A stretch of 64,000 nucleotides of DNA from Lantana camara (lineage: Eukaryota > Streptophyta > Magnoliopsida > Lamiales > Verbenaceae): the NCBI GenBank assembly GCA_037501455.1, contig CM074858.1, forward strand, positions 96,878,001-96,942,000, given 5' to 3'. Shown here piece after piece: positions 1 to 64,000 of the stretch. The translations under genes were made by a program, and so were the position numbers. A model generated the notes under the pieces. It saw nothing but the letters and a program-made list of their open reading frames with translations. It did no database searches and was not told the DNA's origin. Each line of letters starts with the position of its first letter. Position 1 is the stretch's first letter.

Positions 1-1354
1 CGTGGCCGCGCAGCAATATTCCTCCCTAATATGGAACAATAGCGCGCGGCCGCACACCCCCTTTCTCCTCCAGCTGAACTACGCAGCAGCAACAGCAGAA
101 AATGCGCAGCGGCAGCCCAGAATCACCCCCGAAGCTCAACCAATAAACATGCTAACATAACAAGGATTAAAGTGCAGCAAAAAACTCAGCAATACCAGTC
201 CCAAAACAGCCCCAAACTAGTAGCAAGGGATCAACATGTGAGCAAGGGAAAAGGAGTCCATTTCATTCAAAGTTCATTAATGGTATCTTCATTAATTCTC
301 CACTACCAAGCTTTGGAGCTTTTTCCAGCTGTTCGTGAGGCTGACGGGCTTGTGAACAATTCGGTAAAAACCCCTAGTCTAAAGAAGTATAAATGGAAGT
401 CCGAGGACCATTTTTCATGCATTAAACTCAAAGAAATCCCAATGAAACATGGAAGATTCATCAAATGAACATAAACCCTTACTATTCATTCAAATATTCG
501 TAACTCAATCAATACCAAGCTAAAATCTGAAATCCATGGATTAAAATGACCACAAGTGAATGGAGAAAACAATCATAAACTTACCTCTTGAATTTGGTTG
601 AGTTTGGTTGAGATTTTAGTTCAAAATCTCACAAAATGAATAGTAACGGGAATAGTGAATCGATCTCCAAGTTTGTAGCAATTTTCTCCCTTTCTCTTAC
701 CTTGGACGAAATGAGACTTGGGGCATCAGGTAGAGGGTTTAACTAGGGTCATTTAAGGCCAAACCTTGGTTAGTTTGGTTAGGTATTTGAGAGAGTTATG
801 AGCAAAATAGTGAGATGTGGTCATTTAGGTGCGAGATCAATTTTTCGGTGAAAGTTCGGAGGTTCAAACGGGCTTAGAAAAATATAAGCCTTATTCCATT
901 GATTCCGAATCGTCGATACAAGACCATCGGAGGTGACGAAATTCGAATCCGAGTTCCCGAGCTCAAGATACGGCGCCCGGAACCAAAGGTGCACTAATTG
1001 CTCTTTAGCCCCATTTTGGTCCCATTCAAACAAAATAAATCTGAAACCAAGTCAAACAAGTTCAAAATCAACCATCGAGCATACGTGCATAATCATAACT
1101 CACATAATCCATACATACCAAGTTTTCACAAAAATCGGAATTGAATTTGAATAAGAACAGAACGTATTTCATGATCATAGGAACATTTCATCATAAATTC
1201 AATTAACAAATAAATTCCATTTTTAAATTTTCATAAAATTATTAACAAATAAAATAATTATAATAAATATTTAATTATATAATTAAATAATTTAAATGCG
1301 CAATTAATATACACACACATCATACTTGTACAGCTGAAAAATCGGGCCGTTACA
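1..1354 (-). mobile_element. LTR fragment, large non-autonomous LTR family
   Basis: The segment ends at 1354 in GGGCCGTTACA, the reverse complement of a TGTAACGGCCC LTR start, so this is the 5' part of an LTR on the minus strand whose other end lies outside the window. It shares blocks with the LTR at 17334-21140 and the solo LTR at 52202-55496: a 'ttcggaggttcaa' block, 'cttagaaaaatataa' and 'gttcccgagctcaagata'. The GC-rich start of the window (1-60) falls where relatives carry their palindrome arrays. It interrupts a minus-strand Copia element. No gene is seen in it; short ORFs here are LTR sequence. Confidence 0.7.
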
Positions 1355-1809
1355 CATGCAGAAACAATCGATTTTTTCTTATCTCTGTCAGTCGGCGTCG
1401 GAAACTTTGGATCAACCATTGTTGCAAGTTAGCATCGAAAATGAAGAAAAGGAATCGAAACCAGCAGAAATCCTTCAGTAAGAACGAAGAGAGAAACAAA
1501 TCAAAAGTAATAGAGACAGGATTTAAAGGATCGATTCGCTCTTGATACCATGAAAAGATCAAAAAGTAAGAGCGTAACACAGTGGAAGAAGAAAGGAATT
1601 AGGGATTCAATCTAATTTTTCTTATTGCAAAAAGTAAAAGTAAATTACAAGATATAACTCAGTCAATAAATACACACACGTCCAACAGTCGTATATTACG
1701 ACTATGAAATATGACAAATAGATGTGAAAACTGTCTTTCTCAAAGCACAGATTGACAAAGACATTTACATGGAGTAACCCATGGGTTTCACATGCAGTGG
1801 GAGCGAACA
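1355..1809 (-). mobile_element. 5' end of a minus-strand Copia-type element (LTR, PBS, gag start)
   Basis: Read on the minus strand, an LTR-like segment begins TGTTCGCTCCC at 1809 and ends GATCTTTTCA at 1551 (259 bp). It is followed at once by a primer-binding-type sequence (1550-1538) and a leader. An ATG at 1419 opens about 22 codons (MVDPKFPTPTDRDKKK...), which resembles the start of a Copia Gag but is too short to prove it. The frame is cut off at 1354 by the LTR fragment to its left. The element seems to sit inside the plus-strand Copia pol that resumes at 1811. The second LTR is not visible. Confidence 0.5.
1538..1550 (-). other. tRNA primer-binding site (Copia)
   Basis: Minus-strand TGGTATCAAGAGC directly follows the LTR end. 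TGGTATCA is the usual initiator-methionine tRNA primer-binding core of plant LTR retrotransposons. Confidence 0.6.
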
Positions 1810-1810
1810 A

Positions 1811-2964
1811 AAGGTTTATAAGCTCTAACGATCAATCTACGGATTGAAACAAGCCTCTACGAATTGGAATATTCGGTTTGATGAAGCAGTCAAATCGTTT
1901 GGCTTCATACATAATCCGAATAAATCCTGTGTGTACAAGAAAAAATTGGAAACCTCGGTTCAATTTCTGATACTTTATGTTGATGCCATCCTCCTCATTG
2001 GGAATGTGAAGGATGACATAAAAGTAACAAAAGCTTGATTATCGAACCAATTTGAAATGAAAGATCTTGGTGATACATCATACATTCTCGGCATAAAGAT
2101 CTATCTAGATAGATCTAGGAGATTGATAGGATTATCACAATCGATATACATAGACAAATTACTAAAGAGGTTTGGTATGGAAGATTCCAAAAGAGGGAAA
2201 CTTCCAATGGGCAGCAGAACAGTTCTTTCGAAGAAACTGTGTCCCAAGACTGAACTTGAAAAGTCCAGGATGACCAAAATTCCTTATGCATCAGTAATAG
2301 AAAGCATAATGTATGCAATGCTATGTACTCGACCGGATGTGACTTATGCACTTAGCGTGACAAGCCGATTCTAATCTGACCCTGGTGAAGGTCACTGGAC
2401 TGTTGCAAAGAATATCCTTAAGTACTTAAGAAGAACTAAGATTTGTTCCTAGTTTACGGAGGCCAACAAGATCTTGTCATTAGAGGATATTGTGATGCAA
2501 GCTTTACATCGGACATGGATGACTTTAAATCCATGTCAGGATACATATTCTGCCTGAATGGCGGAGCAGTGAGTTGGACAAGTTCCAAGCAAGCGACCAC
2601 TGCTGATTCAACCATTGAGGTCAAATACTTAGCTGCAAACTATGATGCTAAGGAAGGTGTTTGGGTAAGAAATTTCATCCAAGAGTTGGGTGTAGTTCCT
2701 AGCATTAAAGACCCCGTCACAGTTTATTGTGACAATACTGGGCCGATTGCTCAATCGAGAGAACCAAGATCTCACCAAAGGATCAAGCACAATTTGAGAA
2801 AATATCACTTAATTAGTGATATAATCAAGAGATGAGATGTGCAAATTGAAAGGGTTACATCGACAGAGAACATGGCAAATCCACTAACTAAAGCTCTTAG
2901 CCAACAGGCGTTCGAGGGACATCTTCAGAAGATGGGACTTAGAATAGTACCTGAATGGCTTTGA
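1811..2964 (+). pseudogene. Copia (Ty1-type) pol remnant: reverse transcriptase and RNase H
   Basis: The translation is clearly Copia pol: SIYGLKQAS, then a YVDAILLIGN active-site region, FEMKDLG..SYILGIKI, the TRPDVTYAL block, and RNase H (YCDASFTSD, SGYIFCLNGGAVSW, NPLTKAL near the end). It is dead. There are stops at 1826, 2036, 2372 and 2833, one base is missing near 2437, and the catalytic YVDD motif reads YVDA. Integrase and gag are absent because the 5' part is interrupted by other insertions. A polypurine tract (about 2969-2980) and the 3' LTR follow directly. Confidence 0.92.
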
Positions 2965-2980
2965 CGGGCAAGTGGGAGAT

Positions 2981-3428
2981 TGTTAGGAATAGTGCCCTTA
3001 AAGCAGAGATTTTGCTTTACTATTTCCTTGTAAAATCACAAATAGTCTTTGAATAATAAACGAAATGATTTTATCCATAGGTAACACTTCTTTACGTGAT
3101 ATTTTATGTCTGTTTGGGTTTGACTGTCTTTTGCATATTTTGAACTCCCCTAATTCGATGAGGCCGTTAAGAACTTTATCCTATAAGAACGACACATGAA
3201 ACAAGTTCTTAACTCCATAGGCGAGGATTAGAAACTTCTCTACGTCGATGAGTTCGATAGACAGTGGGAGTGTCGACCTTGAATCCGTTGAGACTTGCTT
3301 TTGTGATTAGGTCCTTGAGAAGGATCACCCAGTTTTCATGGGGTGAGAAGTGCATATGATGATGTGTTCATAATACATAAGGGTGATTGCTACAAGAACT
3401 GTATCACTGAGATGTCCCGTGTAAGAAC
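2981..3428 (+). mobile_element. Copia 3' LTR, first half
   Basis: Begins TGTTAGGAATAGTG right after a purine-rich tract and the end of Copia RNase H. It is split at AGAAC (3424-3428) by the 8.7-kb element at 3429-12103 and resumes at 12109. The start resembles the reverse-complemented LTR fragment ending at 14549. Confidence 0.75.
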
Positions 3429-6038
3429 TGTAACGCCCCGATTTTTATTTATTAATATCTTATATCTAAAATAATTTTATAAATTATATTTTATAATACT
3501 TTCATGAAATTCATATTAAACTTATAATTTATCTCATAACTTGAAAATGTTTATTTCGTGAGATAATTACCGAAAATGATTTAATTGTCAACTTGGCCCT
3601 ATATGTTTATTCTTTTAAACTTAGGGACCAAATTGCATGAAAACCTTTGAGGACTAAAGTAATCACTTTCCAAACTTGATATCCTTAATTACTTAACTTA
3701 AATAACTTGGAGGGTTTAATTGCAAATATTACATATTTTCCCAAATATCACGTTATATGCTTCCTTGATCAATTATCATCAAAATTCACCAACATCTCCA
3801 TCTTTCTTGCTCTCGGTTCTTCACGTAGAAAAGGGGGAGAAGAGATTTCATCAAATCATCCAAGTTATTCAAGGAAATCCAAGCTTTTGAGCTCAAGCAT
3901 CCATCATCATCTTCTCCATTCATTTCTTTACCTTCAAAAGCATGTAAGTGGAAACATATGGTCTCTTGAGCATCTATGTAGGACCTAGGGTTTGAGGATG
4001 GCATGCTAGATGAACTCCTTGTTGTATAAAGCATGATTAAATGATGATATCTGGGATTATGGCATGATTAATTCATGAGATTCTTGAATAATTGGTATGA
4101 ATGATCAAGTATGATCATGAGTGTGAAATCATGAATTCTTGATGATCCTGTGTGTTTTGAGTGTTTAAGTGTTATGATATTATTTCTTGAACCTATATGC
4201 ATCATATTTCCAGAAAAACATGAATTGGTTGAGTGAAAATGGTTTTTTTGGTTGCTTTGTTATGCTTTCCCGTAGCTTTCCCCTGTTTTTTCCTCTGTTC
4301 TTCCTGTTTCAGAAACTGGGAACGACCGTTCCCAGCCTCAAGGCATTTCGGGAACGGGCGTTCCCACCTTTTCAAATGAACAAGGCGGCCGAGCATGGGA
4401 ACGGCCGTTCCCATTTTGGCCTTGCGCCGGAAGGGCTGTTCCCAGCTAAGGCGCATTTCTAAATGGGAAATCGTTGGCGCGTTTATTGGGGTTGTGGGAA
4501 CGACCGTTCCCACTTTACAAAGGGGTCCGGAACGGCCGTTCCCACCTCGCTGACAGAACAAATGTGACTGCATAAAATTACATTTTTAGCCCCTCGATCC
4601 AACGACTTCTTTGACCCCGAATTGCTGTAATATGTGCTAATATGATGTGAAACAACATGTTATCTTACCACATTGCATTTTCGTGGTCGTCTCGATACAT
4701 TTCCGCCGTTCGTCACATTTTGTGCATTTTAGGTCATGTCTCATGTATAAGTGTCGTGTTTGCACAGGTCACGAGGGCGTGGACGAGGAGCAGGCTCCGT
4801 AGAGCATATCCTTGTGTTATTTTGTAAGATAGGTGAGGTTTAATTGTTAGTTATATAGAACCTGTATACCCTTTATGTGATATTTTGGCCAAAAAGGTAT
4901 CTATAGTTAAACTTTCTATAAATCATTGATCATTTCAAGTTATGTTCAAGCAAGCCAGCAAGCAAGTCAGGTATTGTTTCATGCATGTTTAGGCGAGTAG
5001 CATGACGGATACGTTTGGGCCCGAGGGTAGTGACTGGAGCCAACCGGGAAAGCAAGGGCTGACGGGTAACTCTGGCGCTATCCTCACCACACTAGGGGTC
5101 ACCCCTGAATCCACTAGGAGGTTAGTGGAGGAAAGAGCTCCGGGCTTAGGGATTCATGTACCCTCTGCTCAATGAGATTGGATGTTGGGGCCTTGCAATC
5201 CCTTCATCAAACCGGAGGAAGAAGGAGACTGGGGACGAGTCCGGCACCACGGATGCGCCTCGGGTTATTGCATGATTGTCATTTCATGAACGTGTTATAT
5301 GAGTACACTATCGCACGATTGCACGATAAGTGAATTGCATGATCACCTATTGACTATTAAACAAGAGGGCGTGTTCATGTTCATTTGGAGATCGGTTGGA
5401 GACCGCCCTTACTCGCCGGGGCCATGTATTGATTGATTGCATGAAAACGAACAAGTACGTAATACTGGTAGTTGTAATCTCGGGCGAGTTTATGTGATTG
5501 TAAACTTATATTACTCTTGATTATAAAACCTTACCCGAGGTTATAGCTTGCATGTGATTGCGCTAATATATATTTATGCCCCTCGCTCAGTCTTCGGTAG
5601 ACTGATACTTCACTTTTCAGATACTTGAGAGCCGGTCGTGCTAGGCGGGAGTCTGGTCCAGTCTTGCATTGTCACGAGTCTAGCAGTGTACCATCTTGTA
5701 TATATTCTGCTACTTTTCATGTTATGTCCGTTATTATTACGTTCTGAGTACTTGATCAGGTATAGGTAGTAGGAGATGATAATGTATTAATAGTTAATTG
5801 GTATCTATACGTATCTATCCGATAAATATGGTACCTATATGTATTTATGAATAATGCTTCCGCTTTTAATTTTTATGTATTGGTATGGTATTGCTTTAGG
5901 GTTTAGTCCCGCCTAGCTCGTCTTTTCTTTTATTTGTCACCCGTTCGCTATAGGCTAGTTCATGTACGGATTGTCCATTTCGTATGTGGATCGGCCTATA
6001 GTGCGGGGTGTGGTATCCCTACGTATAGGGGTGCTACA
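3429..6038 (+). repeat. 5' LTR of element A
   Basis: 2,610 bp, TG...CA ends. Contains the palindrome array at 4318-4545. Its 3' end carries a CCCGTTCGC...TACGGA...TCCATTTCGTATGTGG module that also occurs, diverged, at LTR ends of the other families in the window. Open frames inside it recur unchanged in the 3' LTR and look non-coding. Confidence 0.93.
4318..4545 (+). repeat. Array of short palindromes in the 5' LTR
   Basis: Six dispersed units of the type GGGAACGRCCGTTCCC, at 4318, 4350, 4397, about 4428, 4496 and about 4529. Several are perfect inverted repeats; one is extended to 20 bp (4395-4414). The spacers are unrelated to each other. The same array recurs in the 3' LTR at 10375-10602. 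Confidence 0.9.
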
Positions 6039-6045
6039 TCTGAGG

Positions 6046-6057
6046 TGGTATCAGAGC
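6046..6057 (+). other. Primer-binding site of element A
   Basis: TGGTATCAGAGC lies 7 bases after the LTR end and is the complement of the 3' end of plant initiator tRNA-Met. Confidence 0.88.
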
Positions 6058-8342
6058 CCGGTTGCAAAACCGAGGTTCTAGTGTCGTGTCGTGTCAAGTC
6101 TAGGTCGAACGGCATAGGATTAATTGTTGATTGAGAGTCTTGCATATTATTTGAATCTATTTGAATTCTCTGAATTAATTCGATTACTTGGTAACCTGTG
6201 CTTTGCATTGAGTTTTGCAATTTATTGTCAATTAATTGATCTTGAATTATTTGAAGTTATGTTGCTTAACGTGTTTTACTTTAAATACTGATAAATTGCT
6301 TGCTGCATTTATATTAAATCTTAGTTGTGAGCATTAATTATGTGATCATTATGTGACATAAGCATGCCTTACCCACATGCATTTTATTTCAAAGAAAGTT
6401 GTGAGTTACAGGTTGTAAAAAGAATATCAAACCACGGCCAATTGCTCGATAACTTTGGGCTACTACAGGATTTGAGAAGGGGGTGCAAGTTGAGGCTAAA
6501 ATCAGGGCGTGGAAGGAAAGTCAATTAAGTATGTCCGATTGAAGTACAAGCTTGGGAATTACCTTTGGGTTTAAATCAGTCGGATTCAACTTTCTAACAC
6601 GACAGCCAGAAAGATTAAACAACCAATTATGGAAATCAACATGTTCGGGATTCTATATTTGGGTAAGACAAGTTATTTTATGAGTCAAGATAAATTGTCG
6701 TGTTGCGAGAATAACCGGATTGCTGTTAGCGAGCGATTCAAGGGTTGGAAGGAAAAGAAGTGTCGAAGATGCTTAAATCAGGGAGTTCTAAAATAAGGAA
6801 AAGATATTCTCGGGGTAATGGCTCTAAAGATTATCAACTAGGATGTGGTGGAATTGGAGGATATGGAGCAACAAGTCGAAGCATTCAAATTTCGGGACTA
6901 CCACCGTGGATCATCAATTCACAGAAAGTGCTACCCCGGGGAATTTTAGACTAAGGATCAAATATGAGAAGTTCGAAGACAAGTTCATTAAGTTATGATT
7001 CAAAGGATGAGATCCGGAATAAAAGAATTCACTGAAGGAAATTTGTGCTATCAAAGATGACGCGTCTACCGGGTTAGGAAGGCTATTTCATCCGAGAATA
7101 AGGTGAAGGAGATTGGGGTACTAATTACTCAAGATTCAGGTGTGTCGTTAAATTGAGACTTGGTTAATTGGGAAGCAAATTCAAGTAGGAGAGGAAGATC
7201 ATTTCAATCGAGCTGGTAGATTTGGATTCACGAAAGGTAAAGCTCCTAGGACTCTATAACCGATTGGAATGAGTTTATTTTCCGGATTCAATTGGAGGGT
7301 CGTGCAAGAGTGAGAATTGGGAGATTGGAGTACCAAATGAAAATGGCAACGGATGATAAGGAATTTTGGAAGGAAATTATATGCTCAGAAGTAGATAAGT
7401 AAGAAGAAGAGTTCTATAACCGATTCAAATTGAAAGAGTAGACTTGAAGGGTTTCAGTCACGGTGGCAACTTAGTGAATTGGGAGAATAACTGGAGACTT
7501 TTGGTTCGAGAGGGGTCAGGGAATTAATTCCATAAGTGGAACAGAAATGGAATTCAAGAGTTCTTGTTTAGGGATCATATAGTTACCCCAGTTGACGCAA
7601 GGACAATTTTGGGATTTCAATTAAGGAAGGGATAAAGGAAGCTCAGCACTCCAGTGAATATGAAATTGAAAGACAATCATGTTAAAGATTTCAGTAGTGG
7701 GCATATCCAGATCCAAGCTGAATTGTCGTGTGGAGAGATCGCGTTAAAGGACATGAAGCAATAAATGAAGACAATAAAGAAAGGCCACGAATTGCTAGGT
7801 AAAGGTTGGGTGATCGAGTGCAAACAACAGAAAAGGGAATTCATTCAATTATTCAAACTCTTAAAGAGTAAACAAGGGAGTTGGATCAAAGTGACAACTA
7901 TGAAGAGGATTCAGGCAACAATCGGGGAGCAGCTATTAAAGAGTAAGCTAGATGTTAATTCCATGAGCATAGAAGACTTCGGGTTTCAGAAATCATAATA
8001 CTGAGCCGTGGGAATGTTCAAGTGAATATTAGACATATTTGAAGAATAGAAGACCGTGGGAAAAGAGGAACGATCACTAGTTCAGGACAAGCTTCGGATC
8101 CAACAAACAAGGAATTTCATGTCGAGATAAAAAAAAAAAAAAAATTCCATTACTCCGGTGACAGGTTCAATGCATCCATAAGCATGTGCATCATACGCTA
8201 CTTTAATTTTAAATTTCTTTACATATATGTAATTTCCCTGATTGAACTTAATTGCTCCAATGTGCTGAAATATTATTTCCGAGTGGGTAACGTGCATTGG
8301 CATATTAATTCAACATGCATATTCAGTGTCTTGATTAACAGG
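6058..8342 (+). mobile_element. Internal non-coding region of element A
   Basis: About 2.3 kb between primer site and gag start with stops in all frames and no recognisable motif. A block near 6421 (AATATCAAACCACGGCCAA) matches the internal region of the minus-strand element at about 24150-24170, so the two interiors share ancestry. A run of A at about 8130-8144 is a local feature. Confidence 0.7.
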
Positions 8343-9075
8343 ATGTCGCAAGATCGCCCTTATAGGGAACGAGTGCCTAGAGTTTCTCCGCAACTACCCC
8401 CTCCGGTTCAGCCTCAGGAGTTTTTCGAGTCTTTGGTTCGTTTAGTAGATCAGAAGATAAAAGAGTATGTTTCTTCCGAGTCGCGGGACTTAGCATCACA
8501 GCCGGGCCAAATTTCGATGGCATTTAGGGAATTTCAGAACCAACCATCCTCAAGACCCTTTGAAGGAAACAAGGATTCCACCGGATCACAACTCAAGAAA
8601 ATCAAAAGAGTGTGGGAACTAACTCCGAGTGACTCCCAAGAAAAGGACCGAGGCACCACTTTGTTTGAGGCAAGAAGGTCTAATCCTCACCCCCGGATAG
8701 GCTTCAGGTTCGAAGTCGGGACAGCTTTTTAGCAAAGGAAAGCGGCCTATCTCTTATCATACCCCGATACCTCAGGAAAGATCTCGCAAGAAAAAGAAGC
8801 AATCACTTGGACCGAGTTCGGGAACTTCATGTAACCCAGTTTCAACAACATCTTCTGGGAAACTTCTTTGCAGTTATTGTGGACGTGATAACCACACTTA
8901 TGATGGTTGTAGGAAACGGTTGGGATTATGTCTCTACTGTGGAAGTGACGAGCATCACATCGACACTTGCTCAAGGCTACGAGGGAAATCTCCCGGGGGT
9001 AGAAGATTACCAGTGCGAGCACGGGAAGGTACCAATTATATACATGATACAACCAACGGTGAACGGTACCTTTAA
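8343..9075 (+). pseudogene. Gag remnant with two CCHC zinc knuckles
   Basis: An ATG at 8343 opens MSQDRPYRERVPR and a proline- and charge-rich frame that stops at 8732. Shifting by one base near 8700-8730 gives a basic linker (RSRKKKQ) and then two perfect C-x2-C-x4-H-x4-C knuckles, CSYCGRDNHTYDGC and CLYCGSDEHHIDTC, with a stop at 9075. Knuckles of this form are the nucleic-acid-binding part of retrotransposon Gag. The central Gag assembly domain is not evident, so the protein is either internally deleted or strongly reduced. No pol follows: about 400 bp later comes the polypurine tract. Confidence 0.8.
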
Positions 9076-9285
9076 CCATGCATACCACGTGCATCACTGA
9101 TCTTATTGTTATTGTATTTAATTTCTGGTGCATTGCAAATTAGTTAATTATGAGTGATAAATATGTGATTAAATGATTTTTATTTGTCTATGTGATATCT
9201 ATGACATTAATATGATTCTATTTGTCTATGCAACATTCACGCCATTATTTTTGCTATCTACTCCTTGAACTACTTCAGTGCTTGT

Positions 9286-9414
9286 GAGAGACGGGGCTCT
9301 CTCCTTTCCTGTTGAGAGACGGGGCTCTCTCACTTCTTGTTGAGAAACGGGGTTTCTCACTTCTTGTGAAAGACGGGGCTCTTTCATTCCTTATTCAAGA
9401 GACGGGGTTCTCTT
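9286..9414 (+). repeat. Array of five covarying CGGGG-loop hairpins
   Basis: Units at 9286, 9314, 9342, 9368 and 9397, about 28 bp apart. Stems differ but always pair: GAGAGA/TCTCTC, GAGAAA/TTTCTC, GAAAGA/TCTTTC, AAGAGA/TCTCTT, around a constant CGGGG loop. It lies between gag and the polypurine tract. The spacers are 'ttcttgt'-like. Confidence 0.92.
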
Positions 9415-9448
9415 ATAGATTGTGCATCATTTTTTAAAACTTGACAGT

Positions 9449-9485
9449 GGACCTGGGGACCAGGTCCTTCTAAGGGGGGGAGAAT
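9449..9485 (+). other. Hairpin and polypurine tract of element A
   Basis: A perfect 8-bp hairpin (GGACCTGG, loop GGA, CCAGGTCC; 9449-9467) is followed by the polypurine tract AAGGGGGGGAGAAT (9472-9485), which abuts the 3' LTR and would prime plus-strand DNA synthesis. Confidence 0.85.
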
Positions 9486-12103
9486 TGTAACGCCCCGATT
9501 TTTATTTATTAATATCTTATGTCTAAAATAATTTTATAAATTATATTTTATAATACTTTCATGAAATTCATATTAAACTTATAATTTATCTCATAACTTG
9601 AAAATGTTTATTTCGTGAGATAATTACCGAAAATGATTTAATTGTCAACTTGGCCCTATATGTTTATTCTTTTAAACTTAGGGACCAAATTGCATGAAAA
9701 CCTTTGAGGACTAAAGTAATCACTTTCCAAACTTGATATCCTTAATTGCTTAACTTAAATAACTTGGAGGGTTTAATTGCAAATATTACATATTTTCCCA
9801 AATATCACGTTATATGCTTCCTTGATCAATTATCATCGAAATTCACCAACATCTCCATCTTTCTTGCTCTCGGTTCTTCACGTAGAAAAGGGGGAGAAGA
9901 GATTTCATCAAATCATCCAAGTTATTCAAGGAAATCCAAGCTTTTGAGCTCAAGCATCCATCATCATCTTCTCCATTCATTTCTTTACCTTCAAAAGCAT
10001 GTAAGTGGAAACATATGGTCTCTTGAGCATCTATGTAGGACCTAGGGTTTGAGGATGGCATGCTAGATGAACTCCTTGTTGTATAAAGCATGATTAAATG
10101 ATGATATCTGGGATTATGGCATGATTAATTCATGAGATTCTTGAATAATTGGTATGAATGATCAAGTATGATCATGAGTGTGAAATCATGAATTCTTGAT
10201 GATCCTGTGTGTTTTGAGTGTTTAAGTGTTATGATATTATTTCTTGAACCTATATGCATCATATTTCCAGAAAAACATGAATTGGTTGAGTGAAAATGGT
10301 TTTTTTGGTTGCTTTGTTATGCTTTCCCGTAGCTTTCCCCTGTTTTTTCCTCTGTTCTTCCTGTTTCAGAAACTGGGAACGACCGTTCCCAGCCTCAAGG
10401 CATTTCGGGAACGGGCGTTCCCACCTTTTCAAATGAACAAGGCGGCCGAGCATGGGAACGGCCGTTCCCATTTTGGCCTTGCGCCGGAAGGGCCGTTCCC
10501 AGCTAAGGCGCATTTCTAAATGGGAAATCGTTGGCGCATTTATTGGGGTTGTGGGAACGACCGTTCCCACTTTACAAAGGGGTCCGGAACGGCCGTTCCC
10601 ACCTCGCTGACAGAACAAATGTGACTGCATAAAATTACATTTTTAGCCCCTCGATCCAATGACTTCTTTGACCCCGAATTGCTGTAATATGTGCTAATAT
10701 GATGTGAAACAACATGTTATCTTACCACATTGCATTTTCGTGGTCGTCTCGATACATTTCCGCCGTTCGTCACATTTTGTGCATTTTAGGTCATGTCTCA
10801 TGTATAAGTGTCGTGTTTGCACAGGTCACGAGGGCGTGGACGAGGAGCAGGCTCCGTAGAGCATATCCTTGTGTTATTTTGTAAGATAGGTGAGGTTTAA
10901 TTGTTAGTTATATAGAACCTGTATACCCTTTATGTGATATTTTGGCCAAAAAGGTATTTATAGTTATACTTTCTATAAATCATTGATCATTTCAAGTTAT
11001 GTTCAAGCAAGCCAGCAAGCAAGCAAGCAAGTCAGGTATTGTTTCATGCATGTTTAGGCGAGTAGCATGACGGATACGTTTGGGCCCGAGGGTAGTGACT
11101 GGAGCCAACCGGGAAAGCAAGGGCTGACGGGTAACTCTGGCGCTATCCTCACCACACTAGGGGTCACCCCTGAATCCACTAGGAGGTTAGTGGAGGAAGG
11201 AGCTCCAGGCTTAGGGATTCATGTACCCTCTGCTCAATGAGATTGGATGTTGGGGCCTTGCAATCCCTTCATCAAACCGGAGGAAGAAGGAGACTGGGGA
11301 TGAGTCCGGTACCACGGATGCGCCTCGGGTTATTGCATGATTGTCATTTCATGAACGTGTTATATGAGTACACTATCGCACGATTGCACGATAAGTGAAT
11401 TGCATGATCACCTATTGACTATTAAACAAGAGAGCGTGTTCATGTTCATTTGGAGATCGGTTGGAGACCGCCCTTACTCGCCGGGGCCATGTATTGATTG
11501 ATTGCATGAAAACGAACAAGTACGTAATACTGGTAGTTGTAATCTCGGGCGAGTTTATGTGATTGTAAACTTATATTACTCTTGATTATAAAACCTTACC
11601 CGAGGTTATAGCTTGCATGTGATTGCGCTAATATATATTTATGCCCCTCGCTCAGTCTTCGGTAGACTGATACTTCACTTTTCAGGTACTTGAGAGCCGG
11701 TCGTGCTAGGCGGGAGTCTGGTCCAGTCTTGCATTGTCACGAGTCTAGCAGTGTACCATCTTGTATATATTCTGCTACTTTTCATGTTATGTCCGTTATT
11801 ATTACGTTCTGAGTACTTGATCAGGTATAGGTAGTAGGAGATGATAATGTATTGATAGTTAATTGGTATCTATACGTATCTATCCGATAAATATGGTACC
11901 TATATGTATTTATGAATAATGCTTCCGCTTTTAACTTTTATGTATTGGTATGGTATTGCTTTGGGGTTTAGTCCCGCCTAGCTCGTCTTTTCTTTTATTT
12001 GTCACCCGTTCGCTATAGGCTAGTTCATGTACGGATTGTCCATTTCGTATGTGGATCGGCCTATAGTGCGGGGTGTGGTATCCCTACGTATAGGGGTGCT
12101 ACA
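9486..12103 (+). repeat. 3' LTR of element A
   Basis: 2,618 bp, near-identical to 3429-6038. The main length difference is 8 extra bases in a CAAG repeat near 11010. The palindrome array recurs at 10375-10602. Confidence 0.93.
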
Positions 12104-12108
12104 AGAAC

Positions 12109-12657
12109 ATTCCTAAATGGGAAAGGATGTTTCCAAGAAACCTCCAGATTAGAAAATATCTCACAGGTCAATGGCGTGATTAATAATCCTTTGACTTGAG
12201 ATTCTGTAATGTTTCATATGAACTAACTCTGTAATCTTTGATATGGACTCAAAAGGATGTCGACTTTAGACAGCTGAATTCCGATCCATGTTAGGATTGC
12301 ACAAGTGGCATATGTGGAATTAGTAGAATCAATAAAGGACCTACACTTGTTAAGAACAAGATGATCTCTTACTAATTAAGTTGTTCATAATCTATTAAAT
12401 ATTAAACCCTTGGCCAAGGTGGACTGGTGTGGATACACTTTGGAGGATTACCTACTTTGGGATCTAATCAAGAACCGTTTGAGGGACAATCTGCTTGAAG
12501 GGTGTTCGATAGGCAAGATCAAACATCATTATAAAGCTTCAATTAACCGTAAGTTACTTGAATTTCCCTTTGTTTTGAAACGAACATTGCAAGTAAACGA
12601 TCCATTTTGGAAAAAAAAAATTTTAATTCCGCTACTTCAACTCTGCGTTTTCCGACA
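12109..12657 (+). mobile_element. Copia 3' LTR, second half
   Basis: Continues the Copia LTR broken at 3428 and ends in TTTTCCGACA at 12657. A related LTR end lies at 14550-14684. The open frame at 12410-12775 crosses this boundary and is not a gene. Confidence 0.6.
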
Positions 12658-14405
12658 CACTTATACGTTCATTACATACTTGAAACCTTTAAAAATTCAT
12701 AAAATACTCTTTATAGCACATATTTACTTATACATAAGGCTTATTAGTTGCATGTATTTGAAAACGAGCACATAGGCAATAGGGTCATAACTAATAAACC
12801 TAACCTCACCTTAAACGGATGAAGCCGAGCAAAGAGCAAATGGTTTCCCTAGAACCTAAACGATAGGCCAATCACCACCTTGGTGCGAACCTAAACTAAC
12901 TAAACACAAAACACAGGACTTAGACTCACACATGGATCGCATAGACGTACGACAATGCACGTATGCAAAGGATGCAATGCATATGATGCACATTCACATT
13001 GCAAGTTATTCATATAAATTAACATTCTTAATGCACATTAAGGTCATACTTGGGATGGGAAAGAACGAAAGAAACGAGCGGAAATAGAGAAAAAGGGATT
13101 TAAAACAAGATTTCCTGCGTTTCTCTACATTACGTCGGGGCCGTGACACAAAATACGCTGAAAAGCGTCACAGCTACGAAGGAGGACCAGTGACAAAATC
13201 TACTAAAGCCTCACGGTCACATCATTTTACTTATAAATCGGTTGCGGCCACGACCGACCTATAGCAGCAAAAGTGCAAAGCAGCCATGACTGCTGCACCA
13301 ACAGGGGAGGTTCCAAACCTCCGCAAAACCTGCGTTTTCAACATGCCAACATCCAAAAACGACCAAGAACAAACCCAAATCACATAATATACACATTATA
13401 ACACATTTACACTCCAATTCATGCATGATCAAGCCCAAAACAAATTTTTAGTTTCAAAACTTTATAACCTCATTAATAGTATATTCGTAAAAACTCAATT
13501 ACCAACAAGTTCCATGCCATAAATTTGTCCATAATCTTCATATAAACAACATAGAGCTCATTTAATTCATTTAAAACCAACCAACTCCTCATAAAAATCA
13601 AATTATATCAAAACCCTTACTATTCATTGTCTTCTCCAACAACATAGATATACATGCTTTCAAGACTCAAAAATGACATTAAATCGAAGCTTATCACGTG
13701 GAGAAGACGAAGCTTACCTCGGATCATTGAATTGTTGAGAATCGAGCAAGAACCTTGACCTCAAAGGTTCAATAGCTAAAAGGGGCTCTTCTTCCTTTTC
13801 TTCTTGTTGTTGTTGAACGTGGAGAGGAAATTAGTAGAAAAGAGATAGATCCGGTTCATAAGGGGTTGGAAACGGGTCGGAGTTGAAATGGGTTAAACGG
13901 GTATTAATGAGAAATAATCGATCCACACGGATTGGTTTTAGATTAGGCGGTTCTCAAACGATTTCAGAAAACTATAAGGCTAGTGACATCGAACGCGAAT
14001 CGTCGAGACAAATCTAATGGCGAAGTTAGAATTCGAATTTGAATTCCCTAGATCAAAGTGGCTAAAATGGCCCAATCACAATTAGGCCCTCAAACTCCCA
14101 AAAATGGACAATTAAGTTCAATCACATTTTTAATTAAGTTCTAAACTTTCATTTAAGTACAATTAAGTTCACATCGACACATAAAATCATATCATATCAT
14201 ATAATTAACATTTTCGGCATAAAATTCTTAATTTAACATTTATAAACATATGAAATAATTTAATACAAATATTTAGAATAATTTAAAACATTTAATTCAA
14301 TTAAATTCATAATTAAACCACATAATTGAAATTAAATAACGCAATTACTTAATTACACTCGCACGTGACGTCATACATGACTTGTCAGAGAAGCGGGGCG
14401 TCACA
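12658..14405 (-). mobile_element. Truncated LTR related to the 60487-63376 family
   Basis: Ends at 14405 in GGGGCGTCACA, the reverse complement of a TGTGACGCCCC start. The stretch around 12690-12830 (tataaggcttatt..., aacctaacctcacctta) matches 59100-59220 and 61900-61980. Its left side is cut where it meets the Copia LTR end. A GC-rich region with partial palindromes (13140-13310) falls where relatives carry their arrays. Confidence 0.7.
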
Positions 14406-14549
14406 TCCCTTAATGTGTGCAATTACACATAAAGAAATGTTTGTCTATTATAGTAATCAATCGTTTATTATTCAAACATTGTCTGTGATACAAGGAAAGT
14501 TCTAAAGCGGATTACAACAAATCGACTTTCTAGGACACTATTCCCAACA
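14406..14549 (-). mobile_element. Copia LTR start, reversed fragment
   Basis: The reverse complement begins TGTTGGGAATAGTGTCC and contains TTTGAATAATAAACGA, both close to the Copia LTR at 2981-3070. Confidence 0.65.
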
Positions 14550-14684
14550 TGAACATCTCAAGAAGGTAACTTCAAGTAAAATTCTTGAAATTCCCTCATT
14601 TTTTAAGAAAAAAATTACAAGCAAACGGTCCTCTTACTAGAAAATTTTTAATTTTCTTTTGCGTTTTGCTCGTGTTTTCCAACA
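14550..14684 (+). mobile_element. Copia LTR 3'-end fragment
   Basis: Resembles 12520-12657 (ttgcaagtaaacg..., gcgttttcc) and ends TTTTCCAACA. Confidence 0.55.
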
Positions 14685-14975
14685 AAAAATAGTTCAATGG
14701 ATCCTAATTTTTATAATAATTATCATCATAAGACTACATAACATGATAATAATCTAATTTCGTAAGTGTTCATCAAATGTAAACATAAATCCTTATTTAT
14801 TACCATAATATAATTGTTTTATCCTTCATAATATTTATATGAATATCCATGAACTAATGTAGATGTTATACTTCATCTTCAAATGTAACATTAATAATTA
14901 GGAATTTTGGGATAATATCCATGATCAAATTGTAATATTCACTCACACTGGAAATCATCCATATTGACTATAAAT

Positions 14976-15992
14976 GAGAAAATTGTATTTTTTGTCCCAT
15001 AGAACATAGGTCAATTTTTTTTGGTCCCGTAGTTTTTAAATCGTCCCACACTTTCAGTTTTTCGACAAATGTAGTCCCAAAGTGAAAATTTTTCACTATT
15101 AGTCCCAAAAAATTTTAGAAATATATATTTATAATATTTTTCCTTAATTAAAAAATACATATCAAATATTAGGAAAATTTTAAAAGAATACCAAACACAA
15201 GATATGCATTTTATTTTTATAATAAATAATAAATTATTAAATTCTAAAGTATAAGTATTACTTTAAAATTATAAAATAAAAAAATAAAAACATATACATA
15301 GTAACATAATTAATAAAATAATCTTCAATATTGCATTTAGTTAAAAATATATAAAATAAAAAATTGAAAATAATTAATATATATGCCTACTAATTGAAAA
15401 TAAAATATTGATGTTATTTTTTAATTCTCATTGGCTACTAATTACTTTTTAATTTTTTAATAAATATTATATTACTGAATAAAATATATATAAATTTTCT
15501 ATTATTTTCAATTTTAACTAAACCCAACGTTAATTATTTTAAATAAATACAATGTTATATATATAAGAAATATTTAAGTATTATAAATATTAATTATTTT
15601 CAATTTTTTATTTTACATATTTTTAACTAAATGCAATATTGAAGATTATTTTATTAATTATGTTATTATGTATATATTTTTATTTTTTTATTTTATAATT
15701 TTAAAGTAATACTTATACTTTAAAATGTAATAATTTATTATTTATTATAAAAATAAAATACATATCATGTGGTTGGTATTCTTTTAAAATTTTCCTAATA
15801 TTTGATATGTATTTTTTAATTAAGGAAAAATATTATAAATATATATTTCTAAATTTGTTGGGACTAATATTGAATTTTTTTCACTTTGGGACTACATTTG
15901 TCGAAAAACTAAAAGTACGGGACGATTTAAAAACTACGGGACCAAAAAAAAAATAAACCAATTTCCTATGGGACCAAAAATGCAATTTTCTC
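14976..15992. mobile_element. Mutator-like foldback MITE with 9-bp target duplication
   Basis: A 1,017-bp element that is almost all inverted repeat. The left arm runs from GAGAAAATTG (14976) to about 15400; the right arm runs from about 15570 to CAATTTTCTC (15992); the loop is only about 170 bp. It is flanked by ACTATAAAT at 14967-14975 and 15993-16001. A 9-bp duplication and GAGAAAATTG ends fit the Mutator superfamily. There is no transposase. A transcript would fold into one long hairpin and could feed small-RNA production. Confidence 0.88.
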
Positions 15993-16065
15993 ACTATAAA
16001 TTTTCTCTCAAACTTTCAAATCTATACACTTTCTTTCAAACTTCCAAATTTATGTTTGTTGCACA

Positions 16066-16830
16066 TGAATGTTTGGTATTATGCAATTATTCTAAGAACA
16101 ACTCAATATATTGCTGAAATGTATAACTCTACAGAAGTGTGTTCCTATTATGCATTATTACTGAAAAATTCGACATGTTGTTGAAATTATTAGACGTATT
16201 GGATTGTATAACTCTATACAAGTGCGTTCCTATTATGCAATTATTCTGAAACAACTCAACATATTGCTGAAATTATTAGGTATATTGCTTGTATAACTCT
16301 GCACAAGTGTATTCCTACTATACAATTATTCTGAAATAACACAACATATTGCTAAAATTATTAGACTTATTGACTTGTACAACCCTATACAAGTGTATTT
16401 CTATTATGCAATTATTCTGAAACAACTCGACATATTACTGAAATTATTAGACATATTGACATGTACAACTCTATATAAGTGTGTTTTTATAATGCATTAT
16501 TACTAAAACAACTTGACATATTTCTACAATTATCAGACGTATTGGCTTGTAAAACTCTACAAAAGTGTATTCTTACTATGCATTATTATTGAAACAACTC
16601 GACATATTTCCAAAATATTAGACGTATTGGTTTGTACAACCCTACATCAGTGTGTTTTTATCATGCAATTATTCTCAAACAAATTGACATATTGCTAAAA
16701 TTATTAGATGTATTAACTTGTACAACTCTACCGAAGTATGTTCTTATCATACATTATAACTGAAACAATTCACATTTTTATGAAATTATTAGACATATTG
16801 ACTTGTACAACTCTACATATTTTTGAAATT
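16066..16830 (+). repeat. Tandem array, about 86-bp unit, roughly nine copies
   Basis: A GTGTrTTCcTAyTATGCa core starts near 16137, 16222, 16307, 16393, 16479, 16565, 16650 and 16736. Each unit also has 'acaactc.acatattgctgaaattattaga' and 'ttgtacaactcta'. Units are diverged, so the array is old. Open frames in it are accidental. Confidence 0.88.
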
Positions 16831-16833
16831 ACC

Positions 16834-16990
16834 ATGGATAAAAGAAACAGAAACAACAATAATATCTTGTTTATTACAATGGATCAAGCAAACAAAAATA
16901 ACAACAATATCCGATTTATTATCATGGATCAAGCAAATAGAAACAACAACAATATCTAGTTTATTACCATAGATCGAGCAAAACTACAAC
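16834..16990 (+). repeat. 45-bp minisatellite
   Basis: Three full units begin ATGGAT at 16834, 16879 and 16924; a fourth partial one begins at 16969. The 45-bp period keeps one frame open (TMDQANKNNNNI-type), but nothing suggests a real protein. Confidence 0.8.
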
Positions 16991-19235
16991 AACGGTGACG
17001 ACTAGTTTATTACCACATAAGTAGAAAAACAAAATATTATCAACTTCAAGTAGCTTATTTGATTACAACAACAAAGAAAACATCATCAACCACAGCAAGC
17101 AGAACAGAGTCCATATCAACAAAGAAAATATCATTAACCAATTTATTAGCATAGATAAAACGAACAAAAACAACAACAAGTAGTTTTTTCGGTTACAACA
17201 ACAACAAAAAACAACCCTTAAATACATAAAATCTTCAACTTCCGTTTGCATAGGAAGGGAGCGGCGTGGTCCTCAACTTCAAAACGCACATTGGGCATGC
17301 TCATGCATGGCTCCGATGCGTACGGTGACATCTTGTAACACCCGAGCGCAAGGTGTCACATCCCCCGCACCGAGACCCGACCCGAATATGAAATGGACGA
17401 TCCATACCCGAGCCAAATCACGGCGAACGGGGACATACACACACTCTATGCTAGGCGGGACTAACCCTTGAACCATAACATCAGAGTAATTGTAAATACG
17501 GAAGCAATAACTATCCATTACATAAACAATGAGTGAACAAAATCCAAAAATGATCCATATACATTATCAAATGCCGTCACGGCTTAACAAACAAGTACGC
17601 TCCAATAGCAACATTCATATACAATGATCACAAGTGCAAAATGCGAGTGTAAGAGCAATAAACAAAAGGACTAGAAACGAAAACAAGACCTAAGACTTGA
17701 AATCCCGCCTAGCTCCCCTGACACTTGCACAAAACAACTGAAAGCCAAACGGGTTCAGTCCAAAAGGGACTGGTGGGTATAAAAGCAGGGCATAATTATA
17801 ATATACAACGGAATTTAACAATCACATGCAAGCTATAATCCCAAGTGAGGTTTTTAAAGGATTTCCCAAGTGGGCAAATAGAAATCATCAAAAGGGATTA
17901 TAACGATTCATTTACATTAGGTCAAGGTCATTAGTGGCCCGGCGAGTGGGCGTGCATTATCTCCAACCAACACCTCGTGTAATTCATTAACATTCATTAA
18001 CATTCATTGACATTCATTCATTCATTCATTCTTTCTTTTCATGCATATCATTCTTTCGTGCGCATTCAATAACATTTACACCTTCTTCCTCCGGGTTGGT
18101 GGCGGGTTTGCAAGGCCCATCCACCCATTCATTGACCAAAAGGGGAACATGACTCCCCAGATGGCACTCAGCATCCATTCCTCGCTAACTCCTAACGAGG
18201 TCCGGTTACGCCGTTCATTGGTGGGACTAGTGTGAGGGTTTCCCGTCAGCCCATGCCTCCTCGGTTCCCACTCACACCAAGCCCCTGGGCCCCATTCGTT
18301 GTGAACATTCATTCATTCTCGCCAAAACATTTGGTAGGTTCAAGAAACAAGGGCTTTACGTTTGCAATCATTTACTCGAAAAAAGACTCAATATATATAT
18401 CATATTACTTGGGCTTAAAACTTTTCACATAGGGAGATATAACGGGTCGTTTTATCTAAGTAGAAGAGAAACCCACCTTAAACCGCAAAAAGGAGCAAAC
18501 ACAAGCCTCACTGACCGGCCTCGCTTCCAACGGACTCAAAATCTGTGCAAGAGAGGTGAGGTGAGACTCAATATGACCAAATAAGACGCTCGGCAATGAA
18601 ATGATTATGACATGAATGTATAAGAGATGCTATAATGTAATGTACACGTTCATGTGCACTATTAAAGTCTTAAGGACATATAAACGTTCAATTCATTCAC
18701 TTTCATTCGAATTCATAATTTCAATCAAATTAATTCAAGAAATTCAAATATAATCAAAGTACAAATTAAATCACATTTAAAATTAGAACATAAACATTTA
18801 AACATATTCAATCGCATTTACTATTAGAAATTAAACAATTAAATACATTCAATTAAATTTAGGAAATTAAATAAAGCATGAAATAGGTAATATTTAAATT
18901 CTAATAATTCAATTAAATCAAATAACAATTAATATTTAATAAATATATATAATATATTAAATATATATACATACGTAAACCTATACTATATTATATTATA
19001 AATATATATATAATTATACATGTAACGTAAAGCATGCATGCACAAATAACAAATGCATGCAAAGTATATATAATATATATAGGAAACATGCATGCAATGA
19101 GAATCAATATACATGCAAACATTGCATTAACAAAACTCATGCAGAAGAAAAAGGAAAGAACAATAGCAGTAGCAGCAGCTCGCGTAACAGCAGAAACAGG
19201 CATGAAAAACAAGGGTGTCACCTTCAAGGAGCAAA

Positions 19236-19257
19236 CCGAGACACCCCCGTGTCTCGG
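19236..19257 (-). repeat. 9-bp-stem hairpin in the LTR of element B
   Basis: CCGAGACAC, loop CCCC, GTGTCTCGG. It is absent from the other LTR copy (deletion at about 26354). Conversely, the other copy keeps a 10-bp-stem hairpin (26314-26337) that is half deleted here at about 19214. Confidence 0.9.
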
Positions 19258-20786
19258 TACAGAAGTTCAGACCAAAAACACACCCCCGTTCCAGCTGAAA
19301 ATGAAGGAAAAAGACACACCCGTGTCGCAGCGAACACAGCAGCAACAAACACGCATACAACCCCTGTTTTTCTAGCTCAAACGCATTCACAACTCAAGCA
19401 ACAATTAGGCCATATATGTAGCTATAAATGACATGAATTGCAGCAAGAAATCAGCTCAAAACCACCTCAATTCTGACAGCAAAAGAGCAAGAGAAACAGC
19501 AGCTGTGACAGCGACAATCCAGGCCCAAAAACAGGGTAAAAACTCACGCAAAACAGGGTATGGTTGATCTCCATTAATCCCAACACATTCATATAAGTTA
19601 GGCTAACAAATATGCAGCAAAACACCACAAATTCAACCTATAAATCAGTCCCACAACCGTTCAAACATGAAAGCTGTCATACGTGACTTTTATTCAAAGT
19701 TTTCTCAATGTTCCAAAGTTGATATCTCATAAATACTTCAACTACCATGCAATTAATGATCATGAATGAAAAGAAGATATCAAAACAATCATTCTCAAGC
19801 TTGGAATCATTCAAATCCATCAAGAATCGAAGAAGATCAATAAAATGCCCAAAAATGTCTCTATTCAAGATCAGCCGAAAAATGCATGAAACCATGATCA
19901 AATTTGGGGATGAATGAATGAAAATGACCAGGAATGAACATATAATACAACCCTAAGCTTACCTTGTTGATTGGATGAGGATTGGATGAGATTTGAGCTC
20001 CAAAATCTCCAAGGAAACAAGGGTTACGGGATGGAAACTGGAGAGCAGAAACTTTGGCTGAAATTTGTGAATTGTGAGAGGGTTGGTTCGGTTAGGGCTT
20101 GGTATAGCAGGTTAGGTGGTTGATTTAGGGTTCTATAGCATCAAACCATGGTTAATTTGGTCAACAATTGAATAAGTTATGGCCATTCTAGTGCAACAAG
20201 GTCAGTTTCGTCGCCGTTTCGTTTTTCGGTTGAAATTCAGAGGTTCAATTGACGTTAGAAAAATATAAGGCTAAGTTTACTAAACTCGAATTTTCGTTAC
20301 GAGTTCAGAGAAGTTGACGGAACTCGAATCCGAGTTCCCGAGCTCAAGATATTAAATACGGAACCAAGGGTGCGCTAAGTGCTCGTTAGCCCCCGACTTG
20401 GATTCCAAAATACAAATTAAATCCGAAACACAAGCAAATGAATTCGAAAATACGAAACGAACAAATATTCATGTACAAGACACGTATAAGTTCAACATAT
20501 TAAATTCGCACAAAATCCCGGTATCAATTCAAATAGAAACGAAGCACTCAAACGTGATCAAACAATAAAAGCCAAAATATTACAAAAATGTAACATTTAC
20601 ATACTTATATAATATATTATAATTACATGCATAAAAATTTAATTTATAAATATACATGCATGCATACGTATATAATATATATAAATACATGCATGCAATA
20701 TTATATAAGTTATAATTATAAAATGCATGCAAATATGATATATAAGTATTACATGCATGCATAATTAAATCCATGCACACACGTAC

Positions 20787-20790
<4 letters not shown>

Positions 20791-20840
<50 letters not shown>
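20791..20840. repeat. (AT)n microsatellite
   Basis: About 25 AT units, shared with the other LTR copy at 27890-27945 but of different length. Confidence 0.95.
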
Positions 20841-20844
<4 letters not shown>

Positions 20845-21141
20845 TTATATTATATAATTTAATTAATATTAATAACATTAAATTAAATAATTAACATCTA
20901 ATATAATTAAAATAAAATGTAAATACATAAAACACATAAAAATAATTATTCGCGCAATTAAGGAGCACACAAGTTATTCACATAAATTCAAATTCAAATA
21001 TTGCATATATTTCAATTAGTCACTTATTTAACAATTAAACAATGAAATTTAATTATGGAAAACACTAAAGCCAATTAATTTGTGCAATTAAGTAAACATA
21101 TACGTCATGCTGTACTAATAAAAAGAACTGGGGCGTTACAA

Positions 21142-21175
21142 CCTTTCCCCCTTAAAAGAATCCGTCCTCGGATTC
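21142..21175 (-). other. Polypurine tract and adjoining hairpin of element B
   Basis: On the minus strand, a hairpin (GAATCCG, loop AGGA, CGGATTC; 21158-21175) runs directly into CTTTTAAGGGGGAAAGG, the polypurine tract next to the 3' LTR. This is the same arrangement as in element A with an unrelated stem. Confidence 0.83.
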
Positions 21176-21202
21176 ATTATCTGCCTGAAAACAATTAATG
21201 AA

Positions 21203-21359
21203 GGAACCCCGTTCCTCACAAACAACAAGGAGAGAATCACCGTCTCTCAAACAACAAGGAGAGAACCCTGTCTCTCGCAAGCAAAGAGAGCACCCCGTCT
21301 CTCGAACAAAAATAAGAGCATCCCCGTCTCTTACAAACAATGAGAGCACCCCGTCTCTC
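21203..21359 (-). repeat. Array of six covarying CGGGG-type hairpins
   Basis: On the minus strand, units end at 21359, 21332, 21303, 21276, 21248 and 21215. Stems are GAGAG/CTCTC, AAGAG/CTCTT, GAGAGA/TCTCTC and GGAAC/GTTCC around CGGGG or a close variant. It has the same place and form as the array at 9286-9414. Confidence 0.88.
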
Positions 21360-24300
21360 GAACAAAAATAAGAGCAAGGAAGTCTCCAATACTCCCAAGC
21401 CACACACGCAAAACCATAATTAAAATCATGTAAGACACCCCAAAGCAAGTAACAGACATCGTTCACGTTGGTTATCAATTACTCCAAGTAATTTAACATG
21501 ATGAGATACCAAAGCACATAATATAAAAATTATTGGAGTTAAGTTTGTATGGATGCATGTATCATGGATGCTATAAGTACCGTTCACCGTAGTTGCGAAA
21601 TTTAGAATTGTAAGTTGTCGTTGTCCAGTGCATGATCTGTCCTGAAGATAAACTTAGTGCTCAACTTGGCTTTAACCTCCTCAGGGTACCCCGGTGAAGC
21701 AATTGATGAATCCTTTAAGGATTATACTCTTGAATCCCTTCTGACTTGTACTGTTTCCAGTTTTCACCATTTCCCATAATCTTTGTTCGACCAACCAATT
21801 CTTTTTAATTGACCGAGCTTGATTTCCCCGAATACCCCTAAATCATTTGTCTCAAACTCAGGTCTGTAGTTATTACCTTTACCATATCGAAGTCTAACAT
21901 ATCCCTGAGGATAACCACCCTGAACAACCTTGATGATTCAATCCCGACCTTAAGATGTTTATTCTTATGGTCTCCCTCAATACAAATCCTTTCCCATCTT
22001 CCGTTCCTACGATCCGTTCATTCCCTTTGACCCCCTGAAGGTTATATTCGATAATTAGTCCCATATTTCTTAAATCGAAAACGGAAGGTTCTTGACAATT
22101 CCTAGGTTTTGATTTAGATTTCTCAATGTTCATCCTCTTCGGTTTTGTTTCTTCTTAACTCCTTCCAACTCATTGGACCAAGCTTTATTGACAGCGTCTC
22201 TTTCTGTGTTAATTCAAATTGATTCCCTCTCGAAGTCAACTAGAGAGTTTCCTTAACTTCTCCGTAACTCCTCCATCTTCAAATCGACTTACACATGTAG
22301 AAAATTTAATGAACTATCTTCCCAATTCCTCGTGGAAATCTTCAGCCCGAAATTAGTGGTCTAACCTTCATTTTAATGGCCAATCGTTAAAGTCGTTTTA
22401 TTCATTTCCGCTCACCAACATAACCCCGGATCTTCCTAATTGCACTTCCGTTATCTCTATTATTTATTTCTTCAGCCACAACTTCAAGTTTTAATTTTTG
22501 CTTCTTGGTTACGCTCTCCCCCTTAAATTTTCTATCGTTATACCTTGAACTCCATCAATCCATCTTTCACCGAAACTCTTGATAAAACAATTTCATTTGG
22601 GGGGGGGGGGGGGGGGGGGAAGGAATTTAACGAACATAGCAACCCCCTTCTCTATTCTCGTTCAATCCAACACCGCAAAGCCAACTCTAATTTCGCTTCT
22701 TTTTCTGAATCCCATTTCCATCAACCTGCCCCTTATTTGAGGTTCTTTATTTTCTCCAACGTTATCTACCTATGCAACTCCATTATTTCCTTTCATCTGA
22801 ATTCTGAGGTGGCTCGGTTAAAATGATACTTGATGGGTGAGATGAAGGAACTTCCTATCAAATAAACACTAAAATGTATGTCGGGTTAAAATTGACGATG
22901 CATAAGTCACGTTTACATCAAGTAACTATGCATCACATTAGCGCAACGAAACCAAATAGAAATGCACGGATAATCATAAGGCCAGAAGAATAAATAATTA
23001 ATGCGAAATATGATGCACGTGCTATGAATGCTTTGGAACCTATCACCAATGTGGTAAGCTATTAGCTCAGTAGCTTTTCTTCGTTCCTCCAAACACAAGG
23101 TTACTTTGACTTGCTGATCATGCTTCGTTTTTCCCACGGTCTTCAAGATTTCCAAGAATCCTGTGCATCACTTATATCTTCCACTGTCCGGAATTGAAAT
23201 TTCACTATCCCTGATTCCTTCGACATCCACTGAGTTAGCCTCTGCATTTACCCCCCAAGGATCGCCCTTCAACCTTACTCAACTTTCTTACAAAATGAAT
23301 CCCCAATATAATTCTGAACCCTACTTCTCGCCGTCACCGTGATCAAATCTCCCGCGCTTATCCTTTATGAGTTTAATTCACCTCCAATTGCTTATACTTG
23401 AGCGTAGGATTTTCTTGCAAAGTGTCTCTTCCCGAGAACAATCCTTCAACCAGTCTTTGCTTTCCTTTATCGTTCCCATTTGTTGCTCCATATCTTCCAA
23501 TTCGACTTCTCAATATGACAATTCATCTTGGATTTGGAAAAACAAACTCAAATCTCGTTCTCCATATCGCCTCCTCCCATATATTTGTATTTTTCCAGGT
23601 ACTTGCCTCTCTCTACTCCCTTCCAGACTCGTTTCCCATCTTAATCGAAATCCAAAGCACTCAAATCCAACTCTTCCCAGTCTTAACTTTGACAAACTTG
23701 ATTTCAAATCACTGGACTTAGTTAGAAATCCTTCTTGGTCAATCCTTGGTGTACAACTCCTACCAGACCCATTTTGTCTTAACTCCTTTTAATTATTAAT
23801 ACCTCTTCAATACTCCAAATCCGGAAATCAAAATACTTTCAAGGTTTGTTCACTTCACTCATTAGGTTGAAAATCTCGTTGCTTCCAATCAAAAGCACCT
23901 TGTATGGCAGAGCCGTATATGTCAATCTTCTAAGTCGTAACCATCTCATAATCAATCCCCATTTCACCAAGTATCCTTCTACCACCGCATCTCTTAATTC
24001 AAACCTCCCATTCTGAATCGTAATTCTTGAACTCTAGCTCCCTCTAGAAAACCTCACATCTCGAATTCTCTACATTCTTCCCGGTTGTATCCCTCCTAGC
24101 TTCCATGCCTCAGGAAGAACTAGCAATAGATCGTCTTTATCGTGGAACTTGGCCGTGGTTTGATATTATTTTCATAACCTGTGAATCATAACTCATTTTC
24201 GGAGATATATGCATGCGATTAATACATGCTCATGGCACTTATTCAACACGAAAGGCACAGATTCAATATAGAATGCAACAAGTAATTCGACAAGATTAAA

Positions 24301-24415
24301 AGAAAGACAATTCCATGTTCAAAATCGATGCAATGCACACATTATCACTTAGTTCCTATGCCGAACGACTTAGACAGACCCACACGACACGAGAGCCCGG
24401 GTTTTGCAACCCTAG
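21360..24415 (-). mobile_element. Internal non-coding region of element B
   Basis: About 3 kb with no coding signal on either strand; the longest frames lack any recognisable motif. It contains a 21-base G run at 22599-22619. The minus strand near 24170-24150 reads ATATCAAACCACGGCCAA, matching the interior of element A near 6424. Confidence 0.75.
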
Positions 24416-24427
24416 GCTCTGATACCA
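24416..24427 (-). other. Primer-binding site of element B
   Basis: TGGTATCAGAGC on the minus strand, 8 bases after the LTR end; complementary to initiator tRNA-Met. Confidence 0.88.
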
Positions 24428-24435
24428 CTTAAGGA

Positions 24436-27400
24436 TGTAACACCGGAGCGCAAGGTGTCACATCCCCCCGCACCGAGACCCGACCCGAATATGAAATGGA
24501 CGATCCATACCCGAGCCAAATCACGGCGAACGGGGACATACACACACTCTATGCTAGGCGGGACTAACCCTTGAACCATAACATCAGAGTAATTGCAAAT
24601 ACGGAAGCAATAACTATCCATTACATAAACAATGAGTGAACAAAATCCAAAAATGATCCATATACATTATCAAATGCCGTCACGGCTTAACAAACAAGTA
24701 CGCTCCAATAGCAACATTCATATACAATGATCACAAGTGCAAAATGCGAGTGTAAGACCAATAAACAAAAGGACTAGAAATGAAAACAAGACCTAAGACT
24801 CGAAATCCCGCCTAGCTCCCCTGACACCTGCACAAAACAACTGAAAGCCAAACGGGTTCAGTCCAAAAGGGACTGGTGGGTATAAAAGCAGGGCATAATT
24901 ATAATATACAACGAAATTTAACAATCACATGCAAGCTATAATCCCAAGTGAGGTTTTTAAAGGATTTCCCAAGTGGGCAAATAGAAATCATCAAAAGGGA
25001 TTATAACGATTCATTTACATTAGGTCAAGGTCATTAGTGGCCCGGCGAGTGGGCGTGCATTATCTCCAACCAACACCTCGTGTAATTCATTAACATTCAT
25101 TAACATTCATTGACATTCATTCATTCATTCTTTCTTTCGTTTCATGCATATCATTCTTTCGTGCGCATTCAATAACATTTACACCTTCTTCCTCCGGGTT
25201 GGTGGCGGGTTTGCAAGGCCCATCCACCTATTCATTAACCAAAAGGGGAACATGACTCCCCAGATGGAACTCAGCGTCCATTCCTCGCTAACTCCTAACG
25301 AGGTCCGGTTACGCCGTTCATTGGTGGGACTAGTGTGAGGGTTTCCCGTCAGCCCATGCCTCCTCGGTTCCCACTCACACCAAGCCCCTGGGCCCCATTC
25401 GTTGTGAACATTCATTCATTCTCGCCAAAACATTTGGTAGGTTCAAGAAACAAGGGTTTTACGTTTGCAATCATTTACTCGACAAAAGACTCAATATATA
25501 TATCATATTACTTTGGCTTAAAACTTTTCACATAGGGAGATATATCGGGTCGTTTTATCTAAGTAGAAGAGAAACCCACCTTAAACCGCAAAAAGGAGCA
25601 AACACAAGCCTCACTGACCGGCCTCGCTTCCAACGGACTCAAAATCTGTGCAAGAGAGGTGAGGTGAGACTCAATATGACCAAATAAGACGCTCGGCAAT
25701 GAAATGATTATGACATGAATGTATAAGAGATGCTATAATGTAATGTACACGTTCATGTGCACTATTAAAGTCTTAAGGACATATAAACGTTCAATTCATT
25801 CACTTTCATTCGAATTCATAATTTCAATCAAATTAATTCAAGAAATTCAAATATAATCAAAGTACAAATTAAATCACATTTAAAATTAGAACATAAACAT
25901 TTAAACATATTCAATCGCATTTACTATTAGAAATTAAACAATTAAATACATTCAATTAAATTTAGGAAATTAAATAAAGCATGAAATAGGTAATATTTAA
26001 ATTCTAATAATTCAATTAAATCAAATAACAATTAATATTTAATAAACATATATAATATATTAAATATATATACATACGTAAACCTATACTATATTATATT
26101 ATAAATATATATATAATTATACATGTAACGTAAAGCATGCATGCACAAATAACAAATGCATGCAAAGTATATATAATATATATAGGAAACATGCATGCAA
26201 TGAGAATCAATATACATGCAAACATTGCATTAACAAAACTCATACAGAAGAAAAAGGAAAGAACAATAGCAGCAGCAGCAGCTCGCGTAACAGCAGAAAC
26301 AGGCATGAAAAACAAGGTGACACCCCCGTGTCACCTTCAAGGAGCAAACCGAGAGGTACAGAAGTTCAGACCAAAAACACACCCCCGTTCCAGCTGAAAA
26401 TGAAGGAAAAAGACACACCCGTGTCGCAGCGAACACAGCAGCAACAAACACGCATACAACCCCTGTTTTTCTAGCTCAAACGCATTCACAACTCAAGCAA
26501 CAATTAGGCCATATATGTAGCTATAAATGACATGAATTGCAGCAAGAAATCAGCTCAAAACCACCTCAATTCTGACAGCAAAAGAGCAAGAGAAACAGCA
26601 GCTGTGACAGCAACAATCCAGGCCCAAAAACAGGGTAAAAACTCACGCAAAACAGGGTATGGTTGATCTCCATTAATCCCAACACATTCATATAAGTTAG
26701 GCTAACAAATATGCAGCAAAACACCACAAATTCAACCTATAAATCAGTCCCACAACCGTTCAAACATGAAAGTTGTCATACGTGACTTTTCTTCAAAGTT
26801 TTCTCAATGTTCCAAAGTTGATATCTCATAAATACTTCAACTACCATGCAATTAATGATCATGAATGAAAAGAAGATATCAAAACAATCATTCTCAAGCT
26901 TGGAATCATTCAAATCCATCAAGAATCGAAGAAGATCAATAAAATGCCCAAAAATGTCTCTATTCAAGATCAGCCGAAAAATGCATGAAACCATGATCAA
27001 ATTTGGGGATGAATGAATGAAAATGACCAGGAATGAACATATAATACAACCCTAAGCTTACCTTGTTGATTGGATGAGGATTGGATGAGATTTGAGCTCC
27101 AAAATCTCCAAGGAAACAAGGGTTACGGGATGGAAACTGGAGAGCAGAAACTTTGGCTGAAATTTGTGAATTGTGAGAGGGTTGGTTCGGTTAGGGCTTG
27201 GTATAGCAGGTTAGGTGGTTGATTTAGGGTTCTATAGCATCAAACCATGGTTAATTTGGTCAACAATTGAATAAGTTATGGCCATTCTAGTGCAACAAGG
27301 TCAGTTTCGTCGCCGTTTCGTTTTTCGGTTGAAATTCGGAGGTCCAATTGACGTTAGAAAAATATAAGGCTAAGTTTACTAAACTCGAATTTTCGTTACG

Positions 27401-27885
27401 AGTTCAGAGAAGTTGACGGAACTCGAATCCGAGTTCCCGAGCTCAAGATATTAAATACGGAACCAAGGGTGCGCTAAGTGCTCGTTAGCCCCCGACTTGG
27501 ATTCCAAAATACAAATTAAATCCGAAACACAAGCAAATGAATTCGAAAATACGAAACGAACAAATATTCATGTACAAGACACGTATAAGTTCAACATATT
27601 AAATTCGCACAAAATCCCGGTATCAATTCAAATAGAAACGAAGCACTCAAACGTGATCAAACAATAAAAGCCAAAATATTACAAAAATGTAACATTTACA
27701 TACTTATATAATATATTATAATTACATGCATAAAAATTTAATTTATAAATATACATGCATGCATACGTATATAATATATATAAATACATGCATGCAATAT
27801 TATATAAGTTATAATTATAAAATGCATGCAAATATGATATATAAGTATTACATGCATGCATAATTAAATCCATGCACACACGTAC

Positions 27886-27951
<66 letters not shown>

Positions 27952-28242
27952 TATATAATTTAATTAATATTAATAACATTAAATTAAATAATTAACATCT
28001 AATATAATTAAAATAAAATGTAAATACATAAAACACGTAAAAATAATTATTCGCGCAATTAAGGAGCACACAAGTTATTCACATAAATTCAAATTCAAAT
28101 ATTGCATATATTTCAATTAGTCACTTATTTAACAATTAAACAATGAAATTTAATTATGGAAAACACTAAAGACCAATTAATTTGCGCAATTAAGTAAACA
28201 TATACGTCATGCTGTACTAATAAAAAGAACTGGGGCGTTACA
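24436..28242 (-). repeat. 5' LTR of element B
   Basis: Near-identical to 17334-21140. Carries the perfect hairpin AAGGTGACAC, loop CCCC, GTGTCACCTT (26314-26337), an (AT)n tract at 27890-27945 and the same CATGCATG clusters. Confidence 0.93.
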
Positions 28243-28463
28243 CATCTTCTCTTCCCGACAAAGAAAATAAGTTTCAAAATGAGACTACCAAACAAAATAA
28301 ATTGAACTAAATAGAAATCCTCATACCTTTTGCTCAATGACAGCTTCCCAGCTAAATATGCTGGAGGCTGAATCGCCCTCATCGCTACAATGTTGATATT
28401 AATAGATTGATACAATTCGATCATCTTCGCAATCTGTCGATCACTTCGCAAACTGACCCACAT
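28243..28463 (-). pseudogene. Possible exon of an unrecognised gene or older element, cut by element B
   Basis: A minus-strand frame from 28463 (MWVSLRSDRQIAKMIELYQS...) runs about 45 codons to AGCAAAAG|GTATGAGG at about 28328, which looks like a splice donor. A stop lies just upstream of the frame. I do not recognise the protein. Element B sits about 80 bp further on, so if this was an exon the insertion fell in the following intron. It may equally be a chance frame. Confidence 0.25.
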
Positions 28464-29380
28464 CCCTTTTTCATGGAAAGAGAGGTACTACACCACATAA
28501 GAATCAAAGTTGAAGTAGGATCATTGTTTAGCAAGCACCGCATGAATCTCTTCGAATGATGTGTTTTCTCGATTGGAAATATCGTAAGTTCGTCGTTAAA
28601 CCAACAACTGTATAGGAGTTGCTTGTCTTAGGCTTCATCACAAACCACGACCATCTTCAAAGAACCAATTAGAATCAATTCTCGCTTCTCTTTCGGTACA
28701 AATTATTAGTGAATTGAATTATTTAATCAGAACTAATAATTAACAGTGAATTAATAAAACGAGGACATACTGTTGTTGCTGATTTTTGTTGGCATCGTTG
28801 ACAGTGAATTAACAATCCGGACTCAATCTGAAATAACACCAAATTAACAATCAGAACTAAATCGATTCTCATTACAATCGCTTATCCAGCCATCACCGTG
28901 ACCATTATCTATTTGGGGGGGGGGGGGGGGGGTGAATCGGTTTTGAACGGGGAGAAAAAGAGAAAAGAAAGTGGTTTGAGGGGAAATCAGGGACAAAATA
29001 ATCTTTTCAGTGATTTTTAGAGTTTAAAAAAATAGTATGGAAGAAAATTAAGATTAAGATATTTCATTTTCAAGAGTTTAGAATTAATTTTGGAAATAAA
29101 TGATAATTCGAATTAGTTCTCCCTAATTTTAAATGATATGTAAAAGTAATTTTCCAACGGGTAGTTCATTTCAAATTGGTCTTTCCTAAAATTCAAAACA
29201 ATGACTAGTCTCTCACATACGCTATTTTTCAAATTAATAATTAAAAAAATTTTGAATACTAATTTATTATTTATTTTTGTAGACCAACATAACGAAAAAT
29301 GTCTTTGCCGTCACTCTCTCCTCACTCGAAACTTCAATCAAAAATTAAAATAAAAGAAATTCCCCCCACCCAACACCCTC
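28464..29380. other. Intergenic sequence upstream of PI4K-beta
   Basis: No gene is seen. AT-rich, with an 18-base G run at 28915-28932. The proximal part holds the likely promoter and start of the PI4K-beta leader; a CACGTG (G-box type) occurs at about 29384-29389, followed by a CCACCACCACC-rich leader. Confidence 0.5.
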
Positions 29381-29583
29381 CGCGCACGTGACGACCACCA
29401 CCACCGCCACCACCGCGGCTCCTCTTTCTCCGGTGATTACACGGCGTATTTCGGAATTCGATTCCCCAATTCCCCTGGATTCCATTTCCAGTCTCTCTAG
29501 TGTATCCCTACATAGCCGGAGAGGTAAACTCTTAATATTAGGGGTTTTGGATTGGATTGATTTCGTGTGTGTGTTTTAGGACG

Positions 29584-29598
29584 ATGAGAAGGGTTTGA
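29584..29598 (+). CDS. Minimal uORF before PI4K-beta
   Basis: ATG AGA AGG GTT TGA, four codons, ending two bases before the main ATG at 29601. If the leader includes it, ribosomes would have to leak past it or reinitiate almost at once. A possible 56-nt intron just upstream (29524-29579) is too short to be convincing. Confidence 0.4.
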   Translation: MRRV

Positions 29599-29600
29599 CG

Positions 29601-40897
<11,297 letters not shown>

Positions 40898-42204
40898 GCA
40901 CAAAGTAAATCTTTTGAGTTAGTGCTTGGCAATTGCCTTGGGGACTAGAAATGATGTATCCAGTTGAAAGGTTTGTGGTTAAAAAGCAAGGTGCCCATTT
41001 CAAGATCTCATCACAGTAATGATGTTTTCAATGCCTGTGGAGGCCTAGATGCACGAAGAGCTCGTCAGGAGAAGTTACCGTTTTTGTTTTGGCATTTTCC
41101 TTTGTTTCAAGAAACGAGATTCGGCTTACTCGGATGAAATTTCCGTGTTTGAGGAGGGTGTCTTGTTTTTAACCCATTTGAGTGGGATATACTGTACAGA
41201 TTGATGATTTGATAATGGAGATGGAACAAGCTATTCAAGATGGAAAATCGGACCTGATTATCATACTCGGAGTGTTGCTGCACCAATACTCAGCCTGTAT
41301 ATTTGTACTGCCCCACATTCTTCAAAAGTGAGGTTTGACTTGATCCGGTAAAAACTTTCATAAGCTGCAGTTTTCCGCTTCTTCCCTCGTTCTGTGGTGT
41401 CCGTCTTCAGGCTCGATTCTTTTTATGTGCAACCGAAAAGTTGCTTAAGTAGCATTTTCTGTTGTACTTTGTACAAGTTTTAGATGGTATAGTGCAAATT
41501 TGCTCGTTTGAGTAGAAAGTGTGAAAATGTGTAAAAACTCGTGCGTTCAGTGTTTTGAACAGCGTGTTTGCAGGTTCGTTCATGTGTCTTTCCAATCTAT
41601 CAAGTTGGTATTTTAGTCCAATTCTGCAGTTATCCTTATACTTCAGGCTGGTCGGAACCATATCTTTTTTACCTTTCTGTTACGACTTTCTAAGCGAATT
41701 GGTTTCGATTATCATGGCGATACCATGTATGGTTCGCCGAAACAGACACAGGAATATAGACAAGAACAATGCGGAGATGGTGACATTAATTTTTTGTTAA
41801 CTTTTTTCACGTCAATGGTGTCCGACACAACATAATAACATAGTATTTTTAGATAACACAGCAAAGTGATATTGTTAATAGTATTTGTGCATGATAGGCA
41901 ATAATAATTGCACTTTTAGTGTCGGGACCAATGTGTGTTACCAAAATGAAATGTCAGGAAAGAAAGTATCACAGATCTAAATACTAGGGGACAATATATA
42001 CCAAGAATGATCCATATTGCATTGCGGATGATATTATAAGTTTCAAATGTCTTAATTAAACCTTCTTTAATTGAAAATTTTCTAAATTCTCGGAAAATAT
42101 TAAAGTTTGAAAAGCTTATAAAATTCAATGAGAACCTCTAATTTACTAAAATAAGTGACAATCCACTAAGAGAATTTCTAAAAGATATATCCATATAAAA
42201 AAAA

Positions 42205-42240
<36 letters not shown>

Positions 42241-42789
42241 ATAAAAAAAAAAGGAATGAAGATATATTCATATAAAAAAAATTTCTTACCAAAAAAAAAG
42301 TATCTATATATAAGGAATAAAGAAGATCAAAAATTAAAATAGTTCACAAAGAGATTTTCTGAAAAGATACATTGATATAAATACAAGTATAAAAAAGGTA
42401 ATAAAGAAGATCAAAATAGAATAATAACAAATCTTACTTAATACAAGATTTGGGTCTCAATCTTTCCAATTACTTTTTAACTGCGTGCCTAATTCAGTAA
42501 ACTATTACGTTGAGTTTACTATTTTGTTTTTCTAATCTTTAATTGAAAGTCTGCTTAATTTATTTGCATTAAATTCTTTAACATAAGGAATTATTTCTTT
42601 TATTTATAATCCATATATTTTTTCCAATAATATCAGACATATATATATGTATATACTGTAATAATAAAAATAAATATAAATTAAAAAAATGTACAATATT
42701 ATTTTTTAATTTGTATAATTGGGTAAAAGCAGACGACCCAGTTCTTCCGCAGAGAAGCGAAACTTACCCTACACGCTATAATTTCGGAT
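40898..42789. other. PI4K-beta 3' UTR and intergenic sequence
   Basis: The first 500-600 bp are probably 3' UTR. The rest is AT-rich with an (AT)n tract at about 42209-42236 and no gene. Confidence 0.5.
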
Positions 42790-42797
42790 TATAAAAA
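42790..42797 (+). promoter_or_regulatory. TATA box of the NAC gene
   Basis: TATAAAAA about 30 bp before a pyrimidine-rich CTCTCTCTCT leader (42820-42870), a typical plant start context. The leader probably contains an intron (about 42899-43542) with donor AAG|GTGTGT and acceptor ATTATAG. Confidence 0.65.
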
Positions 42798-43547
42798 GCC
42801 TTCCTCCGCTCACTTCGTTTTTCTCTCGTCTCACTCTCTCTCTCTAGTATTGTCTCCGCGTTCTCTCTCTATCGGCGCTCGCGTTCGCCTTCCCTAAGGT
42901 GTGTAAATGTTTTACGGTACCGGACGACAGTTCTGTCTCGATTTCTTTCTGCTTTGGTTGAATTGTGTTGGTGATTTGAGCTGTGTGTGTGTGTTTTTTT
43001 CTTTTGATTATTGTGTTCTAGGGTTTTGTGATGTTCGTTTGTTGTTTAGAGAGTCAAATGGGTCTGGGGTTTTGTTTGGGTTCTATTTCTTGATCGGGAT
43101 TTTTATTTTTTTGGATATTTGTTTAGATTCCGCGGTGTCTGTTCTTGAATACTTTCAATCACGGTAGCGATGGTTTTTATCGACTGAGTGACGAAATTTC
43201 ATCTGGGTTATTAGGGTTTTGATATGTTTCGTTTTGCATTTTGTTGAAACTTTTGAATTTTGAGTTACATTTGTTTTAGGTTTGCTGGGTAAGGTCTTGT
43301 GATGTTTTGAACTTTCTGCTGTAGTCTTGGTCTTAGAGAAATTTTCAGTGTGAAACTTTTAGGCTGGTTGGTCTGATACAGTCACGTTTCTGTACCTATT
43401 GGTTCCTTTGTCCTCTTTTTGATAGTTTTGGGTTATCTAATTGTGTTGGTGACTTTTCTTGGCATAAAGTATTTCAGTCGTGCGATTTGGTTTATTTGAA
43501 ATGATCTTTTGTAATGTTGTGTAAAGGCTTCTGATATTATAGTTAAA

Positions 43548-43634
43548 ATGCTAGGACTTGTATTGCACACCAGATGTCTTTTGGTTCCAGCAAGAAGCAT
43601 CAGTGGTTTGTTTGGTGTGCTTTCTGTTTCATGA
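43548..43634 (+). CDS. uORF in the NAC leader, candidate conserved-peptide uORF (28 aa)
   Basis: ATG at 43548, five bases after a likely splice acceptor, encodes MLGLVLHTRCLLVPARSISG and then LFGVLSVS before TGA at 43632-43634. Arabidopsis NAC082, the closest relative I recognise for the downstream protein, is known to carry a conserved-peptide uORF that represses translation. I cannot align the peptides here. The position in the leader and the hydrophobic, well-formed peptide make it a good candidate. Its stop overlaps the start of a second uORF. Confidence 0.55.
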   Translation: MLGLVLHTRCLLVPARSISGLFGVLSVS

Positions 43635-43687
43635 GCCGGGGAAGGCTTTGGTGCTCCAAAAAGATATTTTTTCGGCATTGGACTTGA
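43631..43687 (+). CDS. Second uORF overlapping the first (18 aa)
   Basis: Starts in the ATGA that contains the stop of the 28-aa uORF and encodes MSRGRLWCSKKIFFRHWT. It ends 195 bases before the NAC start, and no further ATG intervenes. It could catch ribosomes that terminate on or leak past the first uORF. Confidence 0.35.
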   Translation: MSRGRLWCSKKIFFRHWT

Positions 43688-43882
43688 GAGGGAATAGTGA
43701 CTAGCTTTAAGTTGGAGTTCTGAATTTGTGGTGTATATACCGTGTTCATCTTCAATTTTTCTCTTTGTTTTTGGTCACCTTTGGTTTGTTTTCTCGGCGG
43801 GAGGGATTCTTTTGGTTCAGCGTGACGTACAAAATTGTTGGAAGTTTTCTGAAGAAGTTCGAAAGTGTTGTGTTCTGTTAAG

Positions 43883-46800
43883 ATGACAAGGACTTCCCTC
43901 CCTCCGGGATTTAGGTTTCATCCGACAGATGTTGAGCTGGTTATGTATTATCTAAAGAGGAAGATAATGGGAAAGAAGCTTCACTTTGAAGCTATTGCTG
44001 AGGTCAACATCTATAAATTTTCTCCATGGGATCTTCCAGGTACCCTTTTTTCCTGTTTGTAATGCTTTGTTTATTGGCCGTGAAATGTATTAGTTCTTTC
44101 GTGCATGTTTATGTAAACTGTGTGAGTTTTGGGGATGATTCTTGTGGTTCGAAAGTTCAATGTTACTTCTTGTGCATTGCCTGCATGTGTCTCTTATACA
44201 TTCTTTTCTGGTTTTTGCTTCAATTATTTCGTGATCCCTGGAGTGTGGAGCTTCATATGTTCACTTTTTTTTACTGCAGACAAGTCTTGCTTGAAAAGTA
44301 AGGATCGAGAGTGGTTCTTTTTCTGTCCAAGAGAAAAGAAGTATGCTAGTGGAATTCGGGTCAAGCGTGCCACTGAAAAAGGCTATTGGAAAACTACTGG
44401 GAAGGACAGACCTATCTCTTACAAAGATAAGAAAGTTGGAACAGTGAAAACCTTGGTTTTTCACATAGGTAATGCACCCAAAGGGGAAAGAACCGATTGG
44501 GTTATTCATGAGTACAAGATGCATGATGATCAGTTGGCTGAAGCTGGACTTCAGGTAATTCATAGTGTTACCTGGTTGGAAACCTGATTACATGTAATAA
44601 TGATTGTTTAAATCAACAACAAAAAAAAAACAAAAAAAGTAGCTTGCTCAAGGCTGAAGAATTGCGCTTTTGTCAGATAATTTAGGTCATCTCTAGATAT
44701 TCAGTTAGTCATTATGAATTGTGCACTTCCCCTCAAACTTGCTCAATGCTCATTCATGATATGTCTACTCTTGTTGAGAAGTATGTGGGAATTATGTGTT
44801 GTCTGTCCTTTCACATTATTGACATACTTAATTTTAGAATTTTTTTGTGGAATTTCTAACGGTTTATGTCCTCTCAATTTGCAGGATACATATGTTCTCT
44901 GTAAAGTTTTCAAGAAGAATGGTCTGGGCCCCAAAAATGGTGCACAGTATGGAGCATTCGATGAAGCAGAATGGACTGATGATGATGTTGATGATGCTCG
45001 AAACCAGGCCATCTCCTTGGCCCCTGATGATCCATCACCAACCATGCTTCCATTGCCTGAAACTCACAGCACTCCTCCTGTAATAGGCTCTGACTGTCCT
45101 GAAAGTATTCCTGGGTTGCTTTTGCCTGATGAAGGCCCATCTTTTTCAGCTGGTCGTTCAACTAGTGAAGTGCTAGAGGATGAGACTGACGATGAGATTC
45201 TTCGTCTATTGCATTCATTTATTAATGAAGACACAATTTCTTCAGATGAGAATGGAATTAACCAGGTGCTTATTTAGGAAGTGCATTTATTTGTTAAATT
45301 ATATTCATGTTGCTTATTGTCATTGTGATGTCTGTTCTGCTATGTATGTATATTGTAAAAATCTGTATAAATAAATTGCTGGATGCCTACCCTTTTGATA
45401 TCATAACCATCTGGGCCTTTCTCTTCAGAACTTGATAAGAGTAAAGTTATCTTCTGGAATATTCTGTTTGTGTATTCAATTGTTTTCAATTTCTGACATC
45501 TAGTAGAAGGTATGCTGCATTCTTCTCTTGTTTCCAATTGTCTGTACAACACATTGCTTACTATATTGTATGGCAGTATAATGTTATACCAAGTTCTTTT
45601 TAATTAAAAATGAAATGTCACTATAAGTTTGTTTTGGCTGTTGTTGTTTTGAGCAAATGCTGAAGCAAATCTTTTGGTTAACAGGGTCATCTTAGTGGCA
45701 ATGGGAAGGGTAAATGCTTACCCTGTCCTGATGGAACTGATATATACAATGGACTTGGTGATCTGGATATTTGGGCTCAATTGAATGGAGGCACACTTGG
45801 TTTTTCTGGGATGCAGATGGATGATGATTCTGTGAACATGCTTTTGCAAGATAGTTCGGGTTATATTGAGCTTAATGATCTTCTGGCCCCGCTGCCAGAA
45901 GGAAATTTTGAAGTTGGTCAGCCATCAGTTGGTAATGTATATGGATCCTACAGCCATCAGAATATGCAACAGTTTTACTCTGGGAGCACTTCTGCTGGCA
46001 TAACTCAACCTGCTTCTTGCACAAATCAACTACCTATGCTACCTGAAGGATCTTTTAATGGATATAATTGTTCAAATATGCTTCAGATGGTAAGGCTTCT
46101 TTGATTTGGTTTTTATTTTGGGCTCAGTTATATTATCTCCCTTGTAAGTATTTGCAACTACAGATAAACCCTTCTTTGCTGGTTTTGAAATTCGCACTTC
46201 TAATCATCAGAGACTTAATTAAAAATAGAAAGTTTTATTTAGGAACTCGGATGATGTTATCTATTTGTGTGAGATCAACTTGAAAACTTCACTATGTGTA
46301 ATGATCAATCAAAAGGGACAACTAATTTGAATAAGGGGATATTTTCATAGTTGTACTTTGTTTTAGAATGGTACTCTTATGTCTCATGTGTTTCATCCCT
46401 TATTTACAGTATGACAATGCAAATGCGGTTAACAACCAACTTTTCTGGGGGCCTAGTGGTGCATACGACTTTGACTTCTCGAACGCGCAACAAGGAAATG
46501 GGGACAATTTCACTCAAGACCTGGAAAGAGGTAGATCTGCTGATAACTGATTCATCGGACAAGCTTTCACACTATTTAATTTTCTTCATCTGTGTGACAT
46601 AACTGTCAGAGCTTGACAGTTTCTGAAGGAATAAAATGCATTTTGCAAAATCCCTTCCAGAATGCAGCATGCCTTGAGGAACTGGGATTCTACTCGTGAC
46701 AAGGCATGGGCCATTGGTTCTATTGTGTTGTGTACTCATTTCATTTCTGAACCACTAACTCTTAGTGGAGAAAGATTTGGACAAAAAACTTGATAAAATT

Positions 46801-47538
46801 AGATTTCCTTGTTTTATGTGAAGTTATCAGAATTTGCCATGTAAAATGCAGCATCTCTGGTAGAGGTTGCATTTAACCTCTTATTTACCTCCGGTGGGTG
46901 CTGCAGGTACTTTATGCAGTGTTGATGTTGCAGGCATTGAAGCTTTCTAAATGTTAATCTCATGTTATGTTTGTTTTTTTGGTACATTTTATTTTCCAGG
47001 AGCACACAAAAAATTATCTATCTCAAGATCAGGTCTCCCACCTTCAGCTGCTGCTGAGCAATTTGCTCTTTTGCTTTGCTGTTGTTATTTTGGTGGCTCC
47101 TCCATACATATCAAGGCTGAGGTGACTCAAAGAGAATGCACTGAAGAAGCTTTGTCAGTTATGATGGGGGGGTCTGGCAGCTGTTGGTGTTGCCTTTTGA
47201 AGGAAATGTGGCTGTTGTCGGTCCGTCTGCTTTGTTTGGTAGAGTTTGGTTTCCATGTGGTTCTTGTTTATTGCTGCTTTAGTGAAACTTTTCCGTTTTT
47301 GTGGAGTTATTATTATGGTTGTTTAAGTGAATGTTCTTTGATTATCTTCTTGACTCACTTGAGGCATAAATTTCTTAATCCTTTTAGCTGTACAGGTACG
47401 TATATAACTTTTGTGATATGCATGATAATGATGTGGAAAAATTGTTTGTTTGAGGGATTGTGTGTGTTTGTTTTTTTGCTTGGTTTTGTAGTCTCATTTA
47501 TCTTAAAAATGGTTAATCAATCCATGTTCTTAGACTAG
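43883..47538 (+). CDS. NAC domain transcription factor, NAC082-like
   Basis: Exons 43883-44039, 44280-44554, 44885-45265, 45685-46089 and 46410-46550, encoding 452 residues. An alternative donor at 46531 joins 46410-46530 to 47000-47538 for a form of about 625. Residues 1-160 are a full NAC DNA-binding domain: [73 protein letters not shown] and [19 protein letters not shown]. An acidic, low-complexity activation region follows. [12 protein letters not shown] and [10 protein letters not shown] favour the NAC082/VNI1 side of the family. The ATG at 43883 directly precedes the domain and is the only fitting start. The alternative last exon ends in strongly hydrophobic stretches. Exons 1-4 are sure; the C-terminus is the open point. 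Confidence 0.9.
47000..47538 (+). CDS. Alternative last exon of the NAC gene, possible membrane anchor
   Basis: After acceptor TATTTTCCAG, the frame joins exactly in phase to the donor at 46530|46531. It reads [20 protein letters not shown], later [19 protein letters not shown], then a strongly hydrophobic run ([20 protein letters not shown]...) and more hydrophobic sequence to a stop at 47536-47538. The first 60 residues look protein-like; the later part could be 3' UTR that is open by chance. Confidence 0.5.
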
Positions 47539-49221
47539 AAAACATAGTACGCTTATAACCATGTGCTTTAGTCAGTCGAGGTATATTTTCATATGGTTCT
47601 TTTTTGGGAAAGAAATTGACAAATGGTGCTATGCCTTTTGCTATGCTTGCAGCGTGGCACATGTAGGTTTTGAAGCATTCCTTTTCTTTATGATAAAAGA
47701 TTTTGCCCAGGAAAGGTAGTATTTTTATTTTTCTTTTCTTTCTGGTAATATAGCTCACAGGTGTTTTGTCATTTGGATGGTCTCTCTTTACTGTATAAAA
47801 TCTGTGTATTTGGTCATGTTTCTTGGTTATGTTTTCCCTTTTAACCGAGTATTTACAGTTTTATTTCGGTGGATTATCTCTGATTTTGTTCTCCTGTTTT
47901 TGGTTTATGCCTGAACGTTTTGGGGATTCTTTGAATGAATAATGTGTGGTTAGTTACGCCTTATGTCACGGTGACTGTGCTACTCGTCTAATTGCTCTTT
48001 TCTGGCCATTTTTTGAAATATATCACACACTATTCCAGGATCATTGCATGCCCATGTATTACATATATGATGGTCTTTTGCTCCGAGGAAAAAATAGTTG
48101 GATACATTCCGCTCATGTTGTGTTTGGGTATTGTGTATTGGCGAAAGTAAAGCGGAAAAATGGTACGGACTTATGGGATATAAATGCCGGTGCCATTAAT
48201 AATCTGATTGAATGCAATTCCATAATTTTTTAGCTTCGTTGTTGTGTGCTTTTTAAGCTCTTTTCCTCTACTGTTAGTTGGCGTGTTAGCTGCTTGTGAC
48301 TATATCAGGACTCTATTATGTGCACAATTTTGTGAGTTGCTCTTTGTGGTATCCTTTTCCGGGAAGGAGAATTATGCTGTCATGCTGCTCTTATTGATAC
48401 TGGAGATCTTACGAGTTCATAAGCTTCTTTTATTCAAATATTTAATTTTACAAATGATATTTTATGAATTCATAAATGAGGAGTTAAATGCGTATGAATT
48501 CTTTTTAATAAGCATGGTTTATACCCTCGTCTTCGATAAATGTTATTTTGACGTTCATGAAATCAAGTATCGTGTTCAAAAAATTATATGTAAGTTGCAT
48601 TTCCAAACTGATTGATGGGTATTTATAGTGATGTATAGTCTTTGGTCGGTTGATCCGCGGCGCGAGCTTAAGGATTTGGGTATTTATAATTATATGAAAA
48701 TTTAAAAAAATTCCATGTGTATTATATTGCCGTGTTTGTATTCATATGTGAAAGATCCATACAATCGAGATTGTGTCTTAAGACTCTAAATTTCAACTCT
48801 TGCGCACAGAAATTCTTTCTGATTTTACGTGATGAACCCAGCCGAATTTAATGTCAACAGCAAGCCTGTAGACCACATAACTGTGGATTAAACGCAAGAT
48901 GAGTACGTACAATGACATGCACTTAGCCACTTATGGTGTTTATCCACCACCAGTTTGACCAGAAAATTCCATGCATATTTCGTAGAGAGAACAACAAGAA
49001 ACACGTGAAAAAGCCATCCAGCATCTCCAATCCCGTAAAATTCCGAAAAGGAAACCATCTTTGATGGATGTATTCATATGGCTTTCCACACAAACTTCCA
49101 ACTATTAATTTTCAAAAGAAGAAAAAAAAAAAAAAAACATGAATTATAATACTAAAGAAACTTGGGTTTATGTAACACATCTGATATGATGCTGTGATTG
49201 GGGTTCCAGTAGAGAACACTG
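47539..49221. other. NAC 3' region and intergenic sequence
   Basis: No further gene found. Frames at 47946-48233 and 48244-48615 are T-rich and show no motif or splice partners. Probably 3' UTR and spacer between two convergent genes. Confidence 0.45.
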
Positions 49222-50496
49222 CTAGAAAGGTGCGGAAACAATGTCTCTGAAGGGCCGATCATCTTTCCCATAGTTTTGATCTTCGACATTGATGTCGATC
49301 TCCGTCGCTCCGCCACCTTCCGCACATCTAACGACGGGCTCTAACCCCTGTTCGTAAGAATCGGTTCAAGGGTTGATGAACAACAATAATAGCTAGTGTT
49401 TGTATAATCGAAAATAGTGACGTATCTACAGCGACAACTCAAGAATTCAAGAAATTTGTTGCAATATTTAGGTGGCAGTTTCATTTCTTGCTAAGATCGT
49501 GAAAATATATGTAATTAAGACATATCTTAAGGTTTTATCACTGTTACGAATAACAAAATCAATCATGACAGAAACTATAAAATCTGTGGCTAAAATGAAG
49601 ATTTTTGTGATTATGAAAAGTTTTAGTTTACTCGTGCAAAATCTTTTATGAGATAAGAAAGGCTCTAAATATGCAAATCGCAATGCATGGCCACGAGGTA
49701 TATATATAATGCATGAAAACGACCGTGATGACACAATTACACTGATAAAATAATATTTTTAAAAATATTTCTATATTTCATATATATATATGTACTTTTT
49801 TAAAATTAAATCTAAAGTTAGGAGTGTGTCCTTATCATCTATAAATGAGAATTAATTTAAACGATTGGGAAAATCAGCACTGTTTGTAAGTGCATGTATT
49901 TTATGAGACACTTACGTCGTGCAAGGAGCAACAGATCTCGTACCCGTGTACCTCAAACCCTAGTCATCACCTCTAATTAATGATCGGACAAATTTGAACC
50001 CTAATCATCACCTTCTAAAAAAAAAACCCTTTCACCACTCAAACCAACCCGAATCATAACCTTAAAGAAAAACAACCCTTTACTTACTTAAACCAACTCC
50101 CATCGACAAATTAGATCACTTATTGATAGTTTAAGGAATTAAACATGCCCTAATAGTTCTAGGTATCAAGAAATCGAATCCTTCTTCAATGAAGGTAGGA
50201 GAAAATATACCTCAGTGAAAATTCTGACAGCTTCGTCAATGCTTCTGGTGTTCATCACATAGAGTGCTGCATCCTGACCAACAGATACATCAACACAAAC
50301 ACATCATATATATACAACTCGCATATATGATCACTCACACACACCCATACGTGTGTGTGTGTGGTGTAGATACATATATATATATATATACATAGAGAGA
50401 GTTCTAATATACCCTAGCGAAGTCGATCTGATGAATATTAAGCGTACGAGGTTCATTCTCAATCGATGACTGTCTGTCCAATCCAAGGCCCTCCAT
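49222..50496 (-). CDS. Small three-exon gene, 90-aa plant protein of unknown function
   Basis: Minus-strand exons 50496-50413, 50273-50211 and 49347-49222, all phase 0, with donors AGG|GTATAT and GAG|GTATAT and acceptors TGGTCAG and CGAACAG. The protein begins MEGLGLDRQSSIENEPRTLN, has a central helical block (residues 21-54: IHQIDFARDAALYVMNTRSI then DEAVRIFTEGLEPV) and ends RPFRDIVSAPF. The central block looks like a conserved family, but I cannot name it. No signal peptide or membrane segment is seen; the tail is acidic, so it is probably a soluble intracellular protein. A TATA-rich stretch lies about 100 bp upstream. Evidence for the gene is three in-phase joins with proper splice signals. 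The exons are too short to stand out as long open frames. Confidence 0.75.
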
Positions 50497-50692
50497 TTTT
50501 CTGTCTATGTATCAACGATATATCATATATGTATGCTTTCTTTCGCACCACAATAATTTCAAGTACGTACCTTTGATTCGTATCCACAACTATATATATA
50601 TAGACTCCAAGAGGGAGAGAGAGATTACGTAGGATAATTCACGGAGTACTAGATTAACATATAAAAGTAATAAATTTGTGGTGGGTTTGGTT

Positions 50693-50728
<36 letters not shown>

Positions 50729-51602
50729 AATGAATAATTAAATTGGTGAGCGTAGTACGTAACGAAACGTGGCTGGTATTTGTTGAATACGTGGGAGTCT
50801 GGGAAGGAAGACGTGGCGGGTGTATAGGAATGTGTGTAAGAATTTTCAGACAGGGGCCGCGGTGGGTTTCCAAAAGGAGAAATTGCTTGCTAGGGCAAAT
50901 TTCACGAGGTGGTTACGTGGCGGGTGTGGTGGCCAAACTTTGACGCGCCACCGCCATTGTTGGCGTATCAGGCCGGTTGCTGGTGGGCTCGGCTGCTCTG
51001 TCTGAAATTCGTCATCGGATTCCTCTAAATCCTTTCTGTATATCATTAATAACTATTAAATTTATTGCACTAAAAACTCCTCAATGCTCTAAATTTTGTG
51101 ATTTAAAATGTTTCGAAATGAACCTATAATTATATTAAATTAGTATTAAAATCCTACGATCGTAACAAGTACGAGTATAGGATTTTGAGTGATAATTTTA
51201 TATATAAAATCACGGCTTTCGCTTTAAAACATTTTAAATTATAAGATTCGAAATACTAATTATGTATATCATAGGGGGTGATCGGACAAAAAATTTAATA
51301 ATTATCGGACTCCCCACATTTACTGGACTTTCAAATTCTTTTCCTTTTTACTTATTTTTTGGTCATTTATTTATCTTTAATTTTTTCCCTTTTATCTCAT
51401 TTCATTTATTTTTATTTTATATATTTTTAAATTTCTACTTCATATTAATTTGATATTATTTATTTTACTTATTTATTTATTTATCACAAAATTATAATAT
51501 TAAAAATAATTATAAATTAAGTAAAAATACAAAATTCTCAATTAAACTTTTTTTTTTTTTTTTTTTTTTTGTACAAGCATTAAATATGCAGGTTACTAGT
51601 AG
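50497..51602. other. Upstream region of the small gene and spacer
   Basis: Contains (AT)n at about 50694-50725 and a T run at about 51548-51571. Short open frames at 50743-51046 lie in a GC-richer stretch but show no motif. Nothing else is supported. Confidence 0.4.
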
Positions 51603-52201
51603 AGTAATCATAACTCGGTTCATAATAATTCGAAAATTATACCCATCTTTTTTCATTGCTTTCTCTTTCTCTACAAATTGTAGTACCTTGCACGGTGGGT
51701 CACCATATCCCCCGTACCAAAGCTCAATCCACATACGAAATGAAAAGTCCGTACATGAACCAAGCAGTGGCGAACGGGAAACTGACAGACTGACACCTAA
51801 GCTATGCGGAACGTAGACCCTAAACTTCTAAATTCAAACAACAAGAATAAGGAAGCGAAAGCATGCCACACAAAATCAAAACATACATAAGCAGGTGACG
51901 GGTTCAACTAACATAAATACCTAATACCGAATATCAAGTAGTAATCATATATCCAACAGGTTCAACTATCCCTATAACCCTGTCCTGAAATCATATCATA
52001 GCATAAATCGAATTAAACATTCATACATACTTACACAATCATACATAACATATTCGAATAAAGTAATGCAAATGCAAAACTGACTTAAACTAAACAAAGA
52101 CTCGGACACAGACTCCAAGGATTCAACACAAGCCGTCTAGCTCGAACTCCGAAACCAAACCTACGACTAAAAACATTGGGGAGGGAGAGGATCAGTCACA
52201 C

Positions 52202-53451
52202 TGTAGCACCCTGGAGTGCTGAGCACTACATCCCCCGCACCATAGCTCGACATGTGTAACGGAATGGGACTCCGCACACGCACCAAGCTACAGCGAACGG
52301 GAGATAAACAAAAACTTTCCTGGGCTAGGTGGTCTAGACCCTAATACAGAGCTGGCATAAATAAACGAAATCAAAGCGGAAGCACCAGGATTTCAAATAT
52401 ACATACATGCATACCAAGAGTATATTTAGACAAATAATACATGTCATGCCCATCCCGGGCCAAATAAATCATACAAGTATCATAATTCAAATTCCAAATA
52501 CTACAAGTTCCAATATTCAAATTTCAAATCATAATCTTATAGATACTTATACATAATACCAAAGCTGAAAAGTAAATATACGGTAAGCAAAAGACTCAAA
52601 CTAAAAGAATCTAACGACCCAAAAGAAAGACCGCCGCCTAGCTCAGAACGAACCCTGCACCTGCAAACTCGAAGAAACAAAGGGGGAAAAGAAGACAACG
52701 AGGAGGGGTCAGTCCTAAAGACTGGTGAGGGGGCTAACACACTCACACGTACATATACATAAAGCAGAGCATATTCAAAGTTATAAAAGCTCATGAACTG
52801 GGGCGTGGTTTTTGCAATCTAAAAAATTTTAGCCCGTGATAATATATATAGAAAAAGGTTAAGGCCGAAGGCCAAAATCACCAAATTTTAATAATTAGGA
52901 ATCCACTCCCGTTCCACGAACCAAGTTCAGAATCTAAATCACACAACTCGGCGAGTACGAGTTTCAGACCAACCTAACTCCGTTCATAATCGAAACATAG
53001 TAGAAATTCAAACGAAAACAAAGTCACACAAACATAACTCTTCTCCGGGTGATGGAAGGGTCTCGCGACCCTAACCATCGTTCATACTGTATGGGTCGTG
53101 AGTTTCATGACGCTCACGCCCGAGAATTTCATCCCCCACCAAACCTCCTGGTGAGTTCAGGGTTGATCCTTTATGTGTGGATACCATACTCGGGAGTGAC
53201 CCGACGGCCCAACACCGTCCCGGGCTCCTTTGTACAAATCGCCGGGGCCCAGTTCCAACTTTCATAATTCAAAAGTTCATAATTTCATAATTCAGACTTA
53301 TCTTTCAAAGTCATAACTCGCTAGTTCAAAACACACACACCAACCCTTTTCAAAACAAACAAATGAAAATATAAGTTACGTATATATAAAAGTATTTTTC
53401 AAACGTTTCATAACAAACGGGCCAATTCCCACAAAATACATATCAAACACG

Positions 53452-53514
<63 letters not shown>

Positions 53515-55496
53515 GTAGATCGTATGCGGGCTTAAAACACATTTAGAGTTGTGGGTCATAATAACTAAAAGAAAGAAACCTCACCTTGACGAACAAACCG
53601 AACGGAGCGGATCAAAACACACCTAAGAAACCTCTTCGTCACCCACGAGACGAACCTAAAAACAAAACAAGGAGCGAAAGACAGACTCAAACTCAATATA
53701 CACCACTTAGACGCTCGGCAAATACATATGAATGCAAATGATACATATGAAATGAAATGAGTTAACACTTAAGTCATACAAGTCCATATCAAGGCATAAT
53801 TCTCATAATTCATGTTAAACGAATTCATAAATTTCATACAATAAGCATAACACGTCATATAGCATGTTAACAACGCATACATATCATTAAAAGGACAGAG
53901 AAATGACATGTGAGGTAAATAAACGAAGTATGAAGTCATACATGCACGTAAGAGAGCATATAGAGCATATCTTGTCATATAATGCGTATAAAATCACCGA
54001 AATCACGTAATAAATTCATAATGAAACATATAATACATGAACCAACAAGTATACAATGCATAAGAAGTGTAAAAGAAGTAAGAAGATCATGCATAACGAA
54101 AACGAAGCGAAAACAATGAATAAGGAAGAAGCAACTCGAAAGTGCCCCAAAACAAAGTCGCGGCCATGATCGAAAACAGTCATAAAAGGTGCGACCAACA
54201 CCATCAGTAGTAGAAAAAGTCTAAGTTAGCCTAAAAACAGGTTGCGGCCGTGACCAAGAAAAACTTTGTTTCGGTCGTGGCCGTGGCCGCTAGTTGTAGT
54301 CGCGAAAATGGCTTTGTCCAGCCCCTGTTCTTCATCTCCAACACCACAACAACAACAAGACACGAAAGAGAAACAACAAGGCAATAAAATAGCAGCTAAA
54401 GATACTATAAAACACATGCATAACATACTAAAACATCAAGGCAAAGGCAAGGAAGGAAATCTGTGACATAACTTCAAGAACTCTCATATTCATCAATGGA
54501 GGATTGATTTGCAGCAAATTTCCACGAAAATCAAGATCATAATTGCATAAATGAATGTCTCAAGATCATATTTCATGCATCAATTCAATTTATAAGGCAA
54601 AGATGGCATGGATTCTTACAAAATGTTATATAACCTAACTATTCATGTTCACCATCATAGCATGCTCAAATGAAGCTCAAAATGGAAGGTTCATGGCTTA
54701 AAAGTTGTCTCAAGATCTGGAGGACAAGAAAATATATTTACCTTTCGGATTTGACGAAGATCGGAGGTCGAACGAGCTTGAAATCGCAAAAGGATGAATA
54801 GTGACTGCCTTCTTTTCTCATCTCTCTCTTGGTGGCTCGGTTTGATACTTCTTTCTCTCCTTTCTTGACTGAGTCCGAGAATGGGGGTTAGGTTAGGGTC
54901 ACATAGGTTCAAGAATCGGGTCATTTGGTTAAGAAACGAGAGAGTTATGTCCAAAACCGTAAAGGGTGGCAGCCACTCGCGAGAGGTTCGGTTCGGGCAA
55001 AATTCGGAGGCTCAAATGGGCTTAGAAAAATACAAAGCTAGGTTCAAAAGCTTCCAATTTTCGTTACGAGTCCAGCTCCACTTCCAGAATTCGAATCTGA
55101 ATTCCCGAGCTCAATTTACGCCTTCTGGAACCCAAGGTGCGCTAAAACGAGTTAGACCCTCAAGTCCCTAACGTATAAAACGGTTTCAAAACCGTAACAA
55201 ACGAACTTAAAAACATAAAACGAGCATGTAAATAAATTCATAATACATATATTTCATGCATAACACATAATCCCAAAATTTAGAATTGAAAACAAGTTCA
55301 AACAGATTAAAAACGAGACAAATAGGGGCAAAACGTTCAAAAATCCAAACATATACTTAACAACTAATTCAAATAAATTCAAGAATATCGATTAAACATT
55401 ATAATAAGCATTTAATCGCATATTTAAATAATTCTAATGCGCAAATAACACTCTCGTTACGACGTACCTGTACGGCCAGACGAGCGGGATGTTACA
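52202..55496 (-). mobile_element. Solo LTR, 3.3 kb, related to element B
   Basis: Starts TGTAGCACCC and ends GGGATGTTACA. It is flanked by CACAC (52197-52201) and CATAC (55497-55501), a 5-bp duplication with one change. Its removal rejoins element C sequence (compare 60995-61010). Shares LTR blocks with element B. GC-rich GGTTGCGGCCGTGACC-like words sit at 54150-54310. (AT)n at 53455-53512. Confidence 0.85.
53455..53512. repeat. (AT)n microsatellite
   Basis: About 28 AT units inside the solo LTR. Confidence 0.95.
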
Positions 55497-56408
55497 CATA
55501 CTGATTGAGTGAGGGGCTACCCACACAGGCTACAATATATAAGAGCACTACATGTTCAAAACCATAAGGTTCATGAACCTAGGACCAAAAAAAAAAAAAG
55601 GTTCATGAACCCGGAATAGTTTTTGCACATCAAAACATTTGCCCGTGATACATACGTTTAGGGGTTGCTTAACAAAACATAACAAAACACACTTAACTTA
55701 TACATAGCTTAACATACATTTCATATCTTAGCAAATCAAACGTTTCATATCATAGCTTATCATTTCTTAACATATTCATAACTTAACTTATCATATTAAA
55801 ATACTTCCAAATTTTATCCTAATTACAAATCCACCCCCGTTTCACAAACCATAACAAACAGACAGAACGCTCAGCGGGTACGAGCTCAAACTCCAACCAA
55901 CTCCTCAGATCATATCATATCAAAACTTAAAACATAAAACTTACAGACAGATCATATCAGACCAACCTCAACACCGGTGATGGAAGAGTGTATACACCCT
56001 AACCATTTAGTCATATCAGTGTGGGTCATGAGTACATTACTCTCACGCCCAAAGACTCCATCCCCCAACCAAACCTCTTGGTGGGTTCCGGGTTCATCCC
56101 GCATACAGATGGAGACTATGTCCAGGCCGAGCCCGACGACCCGATGCCATCCCGGGATTCCTGACCCACAGTCTCCGGGGCCTAAATAGACAGAACAGAA
56201 CAGACAGAGCAGAACAGAACTTATCCCGCTACAGACAGACATACTTATGCATACCTTACCTTGAAACAACTATGCTTTACATACCTCTCCGTGTAATTCC
56301 ATATCGGATCATTTCCTTGCAAAACTCGACACGTAAGAGGTACACGGTTTGAAGCATAGCTTAACGTTGTAAAACATAAAAAATCAAATCAAAACAAGCG
56401 TACATACG

Positions 56409-59060
56409 TGTAACGTCCCGATTTTTATTAACTAATTTCTTACGTTTCATTATAATTTTATAAATTAAATTTTAGTACACTTTCATGATATTATATATAG
56501 AATCCTATTATTGGAAAATTATTCCATAACTCGGAAAAATATTTATTACCTGAAACATTACCAAAAGTGATTTAATTACGAAATTGTCCCTATATGTTCA
56601 TTCTTTTAAATCTAGGGACCAAATTGCATAACTTTTCCAAGGACTTAATTGATCAATTAACAAACCATTTATCCTTGATTGCATGACTTAAATTCTTGAG
56701 GGATTAAATTGCAATTTGAACAATTCACACATTTCAAAAATGGATGAATCACGGTATATCATTTCTTCAAGCTTCTTTGATCATTTCTCACCCAAGATCA
56801 TCGATCATTTGCTCCCTTCTCTTACCGAACCAAAACCTCAAGGAAGAAGAAAGAATTTTACTCATTTTTCATCAAGATTCCAAGAAAAGTTCCAAGCTTT
56901 GAAGTTTAGTCATCATCATCATCTATCTTCTCCATTTCTTTCATTCAAATGTGGGTGTGAGCATGGTTTGATGATTCTTGCCCAAGTATGGGTTAGCTAG
57001 GGTTTGTGATTTATGCAATATATGGATTATATGTTAGTAGATGCATGAATATGTGATTATAACTTGGACTAAGACATGAATTCTTGAAGAACTTGAGCTT
57101 ATGTGAGGATATGGAGTATGAACTTGAAAGTAGAAAATTGTAATGATCAAGCATGATTTAAGTGTTTTAGCTACATTTTATTGTATATTGAACATGTATG
57201 TATGATTATTTCCAGAATTCTTGCATTTTAAAGTGAATTGGATGATGTTTTGGGGTTGTTGTTTTTGTGCCGAATCCATCCCCTGTTCTGCTCTGTTTCT
57301 GCACTTACAGAGGAACGGGAACGACCCTTCCCGTCCCCAGTTCATTCTGGGAATGGCCATTCCCACTCCTTTGAATTCAAAGAGGGCACGCGCATGGGAA
57401 CGACCGTTTCCATTTTGGCCTACAAGCCGGAAGGGCCGTTCCCATCAAAGTTGCCATTTTAAATCATAAAGCGCAGTGGCGTTTTCGGTGAAGCATGGGA
57501 ATGGCCCTTCCCATTTTACACTAAGGGCTGGAACAGCCGTTCCCATGTCTCTGGCAGAACAAAACCTACAGCATAAAAATGGGATTTTGACATTTTGCTC
57601 CAATGACTTCTTTGATCCCAAATTGGTATTGTATGACTAATTACGTGCTAAAACATGATATTTACATGCCACATTGTATATTGCACGTTATCTCGTTGCA
57701 TATTCGCCGTTAATCATATTTGGTCCATTTAGAGTCATGTCTCACGTGTACACGTCTATCTTGCACAGACCAGCTTCACCGGGACGAGGAACAAGCCCCG
57801 TAGACCGTATCCTACTCGTCTTTTGTTGGTAAAGGTGAGGTTTAATTGCTAGTTATAGAGAACCCGTATAACCATTATGTGGAATTTCAAGCCAAAAGGT
57901 ATATATATATTTATTTACAATGATTTCTAAACTTATAAACAATTGCAAGCAAGCCATGTTCATGAAAAGCAAGTCATGTATCGTGATTGATTGATTGATC
58001 GTGTTTTGGCGAGTAAAGCATGTCACGTTGGGCCCGAGGATAGTGGCTAGAGCCAACCGGGAAAGCATGGGCTGATGGGTAACTCTAGTGCTATCCTCAC
58101 CACATTGGGATGACCCCTGAATCCGCTAGGAGATTAGTGGAGGAAGGAGTTCCGGGCTTAGGGATTCATGTACCCTCTGCTCAATGAGATTAGATGGTGG
58201 GGCCTTGCAATCCCACCATCACCGGGGGAAGAAGGAGACTGGGGACGGGTTCGGCACCACGGATTGTCCTCGGGTTATCGTCATGATTGCACTTATTAAT
58301 TGTCTTGCCTGAATTCACATGCACGATAGCTGAATTGCATGATCACCTATTGAATAATAAAGCAAGCATGTATTGTACACTGTCGGAGTAAGGTTGGAGA
58401 ATTGCCCTCACTCGCCAGGCCACGTATTGAACGCATGAAATTGATTAAAGTATTTAATATTGGTAGTTGTAATCTCGGGCGAGTTCTATGTTATTATGAA
58501 CTTATATTACTTTTAATTATAAATCCTTACCCGAGGTTATAACTTGCATGTTAGTTGTGCTAATATATATGTATGCCCCTCACTCAGTCTTCCATGGATT
58601 GACGCCCCACCTTTCAGGTTGTCGCGGTCGGGTGCTAGGCGGGAGTCAGAGTCGTTTCTTATCGTCCAGCTGAGTCTTGCAGTACATACATTTTCTTGTT
58701 ATTGTTCTTGGTATTTCAGGGTTAGTATGTTATGGTTATTGTTAGTATCTGGAGACTTCTATCTGTATAATATATAGGAGATGATAATGTATTGATTCAT
58801 GATGGTACCTATTAGTATTTATGCTTTGAATGTAAATATGGTACCTATATGTACTAAAGAGTTAATGCTTCCGCTTTTAAATTTTATGTCTTGGTTGTGG
58901 TATTGCTTTGGGGTATAGTCCCACCTAGCTAGCCTGTTTCTTTTACTTGTCACCCGTTCGCTATAGGTTAGTTCATGTACGGATTATCCGTTTCGTATGT
59001 GGATCGGCCTATAGTGCGGGGGTGTAATATCTCTACGTGCGGGGGTGTAATATCTCTACA
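56409..59060 (+). mobile_element. Solo LTR, 2.65 kb, related to element A
   Basis: Starts TGTAACGTCCCGATTTTTATT and ends ATCTCTACA, with a perfect duplication ATACG at 56404-56408 and 59061-59065. It is collinear with the element A LTR over its length but clearly diverged, so it is another subfamily or older. A 22-bp tail segment (gtgcgggggtgtaatatctct) is doubled just before its end. Confidence 0.88.
57315..57545 (+). repeat. Palindrome array in the solo LTR
   Basis: Units such as GGGAATGGCCATTCCC, GGGAACGACCCTTCCC-like and GGAACAGCCGTTCCC, at the same offset (about 0.9 kb) from the LTR start as in element A. Several centres have changed while the arms still pair. Confidence 0.82.
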
Positions 59061-59569
59061 ATACGCCTGTACATAGCGTATCACACTTGCAAACTCATAA
59101 TCATACAAATACATGTCTCGCACATATTTACATACATATAAGGCTTATTGAACCAAACGCATTCAAAACCATGCAAATTGCATTAGGGTCACAACTAATA
59201 ATCCTAACCTCACCTTACACCGACGAAGCAGAAGACAAAATGATTGATCCACCCCAAAATTAACTCGGCCAACAAAACACCACCCCGGGTGTACTTGAAC
59301 AAACTGAACATAAAATGCAAGACTTAGACTCAAGAATGAACCACAAAGATGCACGGCGTATGCTTATGGTTGGTATGAAAGTTATGAACTACGTATACAT
59401 GTATAAAACACTCATTCATTAACATTAAATCACACCTCATGCACATGATATAGCATACAATGTGAATTCATATTGAAACATGCAAATTAATCAAGGTATA
59501 ACTTATTAAAAGGCATAAGAAATCAAATAAAAGCATAAATGGGTCATATATTACACATATAAGCATGCA

Positions 59570-59845
59570 CGGACGGGGACGACCTGTTCCTACACTAGAA
59601 TGGTCGTTTCGAAAAACGACCTCACGTCAGTCACCTCCCAAACGGCCGTTTGGACCTACAGTGCAATTGGAAAATGACCGTTTACCTCACTGACCAAAGT
59701 GGCCATTTCGGCCACCCGAAACAGCCGTTCTGGACACAGACCAAAACTGCAAACGATCGTTCTAGGCTTCGGTGCCAGGCAGTGAGTCACTCGCAAACGA
59801 TCGTTCGAAGAAATAAGGGAAACCCGAAATGGCTATTTCGGCCTG
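59570..59845 (-). repeat. Palindrome array in element C copy 1
   Basis: Units of the type AAACGGCCGTTT, AAACGATCGTT and GAAACAGCCGTTCTGG. They are at the same relative place as the arrays of the other families, with a different outer word. Confidence 0.78.
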
Positions 59846-60394
59846 GTTCGAGCACAAGAAGGAGCAACAACTGCAATGGCATCGGGAGGCAACAATAAAG
59901 AAACACACACAATACCACGACCTCAAATCGCACAAAAATCACACCGTGAAGCAACTACGGCATGGAGAACACATAAATACACATAAGAGCTTACGAAACG
60001 AGTTTAAACACACAAAATACCCAACACACTACTAATCATTGTCTCCCCAATCAAGCCAAATAAAGACGTATCCAAGGCATGAAATAGGTATTAAATCGAA
60101 GCACACATTAAGAGGAATTCAAATCTTACCTTGGATCGTTGATCGGACGAACGAAGACAGGGTTTTTGAGCTCAAAAGGATTGGCTTGAGGTTTTTCCTT
60201 CTTCTTCCCTTCTCTCTTGTGAAACGTGGGAAAATGGGAGAGAAAGAAAAGGGTTGGAACTTTTAAGGCCGGTCAAACGGTAGCCAAGCCGTTTGAATTG
60301 GATTTTAAAACAGTAGGGCTATCAAACGGTTTCAGAAAAATATAAGGTTAATTCCATTGAATCTAAATCGTCGAAACGAATCCAACGGCAAGGT

Positions 60395-63376
60395 CGGTTC
60401 ATAATAATTCGAAAATTATAACTCGGTTCATAATAATTCAAAAGTTATACCCATCTTTTTTCAGTGTTTTCTCTTTCCCTACAAATTGTAGCACCCTGCA
60501 CGGTGGGTCACCACATCCGCTGCACCAAACCTCAATCCACATACGAAATGGAAAGTCCGTACATGAACCAATCAATGGCAAACGGAAAACTGACAGACTC
60601 ACAACTAAGCTAGGCGGAACGTAGACTCTGAACTTCTAAATTCAAATAACTAGAATGCGGAAGCAAAAGCATGACATATAAAATCAAAACATACATAAGC
60701 AGGTGACGGTTTCAACTAAAATTAATACCTAATCCCGAATGTCAAGCAGTAATCATAAATCCAACGGGTTCAACTATCCCTAGAAGCCTGTCCCGAAATC
60801 ATATCATAGCATAAATCGAATTAAACATTCATACATACTTACAATCATACATAACGTATTCAAATAAAGTAATGCAAATGCGAAACTGACTCAAACTAAA
60901 CAAAGACTCCAAGTACTCGTCACAAGCCGCCTAGCTCGAACTCTGAAGCCAAACCTACGACTAAAAACATTGGTGAGGGAGAGGGTGAGTCACACTGACT
61001 GAGTGACGGGCTACCCACAACTGCTATATATATTTAAGAGCACAACACGTTTAAAATCATAAGGTTTATGAACCCGGGGATAGTTTTTGCACACCAAAAC
61101 ATTTGCCCGTGATACATACATTTAGGGGTTGCTGAACAAAACATAACAAAACAAACTTAACTTATACATTGCTTAACATACGTTTCATATCTTAGCAAAT
61201 CAAACGTTTCATATCAAAGCATATCATTTCTTAACATATTCATAACTTAACTTATCATATTAAAATACTTCCAAATTTTATCCTAATTACGGATCTATCC
61301 CCGTTTTACAAACCATGACAAATAAATAGAACGCTCGGCGAGTACGAGCTCAAACTCCAACAAACTCCTTAGATCATATCATATCAAAACTTAAAACATA
61401 AAACTTACTGACAGGTCATATCAGACCAAACTCCAGTGTGGGTCGTGAGTGCATGACTCTCACGCCCAAGGACTCCATCCCCCAACCAAACCTCCTGGTG
61501 GTTTCCGTGTTCATCCTGCAGACAGATGGAGATTATGTCCAGGCCGAGCCCAACGACCCGATGCCATCCCAGGATTCCTGACCCACAGTCTCCAGGGCCC
61601 AAATAGGCAGAACAGAACAAAACAGACAGAGCAGGACAGAACTTAACCCGCTACAGAAGACATACTTATACATACCTTACCTTGCAACAACTATGCTTTA
61701 CATACCTCTTCGTATAATTCCATATCAGATCCTTTGCTTGCATAGCTCGGCTCGTAAGAGGTACACAGTTTGAAGCATAGCTTAACGTTGTAAAACATAA
61801 CAAATCAAACCAAAACAAGCGTAAATACGCCTGTACATAGCGTATCATACTTGCAAACTTATAATCATATAAATACATATCTCGCACATATTTACATACG
61901 TATAAGGCTTATCAAACCACACACATTCAAAACCGAGCATGTTGCATTAGGTTCATAACTAATAATCCTAACCTCACCTTACACCGACCAAGTCGAACAC
62001 AAGACGATTGATCCACTCCGGTATTAACTCAGCCAACAAAACACCACCTCGGGCGTACCTGAATAAACTGAACACAAAATGCAAGACTTAGACTCAAGAA
62101 TGAACCATATAAACGCACGGCGTATGCTTATGGTTGGCATGAAAGTTATGAACCATGTATACATGCATAAAACACTCATTCATTAACATTAAATCACACT
62201 TCGTGCACATAATATAGCATACGATGTGAATTTATATCGAAACATGCAAATTAATCAAGGTATAACTCATTAAAAGGCATAAGAAATCAAATAAAAGTAT
62301 AAAAGGGTCAGACATTACACATATAAGCATGCATAGACGGGATGACCTGTACCCAAACGAGAATGTCAGTTTCGAAAAACAACCTCAAGTCAGTCACCTC
62401 CTAAATGGCCGTTTGGACACACAGTGCAATTGGGAAACAATCGTTTGGAACCTCATTGGCCAAAGTGGCCATTTCGGCCACCCAGAACGGCCATTCTGGC
62501 CACAGGCCAAAAATGTAAACTGTCGTTCCGGCCCTTGGTGCCAAGCTGTGAGTCACAAGAGGAACCCGAAATGGCCGTTTCGGCCTAGTTCGAGCACAAG
62601 AAGGAACAGCAGCTGTAATGGTGTCGGGAGGCAATAACAAAGCAACACACACAATACCACGATCCCAAATCGCACAAAAATCACACCACGAAGCAATTAC
62701 GGCATGGAGAACACATAAATACACATAAGAGCTCACGAAACGAGCTTAAACACACAAAATCCCCAACCCACTACTATTCAACATCTCCCCAATCAAGCCA
62801 CATAGACACGTAACCAAGGCACGAAGTAGGTATTAAATCGAATCACACAATAAGAGGAACTCAAATCTTACCTTGGATTGTTGGTTGGACGAACGGAGAC
62901 GGGGTTCTTGAGCTCAAAAGGATTAGCTTGGGATTATTCCTTCTTCTTTCCTTTCTCTTGTGAAACGTGGGAAAATGGGAGAGAAAGAAAAGGGATTGGC
63001 CCTTTTAGGGCCGGTCAAACGGGATGGGTTAAACGGTAGGCGGTCCGTTCAAATTGGATTTTAAAACTGTAGGGCGATCAAACGGTTTCAGAAAAATATA
63101 AGGTTAATTCCATTGAATCTGAAACATCGAAACTAATCCAACGGCAAGGTCCTAGCCACGAATAGCCCAAATCACCCTAATTATAATTAGGTCCCTAATT
63201 TTCAAATATTGTACAATTAAGTCCAAGTACATTTAATTAAATTCTAAGACGCACATAAATTTAAATTAAATACATGTTGACACGTAAGGCATGTGACGTC
63301 ACATAATTCACAAATATAAGGAATTAAACTCTCTCGTGACGCCGTAACTAGATTGCCAGAGAGACGGGGCATCACA
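60395..63376 (-). mobile_element. LTR copy 2 of the tandem pair (element C)
   Basis: The LTR proper runs 60487-63376 (TGTAGCACCC...GGGGCATCACA, 2,890 bp) and is preceded by the same flank as copy 1. It is complete at its right end. No primer site or polypurine tract lies between the copies. A palindrome array (AAATGGCCGTTT, GAAATGGCCGTTTCGG) lies at about 62400-62585. Confidence 0.82.
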
Positions 63377-63656
63377 CGAACTATTACATATTTAAGAATG
63401 TAAATGAGTCCAGCAGATTAACTTATCTTATAAATTAGCGAGCTTGAACTTAATTTACGGAGTCCAAATACTAGTTGTTTCTCTCAATTTGAGGTCTTAA
63501 ATATAATATTATCATTTCTTAAGTAATTTTTATAACCCATTTTCATGAATCGAGTCGGGACGGATCACTTAGGGTATTAAACCTTTTTTATCAATGGTAA
63601 TTGCGCTCGGAACTCGAATCGAGACATTTAGTTAAGCTAACATAGCACCAAACCAT
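63377..63656. other. Spacer before the SINE
   Basis: No gene seen. The last 17 bases (63640-63656) are the left target duplication of the SINE. Confidence 0.5.
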
Positions 63657-63770
63657 CGCCAACAGGGGTAGGCCAAGTGGTTTGAGGGTTGATTCCCGAA
63701 AGCAATGACCCGAATTCAAATCCCCCTGGCCACTTGGGGGGTGTGTGTTAAAAATAATATAAAAAAAAAA
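63657..63770 (+). mobile_element. tRNA-derived SINE
   Basis: A 114-bp body with an A-box-like TAGGCCAAGTGG near its start, a B-box-like GAATTCAAATCC about 45 bp later, and an A-rich tail. It is flanked by ACATAGCACCAAACCAT (63640-63656) and ACATAACACCAAACCAT (63771-63787), a 17-bp target duplication with one change. It would use internal RNA polymerase III promoter boxes and a LINE's enzymes in trans. Confidence 0.85.
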
Positions 63771-63787
63771 ACATAACACCAAACCAT

Positions 63788-64000
63788 TAAGTTACACCAC
63801 TTGGTGGTATAATAATAATATAATATGTATGTGATAAATTAACATAAAGATAGTATAAATAAAAAATAAACTAAAACGAATCGCTGTTATTTAAAATTTT
63901 CGAGCTTAAATTCAAGTCTTATGGAGTCCAGCGTGAGATTTTCACCAAGCTCCAACCTATGACCTAAAAAAACAAATTTAGTTAAGTGTAAAGTTGAAAT
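63788..64000. other. Right edge of window
   Basis: AT-rich, no feature recognised. Confidence 0.4.

What the first reader, a model, noticed from the sequence alone, without database searches (positions are those of the whole stretch)
9286..9414. Five hairpins with covarying stems and a constant CGGGG loop before the polypurine tract
The sequence shows stems GAGAGA/TCTCTC (twice), GAGAAA/TTTCTC, GAAAGA/TCTTTC and AAGAGA/TCTCTT around CGGGG, evenly spaced by about 28 bp. Base changes on one arm are matched on the other, the usual sign of selection on RNA (or single-stranded DNA) structure. I know of no described element of this form. Packaging, dimerisation, export or protein binding are possible roles; these are inference.
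Basis: partly seen in the sequence, partly recalled or inferred. Interest (0 to 1): 0.9.

Follow-up and report, generated by a model that had tools for sequence, protein, structure and literature searches.

The report
Repeated RNA hairpins in plant retrotransposons
A plant genome's jumping genes carry, just before their right end, a row of small RNA hairpins that show the same CGGGG loop on stems whose letters change in matched pairs, which points to a working RNA structure, perhaps the tag by which the element's RNA is recognised and packaged.

Summary
The five hairpins are real. They lie in the 3' internal region of an LTR retrotransposon (LTRs 3429-6038 and 9486-12103, 99% identical) and are one case of a genome-wide element. 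A stem-blind pattern (three ACGGGG at hairpin spacing) has 24,365 matches, its reversed control 30; one 18-base hairpin occurs 26,796 times exactly. In 40 sampled arrays 122 of 183 stems are perfect over 6 bp; dealing 3' arms anew within arrays gives 70 on average, at most 82. At one stem pair the compensated A-T form has 1,414 copies, about 99 expected if arms varied independently. G.T departures outnumber A.C at both pairs counted (398:164; 1,980:192), as expected if the plus strand folds. Stems differ about 6 times less than spacers in 40 close copies. A second covarying hairpin lies beside the polypurine tract. Best reading: a multivalent cis-acting RNA signal, most likely bound by Gag zinc knuckles for packaging. 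The RNA structure is well supported, though whole-region folds do not show it; the packaging role is inference.

The parts
3429..6038 (+). 5' LTR of element A (TGTAACGCCCCGA...GGTGCTACA)
   Evidence: 99.05% identical to the 3' LTR over 2,618 aligned bases; 5-bp target duplication AGAAC at 3424-3428 and 12104-12108, read from the flanks printed
6046..6057 (+). primer binding site TGGTATCAGAGC
   Evidence: read; match to initiator Met tRNA is recalled knowledge
8343..9075 (+). Gag-like coding remains: N-terminal part (frame to 8732) and two CCHC zinc knuckles (frame 8701-9075); the frame is broken in this copy, one open frame in relative L045
   Evidence: Pfam on the two window frames gives only sub-threshold matches; CCHC pattern read by eye
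9286..9303 (+). hairpin 1, GAGAGA-CGGGGC-TCTCTC
9313..9332 (+). hairpin 2, TGAGAGA-CGGGGC-TCTCTCA
9341..9359 (+). hairpin 3, TGAGAAA-CGGGG-TTTCTCA
9367..9386 (+). hairpin 4, TGAAAGA-CGGGGC-TCTTTCA
9397..9414 (+). hairpin 5, AAGAGA-CGGGGT-TCTCTT
9449..9467 (+). PPT-side hairpin GGACCTG-GGGAC-CAGGTCC; stem is exchanged in other families
9472..9484 (+). polypurine tract AAGGGGGGGAGAA
   Evidence: read; one base before the 3' LTR at 9486
9486..12103 (+). 3' LTR of element A
21200..21359 (-). second array (element B): six repeats, four with CGGGG loops and two with one loop base changed (CAGGG, CGGTG); stems GAGAG/CTCTC, AAGAG/CTCTT, GAGAGA/TCTCTC, AGGAA/TTCCT
21158..21175 (-). PPT-side hairpin of element B, GAATCCG-AGGA-CGGATTC
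17334..21140 (-). 3' LTR of element B
   Evidence: 98.5% identical to 24436-28242
24436..28242 (-). 5' LTR of element B

Best explanation
The array is a structured cis-acting RNA signal in the 3' internal region of a large group of plant LTR retrotransposons. Each unit is a 6-7 bp hairpin, mostly purine 5' arm and pyrimidine 3' arm, whose base pairs are exchangeable but which presents an unpaired CGGGG; 3 to 9 such units follow, mostly at 26-31 nt, then a second exchangeable hairpin, the polypurine tract and the LTR. SHOWN: the units exist genome-wide, arms covary, stems are constrained in close copies, and departures favour G.U over A.C on the element's sense strand, so the form under selection is most likely the folded plus strand (genomic RNA, or less likely plus-strand DNA). 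INFERRED: the repeated G-rich loops are a multivalent binding platform for the zinc knuckles of Gag nucleocapsid, which lets the RNA, including that of elements without pol, be picked out and packaged or dimerised; the PPT-side hairpin helps define the plus-strand primer or keep the PPT open.
For: Stem-blind array pattern 24,365 matches (several per array) against 30 in the reversed control. 122 of 183 stems perfect against 70 (max 82 of 500) with arms dealt anew within arrays. Genome-wide counts at pair 3: G-C 26,796, A-T 1,414, G.T 398, A.C 164; odds ratio 580, expected A-T 99. Pair 2: G.T 1,980 against A.C 192. The two arms are reverse complements, so a strand-symmetric mutation process gives G.T and A.C equally. 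40 close copies: stems 0.0087, spacers 0.050, LTR start 0.036, upstream 0.027 differences per site per copy; 10 G.U, 3 A.C and 8 other site events. PPT-side hairpin: 94.8% of cells paired against 86.2% shuffled, covariation 0.379 against 0.196, 0 of 500 shuffles reach either. Each unit folds as drawn on its own. For the packaging role only: 2 of 8 loci examined (L045, L069) keep an open frame with two CCHC knuckles upstream of the array, and in Ty3 UTRs or POL sequences and the Gag zinc finger are needed for packaging (PMC4974528, passages).
Against: Whole-region folds do not favour the plus strand: z -0.67 for plus RNA, -4.06 for minus RNA, -3.5 for plus DNA; element B plus RNA z 0.09. Single units have modest z (-0.34 to -2.89). 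Genome counts are copies, not events: a spread subfamily can inflate G.T. The excess at pair 3 is only 2.4-fold; in the arrays 28 G.U against 15 A.C instances (P about 0.05 on 29:15); 10:3 events in close copies has P 0.09, and none of those copies shows a two-sided change. On the PPT-side hairpin two of five measures do not beat shuffles: pairs changed on both sides 3 against 2.5, further pair types 3 against 5.5. No RNA, binding or packaging data. In Ty1, Ty3 and HIV-1 the packaging sequences lie in the 5' end (PMC11381356, passage).
Confidence: 0.5

Rival explanations
1. Extra plus-strand priming sites: the purine 5' arms (GAGAGACGGGG) are spare polypurine tracts, as in Sireviruses, and the hairpins only gate RNase H.
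For: Purine-rich units clustered before the 3' LTR; Ty3's PPT is GAGAGAGAGGAAGA (PMC11381356); Sireviruses carry on average four PPT copies there (PMC2829016).
Against: Spare PPTs need only the purine strand conserved; here the pyrimidine arm covaries and the units have a C inside the purine run. The units are not copies of the element's own PPT (AAGGGGG...), unlike Sirevirus.
Confidence: 0.15
2. DNA-level palindromes: dimeric protein binding sites or cruciforms acting in the integrated copy.
For: Inverted arms; DNA fold z -3.5; Sirevirus LTRs hold repeated palindromes (PMC2829016).
Against: A sequence-specific dimer site would fix the arm letters, yet arms are exchanged. A cruciform uses both strands, so G.T and A.C should be equal; they are 1,980:192 and 398:164.
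Confidence: 0.1
3. No selection: template switching within hairpins (quasipalindrome correction) during reverse transcription keeps arms complementary, and tandem expansion multiplies them.
For: The units are tandem repeats and vary in number from 3 to 9.
Against: Stems are about 6 times less variable than spacers in the same copies; correction would remove G.T as readily as A.C; the CGGGG loop and a spacing of 26-31 (138 of 143 intervals) are kept in diverged families without need.
Confidence: 0.1
4. Other RNA roles of the same structure: dimerisation through loop-loop or G-quartet contacts of GGGG, pairing of CGGGGC loops with GCCCCG at the start of the downstream LTR, nuclear export, or protection of the 3' end.
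For: Several GGGG loops per RNA; of 35 LTRs next to arrays 31 have CCCC at bases 8-11 and 18 the full GCCCCG (my count).
Against: Arrays of three units exist (11 of 40; three is the minimum the pattern allows); 4 of 35 neighbouring LTRs lack CCCC; no direct test.
Confidence: 0.15

Closest known systems
Sirevirus (Ty1/copia) linker domain: multiple PPT copies, inverted repeat at the terminal PPT, palindromic repeated motifs in LTRs (PMC2829016, passages read)
   Same: Repeated purine-rich units clustered before the 3' LTR; an inverted repeat at the PPT; repeated palindromes also in the LTR of element A.
   Different: [quoted passage not shown] its inverted repeat has its right arm inside the LTR, here the hairpin lies wholly upstream of the PPT; no covarying stems with a constant loop in the passages seen.
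3' tandem repeats of Retand elements (PMC11963269, passages read)
   Same: Tandem repeats between the coding part and the 3' LTR in plant LTR retrotransposons.
   Different: Those repeats are described as family-specific, origin and function unknown; 0 hits for 'hairpin' and 'secondary structure' in the text. Here the unit is shared by diverged families and defined by structure.
Retroviral packaging and dimerisation stem-loops, and Ty1/Ty3 cis signals (listings; passages of PMC4974528 and PMC11381356)
   Same: Hairpins near a retroelement RNA end; zinc-knuckle Gag as the supposed partner. That retroviral loops present unpaired G is recalled.
   Different: Those of Ty1, Ty3 and HIV-1 are placed in the 5' end (PMC11381356); here 3 to 9 near-identical units lie at the 3' end.
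TR-GAG non-autonomous elements (named in PMC10025401 and others, listings only; definition recalled)
   Same: LTR element with gag-like coding and no pol seen.
   Different: No capsid domain was recognised in the window's two frames; element B has no frame of 150 aa or more between its LTRs.

Membership tests
LTR retrotransposon (element A) | two LTRs, TG...CA ends, target-site duplication, PBS and PPT | tested here: met
   LTRs 99.05%, AGAAC duplication, TGGTATCAGAGC after the 5' LTR, AAGGGGGGGAGAA before the 3' LTR
LTR retrotransposon (element A) | pol (protease, RT, RNase H, integrase) | tested here: inconclusive
   no frame of 150 aa or more between the LTRs other than the gag-like one; Pfam run on 2 frames only
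Covarying RNA structure | compensatory changes beyond shuffled controls | tested here: met
   on three of five measures
Covarying RNA structure | G.U tolerated over A.C on the sense strand | tested here: met
   1,980:192 and 398:164, copies not events; same direction but weak in the small sets
Covarying RNA structure | fold more stable than shuffled sequence | tested here: inconclusive
   plus RNA z -0.67 and 0.09 for whole regions, -0.34 to -2.89 for single units
Sirevirus multiple PPT | identical PPT octamers AGGGGGAG repeated in the linker | tested here: not met
   units are GAGAGACGGGG-type with covarying partners
Sirevirus multiple PPT | inverted repeat around PPT with right arm inside the 3' LTR | tested here: not met
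   the hairpin 9449-9467 ends 4 bases before the PPT; an additional longer repeat into the LTR was not searched for
Retroelement packaging signal | required for RNA packaging; bound by Gag | not testable with these tools
   needs biochemistry
Known Rfam family | match at gathering score | tested here: not met
   0 matches in window 1-28000, 4,227 families
Tekay/Del chromovirus lineage | RT or integrase phylogeny | not tested
   only a by-eye likeness of L081 downstream sequence to a chromovirus integrase end (recalled)

The most novel reading that the evidence does not exclude
A shared, modular RNA 'passport': many diverged and mostly pol-less retrotransposon families in one plant keep little in common but the same multivalent CGGGG-hairpin array, the PPT-side hairpin and the priming sites, because these are all that a helper's Gag and reverse transcriptase need to carry them; unit number would tune how strongly each family is mobilised.
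Probability: 0.3. Interest if true: 0.88.

Novelty: new variant of a known kind. Interest (0 to 1): 0.72.

Why it matters
How plant retrotransposon RNA is selected for packaging, and how non-autonomous families ride on helpers, is to my knowledge largely unknown; [quoted passage not shown] Here is a compact, repeated, covariation-backed RNA motif with an 18-base form in 26,796 exact copies, so structure, binding partner and effect of unit number can be tested directly. It also gives a strand-bias test (G.T against A.C between inverted arms) that can tell RNA selection from DNA palindromes in any repeat family.

Tried and rejected
Rejected as plain tandem repetition: dealing the 3' arms anew within each array loses perfect stems. 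Whole-region thermodynamic folds gave no support for the plus strand. Rfam gave nothing. Pfam gave no hit above cut-off for two window frames. The protein search with the gag-like frame of L045 gave no homologue at E 0.01 among 1,057 candidates. A look for an autonomous partner upstream of two arrays (L101, L102) showed two frames of 150 aa or more in L101 and none in L102; I recognised no pol among them and ran no Pfam on them; the Gag-like one in L101 is on the strand opposite to the array. The first alignment of 40 copies held wrongly cut rows and was discarded. Rows dropped: 21 of 60 loci, which were the same array fetched again or had the same first 60 bases; the 40 arrays are the 39 left, all from the first 15.5 Mb of one chromosome, plus window element B. 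Five of 40 had no PPT/LTR within the stretch held.

Papers: PMC2829016, PMC11963269, PMC11381356, PMC4974528: passages by term search; all others: search listings only. That I know of no description of this element rests on six searches of an open-access library that lacks most subscription journals.

Full report
WHAT IS THERE. The window lies in a 1.27-Gb genome, a plant's by its NAC- and PI4-kinase-like frames (named from recall). The finding sits in a complete LTR retrotransposon, element A: 5' LTR 3429-6038, primer site 6046, gag-like remains 8343-9075, hairpins 9286-9414, a further hairpin 9449-9467, polypurine tract 9472-9484, 3' LTR 9486-12103. The LTRs are 99.05% identical with a 5-bp duplication AGAAC, so the insertion is young. 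The window holds a second, diverged element on the minus strand (LTRs 17334-21140 and 24436-28242, 98.5%) with its own array of six repeats before its polypurine tract and a different PPT-side hairpin.

GENOME-WIDE. A pattern that fixes only three ACGGGG loops at hairpin spacing, leaving all arms free, has 12,157 + 12,208 matches in the genome, several per array; the same pattern read backwards has 15 + 15. I took the arrays behind the first 100 listed rows (60 loci); after dropping repeats 39 remained, plus element B: 40 arrays, 183 loops. Arrays have 3 to 9 CGGGG loops, at 26-31 nt in 138 of 143 intervals. In 35 of 40 the polypurine tract and an LTR starting TGTAAC follow within the stretch held, 61-358 nt after the last loop.

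COVARIATION. With the best of four loop registers chosen by Watson-Crick pairs alone, 122 of 183 stems pair at 6 of 6 positions; redistributing 3' arms within each array gives 70 on average (maximum 82 of 500), across arrays 62 (maximum 74). Exact genome counts at the third pair: G-C 26,796, A-T 1,414, G.T 398, A.C 164; A-T expected under independence 99, odds ratio 580. Copies are not independent events, so these are sizes of effect, not probabilities. Among the 183 I also see GAGAGT/ACTCTC (2), GAGGGA/TCCCTC (1) and GGGAGA/TCTCCC (1).

WHICH STRAND. The two arms are reverse complements, so a change on one arm and the mirror change on the other have the same local context; a strand-symmetric process gives G.T and A.C mispairs equally. 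Counts are 398 against 164 at pair 3 and 1,980 against 192 at pair 2. G.T on the plus strand is wobble; on the minus strand it reads A.C. This favours folding of the plus strand, the sense of the genomic RNA, over a cruciform, a dimeric DNA site or minus-strand cDNA. In the smaller sets the direction is the same but weak: 28 against 15 array instances among stems with at least 4 pairs, 10 against 3 site events (P 0.09). The GGGAGA/TCTCTC form occurs in four of the 40 sampled arrays, which differ in their surroundings, so it is not one subfamily alone; a full family-aware count was not possible. Plus-strand DNA cannot be excluded, since G.T is also better than A.C there (recalled).

CONSTRAINT. 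In 40 copies nearest to element A, stems (80 columns, PPT-side hairpin included) differ at 0.0087 per site per copy, loops 0.026 (34 columns; 28 of 34 changes are C to T, columns not tabulated), spacers 0.050 (83 columns), LTR start 0.036 (70 columns), upstream 0.027 (30 columns). Departures from the commonest pair: 13 cells G.U, 5 A.C, 9 other, none two-sided, of 1,600. The copies were chosen by likeness to element A, which lowers all rates.

PPT-SIDE HAIRPIN. 32 of 35 arrays with a PPT have a perfect stem of 6 bp or more directly before it. Its forms GGACCTG/CAGGTCC, GAATCCG/CGGATTC, GAATCTG/CAGATTC and GGATCTG/CAGATCC exchange three of seven pairs on both sides. On 11 distinct rows 94.8% of cells pair (86.2% shuffled) and the covariation score is 0.379 (0.196 shuffled), 0 of 500 shuffles reaching either; two other measures do not beat shuffles. 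The rows descend from few events.

HOW IT MAY WORK. Constant loop, exchangeable stem, repeated units and steady spacing are what a multivalent RNA-binding partner would need: the stem displays, the loop is read. The obvious partner is the Gag zinc-knuckle region. Of eight loci whose frames I listed, L045 and L069 keep an open frame with two CCHC knuckles upstream of the array; the L045 frame of 277 residues has no homologue at E 0.01. In Ty3, packaging depends on UTRs or POL and on the zinc finger (PMC4974528). Packaging or dimerisation is therefore my first choice, but this step is inference. Spare primers, DNA sites, hairpin template switching and loop contacts with GCCCCG at the LTR start are the rivals.

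AGAINST. Whole-region plus-strand RNA folds are no better than shuffles (z -0.67; element B 0.09), whereas minus RNA and plus DNA are (z -4.06, -3.5); single units fold as drawn with modest z. No autonomous carrier, expression or binding evidence was obtained. No other plant genome could be searched.

STANDING. The structure is real and selected, in my judgement about 0.9; folding on the plus strand about 0.8; packaging or dimer signal about 0.5.

Noticed in passing
window about 4317-4545 and 10374-10600: Both LTRs of element A hold a cluster of palindromes of the form GGGAACGNNCGTTCCC (read), like the CGG-CCG repeated motifs described for Sirevirus LTRs (PMC2829016).
   Followed up: no
window 19258 and 26337, minus strand: LTRs of element B hold long palindromes with a CGGGGG centre, ACCGAGACACGGGGGTGTCTCGGT in one LTR and AAGGTGACACGGGGGTGTCACCTT about 23 bases further on in the other: different stems around a like centre, inside an LTR.
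   Followed up: no
L045, upstream of the array: Gag-like frame of 277 aa from its first Met with two CCHC knuckles; no homologue found. Pfam was not run on it. It could be a stand-alone RNA-binding protein of a non-autonomous element.
   Followed up: partly
L052, L067, L077, L078, L082, L087, L091, L092, L098: In this group of arrays a further shared stretch with CT[G/A]ACGGGGAGT...GGGATGAA lies between the array and the PPT-side hairpin.
   Followed up: no
L081 downstream of the array: Sequence that by eye resembles the end of a chromovirus integrase follows the array, so in some elements the array may lie inside a deletion derivative.
   Followed up: no
window 15015-15951: AT-rich inverted repeat, 280-nt arms 96% complementary, perhaps a miniature inverted-repeat element.
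   Followed up: no
window 16077-16839: Tandem array of about 86-bp units, 60-85% alike.
   Followed up: no
window 56409-59055: LTR 72% identical to those of element A with no hairpin array before it: probably a solo LTR.
   Followed up: partly
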